Positions 1-64,000 of a DNA stretch of 64,000 nt are shown piece by piece; the stretch's first letter is position 1, and the number at the start of each line of letters is the position of its first letter. The notes under the pieces are model-generated. The model saw only the letters and a list, made by a program, of their open reading frames with translations, made no database searches and was not told the origin of the DNA. Position numbers and translations under genes: made by a program. The stretch comes from a bacterium (GTDB lineage: Bacteria; Myxococcota_A; Bradymonadia; UBA7976; UBA1532), in NCBI GenBank assembly GCA_030426085.1, contig JAUHYW010000008.1, forward strand, positions 62,001 to 126,000, in the 5' to 3' direction.

Positions 1-854
1 AGGGCGAGGGCGAGGGCGAGGGTGAAGGCGAGGGTGAGGGTGAAGGCGAGGGCGAGGGTGAAGGCGAGGGCGAGGGCGAGATGTGCATGCCCGGCACCCT
101 CTACGCCGACCCCGACGCCGACGGCTTCGGCGCCGACGACGCGCAGACCACCCAGGGCTGCGCGGCCGACAACCCCGGCTTCGCCGCCTCGTCCGGCGAC
201 TGCGGGCCGACCGACCCCTGGCGCAACCCCGCCGCGCAGGAGATCTGCGGGGACTACGTCGACGACGACTGCGACGGCGCCGACAGCCCGTGCCCCGAGA
301 CCGCGCCCGCCGGGCTCGACATCCCCGAGTGGGACTGCACCGGCGACCCCCCGGCCAACGTCTACGCCTGGGCCCGCTTCGACAACGGCGGGGGCTATTT
401 CGAGAACGGGGCCTGCTTCGTCTTCTTCGAAGCCCTGCCCGCCGAGTTCTACGTGCAGCGGGTCAACGTCGTGCGCACCGGCGACCCCGCCGCCTGCGCC
501 ACCCGCAACGGCTGCACCTGCCCCAGCCTGAACGACTGGCCGTCCTATGACCGCCGGCTCTACGCCTTCACCCGGGCCGAGGCCGACCCCTGCGCCGAGA
601 TCACGATCATCGACCACGGCGGCGAGGACCAGCCGGTGTCGAACGACTGCCGCAAGTACCTGTATCAGCTTCACTTCTATGACATCGACCAGTCGTTCTT
701 CGCCGCGGGTATGGAGGCGCTCCAGCGGCGGCTGTCGCTCTTCCCCATCGTCGAGATCGCCTGCGCCGAGGACGCCCCGCACGCCAACCTGCCGTTCCAG
801 TCGCTGCTCACCGCCCGGATCGAGACCAACCCCGGGTTCACCCCCAAGGAGTAG
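1..854 (+). CDS. MopE-like putative metal-binding secreted protein, 3' part (5' end outside window)
   Basis: The gene starts left of the window; the open frame runs from base 3 to the stop at 852-854. Bases 3-80 code for an alternating Gly-Glu linker. Next comes a Cys/Asp-rich segment with YADPDADGFG, a GDCGPTD element and EICGDYVDDDCDG, the order seen in the putative metal-binding motif of MopE-type proteins (known family, frequent in Myxococcota secreted proteins). The remaining ~180 residues hold several more Cys and match nothing I recognise. The Gly-Glu stretch probably links an upstream surface domain to this one. It ends 6 bp before the transporter gene, so the two are probably co-transcribed. 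An internal ATG at base 81 would give 257 residues, but the uninterrupted linker frame and the lack of a signal peptide argue against a start there. Metal binding is inferred from the motif only. Confidence 0.75.
   Translation, partial: GEGEGEGEGEGEGEGEGEGEGEGEGEMCMPGTLYADPDADGFGADDAQTTQGCAADNPGFAASSGDCGPTDPWRNPAAQEICGDYVDDDCDGADSPCPETAPAGLDIPEWDCTGDPPANVYAWARFDNGGGYFENGACFVFFEALPAEFYVQRVNVVRTGDPAACATRNGCTCPSLNDWPSYDRRLYAFTRAEADPCAEITIIDHGGEDQPVSNDCRKYLYQLHFYDIDQSFFAAGMEALQRRLSLFPIVEIACAEDAPHANLPFQSLLTARIETNPGFTPKE
3..80 (+). repeat. Six-base Gly-Glu codon repeat (linker)
   Basis: Thirteen units of GGN GAR (mostly GGCGAG, some GGTGAA or GGTGAG) run to the window edge. They stay in frame with the downstream coding region and read as (Gly-Glu)n. 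The array may extend further left. A short unit like this is prone to copy-number change without breaking the frame. Confidence 0.85.
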
Positions 855-860
855 CCCCCG

Positions 861-1739
861 ATGCTGACCCAGGTCGTCCTGCCGCTCGCCCTGGCGGTCA
901 TCATGTTCGCCATGGGCCTCGGGCTCGTGCCCGCCGACTTCGCCCGGGTGTTCAAGAAGCCCTCCGGCTTCACCATCGGGGCGTTGATGCAGGTCGTGGC
1001 GCTGCCCTGGATCGGCTACGTCTTCGCCTCGCAGTGGACCGACGTGCCCTACCTCGCGGTGGGCATCATGCTGCTCGCCGCCTGCCCGGGCGGCATGACC
1101 TCGAACCTGCTGACCCACATCGGCCGGGGCGATGTCGCGCTGTCGATCACCCTCACCGCGGTGATCAGCCTCGCCGGCATGCTGACCGTGCCGCTCATCC
1201 TGGGCTTCGCGCTCGACACCTACATGGGGGCCCAGGCGCCGCCGCTGCCGCTGGGTCGCTCGATCCTGGGCGTCTTCGTGCTGACGACGGTGCCGGTGAT
1301 CCTGGGCATGCTGGTCAAGGCCAAGGCCCCGAAGTTCGCCGCCTCGGTCGAGAAGCGCTCCCGCACGCTGTCGGCGGTCATCTTCGCGATCGTGATGGCG
1401 GGGGCGGTCATCAGCGAGAAGGACCGCCTGCTGGCCCACCTCGACGGCCTGCTGGTGACCATGATCGCGTTCAACGTGGTCATGATGCTGCTCGCCGCCG
1501 CCGTCGCCCGCCTGGGCAAGCTGCCGAGCAAGCAGCAGATCGCGATCACCCTCGAGTGCGGGCTGCAGAACGGCACCCTGGCGGTGGTGGTGGCCGGCTC
1601 GATGCTCGAGCGGCTCGACTTCGCCATCCCGGCCGCGCTGTACAGCATCTGGATGTTCGTCAGCGCCGTGGGCTACATCCTCGTCGTCAACAAGACCCGC
1701 ACCGACGACCCCGACGCCCCCGACCCGCAGCCCGCATGA
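861..1739 (+). CDS. Bile acid:sodium symporter family (SBF/BASS) transporter
   Basis: 292 residues, the usual size for a bacterial BASS transporter, with about nine to ten hydrophobic segments starting at MLTQVVLPLALAVIMF. The CPGGMTSNLLTHIGRGD stretch (about residues 76-92) and the later ECGLQNGTLAVVVAG segment are the two family-typical crossover regions that line the sodium and substrate site in characterised homologues. It sits in the inner membrane and would couple Na+ entry to uptake of an organic anion; the substrate cannot be read from sequence. The ATG lies 6 bp after the MopE-like gene, and its TGA overlaps the ATG of the P450 gene, so the three look like one transcription unit. Pairing with a P450 suggests a hydrophobic or steroid-like anion substrate, but that is speculative. 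Confidence 0.9.
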   Translation: MLTQVVLPLALAVIMFAMGLGLVPADFARVFKKPSGFTIGALMQVVALPWIGYVFASQWTDVPYLAVGIMLLAACPGGMTSNLLTHIGRGDVALSITLTAVISLAGMLTVPLILGFALDTYMGAQAPPLPLGRSILGVFVLTTVPVILGMLVKAKAPKFAASVEKRSRTLSAVIFAIVMAGAVISEKDRLLAHLDGLLVTMIAFNVVMMLLAAAVARLGKLPSKQQIAITLECGLQNGTLAVVVAGSMLERLDFAIPAALYSIWMFVSAVGYILVVNKTRTDDPDAPDPQPA

Positions 1740-3106
1740 CCACCGAATCGACCGCCGCGCCCCGCCCGTATCACGACGTGCCCGGCCCCCGGGGCCTGCC
1801 GCTGATCGGCGTGGCCCGCGATCTGCTGCGCGACCCGTTCACCCTCTTCGAAGAGATCACCGCCGCGCACGGAGGCCTGGTGCGCCTGCCCATCCCCGGG
1901 CAGAAGACCTTCCTGCTCAGCGACCCCGAGCTGATCAAGTTCGCGCTGCTGGACAACACCGGCGTGGTGACCAAGCCGGTGCCGCTGCTCGAGCGGGTGG
2001 ACATCGCGCTGGGCAAGGGGCTGGTGACCTCGGTCGGCGAGACCTGGCGCCGCAACCGGCGCATCATCAACCCGGTCTTCGCCCGCGATCGCATCCAGCG
2101 CCTGGAGCCGACGATCCAGGCGGCGGCCCGGGACACCGTCGACCGCTGGCGGGGCGCGGCGGAGATCGACCTGCGCAGCGAGATGGCCCGCACGATGCTC
2201 GAGCTGGTGCTCGAGGGCCTGTTCTCGGGCAGCCCGCTGGCGACGTCGAAGTTCGATCAGATCGCCGAGAGCCTGATGGTGCTGCTGCGCTTCGTGACCC
2301 GGCTCTTCATGGCCGCGATCCCCTACGACCTGTACCTGCCGACGCCGGTGCGGCTGCGCGCGCTGTGGCATCGGCGGCGCATCGACCGGATCATCGACGA
2401 GATGATCGAGCACCGGGCCGAGGGCGGCGAGGCCGACATCCTGAGCCAGCTCGTCGACGCCCGCGACCCCGAGACCGGCGCCGCTCTGAGCCGGTCCGAG
2501 GTGCTCGACGAGGCGCGCACCGCCTTCCTGGCGGGCTACGAGACCACCGCCACCGCGCTGTTCTTCGCCTTCCTGCTGCTCTCGCGCCACCCCGCCGCCC
2601 GGGAGGAGGTGGAGGCCGAGCTGGACCGGGTCCTCGGCGGCCGCATGCCCACCGTGGCCGATCTGGCCGAGCTGCCGTACACGATGCAGGTCTTCCACGA
2701 GACGCTGCGGCTCTACCCCTCGGCGTGGGTCATCGGCCGGGCGCTGGCCAAGCCGGCCACCCTCGGCGGCTACCGCCTGCCGGCCGGCGCCCAACTCCAC
2801 GTCTCGCCGTGGGCCACCCACCGCAGCGCCCGCAACTGGCCCGACCCGCTGCGGTTCGACCCCAGCCGCTTCGCGCCCGAGAACCGGGGCGCGATCCACA
2901 AGTTCGCCTACATCCCGTTCGGCGGCGGCGCCCGCAAGTGCATCGGGACCCACCTGGCGCTGCTCGAAGGCCCGATGCTGCTGGCGGGCATCGCCCAGCA
3001 CTTCCGGGTCGACGAAGAGCCGGGCCAGACGCTGCGCCTCGGCGGCGGGGTGGCGATCGACGTGCTGGCGGGCACCCGGTTCCGGGTCACGCCGCGGGGC
3101 GGATGA
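1736..3106 (+). CDS. Cytochrome P450
   Basis: 456 residues from the ATG that overlaps the transporter stop codon (ATGA). Landmarks appear in order: an N-terminal PGPRGLPLIG proline-rich hinge, the I-helix oxygen-binding motif AGYETTA, the K-helix ETLR (ExxR) and the heme loop FGGGARKCIG, whose Cys (about residue 402) is the axial thiolate ligand. All residues essential for P450 chemistry are present. There is no membrane anchor, so the enzyme should be a soluble monooxygenase needing separate ferredoxin/reductase partners, none of which is encoded nearby. The type resembles CYP enzymes acting on fatty acids, terpenes or sterols, but substrate is not assignable. It converges with the minus-strand operon with only 4 bp between stop codons. 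Confidence 0.95.
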   Translation: MTTESTAAPRPYHDVPGPRGLPLIGVARDLLRDPFTLFEEITAAHGGLVRLPIPGQKTFLLSDPELIKFALLDNTGVVTKPVPLLERVDIALGKGLVTSVGETWRRNRRIINPVFARDRIQRLEPTIQAAARDTVDRWRGAAEIDLRSEMARTMLELVLEGLFSGSPLATSKFDQIAESLMVLLRFVTRLFMAAIPYDLYLPTPVRLRALWHRRRIDRIIDEMIEHRAEGGEADILSQLVDARDPETGAALSRSEVLDEARTAFLAGYETTATALFFAFLLLSRHPAAREEVEAELDRVLGGRMPTVADLAELPYTMQVFHETLRLYPSAWVIGRALAKPATLGGYRLPAGAQLHVSPWATHRSARNWPDPLRFDPSRFAPENRGAIHKFAYIPFGGGARKCIGTHLALLEGPMLLAGIAQHFRVDEEPGQTLRLGGGVAIDVLAGTRFRVTPRGG

Positions 3107-3110
3107 CCGC

Positions 3111-3878
3111 TCAGAAGCGGCTGATCACGCCCAGGCTCCACCCCGGCCCCGAGGGGTCGAACGGGCCCGGATCGACGCCGCCGTCGGTCCAGTCGCCGAC
3201 GAACGCCTGATCGTAGTAGCCCTCCAGCACCACCCCGAAGCCGAAGGCGCCCATGCGGCGGATGTAGTCCGGGCTGATGGGCCAGAACTCCAGGCCGATG
3301 GCCGCCCGCGCACCGAACTGCCACGGATCGCGCTCGATCTGCTCGCCAGGGCCAAGGTCGCCGCCGAGGGTCAGGTCGTACCAGTGCACGGTGGGGCCGA
3401 GGCGGCCGTAGGTGGCCAGCCCCAGGCCGGGGAAGCGGTGGCGGTAGACGGCGGCGAGGAAGAGCGAGTTGTCCTGCCAGGCGGTGTCGTGGCCGTAGAG
3501 CTCGCCCTGCGCGCCGCTGCCGGTGAAGCTCAGGCCGAGGGCGAGGCGGTGCCACAGGCGCACGTCGACCGCGATCTCGATGGCGAGGTGGTTGCGGTCG
3601 TCGGCGACGGCGTCGAAGGCCGGGTCGAGGTGCAGCCGCATGCCCCAGCGCATCGCGATGTGCACCGTGTCGTCCCGCCCGCGCCTTCGGGCGGGCGCGG
3701 CGGTCTCGACGGCTTCGGTGGCCGGCTCGGCGGAGGCTTCGGGTGCGGGCGCGGCCGGGGCTTCCGGCGCGGCCTCGGCCGGGGCGTCGGGCGTCTGGGC
3801 CCCCGCCGGGGCTTCGGGCGTCTGCCCCAGCGCCGGAGCGGCGAGCAGCAGCGCGAGCAGGATCATCGAGCGGCTCAT
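3111..3878 (-). CDS. Outer-membrane beta-barrel protein with Ala/Pro/Glu-rich N-terminal region
   Basis: 255 residues starting MSRSMILLALLLAAPALGQ, a clear Sec signal peptide with cleavage near ALG. About 55 residues rich in Ala, Pro and Glu follow, probably a periplasmic spacer or low-complexity tail. The rest alternates polar and hydrophobic residues (for example AIEIAVDVRLWHRLALGLSF and AAIGLEFWPIS) and ends in Phe (GVISRF), as expected of a transmembrane beta-barrel recognised by the BAM machinery. The ATG overlaps the stop of the preceding lipoprotein (ATGA), making it the last gene of a four-gene operon. Function is unknown; it might anchor or export the lipoproteins encoded upstream. 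A longer in-frame opening upstream is discounted because it has no signal peptide and covers the lipoprotein gene. Confidence 0.85.
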   Translation of the reverse strand: MSRSMILLALLLAAPALGQTPEAPAGAQTPDAPAEAAPEAPAAPAPEASAEPATEAVETAAPARRRGRDDTVHIAMRWGMRLHLDPAFDAVADDRNHLAIEIAVDVRLWHRLALGLSFTGSGAQGELYGHDTAWQDNSLFLAAVYRHRFPGLGLATYGRLGPTVHWYDLTLGGDLGPGEQIERDPWQFGARAAIGLEFWPISPDYIRRMGAFGFGVVLEGYYDQAFVGDWTDGGVDPGPFDPSGPGWSLGVISRF

Positions 3879-5395
3879 CGGTCGAACACTCCATCCAGGA
3901 AGAGCCCGTCGCGGCGCCGCAGCGCCTCGGGGCTCAGCTCGGCGTCGGGGGACACCACCACCCGGCCGTGGGCCTCGTCGTAGAGCACGGCCACCAGCCG
4001 GCGGGCGCCGGGCACATGCAGCAGGCGCTCGACGTCGGCGGGCGCGTCGGTGAGCGGCACCGTCGAGGCGATGAGCGTGTCGGTGGCCAGCGCGGCCAGC
4101 GAGCCCAGCTCGGTGTGCAGGAAGATCGCGTCGCCCTCGGGGGCCACGATCAGCGATTGGATCGGGCTGTCGGCGTCCAGCGGGGTCGCGGTGCGGGCGT
4201 CGAAGTCGAGCATCACCACCCGGCTGGGCCCGCTGCGGGCGACCGCCGCCCGCCGGCCGGGGATCGGGCGGACGTGGGTCAGCGCGCCCCCGATCACCAG
4301 CGGGGTCAGCGCCCGCCCGCGGTGCTCTTCGAGCGCGTCGAGGTCGGCGAAGACCACCCCCGCCGCGCCGGTCTGCCACAGCAGCGCGAAGTGGCCGGTG
4401 GATCCATCCTCCCGGGGGGCCTCGAACGGCAGGATCTCGGAGACCGGCAGGTCGCTGGTCACCGCGACCCGGCCGGCGGTGGTCGGCTCGATGACCGAGA
4501 CCCCGGGCAGCGCCGGCTCGACGGCGAAGACCCGGGGGCCGGCCTCGACCTCGACCACCGCGAAGTCGCTGGGCCGCTGACCGGCCGGGAGCTGGTTGAG
4601 GTACGGCCGGGGCACGACCCCCGGCTGGCCGTCGGTGAACCCGAGCGCGAAGATGTCGTCGGCGCCGCTGGCCCGCACGAAGGCGGCCAGCCCGTCCCCC
4701 GCCTCGGCCAGGGTGACCTCGGTCGGCGCCACGCTGCGGGTGTCGCCGGCCAGGGTCAGGTGCACGATGACCTCCTCGGCCTCGGGCGCGGCGAGGTCGA
4801 ACAGCGCCAGATACCGGTCGGAGAGCGCCCACGCGAGCTGGCGCGGGCTGCCGGCGATGGCGGCCTCGGCGCTGACGACGATGGCCCGGGGCACGTCGCC
4901 GAACGAGCGCAGCGTGCGCTCGACGACCCGCCCCGCTTCGAGATCGACGATGGCCACCTGGTTGGGGTTCTGCAGCACGGCCCCCGCGCTGCCGCCCCCG
5001 TGGAAGAGGACCGCCCGCCGCTGGTCGGGCGCGAAGGCGATGCGCCCGTAGCGCCCGGTCAGCTCGGCTTCGAAGACCGCCTCCGGGCCGGCGGCGTCGA
5101 CCCGGAACCAGCTCAGCGCGGGGCGATCGTCGAGCACCAGCAGGCCGCCCCGGTCGGGCGACACCGCGCTCAGCACGGGCCGGGCGGGCAGCGGGTCGAA
5201 GCGGGTGGCCATCGTCGCCGGGTCGAGGGTGAACAGCGCCGGCTGGCCGACGAGCGGCCAGACGACGTGCCGATCGAGCACCAGCGGCTCAGCGGCGTCG
5301 AGCGGGCGGTCGAAGCCCGGCGGGCGGTCGCAGGCGAGGGCGCACAGCGCGGCCCAGAGGGCGAGCGCGGCAGAGGCGCGGAGCGCGCGGGTCAT
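3875..5395 (-). CDS. Putative lipoprotein with propeller-like repeats
   Basis: 506 residues; the N-terminus MTRALRASAALALWAALCALAC looks like a lipoprotein signal with Cys at residue 22, though the lipobox (ALAC) is not ideal. The body consists of repeated four-strand-like units with phrases such as LVLDDRPALSWFRVD, RIAFAPDQRRAVLFH and SLIVAPEGDAIFLHT, typical of WD40/YVTN-like beta-propellers. I cannot name a specific family. It lacks the Cys-rich N-terminal module of the two genes transcribed before it, so it is a more distant relative or an independent propeller. Its start overlaps the previous stop (ATGA) and its stop overlaps the barrel gene, implying tight translational coupling. Location is probably the periplasm or outer membrane surface. 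Confidence 0.8.
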   Translation of the reverse strand: MTRALRASAALALWAALCALACDRPPGFDRPLDAAEPLVLDRHVVWPLVGQPALFTLDPATMATRFDPLPARPVLSAVSPDRGGLLVLDDRPALSWFRVDAAGPEAVFEAELTGRYGRIAFAPDQRRAVLFHGGGSAGAVLQNPNQVAIVDLEAGRVVERTLRSFGDVPRAIVVSAEAAIAGSPRQLAWALSDRYLALFDLAAPEAEEVIVHLTLAGDTRSVAPTEVTLAEAGDGLAAFVRASGADDIFALGFTDGQPGVVPRPYLNQLPAGQRPSDFAVVEVEAGPRVFAVEPALPGVSVIEPTTAGRVAVTSDLPVSEILPFEAPREDGSTGHFALLWQTGAAGVVFADLDALEEHRGRALTPLVIGGALTHVRPIPGRRAAVARSGPSRVVMLDFDARTATPLDADSPIQSLIVAPEGDAIFLHTELGSLAALATDTLIASTVPLTDAPADVERLLHVPGARRLVAVLYDEAHGRVVVSPDAELSPEALRRRDGLFLDGVFDR

Positions 5396-7212
5396 TCGAT
5401 CCTCCCGTCGAGGGCGTAGCCGGTGAGGGTGCGGACGCGGCCGTCGGCGTCGAGCGGCACGAAGCTGATGCGGCCGGTGGGGTGGTCCTGGGTGACGAAG
5501 GCCCGGTCGACGGCGGGCAGCACGCCGAGGGCCTCGGGGGCCGATCCGAGCAGCCAGCTCCGGCTGTCGAAGCGCACCAGATCGATGCGCTGCAGCGCGG
5601 GGCCCACCCCGCCGACCCGGGGGAAGGCCACGAAGGCCGCCCCGGGGGCGAAGGTGAGGCCGTAGGGCTCGGCGGCGGTGGTCTGGAGCTTGACGAAGCC
5701 GGTGTCGAGGTCGACGAGCGAGTAGCCGTGGCGCCCGGCGAGGTCGGGGTCGACGACGATCCGGGTGGCGATCGGCGGCCCGGCGTCGGGCTCTGCGGGC
5801 GGCCCGGCGTCGAGGCCCGCGTCCGGCATCGCTGCGTCCTCGGGCCCTGCGTCGTCGACCCCCGCGTCATCGACCCCCGCGTCCTCTGCGGGCGGGTCGA
5901 GCGCGGCGTCCTCGAGGCCGGCGTCTTCGGGCAGCTCCGGTGGCGGCTCGATCGGCACCTCGGGCGACTCCGGCCCGTGCAGGATCCAGGCGACGCCGCC
6001 CGCCGGGTCGATCGCCCCGACCCGGGCCCGCTTGCGCAGCGGCACGTCGATCACCGCGCCTCCGGGCAGGGCCAGCAGCGCGGCGGCCGGCGGGTGGTCG
6101 GGGCGGGTGGCGTAGAGCACCGCCCGGTCGCCGGTGGGCGAGACGGCGGCCGATCCCAGCGGGCGGTCGCCCAGCTCGACGAACCGCACCTCGCCCACCC
6201 CGTCCAGCGGGACCAGCGCCAGCCGGCGGGCCTCGCGCAGCATCACCAGCGCCCGGTGCCCCCGGTCGGGGTCGGGCGGCAGCAGGTCGAGGTCGGTGGG
6301 CTCGGCGCCGAGGTCGACGAAGCGGGGCACGCCCTCGAAGAGGTCGACGACGGTGATGCCCGCCTCGCCCGGCCCCCGGCTGGCGGCGTAGCGCCCGTCG
6401 GCGCTCAGCGCGACCTCGCGGTCGGCCAGCGAGAAGATGTCCGGCACGGTGGGCACCGTGGGGGCGACCGCCGGGCCGTCGAGCTGCGCGGGCCGGATGA
6501 TCGAGACCCCGTCGTCGGTGACGAACAGCGCCGTGCCGTCCGCGGCGAAGCGCAGCGCCCGGGGGCCGAAGCCGATGGTCACCGGGTGCTGGCGGCCGTC
6601 GTCGAGGTCGAGCACCACCGCGTCCTGCACCGCCGAGGCGTCCTCGCCGGGGCGCAGGTCGCCCAGATCGAACCAGGCGTAGGCGAAGCGCCCGCCGGGC
6701 CCCACATCGAGCGCGTTGAAGTGGCCCGGCAGCCGGTGGCTCTCGACCCCGTCGCCCGCGGGGTCGACCACGATGACCTCGTCGCTGCCCCGGCAGAGCA
6801 CCACCGCGACGTCGGTCCCGGCCCGGGTGGCCACGGCCGTGGGCGCGTCGCCGACCTCGATGACCCGCACGGTGAGCGCCGCGCCGTCGATGGCGGCGAC
6901 CCGGTCGGTCTCGGGGGCGGCGACCCACACCACGCTGCGCCCGGCGGCGGGGCGGATGGCCGGGGCGAGCTCTTCTTCGACCTCGGGCGGGGCCGGATCG
7001 GGGTCGTCGCCCGGCTCGGCGGGGCCGTCGCCCGGCCCACCGGCGCCTTGGAAGACGCAGCGGCCGTCGAAGCAGACCGCGCCCTCGGGGCAGCCGTCGT
7101 CGTCGACGCACAGGCCGGCGTCGCCCACGAAGTCGGCGCCTTCGTCGCCGTCGCTGGCGTCGCACGCGGCCAGCGCCAGCGCCAGCGCGGGGATCAGGTA
7201 TCGGCGGCTCAT
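5392..7212 (-). CDS. Cys-module plus beta-propeller lipoprotein (paralogue of the next gene upstream)
   Basis: 606 residues; the signal LIPALALALAAC has a good lipobox (LAAC). It is followed by a short disulfide module, CVDDDGCPEGAVCFDGRC, then an acidic Pro/Glu linker and a propeller-like domain with repeated units such as ALRFAADGTALFVTDDG and EVALSADGRYAASRG. A second low-complexity stretch rich in Asp/Ala/Gly (bases about 5,790-5,930) interrupts the propeller before the last blades. The C-terminus, TGRISFVPLDADG...TGYALDGRIE, nearly matches that of the gene at 7,209-8,963, so the two arose by tandem duplication. The start was set at the ATG overlapping the upstream stop. Ligand unknown; a surface binding or scaffolding protein is the most I can infer. 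Confidence 0.85.
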   Translation of the reverse strand: MSRRYLIPALALALAACDASDGDEGADFVGDAGLCVDDDGCPEGAVCFDGRCVFQGAGGPGDGPAEPGDDPDPAPPEVEEELAPAIRPAAGRSVVWVAAPETDRVAAIDGAALTVRVIEVGDAPTAVATRAGTDVAVVLCRGSDEVIVVDPAGDGVESHRLPGHFNALDVGPGGRFAYAWFDLGDLRPGEDASAVQDAVVLDLDDGRQHPVTIGFGPRALRFAADGTALFVTDDGVSIIRPAQLDGPAVAPTVPTVPDIFSLADREVALSADGRYAASRGPGEAGITVVDLFEGVPRFVDLGAEPTDLDLLPPDPDRGHRALVMLREARRLALVPLDGVGEVRFVELGDRPLGSAAVSPTGDRAVLYATRPDHPPAAALLALPGGAVIDVPLRKRARVGAIDPAGGVAWILHGPESPEVPIEPPPELPEDAGLEDAALDPPAEDAGVDDAGVDDAGPEDAAMPDAGLDAGPPAEPDAGPPIATRIVVDPDLAGRHGYSLVDLDTGFVKLQTTAAEPYGLTFAPGAAFVAFPRVGGVGPALQRIDLVRFDSRSWLLGSAPEALGVLPAVDRAFVTQDHPTGRISFVPLDADGRVRTLTGYALDGRIE

Positions 7213-8963
7213 TCGATGCGTCCGTTCAGCGCGTAGCCGGTCACGGTCTCGATCGGGGCCTCGGGGTCGTCGAGCCGCAGGAAGCTGATGCGCCCGGTGG
7301 GGTGGGTCTGGGTGACGAAGGCCCGCTCCAGCGCCGGCAGCACGCCCACGATCTCGGGCGGCGAGCCGACGGCCCAGGTGCGCACCGACAGCCCCCGCAG
7401 GTCGATCCGCTGGACCGCGGCGACCCGGGACGTGGCCTGGGGGTCGTCGGCGCTCGACAGCCGGAGGAACGCCGCCGCCCGATCGGGCGCGAAGACGAGC
7501 CCCGAGGGCTCGGCGGGCGTGGTCTCGAGCTTGACGAAGGCGGTGTCGAGGTCGACGACGCTGTAGCCGTGGCTGTGGCGCACGAGCGCGGAGGGGTCGC
7601 CCGCGGGCGGCGGCCCGGCGGCGCGCCCGTGCAGCACGACCGCCACCCGCCCGCTGGGGTCGACCTCGGCGCCCCGGGCCGCCTTGCGCAGCGGGGTGAA
7701 GACCAGCGCCCCGGTCTCGGGGGCCAGCAGCCCGGCCACGCCCGGCCCGTTGAGCGGGTCGGTCGTCGTGTAGAGGAACGCCCGCCGGCCGTCCTCGCCC
7801 ACCGCGGCCGCCCCCAGGTAGACCCCCCGCAGCGGCACGGTGGTGATGGCCGCGGCGAGGGCGTCGGGGTCGTCGATCACCGCCGGGTCGAGCTCGAACG
7901 GCACGATGGCCAGCCGGTCGGCGGTGGGCAGCATCGCCAGCATCCGGCCGTCGGGCAGCCGGTCGAGGTCGGTGGGGATCGCGCCGAGCGGCACGAAGCG
8001 GGGCACGCCTTCGAAGAGGTCGACGATCGTCACCCCCGCCTCGCCCTCGGCCCGGCTGGCGGCGTGGCGGGCGTCGGGGCCCAGGATCACCTCGCGGGCG
8101 CCGAAGTCGCCCAGGTCGGGGGCCAGCGGCACGATGGGCGCCGGGCCGGGCGCCGCCTCGCGGGCGATGACGCTGAGGCCGTCCTCGGTGACGACGAGCG
8201 CGGCGCCGTCGGGCGCGAACTCGATGCGGGTCGGGCGGTAGCCGACGACGACGGTCTCGAGGGTGTCGGCGGCCAGATCGAGCACCGCCACCTGCTGCAA
8301 GGCCGAGGCGTCCTCCCCGGGGCGGGCGGCGGCGAGGTCGAACCACGCCAGGGCCCGCGCGCCGGCCGGGTCGACGGTCAGCGCGTTGACGTGGAACGGC
8401 ACCGCGAACCGGGTGACCGTGTCGACCCCGTCGGCGTGGCGGATGCGGAACAGCTCGTCGCTGCCCCGGGCGAGCACGACCACCTCGTCGGCGCCGCCCA
8501 CCGCCCGCACGACGCTGGGCTCGTCGCCGACCTCGATGAGCCCGATGGCCCGGGTCTCGCCGTCGATGCGGGCCACCGCGTCGGTGCTGGGGCTGACGAC
8601 CCACACGAAGCGGCGGCCGGCGGCGGGCTCACCGAAAGCGGCGAAGGTGTCTTCGATCTCGGGGGCGGGCGGCTCGGGCTCGGGCGGGTCGGGGTCGGCC
8701 GGCTCGGCGGGGCCCTCGGGCTCCGGCTCGGGCGGCGCGCCCTGGAAGATGCACTGCCCGTCGAAGCAGACGTCGGTCTCGGGGCAGTCGGCGTCGACGG
8801 TGCACATGCCGCGGAACTGCTCGGGCTCGGCCCCGGATTCGGAGTCGGCCGCGCAGGCGGTCAGGGACAGGGCGGCCAGGGACAGGGCGGCCAGTGACAG
8901 CGCGGCCGGTGACAGCGCGGCCGGTGACAGGGCGAGGGATCGGGCGGGGGCGGGCTGACGCAT
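7209..8963 (-). CDS. Cys-module plus beta-propeller lipoprotein, first gene of operon
   Basis: 584 residues from the ATG at 8,963, chosen because GAGGAG lies 6 bp upstream; an ATG 54 bp earlier has no such site. The signal peptide core is a five-residue repeat (AALSP/AALSL) ending in the lipobox LTAC. Then follow CTVDADCPETDVCFDGQC, a Pro/Glu-rich linker, and a propeller-like domain with units such as RIEFAPDGAALVVTEDG. The ending TGRISFLRLDDPEAP...TGYALNGRIE mirrors its downstream paralogue. It heads the operon that continues with two more lipoproteins and a barrel protein. Likely exported and anchored to the outer membrane; no enzymatic motif is visible. No clear promoter was found in the 118 bp upstream, so read-through from the NTPase gene is possible. 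Confidence 0.85.
   Translation of the reverse strand: MRQPAPARSLALSPAALSPAALSLAALSLAALSLTACAADSESGAEPEQFRGMCTVDADCPETDVCFDGQCIFQGAPPEPEPEGPAEPADPDPPEPEPPAPEIEDTFAAFGEPAAGRRFVWVVSPSTDAVARIDGETRAIGLIEVGDEPSVVRAVGGADEVVVLARGSDELFRIRHADGVDTVTRFAVPFHVNALTVDPAGARALAWFDLAAARPGEDASALQQVAVLDLAADTLETVVVGYRPTRIEFAPDGAALVVTEDGLSVIAREAAPGPAPIVPLAPDLGDFGAREVILGPDARHAASRAEGEAGVTIVDLFEGVPRFVPLGAIPTDLDRLPDGRMLAMLPTADRLAIVPFELDPAVIDDPDALAAAITTVPLRGVYLGAAAVGEDGRRAFLYTTTDPLNGPGVAGLLAPETGALVFTPLRKAARGAEVDPSGRVAVVLHGRAAGPPPAGDPSALVRHSHGYSVVDLDTAFVKLETTPAEPSGLVFAPDRAAAFLRLSSADDPQATSRVAAVQRIDLRGLSVRTWAVGSPPEIVGVLPALERAFVTQTHPTGRISFLRLDDPEAPIETVTGYALNGRIE
8862..8936 (-). repeat. 15-bp tandem repeat coding for a signal-peptide core
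   Basis: Five 15-bp units begin at 8,862, 8,877, 8,892, 8,907 and 8,922. The first two are identical; the others differ at a few positions. Each adds five residues (about AALSx) to the hydrophobic core of the lipoprotein signal peptide. Gain or loss of a unit would lengthen or shorten the core without a frameshift. Confidence 0.85.
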
Positions 8964-9081
8964 CGGCTCCTCGGGGGGCGGGGTCGCGGCCGATGCGTTT
9001 TGCAGGGGGCATGCCACCGGCGCCGAGGCGCCAGCGACCGGGGGGAAGCGCCGTCCGCGGGCGCCGAGGGCGACATCGACG

Positions 9082-11955
9082 TCAGGGATTCGAGGCCCGC
9101 CCCGTGAACCGCCGTTGACGGCGCCCCGAGACCCCGGGTTCTGCGTCGCCTTCGAGCGCGGCCGCCACCCGCGCCGCCGTGAAGTGGTGCTCGGCGAGGC
9201 GCCAGGTGGGCACGCCGGGGTCGACGCCGCCCTCCAGCGCGCGCCCCAGGTCGAGGACGAGGCGCCCGCGCAGGCGCTCGATGCGCAGCCGCCGCGCGCG
9301 CAGCCGCTCGGCGTGGTGGGTCCACCCGGCCGAAGAGAACCGATCGAGCCACGCCTGACAGGCCAGCAGGGCCCACGAGCGCCCTTCGAACGAGAGCGGC
9401 TCGGCAGAGAGATCGAGCGACCCCCCGTCCACGGTGGCCACCCGGGCCGAATAGCGGACTTCGGTCTGCCCGAAGGGGCCGAGCCGCCCGTGACCGCTCG
9501 ACAGGGTGCCCAGGTCGAGGCGATCGTACGCCTGCTCCGCGTCCAGCAGGGTCTTGGTGATCACCGAGCGGATCCGCCTCGGCACCCGCCCCGACGCGGC
9601 GCCCGACCGGCTCACCTGGAGCAGCGCGGAGCCCACCTGGAAGGCGAGGCCCGGGTGATCGTCCCTCGTCAACGCCGGCTCCAGCCACCGCCCGGTGGAT
9701 GGGGGCTCGTCGAGCATGAAGTCGCTCAGATCCTCGACGGCCGGCTCGATGAGGTCTCGGAAGTCGCAGGCCGGCGGCGGCGCGTCCAGCCGGGACACGT
9801 CGAGCATGAACTGCAGCGCGAGCGCGGTGGCGTAGACGCTCGCCTCGCGCCCCGCGTCGCCGACCAGCGGGAAGCGGGTCCAGTGCGTCTGGCCGTCCGC
9901 GCCCGTGAAGCGGAAGAGCGCGCTCTCCCGGCACACCCGCCCCAGCAGCTCTCGCGTGCCAGCGCCCGCCGGGTGCGCGGCGAGCGCGATGCCCATCCAC
10001 AGCAGCGGCTCGGCCTGGACGTAGGGCAGGCCCGGGTGGCGGAGCCAGCCGGCGTCACCGGGGCGCACGTCCGCCGCGCGCACCGCGCCCAGGATCCCGA
10101 CGCCGTGCCCGCCGACGCCGACGCCGACGCCGACGAGGCCGGTGTCGGCCCCGCGGGCGGCGAGGATCTGAGCGCCCACGAACGTGTCGATGACCGCGTC
10201 CGCCGGCGGCCCGGTCAGCCGGATGCGCCCGGCGCTGTCGATCCGCTGCTCGATCGTGGCCCGCAGCGCATCCCGCGCGTCGCGGAGACGGGCGGTGACC
10301 TCCTGCCGCGGTCGCGGCTGGCGGAAGACGGTCCACTGCCGGTCGTCGAGCGCCGCGCAGATCATCGCGTGGAAGGGCACCCGCACGCCGACGTCGGCCG
10401 CGGCGACGTAGCCGACCAGCGCCAGCGGCAGCGGCAGCAGCCGGCACACGCTGGTCAGCGCATACCGCCGGAGGGAGCCGTAGCGGAAGTGCCCCCGCAG
10501 CCGCAGCCGCAGCAGCTCGAGCTGGAGTCGGGCCGGCAGCAGCCCGCTCCACCACTGCAACGGTCCGGCCATGGGCGGCGGCGCGGCGTCGCACAGATCG
10601 CGGGCGATCAGCGGCACCGAGCGGGTCTCCTGCCACACCCGGCGCGCCGCCGGGCCGAGATCGGCGTGCATCAGCGCCCACTCGTCTTCGCCCCGCACGC
10701 CCTGGCGGGCGTCGAGCACGCCGGCGTCCTCGAGGCGCCGCAGCACCGACTCGACCCGACGCCGCCGGCCGCCTCCGTCGGGCCCGCCGACCTCCATCAG
10801 CAGCGCGTCGAGGCTCAGCCAGCAGCGGGTCACGCCGTCGTGCGCGCTCAGCCGCGACAGGATCCCGGCCACCCGGGGCAGAGAGACGTCGTGCTCATGA
10901 GCGGCGGCGACGGCCGCCCGGTAGACCAGCCGCTGCTCGACGCCCTCCAGGCCGCCCCGCTTCCAGTAGGACTGCAACGTCAGGCTCGGCAGCTCGCCCA
11001 GCTCTCGCAGGACCGCGCCCAGGCGGATGGGCAGCACCGGGCCGCTGCGGGTGAGATCGGCGACGAGGCGCGCCCGCAGGTCGGACCAGCCATAATCCCG
11101 ATGCAGGATGAGCCCGCTGCCCTCGAGCACGTCGAACGCCTGCTCGACCTCGAACGGCGCCAGCGAGTCCACCCGGACGGTCTCGGTGACGAGATCGGGC
11201 CGCGCCCGCCCCAGGACATCGAGGATCGCGCTCAGCTCGGGTCGATCGGGCGTATGGCACACGATGAGGAGCTGCGCGCCCCCCTCCCGCCCGATCCGCC
11301 GGGCCAGCTCGACCCAGAAGTCGTGATCCGGCACCTCTGCGGCCCGATCGCGGCGCAGATAGGACTCGAACTGATCGAAGACGAGCAGCGGGATGCGGCC
11401 GTCGGCCCGGAGGCAGGCGAGGTGAGCGTCGATCTGGGACCACGCGCCGCGCCCGGTGGACTTGGGGTCGACCAGCCAGCGCAGGGCCGGCTCGAGCACC
11501 GCCAGCGGCGGGCTGCTCGGCTGGCGCGACCAGTCCACCACCACCGGCACCAGCCCGTGGCCCCGCACCGCGTCGCCGAGCAGATCGCGGATCAAGCGCG
11601 ACTTGCCGACCCCGGTCCGCCCGCAGAGCACGGCGGGGCCGGCGTGCATGCACTTCTGGGCGAGGTCGTCGAGCACGGCCGGGCGGCGCACGAGCGACGC
11701 CGGCGTCGCCAGCCAGTCGACGAGCGCCCGGCAGGAGACGAAGCGCGCCCGGCGGCGGGTGCGCAGGGCGAGGGCCACCCCCGCCAGGGCGACGCCCGCC
11801 CCGACCAGCGCCGCCGGAGCCCACCCCGAGGCGACCCCAGCGACTCCGGCGACGGCCCCGATCACGGCGAGACCGACGCCGACGACGCGCAGGATCTCCC
11901 GCAGGCTGCGGGGGGCTTCGATCTTCGGACGAGCGGTCTCGGGGGGCGACTCCAC
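9082..11955 (-). CDS. Membrane-anchored STAND-like P-loop NTPase with C-terminal helical region
   Basis: 957 residues from a GTG at 11,955 preceded by GGAG with 7-bp spacing; an ATG at 12,114 in the same frame adds 53 low-complexity residues and has no comparable site. Two hydrophobic segments lie at about residues 22-42 and 46-64. The nucleotide site follows: Walker A GRTGVGKS (112-119) and Walker B LLVFDQFE (190-197), with a later IVCHTPDR stretch that could serve as sensor. The order of P-loop, Walker B and a winged-helix-like region near residues 370-470 resembles STAND ATPases (known as signal-sensing switches). The C-terminal half contains helical segments (for example EPLLWMGIALAAHP) suggestive of an alpha/alpha-toroid or superhelix, an inference only. 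No effector nuclease or protease domain is recognisable. Neighbours are a receptor kinase and the lipoprotein operon. Confidence 0.75.
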   Translation of the reverse strand: MESPPETARPKIEAPRSLREILRVVGVGLAVIGAVAGVAGVASGWAPAALVGAGVALAGVALALRTRRRARFVSCRALVDWLATPASLVRRPAVLDDLAQKCMHAGPAVLCGRTGVGKSRLIRDLLGDAVRGHGLVPVVVDWSRQPSSPPLAVLEPALRWLVDPKSTGRGAWSQIDAHLACLRADGRIPLLVFDQFESYLRRDRAAEVPDHDFWVELARRIGREGGAQLLIVCHTPDRPELSAILDVLGRARPDLVTETVRVDSLAPFEVEQAFDVLEGSGLILHRDYGWSDLRARLVADLTRSGPVLPIRLGAVLRELGELPSLTLQSYWKRGGLEGVEQRLVYRAAVAAAHEHDVSLPRVAGILSRLSAHDGVTRCWLSLDALLMEVGGPDGGGRRRRVESVLRRLEDAGVLDARQGVRGEDEWALMHADLGPAARRVWQETRSVPLIARDLCDAAPPPMAGPLQWWSGLLPARLQLELLRLRLRGHFRYGSLRRYALTSVCRLLPLPLALVGYVAAADVGVRVPFHAMICAALDDRQWTVFRQPRPRQEVTARLRDARDALRATIEQRIDSAGRIRLTGPPADAVIDTFVGAQILAARGADTGLVGVGVGVGGHGVGILGAVRAADVRPGDAGWLRHPGLPYVQAEPLLWMGIALAAHPAGAGTRELLGRVCRESALFRFTGADGQTHWTRFPLVGDAGREASVYATALALQFMLDVSRLDAPPPACDFRDLIEPAVEDLSDFMLDEPPSTGRWLEPALTRDDHPGLAFQVGSALLQVSRSGAASGRVPRRIRSVITKTLLDAEQAYDRLDLGTLSSGHGRLGPFGQTEVRYSARVATVDGGSLDLSAEPLSFEGRSWALLACQAWLDRFSSAGWTHHAERLRARRLRIERLRGRLVLDLGRALEGGVDPGVPTWRLAEHHFTAARVAAALEGDAEPGVSGRRQRRFTGRASNP

Positions 11956-12191
11956 GTCGGATCTCCATTCGGTCGTGGGGCGCGTCGGGGTGCCCGGGGG
12001 GACGCGCGCTGGCGAAGCGACGGCGGAGATCGGTCGGCCGGGCCGAATCGGTGGGGGTGGTCCCGCCCGCTGTCGCGAGGACGCCGGACCTTGCCACACG
12101 GCCCGCAGGCGCACCTATTTCAACGGTATTTCAGCCGTTTACGGGTGTCCGAATGGAGAATTCGGCGAGGCGGGGGGACCGGGCCCGGCCC
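11956..12191. promoter_or_regulatory. AT-richer gap upstream of the NTPase gene, probable promoter region
   Basis: Around 12,115-12,165 the base composition drops well below the surroundings and contains AACGG/CCGTT inverted half-sites separated by 8 bases. This is the likely promoter/operator zone for the minus-strand NTPase gene. No clear -35/-10 pair could be fixed, so the call rests on composition and position. Confidence 0.3.
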
Positions 12192-13961
12192 TCAGTTCAG
12201 CGTCTCGACCTTGCGCCCGTCGGACTTGCCCGATCCGCGATCGGACTTGCCGTCGCCGCCCAGGATCGGGATGCGACCGCCGGAGGGCTTGCCCCCGCCG
12301 GCCTTGCCCCCGGGGTCGGGCACGTCGTCGAGCGTGATCTGACTGGCCCTGGGCGTGGGGTCGGGCTGAGCGACCGGCTCCGGATCCGGCTCGGGCTCCG
12401 CCGGCGGCGGCGGCGCGACCTGGGTCAGCTCGAGGGTGCGCACATAGCGCCGGGCCGAGCGGCCCGAGGCGCGCAGGCTCCAGGTGGCGTCCTCGTAGCC
12501 GGCGAGCTTCAGCGTCAGGGTGTGGCTGCCGTTGGTCAGCCGGGTCTGAAGCGGCGTGCGCCCGATCGAGCGGCCGCCCCAGTAGACCTCGGCCCCCTTG
12601 GGCTGACTGTAGACCGACACCCGGTGGTAGACCGGGCCGTCATCGGCCTCGGCGTCGGGCTCGGGCGGGGCGGCGTCGGGCGCCGGGGCCGCGGCGTCGG
12701 GCTTCGGCGCCGCGTCGGGCTTCGCGGCCGGCGGGGCCGCGTCGGGCCTCGGCGCGGCGTCGGGCTTCGCCACCGGCGGGCTGGCCTTCTCCGCCCCCGC
12801 CGTCGGCTGCCCGGTGGCGGCCGCGGCCTTCTCGTCGGGCGGCGGCTCGACCGGGCCCAGCGGGCGCCGGATGACCGCCAGGGCCACCACCGCCGCGGCC
12901 AGGATCACCAGCGCCGCGTAGAGCCAGCCGTTGCCCCGCCGGGCCGGCGGGCGGTTGGCCTCCATCGACCACCCGTGGGTGCTCGACGGCATCGACGGCT
13001 CGTCCAGCTCGGGCGGCAGCCCCATCTGGTTGCGCACCTGCCGCAGCGCCATGCGCATCTCGGCGGCGCTCGCGAAGCGCTCGTCGGGCGACTTGGCCAG
13101 GGCCCGCATCACCAGCCCCTCCAGCTCGGGCGGCGCGTCGAGGTCCGGCTTGCTCTCCTGGAACGGCGGCGGCGCGCTGTGCAGGTGCATCCGGAACAGC
13201 TCGTGGTGCGAGTTGCTCGTGAACGGCAGCCGCCCGGTCAGCATGCGGTACATCACCACGCCGAGAGCGTAGATGTCGGTGCGGGCGTCGACCTGCCCGA
13301 AGGCGACCTGCTCGGGCGCCATGTACTGCGGGGTGCCGCAGATCTGGCGCTCCATGGTGATCTCGGACTTGTCGACCGGGTCTTCGCTGCTGTCGATGTA
13401 GCGGGCGATGCCGAAGTCGAGCACCTTGACGAAGTCGGGCGCGTCCCCCTGCTGGGTGAGGTACAGGTTGCCCGGCTTGATGTCGCGGTGGACGATGTTC
13501 TTGCGGTGGGCGTGGTCCAGCGCCCGCAGCACCTGATCGATGATGTGGATCGTGCGGGCCGGCGGCAGGTGGGTCTGGTGCAGCGCCTTGTGCAGCGTAT
13601 CGCCGTCGAGCAGCTCCATCACCAGGAAGAGGTGCCCGTCGTCGGTGGTGCCGTAGTCGTGCACCACCGTGATGTTGGGGTGGCTGAGGTTCGAGGCGAT
13701 GCGCGCCCCGCGGGCGAAGCGCTCGGTGCTGGGGTCGTCGGCCGGCGGCAGCAGCTTGATCGCCACCGCCCGCTGGATCGACTGCTGCCACGCCAACCAG
13801 ACCGAGCTGTCCATGCCGCCGACGCCGAGCAGCTCGCGCAGGGTGTAGCGGCCGCCGACCACCTGCCCGCCGAGGTCCTGCACCACCCGCCTGCCGTCAT
13901 GCGGACAGCGGGTGCGCCGCTCCTCGAAGCGGGTCCGACAGCGGGAGCAGATCCAGGTCAC
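12192..13961 (-). CDS. Zinc-ribbon Ser/Thr protein kinase with transmembrane segment and PEGA domain
   Basis: 589 residues. The N-terminal knuckle has C5, C8, C19 and H21 (CSRC...CPHDG), probably binding zinc. The kinase domain spans about 38-300: Lys69 (AVAIK), HRD at 158-160 in HRDIKPGN, DFG at 182-184, and GTPQYMAPE in the activation segment. The glycine loop reads GVGGMDSSV instead of canonical GxGxFG, so nucleotide positioning may differ, although catalytic residues are intact. A transmembrane helix (LYAALVILAAAVVALAVI, about 347-364) precedes an Ala/Pro/Asp/Lys linker and a PEGA domain (PKGAEVYWGGRSIGRTPL) in the periplasm. The tail is Gly/Lys/Asp-rich. The PknB-PEGA architecture is typical of Myxococcota receptor kinases. 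A TTGACG-N17-TTAACC promoter lies 54 bp upstream of the start. Confidence 0.93.
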   Translation of the reverse strand: MTWICSRCRTRFEERRTRCPHDGRRVVQDLGGQVVGGRYTLRELLGVGGMDSSVWLAWQQSIQRAVAIKLLPPADDPSTERFARGARIASNLSHPNITVVHDYGTTDDGHLFLVMELLDGDTLHKALHQTHLPPARTIHIIDQVLRALDHAHRKNIVHRDIKPGNLYLTQQGDAPDFVKVLDFGIARYIDSSEDPVDKSEITMERQICGTPQYMAPEQVAFGQVDARTDIYALGVVMYRMLTGRLPFTSNSHHELFRMHLHSAPPPFQESKPDLDAPPELEGLVMRALAKSPDERFASAAEMRMALRQVRNQMGLPPELDEPSMPSSTHGWSMEANRPPARRGNGWLYAALVILAAAVVALAVIRRPLGPVEPPPDEKAAAATGQPTAGAEKASPPVAKPDAAPRPDAAPPAAKPDAAPKPDAAAPAPDAAPPEPDAEADDGPVYHRVSVYSQPKGAEVYWGGRSIGRTPLQTRLTNGSHTLTLKLAGYEDATWSLRASGRSARRYVRTLELTQVAPPPPAEPEPDPEPVAQPDPTPRASQITLDDVPDPGGKAGGGKPSGGRIPILGGDGKSDRGSGKSDGRKVETLN

Positions 13962-14014
13962 GGGCCTTCCTCTTCGGGGTGTACCGTCTCGGCGCGGCGG
14001 GCTCGACCACAGCA

Positions 14015-14043
14015 GGTTAAGGGCCGAGCCGACGACCCGTCAA
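14015..14043 (-). promoter_or_regulatory. Sigma-70-type promoter of the zinc-ribbon kinase gene
   Basis: On the minus strand TTGACG (14,043-14,038) is followed after exactly 17 bases by TTAACC (14,020-14,015), 54 bp before the ATG at 13,961. The -35 matches the consensus at five of six positions; the -10 is weaker. Confidence 0.5.
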
Positions 14044-14423
14044 GCATGGGGCGTCGGCGGCCACCGGCCATACGCGGCGCGGCTCGGGGGCTGTCCGCCA
14101 GCGCTCGCCCGGCGGCGGATCCGGGCGGCGCCGACGCGGGCGATCGGCGCCCCGGGCCGAGCCCCGGATCCGGCCGGTCGCGCGGGCTGCCAGAGTCGCC
14201 CGCGGCGCGGCGGGGGCCGGCTCGGGCCCCCGGAGGGCGATCCACGAGGCGTCATGAACGGCGCGCAGGGCCCGCGGCGGCTCGAACAATCCATCCGGCG
14301 CGCTGCCCATCCGGCGCGCTGCGAGCCCGCGCGACCCCACCCGCGACGACCGCCTGTCTGCGAGGCGCCGATCACCGCCGAACCCCCGCCCGCCCGGCGA
14401 GGCGGCGGCCGGACGCGCCGGTC
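14044..14423. other. Gene-free GC-rich DNA
   Basis: No coding region with a ribosome site, motif or homologue-like sequence is visible on either strand. Long open frames exist only because stop codons are rare at this base composition. Confidence 0.6.
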
Positions 14424-15185
14424 ATCGCATCGGTCAGCCGGCGGTCCCGCGGTATCCCGCGGCTCATCGGCTGCGCCGACTTTCGCCCGGCATCCCCCGG
14501 GGCCGGCCTTCGGGCTTCGGTGGGGGTGGGCGCGGGTATGATGGCGGTGGTGGATCGCGTGACGGTCGGCCGGCAGTCCCGGGGTATCCCGGGCTCGCCG
14601 GCTGCGCCGACTTCGCCCGGCATCCCCCGGGGCCGGCCTTCGGGCTTCGGTGGGGGTGGGTGTGGGTATGATGGTGGTGGTGGGTATCGCATCGGTCGGC
14701 CGGCGGTCCCGGGGGGTCCCGGGCGCATCGGCTGCGCCGAGTGTCGCCCGGCATCCCCCGGGCCGGCCTCGTGAGCTTCGGTGCGGGGGGGGTCGGATGG
14801 GTGTGATGGCGGTGGTGGATCGCGTGACGGTCGGCCGGCAGCCCCGGGGTATCCCGGGCTCACCGGCTGCGCCGACTTCGCCCGGCATCCCCCGGGGCCG
14901 GCCTTCGGGCTTCGGTGGGGGTGGGCGTGGATGTGATGGCGGTGGTGGGTATCGCATCGGCCGGCCGGCGGTCCCGGGGGGTCCCGGGCTCATCGGCTGC
15001 GCCGAGTGTCGCCCGGCATCCCCCGGGGCCGGCCTTCGGGCTTCGGTGGGGGTGGGTGTGGGTATGATGGTGGTGGTGGGTATCGCATCGGCCGGCCGGC
15101 ATCCCCCGGGGCCGGCCTTCGGGCTTCGGTGGGGGTGGGCGTGGGTATGATGGTGGTGGTGGGTATCGCGTCGGCGCGGCCGGCG
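14424..15185. repeat. Tandem array of about 130-bp units (minisatellite)
   Basis: The landmark GGCCGGCCTT (GGCCGGCCTC in the third copy) recurs at 14,501, 14,631, 14,761, 14,896, 15,027 and 15,110, giving steps of 130, 130, 135, 131 and a shortened 83. Each unit contains CATCCCCCGGGGCCGGCC, a G-rich TCGGTGGGGGTGGG element, a TATGATGG(T/C)GGTGG element and a GTCCCGG-type inverted element. Units differ by point changes and small indels, and the last is internally deleted. Because the unit stays open in several frames, long but meaningless reading frames cross the array. No gene function is assigned. Confidence 0.9.
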
Positions 15186-15514
15186 GGGTCCCGGGGTGTT
15201 ACGGGCTCCTTCGTGGTGCCGAACATGTCGCCCGTACCACCCCGGGCGCCGGCCGCGCTGCGCTTCGTTGGGGGATGGCTCCGGGCGGGGGGCGTGGCGG
15301 CCGTCGACCGGCGCTCGCCCGCCGCGCCTCGCGTATCTGGTGCGGGGCGCATGTGACAGGCGGTGGCTCCGGGGTGGGTGAAGGCGGGCTGACCGGGCGG
15401 GGCGCTCAGAGCGTCGGTCGTTCGCCGGTCGACGTACTGTGCCACGCGTTCTGACTCGGGGGTGGAGCCGGTCGGGGTCGACCATCACGGGCGTCGTCCG
15501 TGAGCGAGCGTCGT
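15186..15514. other. Gene-free spacer between two repeat arrays
   Basis: No gene, RNA or promoter is recognised. A few short inverted elements (for example GGTCCCGGGG near 15,187) look like decayed pieces of the neighbouring 130-bp array. Confidence 0.5.
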
Positions 15515-15705
15515 CCTGTCGGCCCGTCACCTACCCGAACCTCCGTCCTGTCGGCCCGTCACCTACCCGAACCTCCGTCCTGTCGACCCGCCACCCATCC
15601 AGACGGTCGTCCTGTCGACCCGTCACCCATCCAGACGGCTGCCTTGTCCACCCGATGCCCACCCAGACGGCCGCCTTGTCCACCCGATGCCCACCCAGAC
15701 TGTCA
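15515..15705. repeat. 32-bp tandem repeat array
   Basis: Six units begin near 15,515, 15,547, 15,579, 15,611, 15,642 and 15,674. The first two units carry CCTGTCGGCCCGTCACCTAC, the next two a CCCATCCAGACGG variant, and the last two CCTTGTCCACCCGATGCCC. Neighbouring pairs resemble each other most, suggesting stepwise duplication. No unique spacers separate the units, so this is not a CRISPR. No coding role is supported. Confidence 0.85.
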
Positions 15706-16022
15706 TCGAAGGGGGTCGAGCGCGCAGCGCGAGACGCGAGCGACGCTGCCTCTGCACATGCCATCGCTCATCCAGGTGGGTGACCAGCGCACAAGATCCC
15801 ACCCAGAACGCGCGAGCACGCGAGCGGAGCGAGCCGCCGAGCGCAGCGCAGGTGTCCGGCTACGCCGGACGGGTCGGAGGGAGAGCGCAGTGCGAGCGAA
15901 GCGAGTGCGAGCATCGACCGGAGATCCCGCCCCCGCGCAGCGGGGGCACCGGAGTCGAGCACGGCTTAACGCATAGCTGTTGGCGCGTTCCGAGCCGCCG
16001 AGAGCTGGCCCGCCTCGCACAT
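15706..16022. other. Gene-free, low-complexity GAGCG/GCAGCG-rich DNA
   Basis: The sequence is full of short GAGCGAGCG and CGCAGCGCG motifs and one short inverted repeat (GTCCGGC TAC GCCGGAC, 15,852-15,868). No supported gene was found. Confidence 0.5.
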
Positions 16023-16121
16023 CCTCAGCGTTGCCCAGACCCCCGTCGAACCCGCCCTCAGCGTTACCCAGGCCTCCGTCACACCCGCCCGATACATGAC
16101 CCACACCTCCGTCAAGCCGGC
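16023..16121. repeat. Three 33-bp tandem units
   Basis: Units start at 16,023, 16,056 and 16,089. The first two share CCTCAGCGTT(G/A)CCCAG and CCGTC; the third is diverged. The 33-bp step is a multiple of three, so 11-residue repeats appear in more than one frame (for example AGVTEAWVTLR on the minus strand). This could be the remnant of a repeat-protein gene, but no start, ribosome site or flanking domain supports one. Confidence 0.65.
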
Positions 16122-16206
16122 GATGTGCGCCGCCCCGGCGACTGCGGGTGAAGTGTAGATGGGTGGGTCGCCGTGGACACACGGGCCAAGGCACTGGATG
16201 AGTGGA

Positions 16207-16267
16207 GTCACCGGAAGGCATCGGGCAGTCATCTCGAATGAATGGAGACCCGGTGCCTTCCGGTGAC
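16207..16267. repeat. Long inverted repeat, 19-bp arms
   Basis: Arms 16,207-16,225 and 16,249-16,267 are reverse complements at 18 of 19 positions (outer 14 bp, GTCACCGGAAGGCA, perfect), around a 23-base loop. Transcribed, it would form a strong hairpin. It could be a small mobile-element relic, a structured RNA or a transcription-stop element beyond the CRISPR array. Confidence 0.8.
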
Positions 16268-16302
16268 CGTTTCCGGGCTTCATCCTCTGCGGTGAGCAGT
16301 CG

Positions 16303-16321
16303 ATCGGTTGAGTCAACCGAT
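16303..16321. repeat. Perfect 19-base palindrome at the degenerate end of the CRISPR array
   Basis: ATCGGTTGA G TCAACCGAT: nine-base arms around a single G. Its right arm overwrites the first bases of the leftmost CRISPR repeat (16,315), which explains why that repeat is degenerate. Confidence 0.8.
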
Positions 16322-16644
16322 TGCCCTCGTGAGCGGGGAGTGGCTGCAAGGCGTGGGAGGACGGCTCCCTCGAGCGCTTCCACAGCTGTCTCAATCCCCT
16401 CGTGAGCGGGGAGTGGCTGCAAGCATCCTCGAGATGTCCGAATCGACGGATGACCTTCCCGTCTCAATCCCCTCGTGAGCGGGGAGTGGCTGCAAGCGTT
16501 CGGCGCGGCGATCCTCACCTTCCTCGCGGCCAAGCTGTCTCAATCCCCTCGTGAGCGGGGAGTGGCTGCAAGCCAGGCCGCCGATGCGGAGATCAAGGCG
16601 TATGAGGTGTCTCAATCCCCTCGTGAGCGGGGAGTGGCTGCAAG
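16315..16644 (-). CRISPR. CRISPR array, five 36-bp repeats and four spacers, no cas genes
   Basis: Repeats lie at 16,315-16,350 (5' ten bases degenerate), 16,388-16,423, 16,461-16,496, 16,537-16,572 and 16,609-16,644; the last four are identical. Spacers are 37, 37, 40 and 36 bp. The plus-strand repeat begins GTCTCAATCCCCTCGTGAGC and ends TGGCTGCAAG, with a CCCC...GGGG partial palindrome inside. On the minus strand it ends ATTGAGAC, close to the ATTGAAA(C/G) tag that forms crRNA 5' handles in many type I and III systems. Together with decay of the left-most repeat, this says transcription runs on the minus strand from a leader to the right. No cas gene occurs in the window, so the array must be served in trans or be a relic. 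Spacer targets are unknown. Confidence 0.95.
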
Positions 16645-16800
16645 GGCAGCCCGCGTAGATCACCGAAATCCCGGCAGATTTTTGCTTCTAGATTCCCCAC
16701 CCCCTTCCATGGTGGGGTATTTGGCCTGCGAGGCCTTCGTCGCCCGCGCGCCAATACCGCGCAAAACATTGAAATAGAAAGGCTTTCCTCAACTCTGCAG
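16645..16800 (-). promoter_or_regulatory. Probable CRISPR leader
   Basis: This stretch next to the intact end of the array is richer in A+T than its surroundings (for example ATTTTTGCTTCTAGATT near 16,678 and AAAACATTGAAATAGAAAGG near 16,762), as leaders usually are. Strand follows from the array orientation inferred from the repeats. A discrete -35/-10 pair was not fixed. Confidence 0.5.
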
Positions 16801-17205
16801 ACCCCCCTGATCTTCGGGGGTCCCCGAGGTGGGGAATCTCGCGGCAGTCGAAGATTTCAAAGACCGAGCGGGCTCACGTCCGAACGCCTTCATGATAGAC
16901 CGGCTCCCCGCCGGATGGAACCCCTTCGTCGAGCCATCGAGCGCGTCCGAACCAGGCAGGCCGGCGCAACAGGCACGAGCATCGTGGGGAGGAGACGAGC
17001 CCGCTGACCGTCCGCTCGGGGCAGGTGCCGGGTGCTGGGCACCTTGTCCGGGTGCCCGACGACCACTTCGCCGACCACCCCTGACCGCCCTCGCCGTCAC
17101 CCGTCCGGCACGAATCGCCCTGCCCGACCGCATACGGTGAACCACGCACCTCCGAGCCGTGCCATCCTGCTCTTGCGACCGGGGTACATCGACGAGGAGA
17201 CAGAC
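16801..17205. other. Gene-free spacer upstream of the toxin-like operon
   Basis: It contains a hairpin at 16,800-16,822 (GACCCCC/GGGGGTC arms, 9-base loop) but no convincing gene. The promoter of the operon starting at 17,206 should lie here, yet I cannot place it. A ribosome site GAGGAG is present at about 17,194. Confidence 0.5.
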
Positions 17206-17706
17206 ATGCCTCTCGTGAGATCCAGACCATCACTCTTCGGGCTCATCTGCGGCCTCGCCGCGCTGGCGACACCCGCAGCCGCCCCCGCAGCCCCCACCCC
17301 CGAACCCCCGCCCGTCACCATCCGGCCGCTCGCGCCGGACGAAACCCCAACGCTGCCCTACTGGCCCTTCGCCCCCGGCGACGCTGCCATCCCCGGGCTC
17401 GACGCCATCCCGATCGACGCCACCCTGCGCCCCGACGGCTGCGGCCCGCTCACCTGGAGCCGCCACCCCGTCCCCGGCGCCGAGGCCCCCGGCCCGTTCT
17501 GCGTCGCGCTGATCGAAGCCCCCGCCGCCCCGCTGCTCGTCGTCGGCCGCCCCGGCGCCGCGCCGTACGTCATTGCGCCGACCCGGATGACCCTCGACCA
17601 CACGCCGGACGGCCGCCGCCTGACCCTCGGCGGCCCGATCGCCGCCCTGCCGGGCCTCACCGCCGCCGTGCGCCGCTGGGCCGCAGCGCCGGAGGCCGGG
17701 CGATGA
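17206..17706 (+). CDS. Small secreted protein, first gene of the TSP3-lipoprotein operon
   Basis: 166 residues from an ATG with GAGGAG 7 bp upstream. The N-terminus has a Sec signal peptide ([20 protein letters not shown]) followed by a Pro-rich segment. The mature part holds two Cys (in PDGCGPL and PFCVALIE) and stretches that look like beta-strands ([20 protein letters not shown]). I recognise no family. Its stop overlaps the ATG of the large lipoprotein gene (ATGA), so the two are translated in step. The context suggests a periplasmic partner, chaperone or export helper for the downstream toxin-like lipoprotein, but this is inference. Confidence 0.75.
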
Positions 17707-20318
17707 CGCGTATATATACTGTCGCCCTCGCCCTCACCCTCACCGGCTGCTTCTTCGACACCATGCCCCAGGCCGTCGTCGTGGACGGCGGCGCCGGCGC
17801 CTGCGCTCCCGGGGCCCGCGAATCCGACGCCGCCCTCGGCTGCTACAACCCGCTCGAATCCCCGGCCCTCGTCGCCTCGGCCACCATCGACCCCTATCCG
17901 CCGCCGCCGCTGCCCGACTGGCTCTTCCTCGGCGAGAACTGGTCCATCGACGGCCCGCTGCTCGAGTTCGAAAACGGCTTCGGCGCCAACGTCGAGGTCG
18001 ACCAGTGGATCCCCGGCCTGCCCCTCTTCACCCTCGTCGAAGGCGCCGACACTTGCCGCCCGACCGCCGACTGCCTGCAACCGGTCGGCGTCGTCACCTG
18101 GGAGTGGGTCCCGGTCCCGTGGCTCCTCGAGATCGGCCTCTACCCCTTCTCGCCGACCATGATCTCGACCTGCTCCGTCCTGCCCCGCCCGCTGTGCGAC
18201 GCCGCCGGGGCCCGCCACACCGCCCAGGTCGAGACCGCGCTGCGCGACGCCGGCTACGTGCAGATCGTCGCCAACGGACAAGCCGGCTTCATCCCCGACT
18301 TCAACTCGCCCCGCTTCTGCCGGACCACAGTCTGCCAGCTCCGCCTGGGCCGGGCCGTCGCCCGGGCCTGCGCGGAGGCCAACCGCTGGCAGTTCGACCT
18401 CGACGGGGACGGCGCGGGCAATAGCTGCGACAACTGCATGGTCGCGGCCAACGCCACCCAGAGCGACCGCGACGGCGACGGCCGGGGCGACACCTGCGAC
18501 GTCTGCCCCGACGACCCCCGCCCCGGCGCCGAGCAGGACGTCGACGGCGACGGCCTCCCCGGGTGCGACGACAACTGCCCCATCCGGGCCAACCCGAACC
18601 AGCGGGACACCGACGGCGACGGCGCGGGGGACGCCTGCGACGCCGACGATGACAACGACGGCCTGAGCGACATCGCCGAGGCCGCCCTCGGCACCGACCC
18701 CCGGCGCCGGGACACCGACGGCGACGGGCGGTGGGATCCGCACGACAACTGCCCGACCCGGTCGAACCCCGATCAGGCCGACCCCGACGGCGACGGCCGG
18801 GGATCGGCGTGCGACATCTGCCCCGAAGACGCCGACCCCGAGCAGGAGGACGAGGACGAAGACGGCGTCGGCGACGCCTGCGACAACTGCCGGGACGCGG
18901 CCAACGCCGACCAGCTCGACGCCGACGAGGACGGCATCGGCGATACCTGCTGCGGCGAGGCCGACCCCGACGGCGACGGCTGGGACAACTGCGCGTGGTA
19001 CTCGGCGGCGTACCGCGCCGAGCGGGACATCCCCGATCAAACCGGCGCCCCGGAGGCGGTGCACCCGATGTGGGTCGACCAGGACATCCCCGGCGCGGCG
19101 AGCTGCGCCGGGGGCGTGCGCCGTTGCGTGCCGGCGGGCCCGACGCCGACCTCCACCGTCGCCGGCCTGCGCGCGGGCGTGCTGGACCACATCCGCGCCG
19201 GGCGCCCGAACGTCGAGCAGGCGCCGCCCGGCTCGCCCGACGCCCACCTCGGCCTCTGCTCGGCGCGGGCCGAGCGGATGCCGCCCGATCAGCTCTCGCC
19301 GGCGTGGTGGGCCGCCTGCCTCGAGGATCCATCGGCCCCGGCCGTCCCCGATCCGGCGGTGGCCGCCCCGGTGGAGGTGGAGTTCGGCGGCAACCCCCGC
19401 ATCGCGGCCCAGTTCGGGCTGATCGGGCAGCGGGTGATCTGGTGGCTGGGCGGCTACGCGGCGCGGGGTGATTGCGATTATGATCAAGCCTACCGGGTCT
19501 TGATGCCCGACGGTCACCTGCGGCACGGCGAGTGGGACATCCAGTGCCTGGGCACCGTGCGCCGGGACGACCAGGGGCGCCTGCGGGGCCAGCCGGGGCA
19601 GCTCATCGAGGTGAAGTGGTGGCGGACCAGCGTCACCACCTGGCCCGACGACCGGGCGGCGTCGTTCATCGACCAGATCGAGCGGCACTACGCGGCCTTC
19701 CTCAACGCGCAGGTCGAGGACCCCACGGTGCGCCTCATCTGGCTCTTCGGCTGGAACCCGCCGCTCACCGCCGAGCACATCCTGAGCAAGAGCCCGGCCT
19801 ATGACTTCGGGCGGATCATCGGGCGCGACGCGGGCGCGCTGATCTACCCCGAGATCCCGTTCGCCCTGCCGATCGAAGCCCTGCTCGACCGCTTCAGCGT
19901 CGACCCCTGGCGGGCGGGCCCCTACTACTGGACCACCTTCGTCCCGTCCGACTTCGAGCCGATCCCCGGCCTGTTCGACGAGGCCCCGTGCTTCCCCTGC
20001 TCAGAGCACGACGACATGTGCGAGCGGGGCGGCCTCGTCGGGGCGTGGCGCGACGTGAGCTTGCACTGGCCCGAGTGCGAGGTGGTCGGGCGGGCGATCT
20101 ACTGCGACTTCATCGACGCCGAGGTCACCGTGGCCCGCTACGGCTCGGTCTACGTCGATCAGCCGGCGCTGCTGCGCTGGCTGGGCATCTACAAGCACGC
20201 CTGCATCCACGGCCGGGGCGCCGGTTGCAACCCCTGGCTCAGTCGGCTGTATGATCGGGTCAAGTGCCGCGGGCTGCACCCCAGCGCGGCCCGGCTCGTC
20301 GAGGAGGACCCCCAATGA
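17703..20318 (+). CDS. TSP3-repeat lipoprotein with restriction-endonuclease-like C-terminal domain (candidate polymorphic toxin)
   Basis: 871 residues. Signal [16 protein letters not shown] has a lipobox with Cys16. Residues about 230-417 hold calcium-binding TSP3-type repeats ([23 protein letters not shown] and others), which usually act as rigid stalks. Beyond about residue 420 comes a new domain: [13 protein letters not shown] with Asp612, then QLIEVKWW with Glu636 and Lys638, then a helix with Gln ([12 protein letters not shown]) and a strand VRLIWLFGW. The D...ExK order, helix and W-rich strand match the pattern of PD-(D/E)xK nuclease-fold toxins (known class); catalysis is inferred. 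The stop overlaps the ATG of the first of four tandem small genes, the arrangement expected of toxin and immunity. The last codons ([10 protein letters not shown]) copy the spacer sequence between those genes. Alternative: a structural Ca-binding surface protein. Confidence 0.8.
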
Positions 20319-20785
20319 TGATGAGCGTCGCCATGATCTTCCTCTTCGGCTTGTTCCAGGACGACTCGTCCGACTTCCTCGACAAGTACTTCATCCGGGT
20401 GACCGACCCCGCCGACTTGCCCGACTTCAAGCGCACCCGGCCGATCGAGGCGCTGCCCGGTTGGCGAGCCGGCCTGTTCGGCGAGTCGAAGTTCGGCTAC
20501 CGCCCGGGCAAGTGCACTGCACCGGGGCGGGACGTCGTCGCCCGGGTCAAAGCCGAGCTCGGCGAGCCGATCACGATGGAGTTGCTGGGAGACGAGGTTC
20601 TGAAGGGCTACTTCTGGCGCTGGCGCGAGAATCCGGAGAAGGGCTTCCTCATCCTGGTCCCGCCCGGGGAGCGGGGCGTCATCCTCAAGGGCTGGATGTT
20701 TCGGGACACCGCAGGAACCGCCCGCCTGGGCCGGCCGGTCGAGGACCGGGTCTACCGCTGGTTCGACCGGCTCGTCGGGCGCTGA
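20315..20785 (+). CDS. Tandem small protein, copy 1 (candidate immunity protein)
   Basis: 156 residues. The ATG overlaps the stop of the toxin-like gene (ATGA) and is the first of three consecutive ATG codons, with GAGGAGG 7 bp upstream. Sequence in order: [47 protein letters not shown] with one conserved Cys, [24 protein letters not shown], and [14 protein letters not shown]. No signal peptide is evident, so it is probably cytoplasmic. It is the most divergent of the four at residues 89-95 (LLGDEVLKG versus RLGGPQTA) and has one extra residue. Family not recognised; the immunity role is inferred from position and tandem amplification. Confidence 0.85.
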
Positions 20786-20815
20786 GCCGGCCCGGCTCGT
20801 CGAGGAGGACCCCCA

Positions 20816-21283
20816 ATGATGATGAGCGTCGCCATGATCTTCCTCTTCGGCTTGTTCCAGGACGACTCGCCCGAGTTCATCGACAAGTACTTCATCCGGG
20901 TGACCGATCCGGCCGAGCTGCCCGACTTCAAGCGCACCCGACCGATCGAGGCTCGGCCGGGCTGGCGAGCCGGGCTCTACGGGGAAGGGAAGTTCGGCTA
21001 CCGGCCGGGCAAGTGCACCGCCCCCGGGCGGGACGTCGTCGCCCGGGTCAAGGCCGAGCTGGGCGAGCCGATCACCATGGAGCGCCTCGGCGGGCCGCAG
21101 ACCGCCTGGTTCTGGCGCTGGCGGGAGAACCCGGAGAAGGGCTTCCTCATCCTGGTCCCGCCAGGGGAGCGGGGGGTCGTCCTCAAGAGTTGGTCGTTTC
21201 GGGACACCGCGGGAATCGGCCGCCTGGGCCGACCGGTCGAGGACCGGGTCTACCGCTGGTTCGACCGCCTCGTCGGGCGCTGA
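20816..21283 (+). CDS. Tandem small protein, copy 2 (candidate immunity protein)
   Basis: 155 residues, starting [20 protein letters not shown]. It differs from copy 1 at scattered positions, mostly in the 20-50 region (PEFID for SDFLD, GLYGEGKF for GLFGESKF) and near residue 130 (LKSWSFRDTAGIGRLG). The ribosome site is in the repeated 27-bp spacer. The single Cys and the acidic/aromatic C-terminus [11 protein letters not shown] are unchanged, so the fold should be intact. Differences concentrated in a few patches would fit selection for a partner surface, but the sample is too small to say. Confidence 0.85.
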   Translation: MMMSVAMIFLFGLFQDDSPEFIDKYFIRVTDPAELPDFKRTRPIEARPGWRAGLYGEGKFGYRPGKCTAPGRDVVARVKAELGEPITMERLGGPQTAWFWRWRENPEKGFLILVPPGERGVVLKSWSFRDTAGIGRLGRPVEDRVYRWFDRLVGR

Positions 21284-21313
21284 GCCGGCCCGGCCCGTCG
21301 AGGAGGACCCCCG

Positions 21314-21781
21314 ATGATGGTCAGCATCGCGATGATCGTCCTCTTCGGCTTGTTCCAGGACGACTCGCCCGAGTTCATCGACAAGTACTTCATCCGGGTG
21401 ACCGATCCAGCCGAGCTGCCCGACTTCAAGCGCACCGAGCCGATCCTTGCTCGCCCGGGCTGGCGAGGTGGGCTCTACGGCGAGTCGAAGTTCGGCTACC
21501 GCCCAGGCAAGTGCACCGCCCCCGGGCGGGACGTCGTCGCCCGGGTCAAAGCCGAGCTGGGCGAGCCGATCACCATGGAGCGACTCGGCGGGCCGCAGAC
21601 CGCCTGGTTCTGGCGCTGGCGCGAGAACCCGGAGAAGGGCTTCCTCATCCGGGTCACCCCCGGGGAGCGGGGCGTCATCCTCAAGGGCTGGTCGTTCTTG
21701 GACACCGCGGGAACTGCCCGCCTGGGCCGGCCAGTCGAGGACCGGGTCTACCGCTGGTTCGACCGGCTCGTCGGGCGCTGA
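21314..21781 (+). CDS. Tandem small protein, copy 3 (candidate immunity protein)
   Basis: 155 residues, starting [20 protein letters not shown]; the second and third start-proximal codons differ from the other copies (GTC AGC ATC). It carries TEPILARPGWRGGLYG in place of TRPIEARPGWRAGLYG, and [22 protein letters not shown] near the C-terminus. The reading frame, Cys and ribosome site are intact. Same inferred role as the other copies. Confidence 0.85.
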   Translation: MMVSIAMIVLFGLFQDDSPEFIDKYFIRVTDPAELPDFKRTEPILARPGWRGGLYGESKFGYRPGKCTAPGRDVVARVKAELGEPITMERLGGPQTAWFWRWRENPEKGFLIRVTPGERGVILKGWSFLDTAGTARLGRPVEDRVYRWFDRLVGR

Positions 21782-21811
21782 GCCGGCCCGGCGCGTAGAG
21801 GAGGACCCTCA

Positions 21812-22279
21812 ATGATGATGAGCGTCGCCATGATCTTCCTCTTCGGCTTGTTCCAGGACGACTCGCCCGAGTTCATCGACAAGTACTTCATCCGGGTGAC
21901 CGATCCGGCCGAGCTGCCCGACTTCAAGCGCACCCAGCCGATCGAGGCGCTGCCCGGTTGGCGGGGTGGGCTCTACGGCGAGTCGAAGTTCGGCTATCGG
22001 CCGGGCAAGTGCACCGCCCCCGGGCAGGACGTCGTCGCCCGGGTCAAGGCCGAGCTGGGCGAGCCGATCACCATGGAGCGGCTCGGCGGGGCGCAGACCG
22101 CCTGGTTCTGGCGCTGGCGCGAGAACCCGGAGAAGGGCTTCCTCATCCGGGTCACGCCCGAGGAGCGGGGGGTCGTCCTCAAAGGATGGGCGTTCGACGA
22201 CAAGGTGAGAAACGGCCGCCTGCCGGTGCCGGTCGAGGACCGGATCTACCGCTGGTTCGACCGCCTCGTCGGGCGCTGA
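21812..22279 (+). CDS. Tandem small protein, copy 4 (candidate immunity protein)
   Basis: 155 residues. The N-terminal half equals copy 2 almost exactly, while the C-terminal third is the most changed: VTPEERGVVLKGWAFDDKVRNGRLPVPVEDRIYRWF. This mosaic pattern, conserved front and variable patch around residues 125-142, suggests recombination between units. The upstream spacer has GCGCGTAGAGGAGGACCCTC, so the ribosome site is retained. Last intact gene of the operon. Confidence 0.85.
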   Translation: MMMSVAMIFLFGLFQDDSPEFIDKYFIRVTDPAELPDFKRTQPIEALPGWRGGLYGESKFGYRPGKCTAPGQDVVARVKAELGEPITMERLGGAQTAWFWRWRENPEKGFLIRVTPEERGVVLKGWAFDDKVRNGRLPVPVEDRIYRWFDRLVGR

Positions 22280-22309
22280 GCCGGCCCGGCTCGTCGAGGA
22301 GGATCCCTG

Positions 22310-22389
22310 ATGACGTCAGCGTCGCGATGATCGTCCTCTTCGGCGTGCGCCAGGACGACTCGCCCGACCTCTTCGCCGATCCCCCCTGA
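22310..22389 (+). pseudogene. Fifth, decayed copy of the tandem small gene
   Basis: The repeat spacer and ribosome site are present (GAGGAGGATCCCTG). The start has mutated so that ATG at 22,310 reads only six codons, while the matching frame (SVAMIVLFGVRQDDSPDL) lacks its start and stops at 22,387-22,389 after about 25 residues. The rest of the gene is missing. Confidence 0.8.
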
Positions 22390-23258
22390 CCGCCCGCGTC
22401 GGCGGGCCCCCGGATGGGCCTCCGCGCGCGCCTCGAATGGCGCGAGGATCGCGGCGCCGGCGTCCGCTGGCGCGCCCCGCCAGAAAAAATGCCGGCGCCG
22501 GGATCCGCCCGCGCCCTGTCTGCCGGCCGGGGCCGGACCCCCGGCGTCCGCTCGGCGACGGGCTGCCCGCGGGGGCCGACCGGCCGGCGCCCGACGCCGC
22601 CCCGCTGGCCCGGAAACACGGCCGCCGGCTCCCCGGCCCGCTGCTTCGACCCGCCGACGCGACCCCGCGGCCTCCGCCGGGCAGGCCGATGGCCGCCGAT
22701 CACCGGGCCCCGGCGCGCCGGGGCCATCCCGATAGCCGCCGATCGCCGGGCGCCGGCTCTCCGGGGCCATCGCGCTGGGCCCGGAGCGCGGCGGGGTGGG
22801 CGCCGGGGGCCGCTCGTATGCCCGCTCGACCGGCCCTCGGAGGCCATATCTCTGCCGCGCGGGGGCCCTGCGGCCGGCGTCCGGCCGCCATACATCCGGC
22901 GTCGGATGCCCACCGGGCGGCGCGCGGGCCCGGAGCGGCGCGCGAGGGGACCCACCGGGTGGCACCCGGGCGCCATTCGCCGCGCCAGGGGATGCCGGCG
23001 CCGGCACTCTCGCGCCATTCGCCGCGCCAGGGGATGCCGGCGCCGGCATCCCGGGCCGCTCGACCGCGCTCGGGGCGCCGGGGGGTCGGACCCGCGGGCC
23101 ATCGGCTCGGCGTGGGGCGCGACCGCCCGGCGGGTCGCTGGCGTTCCGCAGGCGCCGGCGGCCGGCGCCGGCCGCCGAGCGCAGAAATTCCGACGGGCGG
23201 TGACACATCTCCGGGGGCCCGGGTTTTCATCGGCCAGACACCCCACGGAGGCTCGGAC
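22390..23258. repeat. Gene-free region with large perfect palindromes and a 42-bp direct repeat
   Basis: About 870 bp of extremely GC-rich DNA without a supported gene. It contains a 20-bp perfect palindrome at 22,706-22,725 (GGCCCCGGCG/CGCCGGGGCC), a 22-bp one at 23,031-23,052 (GGGATGCCGGC/GCCGGCATCCC), and a direct repeat of CGCCATTCGCCGCGCCAGGG at 22,971 and 23,013. Many shorter GCCGGCGCC elements fill the rest. It resembles a cluster of REP-like palindromes. Confidence 0.6.
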
Positions 23259-23912
23259 ATGTCCCGACATCTGCCCCTCTTCGCGCTCCTTCTCCTGCCC
23301 CTCGCCCTCGTCGGCTGTCACGTCGAGGAGGGATCGGGCCACTTCGGCGAACAGCATCGGCATATCGCGAGCTTCGACCGGGTCGAGGTCAGCGGCGAGT
23401 TCGACGAGGTGATCATCGAGCTGTGCGACGACTGCGCGCCCTCGGCCCACATCCGAGGCGATGACAACCTCATCGACGACGTGATCACCAGCACCGGTGG
23501 CTCGACCCTGGCGGTGGGCACCCGGGGCTGGCTGTGGCCCACGCTGCCGCTCGAGGTGGTCGTCAAGGGCCCGCCGACGGTGCGGGTCGACGTCTCCGGC
23601 TCGGCGCAGGTCGTCGTCGACGGGGTCTCGATCGACCGCTACGACGCGGTGGTCAGCGGATCGGGCTCGGTGAGCATCCAGGGCGAGACGGCCCACTTCG
23701 AGGCCGATGTCAGCGGGTCGGGCGCGGTGCGGGCCTACGATCTGGTGTCCCGGGCGGCGGATGTCTCGGTCAGCGGGTCGGGGCGGGTCGAGGTCTGCGC
23801 CTTCGGGCGGCTGGACGCCTCGGTGAGCGGATCGGGCGACGTGCGCTTCGACTGCGCGCCGCGCGACGTGAAGCGCAACATCTCGGGGTCGGGCACGATC
23901 CGCCGTCGCTGA
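23259..23912 (+). CDS. DUF2807 (GIN-domain-like) lipoprotein
   Basis: 217 residues from an ATG with GGAGG 7 bp upstream. Signal SRHLPLFALLLLPLALVGC with lipobox LVGC and Cys at about 20. After FDRVEVSGEFDEVII comes a repetitive beta-helix with ladders such as VDVSGSAQVVVDGV, AVVSGSGSVSIQG, ADVSGSGAVRAYDL, VSVSGSGRVEV and ASVSGSGDVRF, the hallmark of the putative auto-transporter adhesin head GIN (DUF2807) domain. Two extra Cys (CDDC) sit near residue 51. Expected at the periplasmic or surface face of the outer membrane; function in the family is not settled. It lies just before the sigma factor gene on the same strand but with no overlap. Confidence 0.9.
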   Translation: MSRHLPLFALLLLPLALVGCHVEEGSGHFGEQHRHIASFDRVEVSGEFDEVIIELCDDCAPSAHIRGDDNLIDDVITSTGGSTLAVGTRGWLWPTLPLEVVVKGPPTVRVDVSGSAQVVVDGVSIDRYDAVVSGSGSVSIQGETAHFEADVSGSGAVRAYDLVSRAADVSVSGSGRVEVCAFGRLDASVSGSGDVRFDCAPRDVKRNISGSGTIRRR

Positions 23913-23964
23913 GCGTGCTATGTCGGGTCGGCGATGTCCGATCCGACGGTCTGCGGGAGCAGTG

Positions 23965-24450
23965 GTGGCAATCGACGTGGACGCGCTCTATCGACGGTAC
24001 GGGGGCATGGTGCTCCGGCGGTGCCGGTCGATCCTGAGCGACGAGACCGAAGCGGTGGACGCGATGCACGACACCTTCGTCGAGATCCTGCGCCGGCGGG
24101 AGCGGCTGACGAGCGACGCGCCGTCGAGCCTGCTCTATCGCACGGCGACCTGGGTCTGCCTCAACAAGCTGCGCAGCCGGCGGCGCAAGCCCGAGCACCG
24201 GGACGAGACGCTGCTGGCCCGCATCGCGACGAGCGACGATCCCGAGGCCCGCTCCCTGGCCCGGGGGGCGCTGCGGGCGCTCTTCGGGGTCGACGACGGC
24301 GCGGTCGATTCGCGGGTCATCGCGACCCTTCACCTGCACGACGGGCTGACGCTGGCCGAGACCGCCGAGGCGGTCGGCATGTCGGTCTCGGGCGTGCGCA
24401 AGCGGCTGCGCAAGCTGCGCAGCCGCCTCGGCGAGTTGGAGGCGGCGTGA
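23965..24450 (+). CDS. ECF-type RNA polymerase sigma factor
   Basis: 161 residues from a GTG at 23,965 with GGGAG about 5 bp upstream; an ATG at 23,920 would add 15 unlikely residues without a ribosome site. Region 2 is seen as DALYRRYGGMVLRRCRSIL...AMHDTFVEIL and region 4 as LHLHDGLTLAETAEAVGMSV with the helix-turn-helix ending in RKRLRKLRSRL. Regions 1 and 3 are absent, as in ECF sigma factors. It would direct RNA polymerase to a small regulon, probably including its own operon. The stop overlaps the start of the next gene, a membrane protein that is the likely anti-sigma factor. Confidence 0.88.
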   Translation: MAIDVDALYRRYGGMVLRRCRSILSDETEAVDAMHDTFVEILRRRERLTSDAPSSLLYRTATWVCLNKLRSRRRKPEHRDETLLARIATSDDPEARSLARGALRALFGVDDGAVDSRVIATLHLHDGLTLAETAEAVGMSVSGVRKRLRKLRSRLGELEAA

Positions 24451-25190
24451 GCGGTCGCATCCCCGATTTCCTGCTCGAGCGGCTGCGCCTCGGTGAGCTC
24501 GATCCGGTCGACGCCGACCGGCTGCGGGCCCGCATGGGCCCGGCCGACGAGGCCCGCCTGCGGGCGCTGGTCGACGACGAGGCCCGGATCCTGGCCGATC
24601 ATCCGCCGCGGGTGGTGGGCGCGGCGGTCCGCGCGCGGCTGGCCGGCGAGCGGCGCCCGCGCCGGCTGTGGGTCGCGCTCCCGCTGCTGGCCGTCGCCGC
24701 CGCGGTGGCCTTCTTCGCCCTGCGGCCGGTCCCGGCCGAGCGGGTGGCCGCCGAAGCCCCCGAGATCACCCGGGCCAAGGGCGACGATCGGCTGCTGGTC
24801 TTCCGCCGCACCGCCGAGGGCAACGAGCTGCTCGGCGACGGCGACCGGGCCGCGGCGGGCGACGAGCTGCAGCTCGCGCTGTCGATGGCCGACAGCCGCC
24901 ACGCGGCGGTGCTCAGCGTCGACGGGCGGGGCGCGGTGACGACCCACTACCCCGTCGGCGAGGCGGGGGCCCCGGTGGACGCCGGGCGCCACCCGCTGGA
25001 TCATGCCTTCGCCCTGGACGACGCGCCGCGCTACGAGCGCTTCGTGCTGGTCACCGCCGACGCCCCGATCGATCTCGACGCGGTGCGGGCGGCGCTCGAG
25101 GAGGCCGGCGACGGCCCGCTGGATCTGCCCCGGCGCTGGCAGCAGGCCACCGTCACGCTGCGCAAGGGCGCGCGAGGAGGAGAGCGATGA
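24447..25190 (+). CDS. Membrane protein, probable anti-sigma factor
   Basis: 247 residues from a GTG overlapping the sigma factor stop (GTGA), with GGAGG upstream. The N-terminal ~70 residues are charged and helical (IPDFLLERLRLGELDPVDADR), followed by one membrane helix (LWVALPLLAVAAAVAFFAL, about 74-92) and an extracytoplasmic part of about 150 residues containing GDELQLALSMADSRHAAVLS and RYERFVLVTADAPIDL. The layout of a cytoplasmic helical sigma-binding region, one helix and a sensor outside is that of membrane anti-sigma factors; no ZAS Cys/His motif is present. The outer part resembles DUF4384-like domains seen next to caspase proteins in Myxococcota. It overlaps the caspase gene by 4 bp. 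Confidence 0.75.
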   Translation: MSGRIPDFLLERLRLGELDPVDADRLRARMGPADEARLRALVDDEARILADHPPRVVGAAVRARLAGERRPRRLWVALPLLAVAAAVAFFALRPVPAERVAAEAPEITRAKGDDRLLVFRRTAEGNELLGDGDRAAAGDELQLALSMADSRHAAVLSVDGRGAVTTHYPVGEAGAPVDAGRHPLDHAFALDDAPRYERFVLVTADAPIDLDAVRAALEEAGDGPLDLPRRWQQATVTLRKGARGGER

Positions 25191-27283
25191 TGCGCGCGCC
25201 GTCCGGGCTGTCCGTGGCCTTCCCCCTGGCCTTCACCCTGGCCCTCGCCTTCACCCTGTCCCCCGGCCCGGCCGGCGCCGAGTCGACCGAGCCGTCGACC
25301 CGCTTCGCCCTGGTCATCGGGGCCAACGACGGCGGCGCCGATCGGGTCCGCCTGCGCTACGCCACCGTCGACGCCGAGGGCTTCGCCCAGGTCATGGAGA
25401 CCTACGGCGGCATCGACCCCGGGCAGATGCTGGTGGTGCTCGACCCCGACCGCCCGGCGGTCGACGCCGCCTTCGCCGAGCTGCACGCCCGGGTCGGCGA
25501 GGCGTCCGGCCGCACCGAGCTGGTGGTGTTCTACTCGGGCCACGCCGACGAGAAGGGGCTGCTGCTCGGCGGCGAGCGGCTGGGCTACCCCGAGCTGCGG
25601 GCCCACATCTCGGCGGTGCCGGCCGACGTGCGCATCGCCATCGTCGACGCCTGCGCTTCGGGGGCCCTCATCCGCTCCAAGGGCGGCACCCGCCGGCCGC
25701 CGTTCCTCGTCGACCGGGCCTCGCGGGTCACCGGCCACGCCTACCTCGCCTCGGCCTCGGCCGACGAGGCGGCCCAGGAGTCCGATCGGCTCCAGGCGTC
25801 GTTCTTCTCCCACGCGCTGCTCACCGGCCTGCGGGGCGCGGCGGACGTGACCGCCGACGGGGTCGTGACGTTGCAGGAGGCCTATCAGTTCGCCTTCCAG
25901 GAGACGCTGGCCCGCACCGAGGGCACCCGCCTCGGGGCTCAGCACGCCAGCTTCGACATGCAGCTCGTCGGCAGCGGCGACGTGGTGCTCACCGATCTGC
26001 GCCAGACCGGGGCCGGGCTGCTGCTGACCGATGATCTGGCGGGGCGGGTCTTCGTGCGCGACGCCGACGGGCGGCTCATCGCCGAGCTGCAGAAGCCCGC
26101 CGGTCAGCCGGTGCGGCTGGGGCTGGCCCCGGGCAGCTACCGCATGCGCCTCGAGACCACCGACGGCCGCAGCATGGTCGGCGCGGTGGCCCTGATGGAC
26201 GGCTCGACCACCCGGGTCGACGGGCAGGGGCTGACGGTGAGCGCGCTGGAGGAGACCGTGGCCCGGGGCGGCCCCGGCGATACCCGGCCGCCCTCGCGCT
26301 TCGAGCGGGTGGTGGCGGCGCTGCTCGATGAAGACGCCGCTCCCCGCGCGCGCGGTATGGGGGCCTCGATCCTGCCCGGGCTGGCCACGGACGGCGGCGG
26401 GGCCGACCGCAGCGTCTCGCTGAACCTGCTCGGCGGGCACAGCCGCAGCGTGAAGGGCGTCGAGCTGGGCGTGGGGGTCAACATCGTCGACGAGGACGTG
26501 TCGTCGGTGCAGGCCGGGGCTGTGGGCAACGTGGTCGGGGGCGACGTGAAGGGGGTCCAGCTCGGGGGGGTGTTCGACACGGTCGGCGGCGCGGTCGAGG
26601 GCGTGCAGCTCAGCGGCGCGGTGGGCGTGGCCGGCGCGGTGAAGGGTGTGCAGCTCGCCGGCGCGGTGGCGGTTGCGGGCGACGTCGACGGCTGGCAGCA
26701 GGCGAGCCTGCTCACCGTGGCCGACGACGTGCGCGGGGCGCAGCTCGGGGTGGTCAACGTCGCCGATCACGTCAAGGGGGTGCAGTTCGGGCTGATCAAC
26801 ATCGCCGACGAGGTCGACGGGGTCTCGATCGCGCTCATCCCGTGGATCCGCGACGGCCGGCGCCACGTCGAGCTGTACGCCACCGAGCTGGCGCTGATGA
26901 ACCTGGGCGGGCGGCTGGGCGGCGGCGGGTTCCACACGCTGCTGTCGGGCGGCTATCAGCCGAGCACCGACCGCTTCGTGGGCACCGCCGGCTTCGGAGC
27001 CGAGTTCGTCGGCGCGCTGTGGTCGATGGACCTCGATCTGCTGGCGACCGCGGTGGTCACCGACCAGCAGTGGACGACCAAGCCGGACTACATCGCCTCG
27101 GCCCGGGCGCTGCTCGGGGCGCAGCTCGCCGAGCACTTCGGCGTCTTCGGCGGGGTGAGCTGGAACGTCGCGGCCAACCCCCAGCCCTTCGACCCCGGCT
27201 TCGACCCGATGGTGAAGATCCGGGTCGACCACACGCTGAGCCTCGACATGTGGCCCGGCTTCGTGGCCGGGGTGCGCTTCTGA
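25187..27283 (+). CDS. Secreted caspase-family (C14) protein with surface-type repeats and barrel-like end
   Basis: 698 residues; GAGGAGGAG precedes two successive ATG codons. A signal peptide ends near SPGPAGA. The caspase-like domain covers about 35-270 with the catalytic His119 in VVFYSGHAD and Cys156 in IVDACASGAL, both intact. After an Ig-like or PEGA-like segment (about 280-350), residues about 420-560 carry short repeats such as VKGVQLGGVFDTVGGAV, VKGVQLAGAVAVAG and VRGAQLGVVNVADHV, like those of LA_2272-type surface proteins. The C-terminal ~140 residues alternate as in outer-membrane strands and end in Phe. Encoded with an ECF sigma and its putative anti-sigma, so probably an envelope-stress output. 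Whether the protease acts on the anti-sigma factor is an open possibility. Confidence 0.88.
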   Translation: MMRAPSGLSVAFPLAFTLALAFTLSPGPAGAESTEPSTRFALVIGANDGGADRVRLRYATVDAEGFAQVMETYGGIDPGQMLVVLDPDRPAVDAAFAELHARVGEASGRTELVVFYSGHADEKGLLLGGERLGYPELRAHISAVPADVRIAIVDACASGALIRSKGGTRRPPFLVDRASRVTGHAYLASASADEAAQESDRLQASFFSHALLTGLRGAADVTADGVVTLQEAYQFAFQETLARTEGTRLGAQHASFDMQLVGSGDVVLTDLRQTGAGLLLTDDLAGRVFVRDADGRLIAELQKPAGQPVRLGLAPGSYRMRLETTDGRSMVGAVALMDGSTTRVDGQGLTVSALEETVARGGPGDTRPPSRFERVVAALLDEDAAPRARGMGASILPGLATDGGGADRSVSLNLLGGHSRSVKGVELGVGVNIVDEDVSSVQAGAVGNVVGGDVKGVQLGGVFDTVGGAVEGVQLSGAVGVAGAVKGVQLAGAVAVAGDVDGWQQASLLTVADDVRGAQLGVVNVADHVKGVQFGLINIADEVDGVSIALIPWIRDGRRHVELYATELALMNLGGRLGGGGFHTLLSGGYQPSTDRFVGTAGFGAEFVGALWSMDLDLLATAVVTDQQWTTKPDYIASARALLGAQLAEHFGVFGGVSWNVAANPQPFDPGFDPMVKIRVDHTLSLDMWPGFVAGVRF

Positions 27284-27307
27284 CCGGCGCCCCGGATCCG
27301 GGCCGGC

Positions 27308-28303
27308 TCACTGTGCCTCGGCCGGCAGCACCCGCCCCCCGATGAACGTCAGGCACTCCGGGTCATCGGCGCAGGCCGTCGCGTCGATCAGGCACGGCTC
27401 GATCTCGGCGCAGTCCGCCCGCTCGAAGCAGGCGGACAGCGCCGTCTCGTGCACCGCGCCCAGGCAGCTCCACTCGGCGATGGGCAGCGAGACGTCCCAG
27501 TCGGTGCCGCAGCGGGCGGCGGCGCTCTCCGAGCCCAGCACCAGCGGCCGGCTGAGGTCGCAGGCCAGCTCGGCGAGGCAATCGACGCTGTTGGCCGTCG
27601 GGCGGCACTGCCCGTCGAGCGCGCACGCCTCGAAGCTGCGGCGGTGCGCGTCGGCGAGGTGCAGCGCCGCCCGCTCGCAGGTGCGCCAGCAGTCGCCGTA
27701 GCGGTCGCCGTTCACCCTGCACTGCCACAGCTCGGCGTCGCACACCCGGTGGCAGTCGACGGTCAGCGCGGTGGACAGCAGCGTGCCGCACATCGGGTCG
27801 CCGAGGCACACTGCGTTGTCCAGGCAGGCCGCCAGATCGACGCACTGCGCGCCCCACAGGCAGTCCTGCACCGCCGCGCTGCGGTCGGGCTTCAGGCAGC
27901 TCCAGCGCGACGCCTCGTGATACGGGTTGGCCCGGCAGTGCGCTTCGTCCAGAAAGCCCCGCCCGTCGCTGCCGCAGCGGGCCACCACGTCGCAGTGGGC
28001 CCCGATCATCACCGGATCGGCGCAGTCGAGGCCGTCGAGGCACGCCCGAGGCTGGCCGACGGCGCACGGGTCGAAGGCCATGCACCCGGCCCAGTCGGTG
28101 GCGTGGTCCGGCAGCAGCCCGTCGGTCAGCGACTGGCAGACCGCTCGGCAGTCGCCGTCGCCGCACACGGCGCACAGCGCGTCGCAGTCGACGGCGGGCG
28201 GGGCCGGGTCGGGCTCGGGCAGCGGGCTCTCGAGCGGCACCCCGTCGCAGGCGAGCAGCGACGCGGCGAACAGGAGCAGCAGCGGGCAGAGCGGGCGGGT
28301 CAT
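27308..28303 (-). CDS. Cys-rich lipoprotein
   Basis: 331 residues from the ATG at 28,303, supported by GAGGAGG 5-6 bp upstream; an earlier ATG at 28,372 lacks that and a signal peptide. Signal TRPLCPLLLLFAASLLAC with lipobox LLAC, then a Pro/Glu linker. The mature part holds more than 30 Cys in a loose repeat of about 35-45 residues (CDALCAVCGDGDCRAVCQ, CVDLAACLDNAVCLGDPMCG, CFERADCAEIEPCLIDATAC). Such proteins are abundant in Myxococcota and have no assigned function. It is convergent with the caspase gene and divergent from the ABC-F gene. Confidence 0.88.
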   Translation of the reverse strand: MTRPLCPLLLLFAASLLACDGVPLESPLPEPDPAPPAVDCDALCAVCGDGDCRAVCQSLTDGLLPDHATDWAGCMAFDPCAVGQPRACLDGLDCADPVMIGAHCDVVARCGSDGRGFLDEAHCRANPYHEASRWSCLKPDRSAAVQDCLWGAQCVDLAACLDNAVCLGDPMCGTLLSTALTVDCHRVCDAELWQCRVNGDRYGDCWRTCERAALHLADAHRRSFEACALDGQCRPTANSVDCLAELACDLSRPLVLGSESAAARCGTDWDVSLPIAEWSCLGAVHETALSACFERADCAEIEPCLIDATACADDPECLTFIGGRVLPAEAQ

Positions 28304-28425
28304 GTCATCCTCCTCGGGCGGTGGGCGCGCGGGCGCGACGGGCCGCCCCCCCACGAGGCGGTTTCCATCCATACGATGATGCTGTAGGCATGCGCTCGAC
28401 GCTTCACTGACAGGGTTGTCTTCGA

Positions 28426-30225
28426 ATGCCGCCGCTGATCTCGTTGCACGACGCCCGCCTCGGATTCGGCGGGCCGCCGCTCTTCTCGGGCATCGACCTG
28501 CACGTCTCGGCCGGCGACCGCATCGCGCTGGTCGGCCGCAACGGATCGGGCAAGTCGACGCTGCTGCGGGTGCTGGCCGGCGAGGTCGCCCTCGACGGCG
28601 GCCGGCGCATCGCCTCGCCCCAGGCCCGGGTGGTCTATCTGCCGCAGGAGCCCGACCTCGGGGCCCACGCCACGACCCGCGACGCGGTGCTCGCCGCCCT
28701 GCCGCCCGAGCTGGCCCACGAGCCGTGGCGGGTGGATGTGGCCCTGGCCGACGTCGACCTGCCCGGCGACCGGGCGGTCGATACGCTGTCGGGCGGCGAG
28801 CTGCGCCGGGCGGCCCTGGCCCGGATGTGGGTCCGCGACCCGGACGTCATCCTGCTCGACGAGCCCACCAACCACCTCGACCTGCCGACCATCGAGTGGC
28901 TCGAAGAGGCCCTGGCGAACCACCGGGCGGGGCTGGTCGTCGTCAGCCACGACCGGGCCTTCCTCGGGCGCCTGACCCAGACGACGCTGTGGCTCGAGCG
29001 GGGGGTGCTGCACCGCACCGAGAAGGGCTTCGCCCACTTCGAAGAGTGGTCGGCCCAGCTCCTCGAAGAAGAGGCCGCCGCCCGCCACAAGCTCGACCGG
29101 CTCATCGCCGAGGAGACCCGCTGGTCGCGGGAGGGCATCAGCGCCCGCCGCACCCGCAACCAGGGCCGCCTGCGCCGGCTGCACGCCCTGCGCGCCGAGC
29201 GGGCCGACCAGCGCAAGCGGGCCGGCAGCGCCCGGCTGATGGCCGAGGCGGGGCAGAGCTCGGGCAAGATCGTCATCGAGGCCACCGGGCTGACCAAGGC
29301 CTTCGGCGAGCGGCCCATCGTGCGCGACCTCGACCTGACCGTGATGCGCGGCGATCGGGTGGGCATCATCGGGCCCAACGGCGCCGGCAAGACGACGCTC
29401 TTGCGGCTGCTCATCGGCGACCTCGAGCCCGACGGGGGCGCGGTGCGCCACGGCACCCGGCTGACGCCGGTCTTCTTCGACCAGCACCGGACCACGCTCG
29501 ACCCCGACCAGACGCTGCGCGACGTGCTGTGCGTGGCGGGCACCGACACGGTGATGGTGCACGGGCAGGGGCGGCACGTCGCCGGCTACCTCCAGGACTT
29601 CCTCTTCGACGGGGGCGACGCCCGGCGCACGGTGGGCGGGCTGTCGGGCGGCGAGCGGGCCCGGCTGCTGCTGGCGCTCGAGCTCAAGCAGCCGGGCAAC
29701 CTGCTCATCCTCGACGAGCCGACCAACGACCTCGACCTCGAGACGCTCGACCTGCTCGAAGACGTGCTCGGCGACTACGACGGCACGCTGCTGCTCGTCA
29801 GCCACGACCGGGACTTCCTCGACCGGCTGGTGACGAGCACCGTCGTCTGCGAGGGCGGCGGCCGGTGGACCGAGTACGCCGGGGGCTACACCGACTACCT
29901 CGCCCAGCGGCCGACGATGGAGATCCGCATGCCGCGGATCCCGGCGGCGCAGGCCCCGCCGAAGAAGCGCAGCCGCCCCAAGACGAAGCTGAGCTGGGCC
30001 GAGCAGAAGGACTACGACGCGCTGCCCGATCGCATGGCGGCGCTCGAGGACGAGATCGCCGGCGTCGAGGCGGCGCTGGCCGATCCCGATCTGTACGCCC
30101 GGGATCGGGAGGCCTTCGAGCGCCACACCGCCCGGCTGGACGCGGCCCGGGTCGAGCTGGAGGCCGCCGAGGAGCGCTGGCTCGAGCTGGAGCTGCTGCG
30201 GGAGGCGCTGGCCGATGGCCGCTGA
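28426..30225 (+). CDS. ABC-F family ATPase (Uup-like)
   Basis: 599 residues with two ABC cassettes and no membrane part. Cassette 1: Walker A GRNGSGKST (37-45), signature LSGGELRRAAL, Walker B VILLDEPTNHLD. The long charged linker (EEEAAARHKLDRLIAEETRW...) is the ribosome-facing P-site tip region of ABC-F proteins. Cassette 2: Walker A GPNGAGKTT (about 316-324), LSGGERARLLL, LLILDEPTNDLD. The C-terminal ~90 residues form a coiled coil as in Uup. ABC-F proteins work on the ribosome to relieve stalling or antibiotic blockage (known); Uup itself also affects DNA junctions. The stop overlaps the decarboxylase gene by 11 bp. The first ATG fits the family start. Confidence 0.93.
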   Translation: MPPLISLHDARLGFGGPPLFSGIDLHVSAGDRIALVGRNGSGKSTLLRVLAGEVALDGGRRIASPQARVVYLPQEPDLGAHATTRDAVLAALPPELAHEPWRVDVALADVDLPGDRAVDTLSGGELRRAALARMWVRDPDVILLDEPTNHLDLPTIEWLEEALANHRAGLVVVSHDRAFLGRLTQTTLWLERGVLHRTEKGFAHFEEWSAQLLEEEAAARHKLDRLIAEETRWSREGISARRTRNQGRLRRLHALRAERADQRKRAGSARLMAEAGQSSGKIVIEATGLTKAFGERPIVRDLDLTVMRGDRVGIIGPNGAGKTTLLRLLIGDLEPDGGAVRHGTRLTPVFFDQHRTTLDPDQTLRDVLCVAGTDTVMVHGQGRHVAGYLQDFLFDGGDARRTVGGLSGGERARLLLALELKQPGNLLILDEPTNDLDLETLDLLEDVLGDYDGTLLLVSHDRDFLDRLVTSTVVCEGGGRWTEYAGGYTDYLAQRPTMEIRMPRIPAAQAPPKKRSRPKTKLSWAEQKDYDALPDRMAALEDEIAGVEAALADPDLYARDREAFERHTARLDAARVELEAAEERWLELELLREALADGR

Positions 30226-31678
30226 GACCCCCGAGGCGCCCGAGTGCCCGCCCGAGAGCCTGCCCGGGGCCCACATGAGCCCCGCCGAGTTCCGGCGCCA
30301 CGGCCACGCCGTCGTCGACTGGATCGCCGACTACCTCGAAGGCATCGAGGCGCGCCCGGTGCTCTCCCGGGCCGAGCCGGGGTCCATCGCGGCGAAGCTG
30401 CCGAAGCACCCGCCGGCCACCGGGGAGCCATTCGAAGCCATCCTGTCGGACATGGACGCCATCGTGATGCCCGGCGTCACCCACTGGCAGCACCCGAGCT
30501 TCTTCGCCTACTTCAACTCGAACGCCTCGGGGCCGTCGATCCTGGGCGAGCTGCTGTCGGCCGGGCTCGGCGTGCAGGGCATGCTGTGGGCCACCAGCCC
30601 GGCGTGCACCGAGGTCGAGACGGTGATGATGGACTGGCTGCTCGAGCTGCTCGGGCTGCCCGACGCCTTCCGCTCGACCGGCGCCGGCGGCGGCGTCATC
30701 CAGGACAGCGCGTCGAGCGCCACGCTGTGCGCCATCCTCGCCGCCCGGGAGCGGGCCACCGGGTGGCGGACCGATCGCGCCGGTGTCGACCGCCGACTGT
30801 GCGTCTACGCTTCGGAGCAGACCCACTCGTCGATCGAGAAGGCGGTGCGCATCGCCGGGCTGGGCCGGGACAACCTGCGGGCGGTGGCCTGCGACGCCCG
30901 GGGCGCGCTCGACCCGGCGGCGCTGACGGCGGCCATCGCCGCCGACCGCGCCGCGGGGCACACCCCGTGCGCGGTGATCGCGACGATCGGCACGACCTCG
31001 TCCCACGCCATCGACCCGGTGCGGGCGATGGGCGCGATCTGCCGGGCGGAGGGCATCTGGCTGCACGTCGACGCGGCCCACGCCGGCCCCGCCGCGGTGT
31101 GCCCCGCGTATCGCTGGATCCACGACGGGGTCGAGCTGGCCGACAGCTACTGCACCAACCCCCACAAGTGGATGTTCACCAACTTCGACTGTGACGCCTT
31201 CTGGGTCCGCGATCGGGCGGCGCTGGTGCGCACCCTCAGCGTGCTGCCGGAGTACCTGCGCAACGCGGCGACCGCCTCGGGGCGGGTCATCGACTATCGC
31301 GACTGGCAGATCCCGCTCGGCCGGCGCTTCCGGGCGCTGAAGCTGTGGTTCGTGATGCGGCACTACGGCGTCGCGGGGCTGCGACGCCACATCGAGGGTC
31401 ACGTCGCCCTGGCGCAGCGGTTCGCGGGGTGGGTCGAGGCCGACCCCGACTTCGAGCTGGCGGTGCCGGCCCCGCTCAACCTGGTGTGCTTCCGCCACAC
31501 CGGCGGGGATGCAATCAACGAAGCCATCATGCAGCGGCTCAATGACTCCGGCGCGCTGTACCTGACCCACACCCGCATCGGCGACCGGTTCACGCTGCGG
31601 CTGTGCGTCGGCGGCACCCACACCGAGGCCCGCCACGTCGAGGACGCCTGGCGCCGCATCCGGGCGGCGGCGGCGTGA
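30215..31678 (+). CDS. PLP-dependent group II decarboxylase (aromatic amino acid decarboxylase-like)
   Basis: 487 residues, typical length. Family features in order: FRRHGHAVVDWIADYL, PGVTHWQHPSFFAYF, substrate-pocket region SPACTEVETVMMDWL, SEQTHSSIEKA, HVDAAHAGPAAVCPAYRW with the cofactor-holding Asp, and the PLP Lys318 in TNPHKWMFTNFDC. It should release CO2 from an aromatic L-amino acid (DOPA, tryptophan, tyrosine or phenylalanine) to give the amine; the exact substrate cannot be told. Cytoplasmic, probably a dimer. The ATG lies 11 bp inside the end of the ABC-F gene, so the two are co-transcribed, though no functional link is obvious. Confidence 0.94.
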   Translation: MAAETPEAPECPPESLPGAHMSPAEFRRHGHAVVDWIADYLEGIEARPVLSRAEPGSIAAKLPKHPPATGEPFEAILSDMDAIVMPGVTHWQHPSFFAYFNSNASGPSILGELLSAGLGVQGMLWATSPACTEVETVMMDWLLELLGLPDAFRSTGAGGGVIQDSASSATLCAILAARERATGWRTDRAGVDRRLCVYASEQTHSSIEKAVRIAGLGRDNLRAVACDARGALDPAALTAAIAADRAAGHTPCAVIATIGTTSSHAIDPVRAMGAICRAEGIWLHVDAAHAGPAAVCPAYRWIHDGVELADSYCTNPHKWMFTNFDCDAFWVRDRAALVRTLSVLPEYLRNAATASGRVIDYRDWQIPLGRRFRALKLWFVMRHYGVAGLRRHIEGHVALAQRFAGWVEADPDFELAVPAPLNLVCFRHTGGDAINEAIMQRLNDSGALYLTHTRIGDRFTLRLCVGGTHTEARHVEDAWRRIRAAAA

Positions 31679-31682
31679 GATG

Positions 31683-31711
31683 TTGGTTTTGCGGGCGTTC
31701 CCTGCTGTAAT
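31683..31711 (+). promoter_or_regulatory. Possible promoter of the small membrane protein gene
   Basis: TTGGTT (31,683-31,688), 17 bases, TGTAAT (31,706-31,711), 30 bp before the ATG at 31,742. Moderate match in a locally AT-richer gap. Confidence 0.4.
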
Positions 31712-31741
31712 CGACCGCGTGCGCGTCGAGAGGGGGTTCGA

Positions 31742-32098
31742 ATGACGCCGAAGCGGATCATCACAGTGGCGCTGATCGGGGTGCTGCTCTTCGTGGGGAT
31801 CAAGTACTCGCTGGCCTACATCAACTGGATGCAGCTCAAGACGATCATGGAGGACGAGGCGCTCGACGCCCGGCGGACCCGGGCCACCGAGAGCGAGATC
31901 GAGGGGCTCATCTTCAACCGGGTCGACTCGGGGTCGGCGTTCCTGCCCGACGAGGTGGAGTTCGAGTTCGAGGGCGTCGGCGACAAGTCCGAGGACCTCG
32001 TGATCTTCGCCACCTACGATCAGCCGGTCGACCTGCTGGTCTACACCCACGTCATGCGCATGCGCATCACCGCGGTGGCCGAGCCGCCGATCGACTGA
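31742..32098 (+). CDS. Small bitopic membrane protein of unknown function
   Basis: 118 residues; GAGAGGGGG lies a few bases before the ATG. The N-terminus has one hydrophobic helix (IITVALIGVLLFVGIKYSLAY), then a charged helical stretch (LKTIMEDEALDARRTRATESEIEGLIF) and a beta-rich end (VEFEFEGVGDKSEDLVIFATYDQPVDLLVYTH). It resembles single-helix DUF4845-like envelope proteins in layout, but I do not claim membership. It stands alone with its own probable promoter. Confidence 0.75.
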   Translation: MTPKRIITVALIGVLLFVGIKYSLAYINWMQLKTIMEDEALDARRTRATESEIEGLIFNRVDSGSAFLPDEVEFEFEGVGDKSEDLVIFATYDQPVDLLVYTHVMRMRITAVAEPPID

Positions 32099-32117
32099 CA
32101 TCGGCCGGCCCCGCCGG

Positions 32118-32146
32118 TTGACCCGCCCTGCCGCGGCGCTCATGCT
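32118..32146 (+). promoter_or_regulatory. Promoter of the GH31 lipoprotein gene
   Basis: TTGACC (32,118-32,123), 17 bases, CATGCT (32,141-32,146), 25 bp before the chosen ATG at 32,172. The TTG of this -35 would also be an in-frame start codon, but its role as promoter makes a coding role unlikely. Confidence 0.5.
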
Positions 32147-32171
32147 CGGGCCACCCGACCCCGGAGGCCCG

Positions 32172-34145
32172 ATGCGCGCTGCCCTCGCCTGCCTTGCCGC
32201 CCTGCTCGCCCCGCCGCTGATCGGATGTGACGACGACCCGCCGGAGGCCGCGCCCGACGCGACGCCCGACGCCGCCGCCCCGGTCGACGCGCAGCCCGAC
32301 GCCCGGCCCGACGGGGCGCCCGACGCCGCGCCCGATGCCCGACTCGACGGGGCGCCAGATGCCCGGCCCGACGCCGCGCCCGGCCCGCCCTGCACCTTCG
32401 AGAGCGACGCCCTCGACCCGCCGCCCGAGCCGCCCCGCCATACGCCCCGGTGGGCCTTCGAGCCGTGGATCTCGAAAGACATCAGCGACCGCGAAGACAC
32501 CCTGGCCTTCGTCGCCGGCTTCCGCGAGCGGGACATCCCGGTGGGCGTGGTCGTGCTCGACAGCCCCTGGGAGACCCACTACAACACCTTCGTGCCCAAC
32601 CCCGATCGCTACGGGGACTTCGAAGATCTGGTCGCCACCCTGCGATCCGACGGGGTGCGCACGGTCTTGTGGATCACCCAGATGATCAACCAGGCCTCGT
32701 TCGACTTCGAAGACGGCGGCGATCGCTACTCGGGCCCCTCCCCCAACCTCGCCGAGGCCCGGGCGTGCGGGTTCCTGGTCGAAGACGGCGCGCTCTTCAC
32801 CTGGTGGAAGGGCCTCGGCGCGGGGGTCGACTTCTTCGACCCGCTGGCCATGGCGTGGTGGCACGCCCAGCAGGACCGGGTGCTCGACGCGGGCATCGCC
32901 GGGTGGAAGCTCGACTTCGGCGAGGCGTATCTCAAGGCCGATCCCATCCACACCGAGGTCGGTCCGTTGTCCCATCAAGACTACTCCGAAGCCTACTACC
33001 GGGACTTCCTGGCCTATGGCGTGCAGCGCAACGGGGTCGACGAGTTCGTCACGATGGTGCGTCCGTATGACATGAGCTACGAGCACGCCGGGCGCTTCTT
33101 CGCCCGCCCGGAGCACGCCCCGGTGGGCTGGGTCGGCGACAACCGCCGCAACTGGGCGGGGCTGGTCGACGCGCTGGACCACCTCTTCCGCTCGGCGGCG
33201 GCGGGCTACGTGGTCATCGGCAGCGACATCGGGGGCTACCTCGACTTCGAGGACGTCGGCGCGATCCCGGGGCCCGCGGTGGCCTTCGATTGGGAGGTCT
33301 TCGCCCGGTGGACCGCCCTGGGCGCGCTGACGCCGTTCATGCAGCTCCACGGGCGGGCCAACCTGACCCCGTGGAGCATGCCCGAGGAGGCCGGCGACAC
33401 GGTGGCGATCTACCGCCGCTGGTCGTGGCTGCATCAGGCGCTGATCCCGTTCTGGTACAGCCTCGCCGAGGGGGCCTACCGCGAGGGGGCCGATCCCATC
33501 ATGCGGCCGGTGGGGGATGGCATCGACGCCTGGGTCGATGACTGGCGCTACATGCTGGGCGAGGCCTTCCTGGTGGCGCCGCTGTTCGCGCCGGGCGGCG
33601 CCCGGGACGTGGCGCTGCCGGCCGACGCCGCGTGGTACGACTGGTGGGATCCGACGGCCGATGCCATCCCGGGGGGGCAGACCGTGCGCGACACCCACGG
33701 GGTCGACGACCCGGGCCGCATCCCGCTGTTCGTGCGAGGCGGCGCGATCGTGCCGCTGGACGTGACCAACGCGGTCAACGGCCTGGGCGCCGAGGCCAGC
33801 GCGGGGCACCTGACGCTGCTGGTGTACCCCGCGGCCGAAGAGAGCAGCTTCACGCTCATCGACGAGGACGACGCGCCGACCCGCATCTCGGCGCTGCGGG
33901 GCGGGGGCGGCGTGGTGCGCGTGGGCCTCGATCGGGCGCTGCGCCCGGTCTTGATGCGTATCCGATGGGACGGCGCGCCGGCCGGGGTCGAGGTGGACGG
34001 CGAAGAGGCGCCGGCCCGGGGTGACTTCGCGGCGCTGGCCACCGCCGAGGGCAGCGGGTGGTGGCGCGAAGAGGCGACCCGATCGCTCTGGGTCCGGGTG
34101 CCGGCGGGCGGCGGCGCGGTGGCGGTGCAGCCACAGCAGCAGTAG
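32172..34145 (+). CDS. Glycoside hydrolase family 31 lipoprotein
   Basis: 657 residues from an ATG preceded by GGAGG with 4-bp spacing. Signal RAALACLAALLAPPLIGC ends in a lipobox, followed by about 55 residues of Asp/Ala/Pro repeats (PDARPDGAPDAAPDARLDG). The GH31 barrel begins near WAFEPWISKD; VVVLDSPWETHYNTF and VRTVLWITQMIN are family strands. The catalytic nucleophile is Asp248 in WKLDFGEAY and the acid/base Asp323 in WVGDNRRNW; both are present. YVVIGSDIGGYLDFE and FMQLHGRANLTPW match substrate-pocket loops. The C-terminal beta domain runs from about 480. GH31 members cleave alpha-glucosides, alpha-xylosides, alpha-galactosides or sulfoquinovosides by retention; specificity is not determined. 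Surface anchoring suggests extracellular glycan use. Confidence 0.92.
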   Translation: MRAALACLAALLAPPLIGCDDDPPEAAPDATPDAAAPVDAQPDARPDGAPDAAPDARLDGAPDARPDAAPGPPCTFESDALDPPPEPPRHTPRWAFEPWISKDISDREDTLAFVAGFRERDIPVGVVVLDSPWETHYNTFVPNPDRYGDFEDLVATLRSDGVRTVLWITQMINQASFDFEDGGDRYSGPSPNLAEARACGFLVEDGALFTWWKGLGAGVDFFDPLAMAWWHAQQDRVLDAGIAGWKLDFGEAYLKADPIHTEVGPLSHQDYSEAYYRDFLAYGVQRNGVDEFVTMVRPYDMSYEHAGRFFARPEHAPVGWVGDNRRNWAGLVDALDHLFRSAAAGYVVIGSDIGGYLDFEDVGAIPGPAVAFDWEVFARWTALGALTPFMQLHGRANLTPWSMPEEAGDTVAIYRRWSWLHQALIPFWYSLAEGAYREGADPIMRPVGDGIDAWVDDWRYMLGEAFLVAPLFAPGGARDVALPADAAWYDWWDPTADAIPGGQTVRDTHGVDDPGRIPLFVRGGAIVPLDVTNAVNGLGAEASAGHLTLLVYPAAEESSFTLIDEDDAPTRISALRGGGGVVRVGLDRALRPVLMRIRWDGAPAGVEVDGEEAPARGDFAALATAEGSGWWREEATRSLWVRVPAGGGAVAVQPQQQ

Positions 34146-34155
34146 GGGCCGACGC

Positions 34156-34213
34156 CACGCCGCCGTGGGGCCAAGCCCACGCCCACCCGTCGCGCGGGTG
34201 TCACCGCGGCGTG
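34156..34213 (+). terminator. Three-stem structured element downstream of the GH31 gene
   Basis: An outer stem CACGCCGC (34,156-34,163) / GCGGCGTG (34,206-34,213) encloses two hairpins: CGTGGG/CCCACG with a 6-base loop (34,164-34,181) and CACCCG/CGGGTG with a 5-base loop (34,184-34,200). The pairing is perfect in all three stems and is followed by TCTCTCC. It begins 10 bp after the stop, so a terminator is most likely; a small structured RNA is the alternative. Confidence 0.45.
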
Positions 34214-34271
34214 TCTCTCCTGGCGCAGTCATTGCAGTCTGCGATGGCGCAGCCTTGAGGGAGGCCCGCTC

Positions 34272-35687
34272 ATGCTCGATCCGCACGCCGCGACGTTGCC
34301 GACGACGCCCCCCGGTGCGCCGCGGGCCGACACCGGCCCGCTCGGGCGCCGCTTCGCCCGCTTCGTCCTGCTCGACCGCCTGGGGCACGGGGCGATGGGC
34401 GTCGTCTACTCGGCCTACGACCCCGAGCTGGACCGCCGCGTCGCGCTCAAGCTGCTGGCCGATCCGCTCTCGCCCACCGTCGATCTGCTCACCGAGGCCC
34501 GGGCGCTGGCCCGCTTGAACCACCCCAACGTGGTGCAGGTGCACGACGTGGGCAGCACCGACGGCAAGCACTGGCTGGCGATGGCCTACCTCGACGGCCC
34601 GACGCTCACCGAGTGGCTGGCCGACGGGCCGGCGCAGGGCGCCGTGATCGCGTGCCACGTCGCGCTGGGCGAGGGGCTCGGCGCGGCCCACGCGGCGGGG
34701 GTCGTGCACCGGGACTTCAAGCCGGACAACGTCGTGTTCGGGGCCGACGGGCGGCCGCGCATCATCGACTTCGGCCTCGCCTCGTGGCACGGCGAGGGCG
34801 AGGCGGGCGGCGTCTGGGGCACGCCGGGCTACATCGCGCCGGAGGTGTTGCAGGGGCAGCCGGCGAGCCCGGCGGCCGACCAGTTCGCCTTCTGCGCGAC
34901 GCTGTACCGGGCGCTCTTCGGGCAGGCGCCGTTCGCCGGGCGAGGGCTGCTGGCGGTGGCCCGCTCGATGGCCGAGGGCCGCCTGGAGCCGCCCCCGCCG
35001 GGGCACGGGGTGCCGCCGTGGATCGTCGCCGCGATCCGCCGGGGGCTGGCGGCCGATCCCGCCGACCGCTGGCCGTCGATGCGGTCGCTGGTGGCCGAGC
35101 TGCGCCGCTGCCCGGCCTCGGACGCCGGGCTCTTCGCCGCCGAGCGGGCCCGGCTGACCCGCCGGATCTTCGCCGCGATGGTGCTGCTGATCGTGCTCGC
35201 CGCCCTGATCGTCGGCGACCGCCGCCCCGATCCCGACGAGGCGCTGCTGTGGGGGCTGGCGTGGCCCGCGCTGCTCGGCGTGCTCTTGTGGCAGAGCCGG
35301 AGCTGGATCCGGGAGAGCCCGCTCAATCGCCATCTGGCGCTGCTGCTGGCGATCGCGGCCGGCAACGGGCTGGTGTTCCGCCTGCTGGCCCGGCTCGGCG
35401 GCCTGCCGCTGGACGACGTGATGGTCTTCGAGCTGGCCGCCTGCGCCGCGCTGTCGGGGCTGAGCGTGCCGGTCATGGGCCGGTGGATGGGCGCGGTGGC
35501 CGCGGTCGAGCTGGCCGGGGCGCTGCTCGCCGCCGCCCGGCCGACGCTGGCCCCGGCGGTGTTCATGGTCACCATGGCCGCGCTCGTCGGCCTCGGGTGG
35601 TACTTCATGGTGCGGCCGGCCCGGGCCGCCGATCGGGCGCCGGCCGGGGTCAGTCGTAGCGCAGCACGTCGAGCGGGGTGGCGCTGA
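34272..35687 (+). CDS. Ser/Thr protein kinase with polytopic membrane domain
   Basis: 471 residues. Kinase domain about 30-285: GHGAMGVVY glycine loop, ALKLL Lys, HRDFKPDN catalytic loop, IIDFGLAS, and GTPGYIAPE. It ends without PASTA or PEGA. After residue 295 there are five or six hydrophobic segments ([83 protein letters not shown]), an arrangement found in some myxobacterial kinases. GGGAGG lies before the ATG. The final 38 bases overlap the end of the convergent giant gene at 35,650, so the two transcripts are complementary at their 3' ends. Substrates unknown. Confidence 0.92.
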
Positions 35688-38600
35688 CGGTCAGCTCGAC
35701 GTCCGATCCGATCGAGAACTGAGGCTGCTCGGCGCCGAGGTAGTGGGTGCCCGGCCCGAGCACGATCTCGAGGTCGCTGTCGGGGCTGCCGCAGCGGCGC
35801 ACGTCGGCCGGGTCGCAGCGGTCGGCGATGAAGAAGCGCCCCTCGACCCCATCGGCCCAGGCCACCCGCACCCGCGCGGGGTAGGCCAGCCGCAGCGCGA
35901 CGAAGCTCTCGGACGAGCCGGAGCAGAAGCGGGGGTAGTCATCGCCCGCGCCCACGACCTGCACCGCCACCGGCTGGGGGTCGGGGCCGAGGTCGACCAC
36001 CGGCAGCGGGGTCACCTCGTCGACGCAGACCGGCGGGGCGAAGCAGTAGGTCATCTCGAAGCCGCAGGCGGCGACGTCGGCGACGCAGCCGGGCAGCGCG
36101 GCGAGCAGATCGTCGCCCGCCAGGCCCGCCTGCCCCGCGCAGTACCCCTCGCAAGCGGCCCGGTCGGCGAAGAGCCCGCAGCCGTCCACCGCGTCGCAGG
36201 CGTCGACGCAGGCCGGGGGCACGCCGTCGTCGAGGTCGAGGCAGCGGTCGATATGCGCGCACTCGACCCGCTCGGCGCAGGCGCGGCGGGCGGCGGCCCC
36301 CGGGGTCAGGGCGCACTCGACCTCGCAGTCGAATCGGCCGACGGTCGGATCGCACGCGACGCGCCGGTCGCAATACGCCACGCACGCGGCCGGGGCCGCC
36401 TCGGCGCCCACGCAGGCGCTCGCCGCGGCGCAGCCCTCGCCCCGGCGGCGGGCGTGCCCGACGCAGACGAGGGCCTCGACGTCGCACGCCGCGGCGCAGT
36501 CGCCGGCCGGCACCCCGCACGCCTCGAGATCGGCGCACAGGCCGTCGCAGTCCTCGACCGGCGCGGCCTCGGCCACGCAGTCGCGCAGATCGTCGCACCG
36601 CTCGCTGGCGGCGAGCAGGCACGCCTCGCCGTCGGCGACGCGCAGCAGGTCGTCGGCGGGCAGCGTGCCGGCGGCGCAGCGGGCCGCGCACTGCGCCAGC
36701 TCGTCCTGCGAGCGCGGCGCGCAGTCGGTCGTCGCCAGGCACCACGCCCGGCACACCGGCGGCACGCCCTCGTCCCAGTCGCGGGGCGAGGTGCGCACCT
36801 CGAGCAGGTAGGGGCCGCCCCGGTTCGGGGGCGCGATGGCGGCGACGACGCTGTAGGTGCCCGCGGCCAGCGTGGTCTCGATGCGGGGGCAGAAGTCGAT
36901 GCCCCCGTCGACGCTGCTCGCGATGCGCCGGTCGAGGTCGTCGAGCACGCCCCGATACAGGTACAGCGCCGCGTCGGCGTCGCATCCGGTGCCGTCCCGG
37001 TCGCTGAGCTGCAGGACGGTGCGCCCGCCGGTGCTCTCGAAGATGAAGTGATCCCGATCGGAGAACGGCCCGCCCTCGCTGATCGTGCCCGTGGCCCGCA
37101 GGATGGCGCCGGGGTCGCGCCACTCGGCGGTCGCGTCGCGGTCGATGTTGTCGTTGGCCTCGGTGATCTGCTGCCGGGTGCAGCCGGCCGAGCAGCCGTC
37201 CCGCTCGGCGATGTTGCCGTCGTCGCACTCTTCGGCGCCCTCGCGCACGCCGTCCCCGCAGATCGCGTCGTCGACCGGCTCGATGCTGCCCTCGAGCTGG
37301 ATGGTGATCTCGCCGCTGAAGCGGTCGTCGAGCCAGTCGAGCGACATGACGTGCAGCCCCGGCGGCAGCACCTCGTCGAACTCGATCTCGCCGCCCTGGG
37401 CCGGGCAGTTCACCCAGCCCCCCCGCTGCGCGCCCTCGTAGCGGGCGAAGAGGCCCATCGCCAGCCGGCGGTCCTCGAATCCGGCGACGTAGAGCGGGCA
37501 GTTGTCGCCCCCGTACCAGAACGCCGAGGGCACCGGGTGACCGAAGTCGAAGCGCACCCGGCTGGTCTGGCGCAGGTCGAGCAGGAAGAAGCCCCGCTCG
37601 GCGGGGAAGAGGTGGATCGCCGCCTTCAGGTAGGGCAGCAGCGGCTCGGCGATGTCGTCCCCGCTCAGCGTGGGGTGGGTCTCGAGCTGGCAGGTCGGCG
37701 AGCAGCCGTCGAAGACCCCCACCCCGCCGTCATCGCACTGCTCGGCGCCCTCGACGACGCCGTCGCCGCACACCGTCTCGAGCCGGCAGTCGGCGTCGCA
37801 GCCGTCGCCCGGCTCCAGGTTGCCGTCGTCGCAGTCCTCCTCGACCGGCATGAGCACGCCGTCGCCGCAGCTCGGCACCCAGCCCCGGGCCTGGGCCTCG
37901 GCCCACAGCAGGTCGAAGGTCTCCGCCTCGACGAACTCGACCGCCGCCAGCGAGGCCAGATCGGGGTAGGGCCGCCGCTGCACGATGAAGCCCGAGACCC
38001 GCCGGTCGAGCCCGGCGTCCTGGAGCTGCTCGTCGGGCAGCAGCGCCACCCGGCGGATGGCGTAGGCCTCGTAGCTGCCCTCGGCGTAGCCGTATACGTC
38101 CGGCGGCGGCTCGACCGCGCAGTTCGGCAGGGTCCGCCACCGCCCCTCGATACACGGCTCGACCCGCTCGCCCCGGCCGTCGGGGCCGCAGGCGAAGACC
38201 CGCTCGTCCTCGTCGAGGCACACGTCGGGGTCGTCGCAGCCGCCGAAGGCCCCCCAGATGCCGTCGACGCAGGTCCGCGACCGCAGGCCCCGGCCGTTGA
38301 GGCCGCAGGCCACCGCCTCGACCGCGCCCCGCACGCACTCGCTCGCATCACGGCAGGGGCCGGGCGCGAACGCGCCCTCGACGCAGACGTCGGTGGCCAT
38401 CGACCAGCCGTCGACCCCGCAGGCCGGGGCCGGGCGATACAGGCCGGCGCAGGTCGCCGCCTCGGGGTCGAGCGGGCACAGCCGGGCGCCGCCGGAGTCG
38501 CCGTCGACGCACGCGTCGGGGTCGGCGCAGGCGCCGACCGGCATCCACTGGCCGTCGACGCACATCGCCGGGGCCAGCCCCCGCCCGTTCAAACCGCACG

Positions 38601-41600
38601 GGGCCTCGCCCTCGACGCCGTCCTGGCACATGTCGGGGTCGTCGCACGGGCTGAAGGCGTCCCAGATCCCGCCGAAGCAGGCCCGTCGGCGCAGGCCGCG
38701 CGCGTTGAAGCCGCAGGCCTCCTCTCCGACGGCGCCGGGGGCGCACTCGGCCGGGCCGCAGGGGCCGTCGGCGACGAACGCCCCGTCCACGCAGCGCAGG
38801 GGCTGCGCGCCGTCGGGGCAGGCCTCGCCGGTGACGCTGCCCTCGACGCAGGTGATCCGGACCGTGAGCACGTAGGCCGGCACGGCCGCGTCGTCGTAGC
38901 CCGCCACCCGCAGGACGTAGGCCCCGGGGTCGAGCACCACGTCGAGGCGCGAGCAGAAGTCGACCCCGCCGTCGTCGTCGAACGCGATCGGCTCGACGCC
39001 GCCCAGCGGGTACAGGGTCAGCGTCGTATCGTCGGGGCAGCCGCCGGCGCCGTCCGAGGTGAAGGCCACCACCTGCGAGGGCCCGACCAGATCGAAGCGC
39101 CAGTCGGAGAAGCCGTTCGCCGGGATGGGGTCGCCGGCGAAGTCGCCGCCGTCGTCCACCCGGGGGGCGCCCGGGCCGATGGCCACATCAAGGACGTGGG
39201 CCGGCACCGCCCCGCCGTCGAAGCCGCCGACCCGCACGATGTACGACCCGGCGCCCAGCTCGACTTCGATCAGGGAGCACCCGTCGAGGCCGCCGTCGTC
39301 GTCGAAGGCCACTTCGATCCGGGCGCCGTCGAGGCCGACCCGGTCGATCGTGAGCACGGTGTCCCCGGGGCACAGGCCCTGCGCGTCGCCGGTCTCCAGG
39401 CGCACCGCGCGGTCGCCGTCCAGGTCCAGGCGGTACTCGTCCGCCGCGCCCGCGGGGATGAAGCGCCCGTCGTAGCGGTCGCTGCGGCTGATGTCGAAGC
39501 GGAAGCCGACGCACAGGGCGTCCGAGGTCCACTGCCCGGCCCGGCAGACCGACGCCTGCACCCGGTCGTCGCCGCACGGGCGATCCTCGGCGGCGCCGTC
39601 GACGCACGCGTCGGGGTCGTCGCACGCCGACCACGGCCCGAAGGCCCCGCCGACGCACTCACGGGTCCGCTCGCCGCGGCCGTTGAGCCCGCACGGCTCG
39701 ACCTCGGTGTCGCCGGCAGCGCACTCGCCGGGGTCCTCGCCCGGCTCGCCCCGGGGGGTGGCGTCGGCCACCACGAAGTCGGCGGCGTTGTCGTCGGTGT
39801 CGACGTGATCGACCCGGGTGAGCCCCTGCCCGTCGCCCGGATCGGGGGCCGGCCGGCCCTCTCCGGCGAAGTCGGCCCCCGCGTCGCCATAGCCCAGCGC
39901 GTCGAGCACCGCCGCGCCCCGCCGAAGCTGGATCCCGTCGGGCCCGTTCTGCAGATCGGCGCCGTCGACGAGCAGATCGGCCAGCGCCCGCAGCCCCGCC
40001 GAGGCCCCCGGCTCGGCGACCACGTAGTAGCCGTCGGCCCCGATGACGCCGTCCAGCGGCAGCTCGACGTAGTCCGCGCCGCCGTTGCCGTTCACCCCGA
40101 CGAGCGCCAGCCCGTCGAGCGCCGCGCCGGGCGGGCCCCACAGCTCGATGAAGGTCTCGCTGCCGTCGGACCCCGCCTGGTCGTAGAGCACCTCGTTGAT
40201 GACGATGACCGGCGGCGGCCCCACGCAGTCCCCGGCCTCGCAGGCGGTCCCCAGCGGGCACGGCGCGGCGGGGCCCCACTCGACGCACGGGTCGTCGTCC
40301 ACATCGGCGCACAGCTCGGGCCCGTCGTCCCCGCAGCGGCGGGCGCCCTCGGCGCAGGCGTCGAAGCAGGCCCCGTCGCAGTCGCTCCAGTCGAGCCATT
40401 CGCCCGCGTCGCACAGCCGCCGCTGGGCGCCGTCCCCCCGGTCGCCGCACGCCCGCTGCTCGACCGCGCCGTCGACGCACGCGTCGGGGTCGACGCAGTC
40501 CTCGGGCTGGGTGAAGTCGCCCCGCACGCACGTCCGCGAGCGGAAGCCCCGGCCGTTGAGCCCGCACGGCTCCCGCTCGACGGCGCCGTCGACGCAGCGA
40601 TCGGGGTCGTCGCACGGCCCGTAGGCCCCCCATTGCCCGTCGGCGCAGGTCCGGCGCTCGGTCCCCCGAGCGTTGAGCCCGCAGGCCCGCTCTTCGACCG
40701 CCCCGTCGAGGCAGACGTCGGCCCCGTCACACGGGCTGTAGGGGCTCCACTGCCCCTCGACGCAGGTTCGCCCTTCGATCCCCGCGCCATTCAGCCCGCA
40801 GGCCCGCTGCTCGGCGGCGCCGTCGACGCACACGTCGACGTCGTCGCACGGCGGCGGATCGGCCCACTGCCCCTCGACGCAGTCCCGGAGCTGCACCCCG
40901 CGCCCGTTGAGCCCGCAGGCCAGCTCCTCGTCGCTGCCGTCGCGGCAGATGTCGGGGTCGTCGCACGGGCCCGGCGGGCCCCACATGCCGTCCACGCACG
41001 CCCGGAACGAGGACCCCCGGCCGTTGAGCCCGCAGGCGACCTCGTCCCGCCCGCCCGCCTCGCAGACGCCGGGCAGCACGCATTCGCCGAGCGCACCCCA
41101 CCGCCCCTCGACGCAGGTCCGGGTCGACAGCCCGATGTCGTTCGGGCCGCAGGGCCCCGACTCCTCGGCGCCGTCGACGCACACGTCGGGGTCGTCGCAC
41201 GGGCCGGCCTCGATCCAAGCGTCGTCCACGCAGACCTCGGGCCGGGCGCCCCGGTCGTTGAGGCCGCACGGCTGCTGGCGGCGGTCACCGTCGGCGCAGA
41301 GCCCCGGCGGGGCCATATCGGGCACGGGCGGCGCCATGTCGGGGTCGGGCGGGGCCATGTCGGGGTCGGGCGGGGCCATATCGGGCTCGGGCGGCGCCAT
41401 GTCGGGGTCGAGCGGCGCCATGTCGGGCTCGGGCGGCGCCATGTCCCCTTCGATCGGGCCCTGGTCGGGGTCGGGTGGGCCCTGGTCCGCTTCCGGCGGG
41501 CCCATGTCGGGCTCGGGCGGGCCCATGTCGGGGTCGGGCGGGCCCATGTCGGGGTCGAGCGGCGCCATGTCCCCCTCGGGCGGGGTCATGTCACCCTCCG

Positions 41601-41757
41601 GCGCCAGGTCCGGGGTCGGCCCCCGATCGGTCGCCATGTCACCCGCGGGAGGCGCCTGATCGGGCCCGGCGTCCTCCATGGGATCGTCGCCTTCGTCCGG
41701 CGCGGGCACACATCCCACAAAGCTCACGAGGCACAGCGTCAGCCAGATTCGTCGCAT
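35650..41757 (-). CDS. Giant mosaic Cys-rich lipoprotein (2,035 residues)
   Basis: Start set at the second of two ATGs (41,757), 5 bp after GGAGG. Signal [15 protein letters not shown] (lipobox VGC). Approximate layout: 20-160 Asp/Pro/Met repeats (PDPDMGPP type, 18-bp DNA units); 160-480 some ten 35-40-residue repeats with CGLNGRG and CDDPD; 515-660 a lamin-tail-like domain starting [13 protein letters not shown]; 755-860 and 867-970 two PPC-like beta domains ([12 protein letters not shown]); 970-1,216 more CGLNGRG repeats; 1,294, 1,326 and 1,499 DUF4215/Myxo-disulfide units ([16 protein letters not shown]); 1,549-1,659 a third PPC-like domain; 1,666-1,910 a region of about 8-Cys repeats. All are families of extracellular structural or adhesive proteins. 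No catalytic site was seen. Probably a surface adhesin or matrix protein. Its end overlaps the kinase gene by 38 bp. Confidence 0.9.
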
Positions 41758-41934
41758 CATCCCCTCCGATCCGCTCGCCGCCGCTATAGCGGATCGGGCG
41801 GCGCAGGTGAAAGCGGGAACGCACCCCGAGGTCCCCGAGAGCGAGGCCGGGCGGCGGCCGGGGCGGGGTCCGCTCGATTGCCCCGCTGACGGAATCGTGC
41901 GATCCTGCCGCCCTTCCATCGGGGATCGCTCACC

Positions 41935-42495
41935 GTGCACCGCCTGCTCTTCGCCACGCTGTTGCCGCTCGCGCTCGCCGGCTGCGGATCCGAGCGCGAG
42001 TTCAGCGGCGTCTGGCGCCAGATGCCCTGCGACGAGGGGCCGGCCTCGCCGGATTGCAGCGACTTCGTCTACGAGCTGCACATCGGGCGCTACGGCGATC
42101 AGCTCACCGGCATCGTGGTGCGCTACGTCTACGATCGCAGCGGCCTCGACAGCTTCCAGCGCCCCAAGGAGTGCGGCTGCTTCTTCATCGAGGGCGGCGT
42201 GGCCGAAGGCGACGAGATGCGGTTCCGGCTGCACGACGCGACCACCCCCCGCTACCCCCAGCCGGATACCCTCGACAGCGACCTGGGCTGCCAGACCGGG
42301 CAGTTCTCGACGACCTGCGCCGGGCGCCGCTTCAGGCTCGAAGGCGACGACGAGCTGATGGCGGGGGAGACGGTCTGCGGGTGTCCTGCGGGTCAGGCCG
42401 ACTGCGAGGAGCCGCCCGGGCTACCGGTCGCGTTCGAGCGGGTGGTCGGCCAGCCGCGCACCGAGTGCTACGAGCGGCGCGGGATCGAGCAATGA
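41935..42495 (+). CDS. Cys-containing lipoprotein
   Basis: 186 residues starting at a GTG; signal [16 protein letters not shown] with a good lipobox (LAGC). The ribosome site is weak, but no other start keeps the signal. The mature part begins [11 protein letters not shown], a lipocalin-like opening, continues with beta-strand-like segments ([21 protein letters not shown]) and has about ten Cys ([17 protein letters not shown]). No family assigned. The stop overlaps the next gene's ATG (ATGA), so both products are probably made together and act in the envelope. Confidence 0.82.
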
Positions 42496-43928
42496 GCGTC
42501 GCCCGGGCCCTGCTGGCGGTGATCGCGCTGGGCGCGCTCGCCCCGGCCGCCGCCCCCGCCGCGCCCGCCCGGGGCGACGCGGTGCGGCTCAACGAGGGCC
42601 TGCCCCCCGGCTTCCGCCGACCCCAGGTGGTGGTCTATCCCCTGCTCGATCAGCGGGCGCTGGCGATCGAGGGCGAGCCCGACGGTCAGCGGGCGGCGCC
42701 CGAGGCGTGGTCCGCCTTCCTCGACGAGCTGCGGGCGGCGCGCAATCTGGCGATCGAGATGCCGGGCATGACGGTGCGCGCGATCTCCGACGATCTGGGC
42801 TACCGCCGGGCGCTGGAGTTGGCCCTCGCCGCCGCCGAGCGGGGCTATCGCGACTACCGCGACGTGCGCCTCGACGCGGCCGCCGATACGCTGCGCGAGG
42901 CGGTGGACACGTTCGTCAAGCTGGAGCATCACGTCGTCGCCCCCCGCGAGGTGGCCCGGGCGGCGCTGACCGCGGGGCTGGCGCTGCTGGAGAGCGGGCG
43001 GCCGGTGCAGGCCGAGCGGGCGTTCCGCCGGGCGCTGCTGCTCGACCCGAGCCTGCGCCTGCGCCCGGGCTACGATCTGCCCCGAGCGATCGAGGCGCTC
43101 GACGCGGCCCGCCGGGGCCTGCTGACCGACGGGCCGCCGGCGCCGGACGACTTCTCGGCCCGGACCCCGATGTCCCCCCATCAGGCGGGGGCCTACGTGC
43201 TGCGGGCCCGGGCCCTGCCCGGTCGCTTGGAGGTCGTCATCCGCTCGGCGGGCGGGGTGAGCGTCGAGTCGCAGCCGTTCGGGGCCGATCCGGCCGACGC
43301 CGGCAGCCGCCTGGCGAGCCGGGTCCGGGCCTGCCTGCCCTTCGGGCGCATGCCCCGGCCCGAGGGGCACCGCTCGAAGCTGTTCCTCGAGGGCGGCTTC
43401 GACGCCTACGCCTTCGCCGAGAACCCGGTGGAGGCCTTCCCCAACGTCGGGGTCGCGGTGCATGTGAGCTGGGTCGCCGCCCCCCACCTCAGCCTCGACT
43501 TCCACGGCTCGATCTCGAACGGCGAGCGCGACCCCCAAGAGCACCTGCGCAGGGACATCGCCACCGCCCGCACGGCCTTCGGGACGGGCTACGCCTGGAG
43601 CGACGAGCGCTTCCGGGTGCACGGGCTGCTCGCCGTCGAGGTGGCGACGATGAGCGCGGTGGTCCTCACCACCAACCCGGCGTGCAAGTTCTTCGGCGAG
43701 GACGACGAGGTGCCCGACGTGCTCTGCGACCGCGATCAGGACATCGACACCTTCGACCGGGTGTGGCTGGTGGGCCCGGCGGTCTCGGTGGGCGGCAGCA
43801 TGCGCCTGGTCGACCAGATCTTCCTCAGCTTGCGGGTGACGGCGGCGACCTATCTGGTCGAGAGCGACGACAACGGCTTCGGGGTGCCCATCGGCGGATC
43901 GGTGGCCCTCGGTTATCGGTTGTTCTGA
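42492..43928 (+). CDS. Secreted TPR-type protein with C-terminal barrel-like region
   Basis: 478 residues. Signal peptide [20 protein letters not shown]. Residues about 95-215 are helical and TPR-like (AAERGYRDYRDVRLDAAADTLREAV, ALLESGRPVQAERAFRRALLLDP), a frequent N-terminal module of Myxococcota outer-membrane proteins. After a linker (about 215-290) the C-terminal ~190 residues alternate like barrel strands (FPNVGVAVHVSWVAAPHLSLDFHG) and end in YRLF. One Cys pair (CKFFGEDDEVPDVLC) lies in a loop. Coupled by ATGA overlap to the lipoprotein upstream. Role unknown. Confidence 0.82.
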   Translation: MSVARALLAVIALGALAPAAAPAAPARGDAVRLNEGLPPGFRRPQVVVYPLLDQRALAIEGEPDGQRAAPEAWSAFLDELRAARNLAIEMPGMTVRAISDDLGYRRALELALAAAERGYRDYRDVRLDAAADTLREAVDTFVKLEHHVVAPREVARAALTAGLALLESGRPVQAERAFRRALLLDPSLRLRPGYDLPRAIEALDAARRGLLTDGPPAPDDFSARTPMSPHQAGAYVLRARALPGRLEVVIRSAGGVSVESQPFGADPADAGSRLASRVRACLPFGRMPRPEGHRSKLFLEGGFDAYAFAENPVEAFPNVGVAVHVSWVAAPHLSLDFHGSISNGERDPQEHLRRDIATARTAFGTGYAWSDERFRVHGLLAVEVATMSAVVLTTNPACKFFGEDDEVPDVLCDRDQDIDTFDRVWLVGPAVSVGGSMRLVDQIFLSLRVTAATYLVESDDNGFGVPIGGSVALGYRLF

Positions 43929-44270
43929 GCGCCGCCCGATCTGCTATGGTGCCCCACGGTGGCCCGGACCCGACGTCCGGGGCCTCACGTCGAACCCGCT
44001 CGACGCTCATCGGCGGTATCGGCGATGCACAGTCATTCGGCGGATCCGGTCGACCCCGGCCGACGGATGGTGCCCGTACGATCCCGACCCGGCTCGCTCG
44101 ACGAGCCATCACGGCACGGGGTTGCGGCCCATCTCATACGTGGGGGTCCCGCCCACCACCGACGGTGCACGACCTGCCGCTCACAGGCGCCGCGACTCGA
44201 CGAGACGAGGCGCGCCGGGTCGGCCGGGCCGCCATTTCCCTCCATCTCCGCCCGAGCCGGCCGACCGGTC
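43929..44270. other. Convergent intergenic gap of about 340 bp
   Basis: No gene recognised. It holds the hairpin at 43,963-43,981 and several short GC-rich inverted elements. Both flanking genes end here, so it should serve as a bidirectional stop zone. Confidence 0.5.
43963..43981 (+). terminator. Hairpin downstream of the TPR/barrel gene
   Basis: CCCGGAC (43,963-43,969), 5-base loop, GTCCGGG (43,975-43,981), 34 bp after the stop codon. There is no T-run, so termination would be weak or Rho-assisted. Confidence 0.35.
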
Positions 44271-44915
44271 CTACCGCCCGCCGGCCACCACCGGGTTCTC
44301 GAGCGTCATCAGCGTCTCGCCCGCCGGGCCCACCAGCCGGACCTCGACCGTATCGCCCGCCCGCAGCGGCCCGACGCCCGCCGGGGTGCCCAGCGAGATC
44401 ACGTCCCCCGGCTCGAGGGTCATGCAGGCGCTGATCGCGGCGACGAACTCGGCCGGCGAGCGGACCAGATCGGACAGCGGCCCGTCCTGTCGCAGCGCGC
44501 CGCCGACCCGGCACTGCACCCGGCATCGAGCCCAGTCGAGGGTCGGCAGGCGGCCGGTGGCCATCGGGCAGAAGGTGTCGAAGCCCTTGGCCCGGGTGAA
44601 CCGCCCCCCGTCGGCCCGCTGGAGGTCGCGGGCGGTGACGTCGTTGAGCAGCGTCCACCCGGCGATGGCCGCCTCGGCAGTGTCCGGGTCGACGTGGCTC
44701 AGCCGGGCGCCGACGATCAAGGCCACCTCGCCCTCGTGCTGCACCTCGGCGCTCGCCGCCGGCAGCCGGATGGCCTCACCGGGCCCGATGAGCGCGGTCG
44801 TCGCCTTGAGGAAGTACAGCGGCACCTCGGGCACGGCGTTGCCCAGCTCGGCGGCGTGCTTGCGGAAGGTCCGGGCGAGGCAGACGATCTTGCCCGGGCG
44901 GTCGGGTCGGCTCAT
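44271..44915 (-). CDS. Fumarylacetoacetate hydrolase (FAH) family protein
   Basis: 214 residues, length of the short one-domain FAH enzymes. Seen in order: KIVCLARTFRKHAAELG, PLYFLKATTALIGPGEAI, the metal ligands in EVQHEGEVALIVG, LLNDVTARDLQ with its Asp, RAKGFDTFCPMA, and GDVISLGTPAGVGPL. These residues bind Mg2+/Mn2+ and the acylpyruvate in characterised members. Likely activities are acylpyruvate hydrolysis or oxaloacetate decarboxylation/tautomerisation; which one cannot be decided. Cytoplasmic. GAGGG lies 4 bp before the ATG. A strong hairpin at 44,945-44,971 separates it from the gene upstream, so it probably has its own promoter. Confidence 0.93.
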   Translation of the reverse strand: MSRPDRPGKIVCLARTFRKHAAELGNAVPEVPLYFLKATTALIGPGEAIRLPAASAEVQHEGEVALIVGARLSHVDPDTAEAAIAGWTLLNDVTARDLQRADGGRFTRAKGFDTFCPMATGRLPTLDWARCRVQCRVGGALRQDGPLSDLVRSPAEFVAAISACMTLEPGDVISLGTPAGVGPLRAGDTVEVRLVGPAGETLMTLENPVVAGGR

Positions 44916-44944
44916 GGGGCCCTCGGGGGTGGCTTCGAAAGACG

Positions 44945-44971
44945 AACGGCCCGACGCAGGGTCGGGCCGTT
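44945..44971 (-). terminator. Terminator hairpin with 11-bp perfect stem
   Basis: AACGGCCCGAC (44,945-44,955), 5-base loop, GTCGGGCCGTT (44,961-44,971). Read on the minus strand it is followed by CGTCTTTCG. It lies 23 bp after the stop of the PEGA-like gene (44,994). Confidence 0.65.
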
Positions 44972-44993
44972 GGCGCGCGTCGGGGTCGACGGG

Positions 44994-46073
44994 CTACTCG
45001 TCCTTCTTCTCGGGCACGACCCCCTCGGGCGGGATCTTGCACACGCACTCGGTGACCGAGATCTGCTGGCTGACCGACTCCTCGAAATGGGTCAGGCAGT
45101 CGGCCTTCTGCTCGAACTTCACCTCGCGCCGCTTCTTGGCGTTGTAGAGGAACCAGTACTCGCAGTTGATCGGGGTCAGCTCGACCGACTTGAGGAACTT
45201 GTACTCCCCGGTGGTCGGATCCTTGGTCCACAGGTGCTGGGCGACGTTGAACTCGAACGGCTCGTAGCCATCCTTCTCGAGCCGGATCGAGTAGGTCTGG
45301 GCGATGTCGAGGTTCATGATGTTCATCGGGGTCATGCCGACCTTCTGGGTCGGCGCGGCCCCTTCGGCCCCCGGCGGCGGCGCCTCGGGGGTCTTCTCGG
45401 CGGTGGGCTCGGGCGCCTTCTCGGGGGCGGCCTTGCCGTCGGGCGCGGCCTTGCCGTCGGGCGCGGCCTTGCCGTCGGGCGCGGCCTTGCCGTCGGGCGC
45501 GGCCTTGCCGTCGGGCGCGGCCTTGCCATCGGGCGCCGCGGCCGGGTCATCGGCCGGCGCGGTGGCCGCGGCGACCTCGGCGATCAGCTTCTCGCCGTCC
45601 TTGATCACCACCGCCTGGGGCGGCTCGCTCTCGATGCGCAGCACGCCGTACTTCTTCTGCTTGGCGAGCTGCTCGGCGAGGTGGGCCTCTTCGAGGGCCC
45701 GCCGCTCCTCGGCCTTGGCCGCGAGCGTCTCGGGGGCCGAGACCCGGATGAGCTGCCACACGCCGACGCCGGTGGCGGCGACGATGAGCACCAGCAGCAC
45801 GAGGTTGAGCGCGTTGGACCCGCCGCCGACGGCGTGGGTGTCGTCCACGTCGTCGATGTCGACCTCGCGGTCGGCGGCCCGGGTCAGCAGCCGGGTGATG
45901 CTGCCGTGATCCTCCTCGACCGGCCAGTAGCGGTAGTCGTGCCCGGGTGGGGCGTGCGGCGCCGGGTCGGCGTCGGGCACGACCGGCGCGTCCTCCCGCT
46001 CGGCGGCGTCGTCCGCCGCCTTGTCGAGCCGGACCGACTCCGCCTCTTCCGCCTTCTTCTTCTTCTTGGCCAT
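44994..46073 (-). CDS. Membrane protein with PEGA-like domain split by a hexapeptide-repeat insertion
   Basis: 359 residues. The N-terminus is Lys-rich and then acidic (MAKKKKKAEEAESVRLDK), cytoplasmic. One helix, NALNLVLLVLIVAATGVGVW (about 87-106), is followed by a charged helix and then YGVLRIESEPPQAVVIKDGEKL, the first strands of a PEGA domain. About 75 residues of Ala/Pro/Asp/Lys sequence with six DGKAAP repeats intervene before VGMTPMNIMNLDIAQTYSIRLEKDGYEPFEF, which is the second half of PEGA. The C-terminal ~85 residues carry Cys (CEYW, DCLTH, ECVCK) and end in Lys/Asp/Glu. PEGA domains are surface-binding modules. Function unknown; the membrane protein at 46,340-47,158 is divergently transcribed from it. 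Confidence 0.85.
   Translation of the reverse strand: MAKKKKKAEEAESVRLDKAADDAAEREDAPVVPDADPAPHAPPGHDYRYWPVEEDHGSITRLLTRAADREVDIDDVDDTHAVGGGSNALNLVLLVLIVAATGVGVWQLIRVSAPETLAAKAEERRALEEAHLAEQLAKQKKYGVLRIESEPPQAVVIKDGEKLIAEVAAATAPADDPAAAPDGKAAPDGKAAPDGKAAPDGKAAPDGKAAPDGKAAPEKAPEPTAEKTPEAPPPGAEGAAPTQKVGMTPMNIMNLDIAQTYSIRLEKDGYEPFEFNVAQHLWTKDPTTGEYKFLKSVELTPINCEYWFLYNAKKRREVKFEQKADCLTHFEESVSQQISVTECVCKIPPEGVVPEKKDE
45427..45534 (-). repeat. Six 18-bp units inside the PEGA-like gene
   Basis: Units start at 45,427, 45,445, 45,463, 45,481, 45,499 and 45,517; the first five are identical (GCGGCCTTGCCGTCGGGC) and the last differs by one base. They code for DGKAAP repeats in frame. Such identity implies very recent expansion. 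Confidence 0.95.
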
Positions 46074-46218
46074 GGATACTCCCGTCCGGGCGCACGCGCG
46101 TCAGAGCCGGCGCAGTATGCGGCAACTGCGGTCGGGGTGCAATATCCCCCCGGGGTGGCCGGCGGCAAGTGTCATGTTTTGCACCACCGGCGCCAGCCGC
46201 TGTCCCGTGGGCGGTTGC

Positions 46219-46247
46219 TTGACGGTCCCCAGGGCCTCCCGTAGACT
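46219..46247 (+). promoter_or_regulatory. Sigma-70-type promoter upstream of the coiled-coil membrane protein
   Basis: TTGACG (46,219-46,224), exactly 17 bases, TAGACT (46,242-46,247). The start codon is 93 bp downstream, leaving a sizeable 5' leader. Confidence 0.6.
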
Positions 46248-46339
46248 CGGAGGCCGCGATCCCTCGATACCCCGACGGCGCCGCGCGCGGCGATCCCGAG
46301 GTCCCGCACACCCCAGTTTCAGTAGAGGGCGGAGCGCAC

Positions 46340-47158
46340 GTGGCTGAACGCAAAGAGAACTCGGTCCTGTTCACCCTCAAGGAACTCAAGGACATCACCG
46401 CCGATCAGCCCGAGCCGGCGCCGGCGCCGGCCCCCGCGGCCCGGCCCGAGCGCAAGGTCGGCAGCTTCATCGACGACGCCGAGTCCCTGCTCGCCGACAT
46501 CCGGGACAGCGTCGACGAGGAGGCCGCCGCCGAGGCCGCCCGCCTCGAGGAGCAGAAGCGGGCCGCCGAGGAGGCCGAGCGGCAGCGGCAGGCCGAAGAG
46601 GAAGCGCGCCACAAGGCCGAGATGCAGGCCCGCATGGCCGCCGAGGAGGCCCGCCGACGGGCGGCGGCCGACGAGCGGGAGGCCAAGGCGGCGGCGATCG
46701 ACCGCGCCGAGCGCATCGCCCGGGGCGAGATCGTCGACGAGCCGGAGCCCATCGCGCCCCAGGTCGTGCAGGCCCAGCCCCAGGCGCAGGAGCCCCAGAC
46801 CCGGGGCACCGGCTTCTACCTGGTGGTCGTCGGCCTCCCGGTGGTCTGCCTGACCGCGGTGGCCATCGCCCTGATCATCCGCCCCGCCGAGCTGCCCAAC
46901 ACCGAGGTGACCCGCACCACGGTCGCCGCGCCGCCGGTGGCGCCGCCCGAGCCGGTCGCCGCGGTCGAGGACCTCGAAGAGGACGCGGGCGTGCCCGACG
47001 CCGCGCCGCCCGACGCCGAGCCGAAGAAGGTGGCGTCGAAGAAGCGCCGCGCCCGCCGCCGCAAGCCGAAGACCGACACCGACGGCAAGAAAGAGGGCAC
47101 CGGCAAGAAGAAGCTCAAGATCGAGCTGGGTGGCGAGAAGGGCGGCATCACGTTCTGA
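46340..47158 (+). CDS. Bitopic membrane protein with coiled coil and basic C-terminal tail
   Basis: 272 residues from a GTG with GGAG 6 bp upstream. The start AERKENSVLFTLKELKDIT is followed by a Pro/Ala stretch, then a long Glu/Ala/Arg coiled coil (EEAAAEAARLEEQKRAAEEA, about 60-130), one membrane helix (FYLVVVGLPVVCLTAVAIALII, about 157-178), a Pro/Glu/Asp linker and a very basic end (KKRRARRRKPKTD). The layout recalls membrane scaffolds such as TolA or FrzS-type linkers but no family is identified. It is divergently transcribed from the PEGA-like membrane gene. Confidence 0.8.
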   Translation: MAERKENSVLFTLKELKDITADQPEPAPAPAPAARPERKVGSFIDDAESLLADIRDSVDEEAAAEAARLEEQKRAAEEAERQRQAEEEARHKAEMQARMAAEEARRRAAADEREAKAAAIDRAERIARGEIVDEPEPIAPQVVQAQPQAQEPQTRGTGFYLVVVGLPVVCLTAVAIALIIRPAELPNTEVTRTTVAAPPVAPPEPVAAVEDLEEDAGVPDAAPPDAEPKKVASKKRRARRRKPKTDTDGKKEGTGKKKLKIELGGEKGGITF

Positions 47159-47191
47159 GCGGCCCCGCCCGCAGCCGGCCCGCTCACCGGG

Positions 47192-48958
47192 TCACAGGCA
47201 CACCCCGAACCCCCACCCGTCCTCGCTGTAGCACCGCCCGCCGCCGCAGGGGTCGGCGTCCACCGGATCACACATCGTCAGGCACTCGGTGCCCGCCCCC
47301 CGCGAGACGCACAGGGCCACGTCGGCGCAGTCGTCCTCCGAGCGGCAGGCCTCCCCGGGCCCGGCCGCGCCGGCCGGACCGCAGCGGCCGGCGTCATCCC
47401 CCAACCCGTAGGGTCGGCATCGCGAACCGCCCGGGCAGCCGTCGGGGTCGAGCACCCGGCAATCGGCGTCGAGGCACAGCCCGATGACCAGCGGGTCGTC
47501 GGCGGGCGTCTCGGGATCGTCGGGCGCGCCGAAGTCGACGCAGGCCGCCTCGGGGGGGCAGGCGGCGTCGGCCCCGGGAGCGCACAGCGCGGCGCAGATG
47601 CCCCGGGTCTCCCACGCCATCGCGGGATCCAGCGGATCATCGGGGTCGTCGTGGCACACCGCGCCCGGCCGGCAGCGCAGGGCGCGGTCGTTCGGCTCGC
47701 GGCCCTCGACCTGGGCGTCGCATGGCTCCCCGGGCGCGGCCAGCCCCGCCTCGACGCAGTAGCCCGGGGCCCCGCCCGGCGTGCCGAAGGGCAGGCAGGT
47801 GCCCGCCCGGTCGAGCCCCGATCCGAACCCGCACCCGCCGAGCAGCGGCCCGTTGTCGGTGCCGGGCCCGCAGACGGTGTAGTAGCAGGCGCCGAGGTCG
47901 GCCCGGCAGGCCCGATCGACCGGGCACTCGTCGTCCCGGGCGCAGGCGGCGAGGCAGACGCCTCGCTCATCGACCGGCACGCAGCGCTGCCCGGGCCCGC
48001 AGGCGGCGTCGTCGGCGCAGGCGGTGAACTCGTCGGCGACACAGAGGCCGTCGAGGCAGCGCTGGCCGAGGCGGCAGTGGTAGGCCGTCCGGCAGGTCCC
48101 GTCGACCCGCACGCAGCGGGTCTGCTCGCAGCTCTCGCCCACCGCGCACGGGGAGCGGCACGGGATGGGAGCCGGGCGGCAGATCCCGACGGCGGGGTCG
48201 CAGGTCCCATGCCCCGGGCAGCCAGTGAGCCGGCAATCGACCCGGCACCCGGGGCCGTCCCCGCCGCCCACGCAGGTCCAGCCCGCCCGACACTCGCCCC
48301 GGTCGTCGCACGGGTCGAAGCACAGCCGGCCGCCCTCGGCGTCGAGGCAGCGCCCGCCCCCGCAGTCCCGGTCATCGACGCAGGGCACCGAGCAGTAGCC
48401 GCCGGGCACCGCGCCGTCGCTGTCGGCCTCGGAGAGGCAGCGGCCGGCGCGGCAGTCGACGTCCGACCCGCACGGCCCGCCGGGCGCGCCGAAGCGGGCC
48501 GGGCGGCAGGTGGCGGTCGCCGGATCGCAGCGCTCGCCCGGATCGCACACCACCCGGCGGCAGGGATCCTCGGCGGCGTCCGGCGCGCCGTCGGTGGCGC
48601 CATCGGTGGCGCCATCGAGGGGCCCGTCGGGCGCGCTGTCGGGCGCCCCGTCGGCCGCGTCGGGCTCGACCGGCTCGACGTCGCCCGGCGTCGGCTCGGC
48701 GTCGGCCGCGTCGTGCAAGCCGGCGCCGTCACACGGCCCGGTGAAGCCCGGTTGATCCGCCCGCCGGCAGTGGCCGTCGACGCAGGCCCCCTCCAGCCGG
48801 CGGCCGTCGGGCAGCGCGAGCACGCAGCACGGCCCCTGGCCGACCCCCGGCTGTTCGCAGCTCGACGCCGGATCGGGCTCGCACCCCAGCCCGCCCCAGG
48901 CCACGAGCAGCGCCGCGACGGGCCACCCGCGCCGCCAGCCCCCGCCCATCGAACCCAT
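47192..48958 (-). CDS. Cys-rich EGF-like/disulfide-repeat lipoprotein
   Basis: 588 residues from the ATG at 48,958, 5 bp after GGGAGG. Signal WRRGWPVAALLVAWGGLGC with lipobox GLGC. An acidic linker of PDGPLDGATDGATDGAPD type (about 90-130) precedes more than 50 Cys arranged in short modules of the form CxxDxDCxxGRCL and CxxGxxC (GPCGSDVDCRAGRCLSEAD, CVDDRDCGGGRCLDAEGG, CARDDECPVDRACRADLGAC). These resemble the Cys-rich surface proteins common in Myxococcota. No enzymatic motif. It converges with the coiled-coil gene (33 bp between the ends). Confidence 0.9.
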   Translation of the reverse strand: MGSMGGGWRRGWPVAALLVAWGGLGCEPDPASSCEQPGVGQGPCCVLALPDGRRLEGACVDGHCRRADQPGFTGPCDGAGLHDAADAEPTPGDVEPVEPDAADGAPDSAPDGPLDGATDGATDGAPDAAEDPCRRVVCDPGERCDPATATCRPARFGAPGGPCGSDVDCRAGRCLSEADSDGAVPGGYCSVPCVDDRDCGGGRCLDAEGGRLCFDPCDDRGECRAGWTCVGGGDGPGCRVDCRLTGCPGHGTCDPAVGICRPAPIPCRSPCAVGESCEQTRCVRVDGTCRTAYHCRLGQRCLDGLCVADEFTACADDAACGPGQRCVPVDERGVCLAACARDDECPVDRACRADLGACYYTVCGPGTDNGPLLGGCGFGSGLDRAGTCLPFGTPGGAPGYCVEAGLAAPGEPCDAQVEGREPNDRALRCRPGAVCHDDPDDPLDPAMAWETRGICAALCAPGADAACPPEAACVDFGAPDDPETPADDPLVIGLCLDADCRVLDPDGCPGGSRCRPYGLGDDAGRCGPAGAAGPGEACRSEDDCADVALCVSRGAGTECLTMCDPVDADPCGGGRCYSEDGWGFGVCL

Positions 48959-49004
48959 CTTCGCCTCCCGCGCCCGACCGGGCATTCATGGACCCCGGCC
49001 GCGG

Positions 49005-49033
49005 TTGACCGGGACCGGGAGCGCTCCTATCGT
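49005..49033 (+). promoter_or_regulatory. Promoter of asd
   Basis: TTGACC (49,005-49,010), exactly 17 bases, TATCGT (49,028-49,033), 44 bp before the start codon. One of the clearest promoter matches in the window. Confidence 0.65.
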
Positions 49034-49077
49034 AGCGCCAGGTTCGAGGTCGGCGCCGCGCCGACGACGGAGGTGAT

Positions 49078-50094
49078 GTGAAGCAGTCCGGATTGGTGGT
49101 GGCCATCGTCGGCGCGACGGGCGCGGTCGGGGAAGAGATGCGGGCGGTGCTCGCCGAGCACGACTTCCCCGTCGAGCGGCTGGTCCCGCTGGCCTCGGCC
49201 CGATCGGCCGGCACCCGCGTCGAGTGGCGGGGGGAGGCCATCCCGGTGAAGGTGCTCGACGAGCAGGCCTTCGAGGGGGTCGACCTGGCGCTGTTCTCCG
49301 CCGGCGCGGCGGTGAGCGAGCGCTTCGCCCAGGCGGCGGTCGACGCCGGGGCCATCGTCGTCGACAACACCCGGGCGTTCCGCATGCACCCCGAGGTCCC
49401 CCTCGTGGTGCCCGAGGTCAACCCCGAGGCCCTCGCCGACCACCCGGGCATCATCGCCAACCCCAACTGCTCCACCATCCAGATGGTCGCCGCGCTCCAG
49501 CCGCTGCACGCGGCCGCCGGGCTGCGGCGGGTGATCGTCAGCACCTACCAGTCGGCCTCGGGCGCCGGCCGGGAGGCGATGGACGAGCTGCGGGATCAGA
49601 CGGTGGCCCTGCTCAACTTCGGGGAGCCCAAGGCCGAGGTCTTCCCCCGGCGGCTCGCGTTCGACGTGCTGCCCCACATCGATCGCTTCGAGCCCGACGG
49701 CTACACCCGCGAAGAGCACAAGATGGTCAACGAGACCCGCAAGATCATGGGGCTGGCGGACCTCCCGGTCGCCGCCACCTGCGTGCGGGTCCCGGTCTTC
49801 ATCGGCCACGCCTGCTCGATCAACGTCGAGCTGGAGCGCCCGCTGTCGGTCGAAGAGGCGCTCGACGCCCTCGAGGCCACGCCGGGGCTGGTCGTACATC
49901 GCGATCCGACGACCTACCCCACCGCCGACGACTGCGTGGGCAACGACCCGGTCTACGTGGGGCGCGTGCGGCGCGACCCCTCGACCGACAACGGGCTGGC
50001 CCTGTGGGTGGTCGCCGACAACCTGCGCAAAGGCGCGGCGACGAACTCGGTGCAGATCGCCGAGGCGCTGCTGAACCGGGGCGCGTTCGGGTGA
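49078..50094 (+). CDS. asd: Aspartate-semialdehyde dehydrogenase
   Basis: 338 residues from a GTG 4 bp after GGAGG. The NADP-binding start VAIVGATGAVGEEM, the active Cys131 in NPNCST, the YQSASGAG loop and RVPVFIGHAC with its catalytic-loop residues are all present; GATTNSVQ-type sequence (KGAATNSVQIAE) closes the enzyme. It reduces aspartyl phosphate to aspartate semialdehyde, the branch point to lysine/diaminopimelate, threonine and methionine. Length and motifs match the bacterial USG-1/Asd type. It stands as a single gene here with its own promoter and a downstream hairpin (50,122-50,144). Confidence 0.97.
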   Translation: MKQSGLVVAIVGATGAVGEEMRAVLAEHDFPVERLVPLASARSAGTRVEWRGEAIPVKVLDEQAFEGVDLALFSAGAAVSERFAQAAVDAGAIVVDNTRAFRMHPEVPLVVPEVNPEALADHPGIIANPNCSTIQMVAALQPLHAAAGLRRVIVSTYQSASGAGREAMDELRDQTVALLNFGEPKAEVFPRRLAFDVLPHIDRFEPDGYTREEHKMVNETRKIMGLADLPVAATCVRVPVFIGHACSINVELERPLSVEEALDALEATPGLVVHRDPTTYPTADDCVGNDPVYVGRVRRDPSTDNGLALWVVADNLRKGAATNSVQIAEALLNRGAFG

Positions 50095-50121
50095 CGTGCC
50101 AAATTGTCGTTGGCGCCGACC

Positions 50122-50144
50122 GCCGATGCCAACCTGGCATCGGC
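50122..50144 (+). terminator. Hairpin terminator of asd
   Basis: GCCGATGCCA (50,122-50,131), 3-base loop, TGGCATCGGC (50,135-50,144): perfect 10-bp stem 27 bp after the stop. No T-run follows, common in GC-rich genomes. Confidence 0.6.
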
Positions 50145-50251
50145 CCGGCGTCGACCGGCCCGGCCGGTGGCCGCGCAGACCCCGCCGGATATGGTACGGA
50201 TTTTGTAGAGGCACGACCCGACGTGCCCGCCGACCCGCGACGGAGAGTGTG

Positions 50252-51295
50252 ATGTTCCGCTCCGCATTGACCGGCTGCCTGCTCGCGGCCATGGCCGCCC
50301 TGGTCGCTGCGCCCGCCGCTGCGCAGGATCTGGCCACGCTCACGATCACACTGACCGATGATCCGGGCCCGATCGGCATCGACACCTGCTCGAGCCGGAC
50401 CGCCGACACGCTCTCGCTCTCGGCGACGGTCACCCCCGGGGAGGACGCCGACGAGCGAACCCCGATCTTCCGGTTCTACTTCTACACCGGCGCGCAAAGC
50501 TGCACCCGCCAGAGCGGCCTGGTCGAATGCCCGAGCTTCGGCTACGACAGCGATGGCATGCCCTGTGGCTGCATCGACGAGACCACGCTGCTCGACTCGG
50601 ACAACGGCTTCTCCACCTCGACGAGCCTGCGCGCGGCCTTCGCCGGCGCCGTCGAAGAGAACCTGTGCGTCGACGGCGCGCCCGATGTGGTGAACATCTT
50701 CGCCGAGGCGTACTACGAAGCCTCCGGCGATCTGACGGCGGAGTCGGTCGTATCGGGCGAGGTCCCGATCACCGTCGATCGCAACCGACCGTCGGCCCCC
50801 GGCGCCGCCCCCCGGCTCATCGCGGTCGAAGGCGCCCTCATCGTCAGCGCCGACGCGGTGTCCGAAGCCAACGCCTATGAAGTGTGCGTGCGCGCCATCA
50901 GCAACGACGAGGCCGCGGCCGCCACCACGCTGGACTTCACCGTGTTTCAGGTCGACGGCAGCGAGGTGAGCAACACCACGCTGCAGGAGAACTTCACCCG
51001 CTGCCGCAACACGGGCTCGGAGGTCGCCGGCTACCGCTTCGACGGCCTGGAGAACAACGTCAACCACGAGGTCGTGTACGCGGTCTACGACACCGCCGGC
51101 AACCGGGGCCCCAACAGCCGATCGGCGTTCGGCACCCCCCTGCCCCAGCGCGACTTCGCCGAGCAGTACACCGCCCAGCTCGGCGGCTACCCGGGCGAGA
51201 CCGGCGGATGCGCCGCCGCGCCGGCCGGGGGCCCGACCGGCCTGGGGTGGCTCACGCTCGGGCTGCTCGCCCTCATCCGTCGGAGGCGCCCGTGA
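50252..51295 (+). CDS. Secreted protein with MYXO-CTERM-like sorting tail
   Basis: 347 residues from an ATG with GGAGA upstream. Signal FRSALTGCLLAAMAALVAAPAAAQ. The mature part begins DLATLTITLTDDPG and contains two fibronectin/Ig-like beta regions (PIFRFYFYTGAQSC; ANAYEVCVRAISNDEAAAAT), several Cys, then a C-terminal tail GGCAAAPAGGPTGLGWLTLGLLALIRRRRP. The Gly-Gly-Cys, a hydrophobic helix and an Arg cluster are the layout of MYXO-CTERM, by which myxobacterial proteins are processed and lipidated for the cell surface. The stop overlaps the GTG of the next gene, and the ribosome site of that gene lies within the Arg codons. Confidence 0.85.
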   Translation: MFRSALTGCLLAAMAALVAAPAAAQDLATLTITLTDDPGPIGIDTCSSRTADTLSLSATVTPGEDADERTPIFRFYFYTGAQSCTRQSGLVECPSFGYDSDGMPCGCIDETTLLDSDNGFSTSTSLRAAFAGAVEENLCVDGAPDVVNIFAEAYYEASGDLTAESVVSGEVPITVDRNRPSAPGAAPRLIAVEGALIVSADAVSEANAYEVCVRAISNDEAAAATTLDFTVFQVDGSEVSNTTLQENFTRCRNTGSEVAGYRFDGLENNVNHEVVYAVYDTAGNRGPNSRSAFGTPLPQRDFAEQYTAQLGGYPGETGGCAAAPAGGPTGLGWLTLGLLALIRRRRP

Positions 51296-52032
51296 ACCGC
51301 GGCCCGTTCTCGCATTCCACCCTGCTCGGCCTCGCCGCCCCGTTCGCCCTCGTCGCCCTGTGCGCGCCGGGCCTCGCTTCGGCCGAGGTCGAGGAGGACG
51401 CCGGTCGCTCGACGGCCATCCAGCTCAGCATCGCCGACTACATGCCGTCGATCGACGACCAGTTCACCAGCCGACCGGGGCCCTACGAAAAGATCTTCGA
51501 GAACCAGAGCAGCCTCATGTTCGAGGTGACCTGGGAGGGTCACATCATCCGGGACTACGGCGCGCTCACCGGAGGGCTCTCGATCGGCTATTGGAGCGTC
51601 GAAGGTACGACCCGGCTCGAGAACGACAGCGTCGGCGAGGACTCGACGAGCTTCCAGATGCTGCCGCTGAGCGCCCAGATCAGCTACCGCTTCGACATGT
51701 TCGCCGAGAGCTTCCCGCTCGCGCCGATCGTGCGGGTCGGGCTCGACTACTACCTGTGGCGCATCCTCGACGGCGAGGACGAGGTGGCCGAGTTCTCCCC
51801 GGGCAACGAGGCCGCCGGCGCCACCTACGGCTGGCACGGCGCGGTCGGGGTGCACCTGCTGCTCGACTTCTTCGCCCCCGACATGGCCCTCAACTTCCAG
51901 CGCGACGCCGGGGTGTACAACAGCTTCCTCGTCGCCGAGTACCGATTCAGCCAGATCGACGAGTTCGGCAGCGCCAGCTCGTTCCGGCTGGGCGACGAGA
52001 CCTTCGTCTTCGGTCTGGCGCTCGAGCTGTGA
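51292..52032 (+). CDS. Outer-membrane beta-barrel protein
   Basis: 246 residues from a GTG overlapping the previous stop (GTGA), with GGAGG upstream. Signal STLLGLAAPFALVALCAPGLASA. The mature sequence alternates as barrel strands (IQLSIADYMPSID, LMFEVTWEGHII, ALTGGLSIGYWSVEG, APIVRVGLDYYLWRIL) and ends FVFGLALEL. It resembles the MXAN_2562-type barrels of myxobacteria, but I cannot confirm membership. Coupled to the MYXO-CTERM-like protein, which suggests a surface pair. The stop overlaps the truA start by 4 bp. Confidence 0.8.
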   Translation: MNRGPFSHSTLLGLAAPFALVALCAPGLASAEVEEDAGRSTAIQLSIADYMPSIDDQFTSRPGPYEKIFENQSSLMFEVTWEGHIIRDYGALTGGLSIGYWSVEGTTRLENDSVGEDSTSFQMLPLSAQISYRFDMFAESFPLAPIVRVGLDYYLWRILDGEDEVAEFSPGNEAAGATYGWHGAVGVHLLLDFFAPDMALNFQRDAGVYNSFLVAEYRFSQIDEFGSASSFRLGDETFVFGLALEL

Positions 52033-52820
52033 CCCACCCGCTTCGGCGGATCGCGTTTCGGGTCGAGTACGACGGCACCGGCCTTCACGGCTGGCAGGCC
52101 CAGCCGAGCGGGCTGCCCACCATCCAACAGCGGCTGCAGGAGGCGATCGCCGACATCATCGGCGTGGCGGTCGAGGTGCGCGGCGCGAGCCGGACCGACG
52201 CCGGGGTGCACGCCCTCGATCAGCTCGCCGCGGTCACCCTCGCCCACCCCATCCGCCCCAAGGGGCTGTGCAAGGGCGTCAACCGGCGAGCCGGACCCCA
52301 GATCGCGATCCGCGACGCCCGCGAGGTGCCGCTGGACTTCAACCCACGGTTCGCCAACCGGGGCAAAATCTACCGCTACCGCTTCTACCACGGCCGCCGG
52401 CCGCGGCCGATGACCGACCGCTACGCCTGGCGGGTGCCGATGCCCTTCGACCCGGGCATCATCGAGCGCGCAGCGCCCGCCCTGATCGGGACCCACGACT
52501 TCACCAGCTTCGCCGCCCGGGACGGCGGCCACCGGCACGCGGTGCGCACCATCAGCCGGGTCGAGCTGCGCCCCGACGACGACGGGGTCCAGGTGTTTCG
52601 GGTGGAGGGCAGCGGCTTCCTCAAGCACATGGTGCGCAACGTCGTCGGCACGCTCGTCGACCTCGGGCGAGGGCGGTTCCCGGCGGACGCGATGGCGGGC
52701 ATGCTCGCCGCCCGCGACCGCACCCTGGCCGGCGTCACCGCGCCGCCGCACGGGCTGTGCCTGGAGCGCATGCTGGTCGACGAGGCGGCGCTCGGGGCGC
52801 CGGGGGCAGGGACAGGCTGA
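52029..52820 (+). CDS. truA: tRNA pseudouridine synthase A
   Basis: 263 residues from a GTG overlapping the barrel gene's stop. RIAFRVEYDGTGLHGWQAQP opens the enzyme; the catalytic Asp57 lies in GASRTDAGVHAL. KIYRYRFYHG, THDFTSFAA and GSGFLKHMVRNVVGTLVDLG are the other conserved blocks. TruA isomerises uridines 38-40 in the anticodon arm of many tRNAs. Overlap with the barrel gene shows that a housekeeping gene has been drawn into the envelope operon transcript; no functional link is implied. Confidence 0.96.
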   Translation: MTHPLRRIAFRVEYDGTGLHGWQAQPSGLPTIQQRLQEAIADIIGVAVEVRGASRTDAGVHALDQLAAVTLAHPIRPKGLCKGVNRRAGPQIAIRDAREVPLDFNPRFANRGKIYRYRFYHGRRPRPMTDRYAWRVPMPFDPGIIERAAPALIGTHDFTSFAARDGGHRHAVRTISRVELRPDDDGVQVFRVEGSGFLKHMVRNVVGTLVDLGRGRFPADAMAGMLAARDRTLAGVTAPPHGLCLERMLVDEAALGAPGAGTG

Positions 52821-52862
52821 AGAAATGCCCGGGGCGCCGGAGCCGCGGGGCCGCGCCAGCGC

Positions 52863-54227
52863 TCAGAAGTCGAGCGCGACGCCCACGTTCAGATCGAAGT
52901 GGTAGCTCGGCGAGTCGCCGATGAGGTGCATGAAGTCGGGGCTGATCACGAGGCCCACCATGTCGGTGAAGGCATAGCGCCAGCTCGCCCCGATGGTCCA
53001 GTGATAGGGCCCTTCGAGCGTCGTATCGAGCAGCTCGCCGAGGTCGACGAGGTGCCGGACGTGCCCGTAGCCGCCCCCGGCCCGCAGCGCGATCTTGCTC
53101 GCGCCGCTCTCGAAGACCATGAACTTCAACCGGGCGCCGACCAGCCAGGCGAACTCGACGATCTGGATGCGGGCGTAGGCCCCGATGCCGAGCCAGCTCG
53201 TGGCCCAGACATCCAGCTCGGTGAGGGTGTGGAACGGCGCCAGGGCGAAGCCGGGGCTCACCCGGAAGCCGGTCTGGTTCTGGGGTTCGGCCTTGTCGGT
53301 GATGATGCCGCCGCCGGTGCCCAGCGAGACGCTGAGGGACAGATACTTGTGGCCGCCGCTGCCGCCCCCGCCGCCGCCGAGGCTCGAGCCGGAGGCCAGC
53401 TCGTCGGCGCCGCCGAGCAGATCGCCCTCGATGGGCAGCAGGATGGGCCGGCGGGCGGTGCCCGTCGCGGCGACCGGGCGCCCCTGACGGTCCTCGGCGA
53501 CGATGTAGTAGCGCAGGGTGCTGCCGACCATGAACCGGCGCGGGATGCGAGCGGTGAAGGTGCGGTTGCCCTTGGGCTCCATCTCCACCTTCTGCATCTT
53601 CTCCGAGCGGGCGGTCTCGAAGAACAGGTGCACCCGGTACACCACCCGATTGATGCGGTCGTCGATGTCGGCGCTGAGCACCATCGACTCGCCGGCCTTC
53701 GCCTTCTGCGGGGGCTGGTGATAGATGTCCTGGCCGCCCTGCTGGGCAGGGGGCTGAGCCGTGGGCGGCGGATCGCGCCGTCGATCATCGAAGCCCCGGG
53801 GCGGCGGATCGGCTCGGCGGGCCGGCGGCGCCCGACGGGCCCGGCCCCGGGCGTCCTCGAACAGCCGCTCGAGGCTCGGCGTGCTCACCAGCGGGTCGAG
53901 CCGCGCCCGGTCGTCGATCTGCAAGGCGCTGGTGAAGTCCCGCACCGCCCGATCGGCGTCCTTGTCGCGCACGTGGTACAGGATGCCCCGCTGGATGTAG
54001 ACCTCGGCCAGCGTGGGGCTGAAGACCCGGGCGTCCTCGCCGAGCCGCACCGCCCGATCGAGCGCGCTCTCGGCCGCGTCGAGCTCGAGGTTGTCGTAGG
54101 CCTCACGCGCGTCCCGCAGCAGGCGCTCGATGCGCAGCTCGGCGTCCCGGGCGCCCCGCTGGGCGAAGGCGGTCGCCGGCAGGGCGAAGGCGATCAGCGC
54201 GAGGGCAGCGAACAGGATACGGGTCAT
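52863..54227 (-). CDS. TPR plus barrel outer-membrane protein, third gene of the OmpA operon
   Basis: 454 residues. Signal TRILFAALALIAFALPATAFAQ. Residues 25-125 are helical TPR-like (RDAREAYDNLELDAAESALDRAV, YIQRGILYHVRDKDADRAVRDF). A Pro/Arg-rich linker leads to an Ig-like domain (SMVLSADIDDRINRVVYRVHLFF) and then, after a Gly-rich stretch (SSLGGGGGGSGGH), a barrel-like region ending HFDLNVGVALDF. The same TPR/Ig/barrel order occurs in other Myxococcota outer-membrane proteins. The ribosome site is weak; the start is 2 bp after the OmpA-like gene's stop, so translation is probably coupled. Confidence 0.82.
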   Translation of the reverse strand: MTRILFAALALIAFALPATAFAQRGARDAELRIERLLRDAREAYDNLELDAAESALDRAVRLGEDARVFSPTLAEVYIQRGILYHVRDKDADRAVRDFTSALQIDDRARLDPLVSTPSLERLFEDARGRARRAPPARRADPPPRGFDDRRRDPPPTAQPPAQQGGQDIYHQPPQKAKAGESMVLSADIDDRINRVVYRVHLFFETARSEKMQKVEMEPKGNRTFTARIPRRFMVGSTLRYYIVAEDRQGRPVAATGTARRPILLPIEGDLLGGADELASGSSLGGGGGGSGGHKYLSLSVSLGTGGGIITDKAEPQNQTGFRVSPGFALAPFHTLTELDVWATSWLGIGAYARIQIVEFAWLVGARLKFMVFESGASKIALRAGGGYGHVRHLVDLGELLDTTLEGPYHWTIGASWRYAFTDMVGLVISPDFMHLIGDSPSYHFDLNVGVALDF

Positions 54228-54229
54228 GT

Positions 54230-55428
<1,199 letters not shown>

Positions 55429-55432
<4 letters not shown>

Positions 55433-55788
55433 CGCTGACCTCCGGTGGTGACCGGGGCCGCCTCGCGGGCCGCGTCGACGCCCTTGGCCCGGGCCTCGCG
55501 GGTGCGGGCCTTGGCCTTGTCGCCCATCTCGCGGGCCTTGACGGCGAGGTCGATGGCCGCCTGATAGTCGGAGTAGCCCTCTTCTTCGCGGGCCTTGCGC
55601 AGGTACTCGACGGCGAGCACGTACTCGTAGGTCGCGTAGCGCTCGGCGTCGATGCCCCGGGCCGCCTCGACCGAGACGGTGGCGTCGGCCACCCTCTGGG
55701 TCGTGGTCACCGGGCCGCAGCCCGTCGCGCCGAGCGCGCAGAGCGCGGCGAGCGCCGACCGGAGATCGACGCGGCGAAACGGCGTCAT
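55429..55788 (-). CDS. DUF4398-type small lipoprotein, first gene of the OmpA operon
   Basis: 119 residues. Signal RRVDLRSALAALCALGATGC with lipobox ATGC. The mature part is helical: ATVSVEAARGIDAERYATYEYVLAVEYLRKAREEEGYSDYQAAIDLAVKAREM, which fits the DUF4398 pattern commonly encoded next to OmpA-like lipoproteins. Promoter TTGACA-N18-TAGATG lies 33 bp upstream. Stop overlaps the OmpA gene start (ATGA). Probably a periplasmic structural partner; function not known. Confidence 0.85.
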
Positions 55789-55820
55789 GACAGACCTCTC
55801 CCCGCTTCTGAAGGCGATTT

Positions 55821-55850
55821 CATCTACACCCCGGATTCCGCCGGTGTCAA
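55821..55850 (-). promoter_or_regulatory. Promoter of the DUF4398-OmpA operon
   Basis: Minus strand: perfect TTGACA (55,850-55,845), 18 bases, TAGATG (55,826-55,821). The start codon is at 55,788. Confidence 0.6.
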
Positions 55851-55945
55851 GCTCGCGACACCGGGCCCGACCCCACCGGGACCGGCGCGGCGGCGGCCTC
55901 CGGAACTCCCGGGCGGCCTGCGGCTGCGCGCGGTCGGCGGGCGCT

Positions 55946-56434
55946 TCAGCCCAGCAGATGCTCGATCTGGGTCCGGACCTCTTCGAGTTCGAGGTCCTGG
56001 GCGACCGACAGCTCCTGCACGAGCAGCTGCATCGCCATCTCGTAGACCCGCCGCTCGCCGTAGGAGAGCTGCTTGTCGGCCCGGGTGAGGTGCAGGTCGC
56101 GCAGGACGATGGCGACGTCCTTGAGGCTGCCGCTCTGGATCTTCTCGACGTAGCGCCGATAGCGCCGGTTCCAGTTGGGCTCCTCGATGTTGATGGTGTC
56201 GGCCCTCAGCACGGTGAGGACCTCCTCGATCTCGTCCTTGTCCACGAGGTTGCGCAGCCCGACCTGCTCGACGTTGGAGACCGGCACCCGGATGGTGTCG
56301 TCGGAGTCGAGCCGCCGCAGAACGTAGAACCGACTGGTCACGCCTGCGATCTCCAGCGTCTCGATCCCGAGGATCTCGGTCACGCCCTGGACCGGGTAGA
56401 CCGCCATGTCTCCGACATTGAACGCTGTGGCCAC
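55946..56434 (-). CDS. carD: CarD-family transcriptional regulator
   Basis: 162 residues from a GTG at 56,434 with GAGG 5 bp upstream; the frame is open further but longer starts add sequence foreign to the family. FNVGDMAVYPVQGVTEILGIE is the N-terminal RNA-polymerase-interacting (RID/Tudor-like) domain, and the rest is the helical C-terminal DNA-contacting part (RYRRYVEKIQSGSLKDVAIVLRDLHL). CarD/CdnL proteins bind the RNA polymerase beta subunit and stabilise open complexes at rRNA and other promoters. In myxobacteria the short form is the CdnL type; this length fits CdnL, not the long CarD with AT-hooks, so the gene symbol is by family only. Confidence 0.9.
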   Translation of the reverse strand: MATAFNVGDMAVYPVQGVTEILGIETLEIAGVTSRFYVLRRLDSDDTIRVPVSNVEQVGLRNLVDKDEIEEVLTVLRADTINIEEPNWNRRYRRYVEKIQSGSLKDVAIVLRDLHLTRADKQLSYGERRVYEMAMQLLVQELSVAQDLELEEVRTQIEHLLG

Positions 56435-56780
56435 ACGCACCTCGCTAGCAGGCTGGAGGCGCCCCGGGACGGGGCGCCGGTCGTGAGTTGGGCGCCCTAC
56501 AGACAACATCCATGCCATCGGGCAGCCCCGGAGGGACCGATGTGAGGAATGGTGCACTGACAGGTCGACTGAGGCGCCATCGACGCTGAGGATGAAGATC
56601 GGGCGGGCGTTTTACAAGGTCTGCGACCCGGCTGTCGTCGAACCGACACCCGGTTCATGGGGTAGGGCTACCCCACGACGGACCCGTCGGCGGGCGCCAC
56701 TCGGCCAGAAAGCCAGTGATATCAGGGAGTTGGCAGGTGGCGGGTGCAGTAGCCACCCGCGGGGAGCGCCCGGCGGCGAT

Positions 56781-57107
56781 TCAGCGGCGGGCGGCCCGGC
56801 TGAGGCCCCAGTGGATCGACAGGAGCTGCCCGGTGCCCTTGTCGAGCAGCTTGCGCCGGTTGTCCGCGTCGCCGCCGCTCATCTCGACGATCTGGTCGAC
56901 GAGGGCCTCGCGGCTGCCGAAGCGGTCGCGCAGGTCCTGCTCGCGGCTCCACAGGCGCAGCAACTTGCGGTTGCTGACCCGCATCAGGCGGTCCTTGAAC
57001 TCTTCTTCGGACTCGTCGGCGTGGCGGTCGAGAAGCGGCATGAGCTTGTCGACCAGCGCGTCCTTGCTTCCGAAGTCTTTCTTGACGGTATGCAGGGGGC
57101 TGGACAT
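56781..57107 (-). CDS. Small helical protein of unknown function
   Basis: 108 residues, starting SSPLHTVKKDFGSKDALVDKLM. It is charged and almost wholly helical, with two related halves (FGSKDALVDKLMPLL and FGSREALVDQIVEMS), an internal repeat of about 50 residues. No signal peptide or membrane helix. GAGG lies 7 bp before the ATG. It is divergent from the peptidyl-prolyl isomerase gene. I do not recognise the family. Confidence 0.8.
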   Translation of the reverse strand: MSSPLHTVKKDFGSKDALVDKLMPLLDRHADESEEEFKDRLMRVSNRKLLRLWSREQDLRDRFGSREALVDQIVEMSGGDADNRRKLLDKGTGQLLSIHWGLSRAARR

Positions 57108-57152
57108 CAATGGGCCTCGATTTGAGATCTGGTCTCGGCGAAACGGGTCGGC

Positions 57153-58847
57153 TTGATAGCACAGCGTCCGAGCAGCGACAACTACTTCTCCCGGCCATTC
57201 GGTTTCCGCCGTCTCGTCGGGTATTTGGCCTTCGCCATGGCCCTGGGCCCCGCGGTCGGCTGCCGCTCGGGCTCGGAGCCGGGCGCCGCGCCGCCGGTCG
57301 CCGAGCAGGCCGACGCCGCCCGCTCGGACGCCCGCCTGCGGGACGCCCGGGTCGAGGTGCGGGCGCGCGATCCGAACGTGCTCGGCCGGGCGGGGGCGGT
57401 CACCCTCGACATCGCCGGCTTCCGAGTGGCGGTCGACGAGGCCCGGGTGCTCGAGCAGTGGCGCCGGGGCGCGCCGCCGCCGCTGGAGGCGCTGGCGAAC
57501 CCCCGCCTGCGCCGCCGGCTCATGACCCAGGCCCTCGAGACCCGGGTGGTGCGGCGCGAGGCGCGCCGGCGGGGGCTGGCCCCCGACCCGGCGCGGTTCG
57601 GCGAGATGCTGCGCCTCGCCGCGGCCGGCCACCGGCTGGAGACGCCACCCTCCCCCGAGGTGCTGGCCGCCGCCCGGGCCCTGACCGATGTGGATCGGGC
57701 GCTGGTCGAGCGCTTCGCGGCGCCGGTCGAGCGGGTCCGGCGGGTCGGGCAGGACGTCATCGAGGCCGAGCTGCTCGCCGACGCGCTGCTCGCCGAGGTG
57801 CCCGAGGCGACGCTGGCCGAGGCGTGGCGCAAGGCCGGGACCCGGGTCGTGCTCGACCTCGTGCGGGTGCCCCGGGTGCCCACGTCGGCCGAGATCGACC
57901 GGGCGGTGGCCGAGCGGCAGCCGGCGATCACCGCCTACTATCACGCGAACCCCCGGCTCTTCCGCTCGCCGGAGCGGGCCTTCGTGCGCCGGCTGCTGGT
58001 GCCGGTGGCCGCCGACGCCCCCCCCGCAGAGCGGGCGGCGGCCCGGGCCCGGGCCGAGGCGCTGCGGGCCGAGGCGCTGGCCGCCGGCCCCGAGGGCTTC
58101 GAGGCGCTCGTGCGCCGGGAGGCGCCGCCCCGCGAGGCGCGCAGCGGGGGGCGGATGACGGTGAGCCGGGACCAGCTCCCCGCGGCCTACGCGGTCGATC
58201 CGGCCACGCTGAAGCAGGGGCCGGGGCCGCTGTCGCCGGTCGAGGCCACCGCCGGGGGCTGGCACTTCTGGCGGCTCGAGGCCCGGGCGCCGGCGGTCGA
58301 ACGCCCCCTGGACGACCCCCGGGTGCAGCGGGAGATCGCGGCCGAGCTGCTGCGGAAGGACGACGCGCTGCCCGCGGCGAGGAAGACGGCGGGCCGCGTC
58401 CGCGAGCTGCTGGGCCGAGACCCGGACGGGCCGGCGCTGAAGGCCCTGGTCGAAGAGGCCCGGCTGCAGCGGCACACCACCGAGCGGTTCGACGCGGCCG
58501 GGCCCCCGGTCGTGCCGGTGATCGGCGTAGCGCCGGAGCTGTTCGAGGCGGCCTTCGCGCTGACCGCCGAGGCCCCGCTGACCCCGGTGGCGCGGGTCCG
58601 CCAGCACTACGTGGTCGGCCGGCTGGTCTCCCGCGAGGCGCCCGACCCCGCCGACTGGCCCGCCGCCCGAGAGCGCTTCACCGCCGAGTGGAAGGCCCGT
58701 CGGCGGCCGCGGGTGATCGACGAGTGGCTCACCCGCCGGCTGGACGGTCGACCGATGTGGATCGACACCCCGAAGCTCCAGGGGCTGACGCTGGCCGAAT
58801 CGGGGGTCGAGGCGGGCGCGCCCGAGGGGGGCGCCGGCGGCGACTGA
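57153..58847 (+). CDS. SurA/PpiC-type peptidyl-prolyl isomerase lipoprotein
   Basis: 564 residues if the TTG at 57,153 is the start. An ATG at 57,237 would remove nearly the whole signal; the hydrophobic stretch LVGYLAFAMALGPAVGC with lipobox AVGC requires an upstream start. A SurA-like N-terminal helical region (LANPRLRRRLMTQALETRVVRREARRRG) leads to a parvulin domain (AFVRRLLVPVAADAPPAER, GGRMTVSRDQLPAAYA, GGWHFWRLEAR), then a second helical region and a second, more degraded PPIase-like segment. It would fold outer-membrane proteins in the periplasm. It converges with the BamD-like gene (9 bp between stops), a meaningful neighbour. Confidence 0.85.
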   Translation: MIAQRPSSDNYFSRPFGFRRLVGYLAFAMALGPAVGCRSGSEPGAAPPVAEQADAARSDARLRDARVEVRARDPNVLGRAGAVTLDIAGFRVAVDEARVLEQWRRGAPPPLEALANPRLRRRLMTQALETRVVRREARRRGLAPDPARFGEMLRLAAAGHRLETPPSPEVLAAARALTDVDRALVERFAAPVERVRRVGQDVIEAELLADALLAEVPEATLAEAWRKAGTRVVLDLVRVPRVPTSAEIDRAVAERQPAITAYYHANPRLFRSPERAFVRRLLVPVAADAPPAERAAARARAEALRAEALAAGPEGFEALVRREAPPREARSGGRMTVSRDQLPAAYAVDPATLKQGPGPLSPVEATAGGWHFWRLEARAPAVERPLDDPRVQREIAAELLRKDDALPAARKTAGRVRELLGRDPDGPALKALVEEARLQRHTTERFDAAGPPVVPVIGVAPELFEAAFALTAEAPLTPVARVRQHYVVGRLVSREAPDPADWPAARERFTAEWKARRRPRVIDEWLTRRLDGRPMWIDTPKLQGLTLAESGVEAGAPEGGAGGD

Positions 58848-58856
58848 CGGGGGGCG

Positions 58857-59642
58857 TCAGAGGTTGGGGAACAGCTCCCGAGCCTCTTCGGCCTCGCCGC
58901 TGGTGGGCTGCTTCTCGATGAGGTTGATGGCCACCTGACGGGCCTTCTCCTGCTCGTCGAGCTCGCGGTACACGTCGATGAGCAGCCGGGCGCCGTCCCG
59001 CCAGCGGTCGGCGACGTCCTCGAAGTCGGTCACGACCACCTCGAGCCGGCCCCGGGCCGACAGCGGGCGCTCGCGTCCGAGGTAGAAGCGGGCGACGAAC
59101 AGCTCGTAGTCGGCCAGCGTCTGGCGGCACTCGAGCACCTGCTGGCGGGCCTCGTCGACCCGGGCGTCCTCGGGGAAGCGGTTGATGTACGCCTGGTAGG
59201 CCCGCAGGGCGTCCTTGGTGGTGCCCAGATCCTTCTCGTGAGGCGGCGGGAAGAGGAAGAAGTCGCTCGGCCGCTGCTTGAAGTACGACTCCCCCACCCG
59301 GAACATCGCGTAGGGCACCTCGGGGTGGTTCGGGCGGCGCTGCACGAAGGTCCGGTAGGCGTCGATGCTCTCGACGTACTTGGCCTGCTCGTAGAAGCTG
59401 TCGGCGATGCGCAGCTCGGCGAGCGCGGCGTACTGGCTGTAGGCGAAGCGGTTCTTGACGATCGTGAACTGCTGGATCGCCTCGAGGAAGTTGCCGTCCC
59501 GGAAGGCCTCGAGGCCCTGCTCGTAGCGGAAGCGGGCGGTGCCCTGGTACGAGCGATCGGTGGGCTGCTCGCGGCACCCCGCCAGCGGACCGATCAGCGC
59601 CAGGGCCAGGGCGAACAGCGATATCGAGAGCAGGCTACGCAT
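58857..59642 (-). CDS. BamD-like outer-membrane assembly lipoprotein
   Basis: 261 residues. Signal RSLLSISLFALALALIGPLAGC, lipobox LAGC. The mature part has five TPR-like helix pairs starting FRYEQGLEAFRDGNFLEAIQQFTIVKNRF and YAALAELRIADSFYEQAKYVESIDAYRTFVQRRPNHP, the profile of BamD (YfiO). BamD is the essential lipoprotein of the beta-barrel assembly machine. The gene follows the PilY1-like gene by 71 bp on the same strand. A TPR-rich lipoprotein of another kind (e.g., a PilF/Tgl type) is the alternative, but the spacing of helices favours BamD. Confidence 0.85.
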   Translation of the reverse strand: MRSLLSISLFALALALIGPLAGCREQPTDRSYQGTARFRYEQGLEAFRDGNFLEAIQQFTIVKNRFAYSQYAALAELRIADSFYEQAKYVESIDAYRTFVQRRPNHPEVPYAMFRVGESYFKQRPSDFFLFPPPHEKDLGTTKDALRAYQAYINRFPEDARVDEARQQVLECRQTLADYELFVARFYLGRERPLSARGRLEVVVTDFEDVADRWRDGARLLIDVYRELDEQEKARQVAINLIEKQPTSGEAEEARELFPNL

Positions 59643-59713
59643 GGCGCAGGCTCTACCACCGGCGGTGGTCCCGGAGCAACCGGATCGGCCGCCCGCCCGG
59701 ATCGGCGGCCCGA

Positions 59714-62700
59714 TCAGCGGCCGAAGGTGGTGCCCCAGTAGATGGCCTCGCGGGGGAAGAGCGTGCGCCCGCTCAGGCCCCGACCGAGCGGGTTGCCGTC
59801 GCCGTCGAGCCCGTTGAGGTCGAGCGCGAGGTCGAGCCCCTGCGAGTCGAAGATGCTCTCGTCGAGCGGGTCGTCGACCAGCTCGCCCTGCTTGCGCTCG
59901 GGGCGCAGGCCGCCGGTGTCCACATCCCCCGACGCGCCCTGCGACTCGTCGGCCATGTTGATGATGAGCTGGGTGGTCGACGGATCGCCGTCGGCGCACG
60001 AGGGCGCGGTGGCGACCGTCAGCCCGTAGGCCGTGCGGCCGGGCGGGAGCTGCACCGAGACCGCGTCGTCGACGATCTGCCCGCCTTCGGTCAGGAAGGT
60101 CGGCAGCCCCGGCACCACGTTGAGCGTGCGCCCGTCGCGGGTCACGTAGCGCTCCTCCTCGGTGCGCACGTAGTCCAGGCCGTACAGCCGGCCGACGCGG
60201 TTGCCGCACGCCTGCTCGGGCACCTCCTCGATGGTCGTGAAGTAGACGATGCCGTCGCTCGTGATGGGGGCCCCGCTGAGGTACTCCTGCTCGCGCAGCG
60301 GCAGCACCCAGTTGGTCTCGGTGAGCAGGTCGACCTCGCCGTCGCCGAGCACGACCTGCTCGGTGAAGCTGACCACATGGGCCCGGGGGAAGCCCGCCGC
60401 GTCGGCCTCGCCCGCCGGGCGGGGGTCGGCCCCGGTGCCGAAGACGACGACCAGCCGGCCATCCTCCCGCAGCGAGACGCTGGGGCGATCGACCAGGGGC
60501 CGCCCGGTGCGGTAGTTCTCGGCCGCCTCGGCGTCCTCGGGGGGCCAGACGACGCGCATCGACCAGTCGTCGGCGTCCGGATCGCGCAGGTCGATGCGCC
60601 AGAGCTGACCGATGCGATCGCCGATGTAGATGCGATCGGCGGCCTGGATGCCGCCCGCCGGGAAACCCACCGGGGTGCCCACCATCGGGGCCCCCATGGT
60701 GAAGCCCTCGGCGACCCCGTCGGCCTGATCGAAGCGGCGGATGGTCTCGCCGGTCACCGCGTCGAGCACCAGCACGCAGCGGCCCTCGCCCCGGGTATTG
60801 CCCACCAGCGCGGTCGCCGGGTTGCGGTCGTCCCCGCAGCCGACGACGACCACCGCCCGCACCTGATCGTCGACCCGGACGTGGCTCAGCAGCGGGCGGG
60901 AGACGGTCAGCCCCAGTCGGTCCTCCTGGCGGGTCGTATCGCGGAAGAGCTGCAAGAGCGCGAGCTGCGGCTCGTTGACGACGTCCCACGCCCGCACCGC
61001 GTTGCCGTCGATGCGGTCGCCGGGGTCCTCGTCGGACAGCGCCGCGGTGGCCTCGGTCAGATCGATGCCGAAGAGGTTCGGGCCCCCGCTGCCGAGGCCG
61101 CCGACCACCAGCGAGCGGAAGTCGATCGCCCCGTCCTCGGCGGGGCAGTCGGCGTTGCCTTCACCCAGGCTGCGGCAGCGGGCGATGTCGCCGTAGACCA
61201 GCGGCCCGTCGGCGTTGAGCGCGCCCAGGCCGGGGTTGTCGACCCCGTCGCGCAGGTTGCGCCAGCTCAGCCGGGGGATGAAGGTGAACGCCTCGACCGG
61301 GTTGGCCAGCCGGAAGAAGTGGATCTGCCCGTCGCGGGCGCCGGCGGCGATGAGCGTCGGGCGGTCGCGCCGCTCGCGGGCGTGGGTCTGGAAGGCCGGG
61401 TTCTCGGTCGTCAGGCGGGGCGGCGGCACCGCGATCAGATCACCGTCGTAGATCTCGCCGAGCTGCCGCCGGCCGCGCTGCTCGTTGCCGTCCTCGTCGG
61501 TCACGATGCCCGCGCCGCCGAAGAAGCCGTCGAGCGCGTTGGCCACGTCGGCCAGCGGATCCTGACCCACCGGCAGCCCGTCGCCGGCCGGCACGTCGAC
61601 CAGCTCGCGCACCTGATCCTCGTCCAGCGCGCCGCCCGGGTTGAGGTCGCCGTCGGCGCCGAACAGGGCGTCGTCCCCGCCGAGCACCCCGACCACCCCG
61701 TCACCTCCCGGATCACCGGCCACGCTGCGCCGCTCGTCCTGCTCGGCGAGCACGTCGTCGAAGTCGATGAAGTCGTCCTCGTCGACCGCCTCGAGCGGCA
61801 CCCGGCGGCCCTCCTCGACGTCCTGGGCGTCGGCGCAGGCGTAGGGGATCGCCCGGATGCGCCCGTAGCGCCCGCCGGCGTCCCCCGGCGGCACCTCGCT
61901 GTAGGTCAGCAGCCGGATCTGCTCGGCGTCCTCCAGGCCGTCGTCGAGCGCCTTGTCGGCCTCGGTCGGCGTCACGACCAGCGGCCGGGTCCGGCTGCGC
62001 AGGCCGGCCAGGGTCGAGCTCGAGATGCGGTTGAGCGCGTTGCGCAGCGCCTCGGGGCCGTCGACGGCGAAGTAGACGTCCTCCACGTCCCGATCGTCCC
62101 GGCCCTCCTCGGGATCACCGGCCGCCACCAGGGCCCCGAGCGCGGCGCTGCGGGCCTCGTCGGCCTCGGGATGGTCGAAGCCGATGACGTACAGCTCGAC
62201 CCCCTGCTCGGCCAGCCGGGCGATGTAGGTCGACGGCGGCTGATAGGGGAAGCCCTCCCGCCGGCAGTCCCCGACGCACGGATCGGCCCCCGCGTCGGCC
62301 GTCGGGTCGCGGTAGTACTCGGTGCTGCCCCCGTCGGTGAACAGGACCGCCACCCGCCGTCGGCACTCGAAGGCCGGATCGGCCTCGTCGTCGCCGCCGT
62401 TCTGCAGCCGGTCGTAATACGTGACCATATCGGCCAGCATCGCAGCGGTCGGGGTCGGCCCCTCGGGCACGAACGCCCGGAGCTGATCGAGCACGAAGGC
62501 GTTGTGCCGGCGCACGCTGTCGGGGTCTTCACCCACCGACACGTCGGGCCGCAGATTGCCGTCGTTGACCACCCCCCGATGCCCCGAGATGAGGGCCCCC
62601 GGCACCGGCGGCTGGGCCGCGGCGGTCGGCGGGCGCACCCCCAGGTTCGGCCGGCGCACGCCGCTGGCGATGACGTCGGCCTGGGCGGCGAGGGCCGCGT

Positions 62701-63298
62701 CGACCTGGATCGCGTCGTGCTCGGCCCCGTACGACGCCGCCACCGAGGGGTCGCCATCGCTGGTCATCAGCCCGAACTTGATGCGCGACTCATTGGCCAC
62801 GATCAAGCCGTCCCGCCGGATGTGAAGGTCGGGATCGGCGAGCTGATCGTCGTAGGTCGCGCTGTCGTCGGCGCACGGCCGCCAGACCGCGCAGGCCGGC
62901 CCCGCCCGCAGCGTGCAGCACAGCGAGCGGCGGTTGACGGCGACCCGATCGGCGGCGAGCGCCGGCTTGTCATAGCGGGGGTCGATCGCCGCCGGCTCGG
63001 CCATGCAGGCGTACTGCTCGATCGGCTCGGGGGTGCCGGTGAGCACCGCCTTGAGCAGGTTCATGCGGCTCATCATCCGCTGGTTGCCCACCGGGGCCGG
63101 CGCGGGCAGCGCGGCGCCGGCCCGGGGCAGGCAGGCGTCCCCCTCGGCGAGCGCCGGCCCGTGCATCGAAGCCGAGCCGTCGATGACCAGCATCAGCTCC
63201 GGCTTGAGGTTGCGGTCGTCGTCCTGAGCGTACGCCGGGGCCACGCCGAACCCGGCGGCCACGGCGACGAGCGCCCATCGATATGCGAAGTGCTTCAC
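59714..63298 (-). CDS. PilY1-like pilus-associated protein with von Willebrand factor A domain
   Basis: 1,194 residues from a GTG with GGGAGAG upstream. Signal RWALVAVAAGFGVAPAYAQ. The vWA domain opens with LMLVIDGSASMHG (MIDAS Asp40, Ser42, Ser44) and continues over about 400 residues with Cys-containing insertions. A C-terminal beta-propeller typical of PilY1 spans about 620-1,080 (for example RVDDQVRAVVVVGCGDDRN, LGQLWRIDLRDPDADDW-like blades, VYFTTIEEVPEQACGN). PilY1 sits at the pilus tip and is needed for pilus biogenesis and adhesion. It lies directly after the PilX-like gene (19-bp gap), the usual gene order. An Asp-rich segment near residues 515-580 may bind calcium. Confidence 0.9.
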   Translation of the reverse strand: MKHFAYRWALVAVAAGFGVAPAYAQDDDRNLKPELMLVIDGSASMHGPALAEGDACLPRAGAALPAPAPVGNQRMMSRMNLLKAVLTGTPEPIEQYACMAEPAAIDPRYDKPALAADRVAVNRRSLCCTLRAGPACAVWRPCADDSATYDDQLADPDLHIRRDGLIVANESRIKFGLMTSDGDPSVAASYGAEHDAIQVDAALAAQADVIASGVRRPNLGVRPPTAAAQPPVPGALISGHRGVVNDGNLRPDVSVGEDPDSVRRHNAFVLDQLRAFVPEGPTPTAAMLADMVTYYDRLQNGGDDEADPAFECRRRVAVLFTDGGSTEYYRDPTADAGADPCVGDCRREGFPYQPPSTYIARLAEQGVELYVIGFDHPEADEARSAALGALVAAGDPEEGRDDRDVEDVYFAVDGPEALRNALNRISSSTLAGLRSRTRPLVVTPTEADKALDDGLEDAEQIRLLTYSEVPPGDAGGRYGRIRAIPYACADAQDVEEGRRVPLEAVDEDDFIDFDDVLAEQDERRSVAGDPGGDGVVGVLGGDDALFGADGDLNPGGALDEDQVRELVDVPAGDGLPVGQDPLADVANALDGFFGGAGIVTDEDGNEQRGRRQLGEIYDGDLIAVPPPRLTTENPAFQTHARERRDRPTLIAAGARDGQIHFFRLANPVEAFTFIPRLSWRNLRDGVDNPGLGALNADGPLVYGDIARCRSLGEGNADCPAEDGAIDFRSLVVGGLGSGGPNLFGIDLTEATAALSDEDPGDRIDGNAVRAWDVVNEPQLALLQLFRDTTRQEDRLGLTVSRPLLSHVRVDDQVRAVVVVGCGDDRNPATALVGNTRGEGRCVLVLDAVTGETIRRFDQADGVAEGFTMGAPMVGTPVGFPAGGIQAADRIYIGDRIGQLWRIDLRDPDADDWSMRVVWPPEDAEAAENYRTGRPLVDRPSVSLREDGRLVVVFGTGADPRPAGEADAAGFPRAHVVSFTEQVVLGDGEVDLLTETNWVLPLREQEYLSGAPITSDGIVYFTTIEEVPEQACGNRVGRLYGLDYVRTEEERYVTRDGRTLNVVPGLPTFLTEGGQIVDDAVSVQLPPGRTAYGLTVATAPSCADGDPSTTQLIINMADESQGASGDVDTGGLRPERKQGELVDDPLDESIFDSQGLDLALDLNGLDGDGNPLGRGLSGRTLFPREAIYWGTTFGR

Positions 63299-63317
63299 GT
63301 CTCTCCCCCCCGCCGCG

Positions 63318-64000
63318 TCACAGGGCCTGGCACGAGGCGCCGTCGAGCACCTCGAACACCATACCCGCCCGCAGGGCGTACTCGGCGAACCGGACGTCGT
63401 CCCGGGCCGCCTCGAACCGATCGCTGCCCACCGCCTCGCCGGCGACGTACCCCCGCGAGGTCAGGTGCAGCAGACAGTAGTCCGAGGAGTCCTCCCGGTT
63501 GGCGGTGATGTCGTTGCCCGGCGGCGGCCCCCAGAGCTGGAAGCCCTCCACCGTCACCTCGAAGCTGCTGACGAGCCCCGAGGTCTCGCCGTAGCGACCC
63601 AGGGGGTTCGGCCCCGACGAGATGAACGCCGGCAGGCCCACCGGCGCCGGCGAAGTGTAGACCGGGCCGCCCACCGGCTGGCCGTCGGGCCCCACCCGCA
63701 GCACCCGGGCCCCGCCGCGATCGTCGACGACGACGACCGCCTGATTGCCGTCGATGCGGGCCGCCTGCCACTGCGCGATGAGCGCGCCCGACAGCGGCGA
63801 GGCGCTGTTGAACAGGGTCAGCACCGAGTACAACCCGCTCTCGGCGACGTAGCGGGCCTGCTTCTGCAAGCGCACGTTGCCCGCGCTGGCGATGTTCTGG
63901 GTCGTCGAGCGCATCGCCAGCAGCCCCAGGGCCAGCATGGCGAACAGGATCAGGATCGCCAGGACCAGCGCGCTGCCCCGCTCCCTCCGGCGCCGTGGGC
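63318..64000 (-). CDS. PilX-like minor pilin, 5' end outside window
   Basis: The frame is open to the right edge: ...RRRRERGSALVLAILILFAM, where Gly-Ser marks a class III (prepilin) cleavage site and the following hydrophobic helix is the pilin stem. No Glu at position 5 is present, as in PilX/GspK-like proteins. The globular part (about 200 residues) ends with two Cys (DYCLLHL, GASCQAL). PilX is a minor pilin acting with PilY1 at the pilus tip. Further pil genes probably lie right of the window. Confidence 0.85.
   Translation of the reverse strand, partial: PRRRRERGSALVLAILILFAMLALGLLAMRSTTQNIASAGNVRLQKQARYVAESGLYSVLTLFNSASPLSGALIAQWQAARIDGNQAVVVVDDRGGARVLRVGPDGQPVGGPVYTSPAPVGLPAFISSGPNPLGRYGETSGLVSSFEVTVEGFQLWGPPPGNDITANREDSSDYCLLHLTSRGYVAGEAVGSDRFEAARDDVRFAEYALRAGMVFEVLDGASCQAL

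Follow-up and report, generated by a model that had tools for sequence, protein, structure and literature searches.

Has a tandem repeat grown inside a folded protein domain, and did its growth split that domain? The question is raised by a gene at 44994-46073 of the window (the whole 64,000-nucleotide stretch of bacterial DNA analyzed here, which belongs to a genome assembled into 10.1 Mb and 178 contigs), where the initial annotation had described a PEGA domain interrupted by a fresh hexapeptide-repeat insertion. The features of the gene and its protein are collected in Table 1. The single transmembrane helix of the protein is a prediction read from the sequence, and the cytoplasmic and periplasmic sides would follow from the lysine-rich N-terminus.

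Table 1. Features of the repeat-bearing gene and its product (nucleotide positions are those of the window; residues are those of the 359-aa protein)
Feature	Residues	Positions	Strand	Basis or remark
359-aa protein ORF		44994-46073	-	no internal stop
N-terminal part, predicted without order
Predicted transmembrane helix	~87-111
Helix	114-139
Interrupted PEGA-like domain	142-~277
PEGA-like first half (strands 1 and 2, start of hairpin)	142-164	45582-45650	-	motif and orthologue alignment; modelled strands 142-147, 155-158
A/P-rich insert in first hairpin, 80 residues, probably disordered	165-244	45342-45581	-	model 167-243 with pLDDT <50
Six PDGKAA units, 18 bp x 6		45426-45533	-	four identical; one synonymous change in each of the other two
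PEGA-like second half	245-277	45243-45341	-	PF08308 match 243-276; modelled strands 250-256, 261-266, 273-277
Cysteine-containing C-terminal part

A protein search of 142 genomes gave matches in 43 at E<=0.001, many of which covered the low-complexity loop only; the clear orthologues were loci L001 to L013, the window's own included. Twelve stretches from relatives, several of which end at a contig edge, were compared for gene neighbors. Six of the 12 hold a counterpart of the adjoining gene at 44271-44915, which we take to be a relative of fumarylacetoacetate hydrolase, and five hold a counterpart of the gene at ~42480-43928, presumably an outer-membrane protein. The neighbors common to several relatives support the orthology, and the existence of orthologues, several with the same neighbors, shows that the minus-strand ORF is a genuine gene.

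To begin with the DNA of the repeat, units 2 to 5 of the array are identical when read as PDGKAA, while unit 1 has GAT for GAC and unit 6 has GCC for GCG, both synonymous. When the register was moved by six bases, the same letters yielded a unit with two differences beside five identical ones, and this is the form in which six DGKAAP repeats (five identical 18-bp units and one nearly identical) had been reported, correctly. Tandem Repeats Finder (TRF) placed the array at 45421-45536, with 6.4 copies of 18 bp, a 97% match and a score of 218. The 18-mer occurred six times in the window with up to two mismatches; dinucleotide shuffles contained 0.08 copies on average, and 0 of 100 reached six. 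The nucleotide differences summed over all pairs of the six units came to 10, compared to 36.6 expected (P=0.0002), in 100,000 draws with independent codon choice at local codon usage; the usage was taken from eight window genes, the array gene among them, which makes the test conservative. Codon bias does not account for the likeness of the units, and because they are far more alike than local codon usage predicts, the six-unit array came from recent DNA duplication. The youth of the array at the DNA level, as first proposed, is thus supported, and the length of 108 bp is a count from a 178-contig assembly in which it may be miscounted.

The 18-mer was also considered as a dispersed element and rejected, as six of its seven matches in the genome (at most one mismatch) lie within this array; the six frames around the sole outside match, on contig C109, showed no DGKAAP repeat. 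In 400 kb of the same genome, picked by hand with many contig starts rather than at random, six arrays had a period that is a multiple of 3, at least four copies and at least 90% match (reading frame unchecked), and two of the six had units of at least 18 bp. By this hand-picked count, short arrays with a frame-keeping period are not rare in this genome. Elsewhere in the window, four similar ORFs of 155-173 aa stand in tandem at 20264-22279 (+), where a 498-bp unit is present in 4.2 copies with 89% match; the sequence MM(M/V)S(V/I)AMI(F/V)LFGLFQDDS occurs near the start of every one of the four. A 21-bp array of 13.7 copies at 41306-41592 encodes PPDPDM/PPEPDM-type repeats in a long Cys-rich ORF (35650-42234, -), and further tandem arrays were found at 14424-15184 (83/130/265-bp) and 15512-15700 (32-bp).

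The domain around the array was compared with Pfam PEGA (PF08308). The window protein passed the gathering cut-off (26.1 bits compared to 20.8), with a match confined to residues 243-276 in the second half of the domain (positions 20-52 of the 71 in the profile), so that most of the profile was not covered in one piece. The short-loop orthologue L005 scored 17.7 bits, under the cut-off, and likewise matched just positions 20-51; PF08308 matches at E<=1 were obtained in only 7 of the 13 orthologues. Since an orthologue with a short loop also matches only this part of the profile, the domain is a divergent relative of PEGA and not merely a PEGA domain cut by an insert. A search of the protein against NCBIfam gave weak matches only, far under the cut-off. 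The first half was recognized by motif and by orthologue alignment in the sequence YGVLRIESEPPQAVVIKDGE, and the strands ahead of the insert, before residue 165, read YGVLRIESEPPQAVVIKDGEKL. The insert is composed overall of A, P, K, D, G and E, with 27 Ala and 16 Pro among its 80 residues. Its length is close to the separation of about 75 residues described earlier for the two halves, and its position at a beta-hairpin of the PEGA-like domain agrees with the earlier description as well.

Structure predictions were compared between the window protein and a natural short-loop orthologue. The orthologue was well predicted as a beta domain, with ten-residue pLDDT means of 81-89 over residues 161-250, and its hairpin strands at 184-186 and 193-195 sit close together in the model. 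The model of the window protein was weak (mean pLDDT 51.6, pTM 0.25); in it, pLDDT stays below 50 over residues 167-243, between the matching strands at 164-167 and 242-245, although low confidence is expected in repeats whatever their true state. The predictions suggest that the loop is probably disordered and forms the end of an extended hairpin. Compared with the transthyretin-like sandwich domains of carboxypeptidases, the orthologue gave a best VIA Z of 7.5 over residues 163-252, a middling value. Foldseek with the orthologue's domain returned no match at E<=0.001, and a family-profile sequence search for relatives of solved structure returned none at E<=1.

The age of the loop was then read from its length in relatives. 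A profile search at E<=1e-8 matched 31 of 57 genomes of the class, and 30 homologous first domains were examined from the 31 matching places (G047, which had no locus, was left out, and two second-domain rows were excluded from the 30 loop lengths). All 17 distant homologues have a first hairpin of 20-28 residues, its right-hand boundary being set in most of them by the profile alignment, and 10 of the 13 close homologues have 21-41 residues, with only 21 in G008 and G006. The remaining three carry long A/P-rich loops of 91 residues (the window), 90 (the same-genus G001) and 67 (the same-family G011). Altogether, 27 of the 30 hairpins span 20-41 residues, and all 30 exceed the usual 8. The G011 loop is without DGKAAP and uses other codons, and the 41-residue loop of G002 at the same hairpin contains four cysteines.

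For comparison, the other PEGA domains of the window's own genome had a hairpin of 8 residues in 16 of 22 parsed, a survey of the 30 best of 61 matches at E<=0.01 that favors canonical domains; 8 of the 30 were unparsed and stand outside the median, and the values of 3 and 5 in it are probably early TP-like matches. Because all 30 homologous domains are extended, compared to mostly 8 residues in other PEGA domains of this genome, the extended hairpin goes back to the ancestor of the family, whereas the repeat array is a late elaboration. Four weaker matches in the own genome (L081, L083, L084 and L085) have a first hairpin of ~20 residues by eye, with a Pfam match that starts at about position 18-20, so this family is not alone in having an extended hairpin. 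An array comparable to that of the window was seen at none of the 13 PEGA hairpins (of 61 matches) read by eye in this genome. At L093 (contig C123, 43000-47000), DQKAG-type repeats follow the PEGA match, outside the domain. Loci L011 to L013, of the same order, have a long insert in a later hairpin instead, between a YKFKL/YRFKL strand and YR..EF, and that of L011 contains poly-Ala. A similar-looking Cys-rich segment was seen in the PEGA hairpin of L008 (G002) and in the C-terminal part of L003 (G011), and so occupies two different loops in these orthologues.

Only one further genome of the genus came up, and its orthologue is identical to the window protein at 226 of 278 aligned residues outside the loop (81%); 44 of the 226 codons for identical residues differ between the two. 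The G001 loop consists of eight PADG-type units and has no PDGKAA array. What is new is the hexapeptide array, which the only other species of this genus found here lacks in that form. The earlier reading, a tandem repeat growing inside a folded domain, stands for the array and falls for the loop, which is old and varies freely among the relatives.

The explanation that we favor overall, at a probability of about 85%, is slippage that expanded a tolerant, disordered loop within an ancestrally extended hairpin. The protein would belong to the envelope, cross the membrane once and be conserved across this lineage of Myxococcota; its PEGA-like beta domain is probably periplasmic, and the first hairpin of that domain, extended from the start, would accept insertions at its tip. 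That tip would have turned into a long, disordered A/P-rich loop in this genus and in at least one further genus of the family; in the window genome, an 18-bp seed (PDGKAA) would recently have been raised to six copies by replication slippage or unequal recombination. The loop may serve as a hydrophilic, flexible spacer without disturbing the fold.

Whether the A/P-rich loop arose once or twice is a separate matter. Two origins, one in the window's genus and one in G011, both through expansion of a permissive hairpin, are compatible with the explanation above and have somewhat less than an even chance. The best tree needs two label changes, one change is enough in just 28% of 200 bootstrap trees, and the G011 insert has different codons and no DGKAAP units; however, the relevant forks of the tree are unsupported, which leaves room for a single origin.

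A functional loop is a less probable alternative and, in our estimate, unlikely. The loop would then act, for instance, as a spacer of tuned length or as a linear motif that binds the cell wall or docks a partner, with composition and total length selected while the repeats drift. The two members of the genus have loops of 91 and 90 residues despite different repeats, with A+P fractions of 0.47 and 0.46, and the accessible part of a study of Borg elements reports homologues whose amino-acid tandem repeats (aaTRs) are alike in composition and different in DNA (PMC9879509). These loops come from two genomes only, however, while G011 has 67 residues and 27 of the 30 domains have 20-41. That length itself is selected, with ~90 A/P/D/G/K-rich residues kept in two species of the genus while the repeat units were fully replaced, we consider quite doubtful. 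If it were so, selection would act on length and composition, not on sequence, inside a folded envelope domain, and a loop length conserved under repeat turnover would make this a natural setting in which to test for selection on disordered spacers. Apart from that possible conservation, the case is tidy but ordinary repeat growth. It offers a comparative case of where repeats grow in a folded domain, with loops of ~20, 40, 67 and 90 residues, one of which carries a young array.

The original proposal, in which a fresh insertion broke up a PEGA domain of compact, canonical form, is very improbable. The near-identity of the units in DNA, beyond codon bias, and the mostly 8-residue hairpins of the own genome (16 of 22 parsed, from the 30 best matches) would fit it, but every one of the 30 homologous hairpins was already extended, and two genomes besides the window's own, G001 and G011, carry long A/P-rich loops. 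The loops at the same place in G011 (67 residues, no DGKAAP) and G002 (41 residues, four cysteines) are the kind of observation that the initial annotation itself had named as refuting a fresh insertion.

Literature matches for PEGA in Myxococcota, for periplasmic proline-rich tandem repeats, and for slipped-strand mispairing with disordered loops held nothing on this case in the accessible text of the matches listed, one of these sets being the best 10 of 1,217 matches. PEGA is described in the accessible part of its 2004 report as a 70-residue domain (PMC2447325). The window protein resembles PF08308 in exceeding the cut-off for its second half and in the P-x-x-A-x-V ... TP ... GY signature; it differs in a first hairpin of 20-91 residues in this family, compared to mostly 8, and in its Cys-containing C-terminal part. 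The closest parallel for the repeat is found in Borg elements, for which the accessible part of PMC9879509 describes in-frame repeats that create disorder, with PEGA proteins among the aaTR carriers. The window array has the same character, being in-frame and near-perfect in nucleotides with a period that is a multiple of 3 (18 bp x 6, two synonymous differences), probably disordered, and carried by a membrane or envelope protein. It is not carried by a Borg element of Methanoperedens: it lies in a bacterial genome of 10.1 Mb in 178 contigs with Myxococcota relatives, not in an archaeal extrachromosomal element. As far as the accessible part of that study goes (PMC9879509), forty Borg proteins have more than one repeat region, and these regions often lie at the termini or between domains, whereas the array of the window lies inside the hairpin of a domain.
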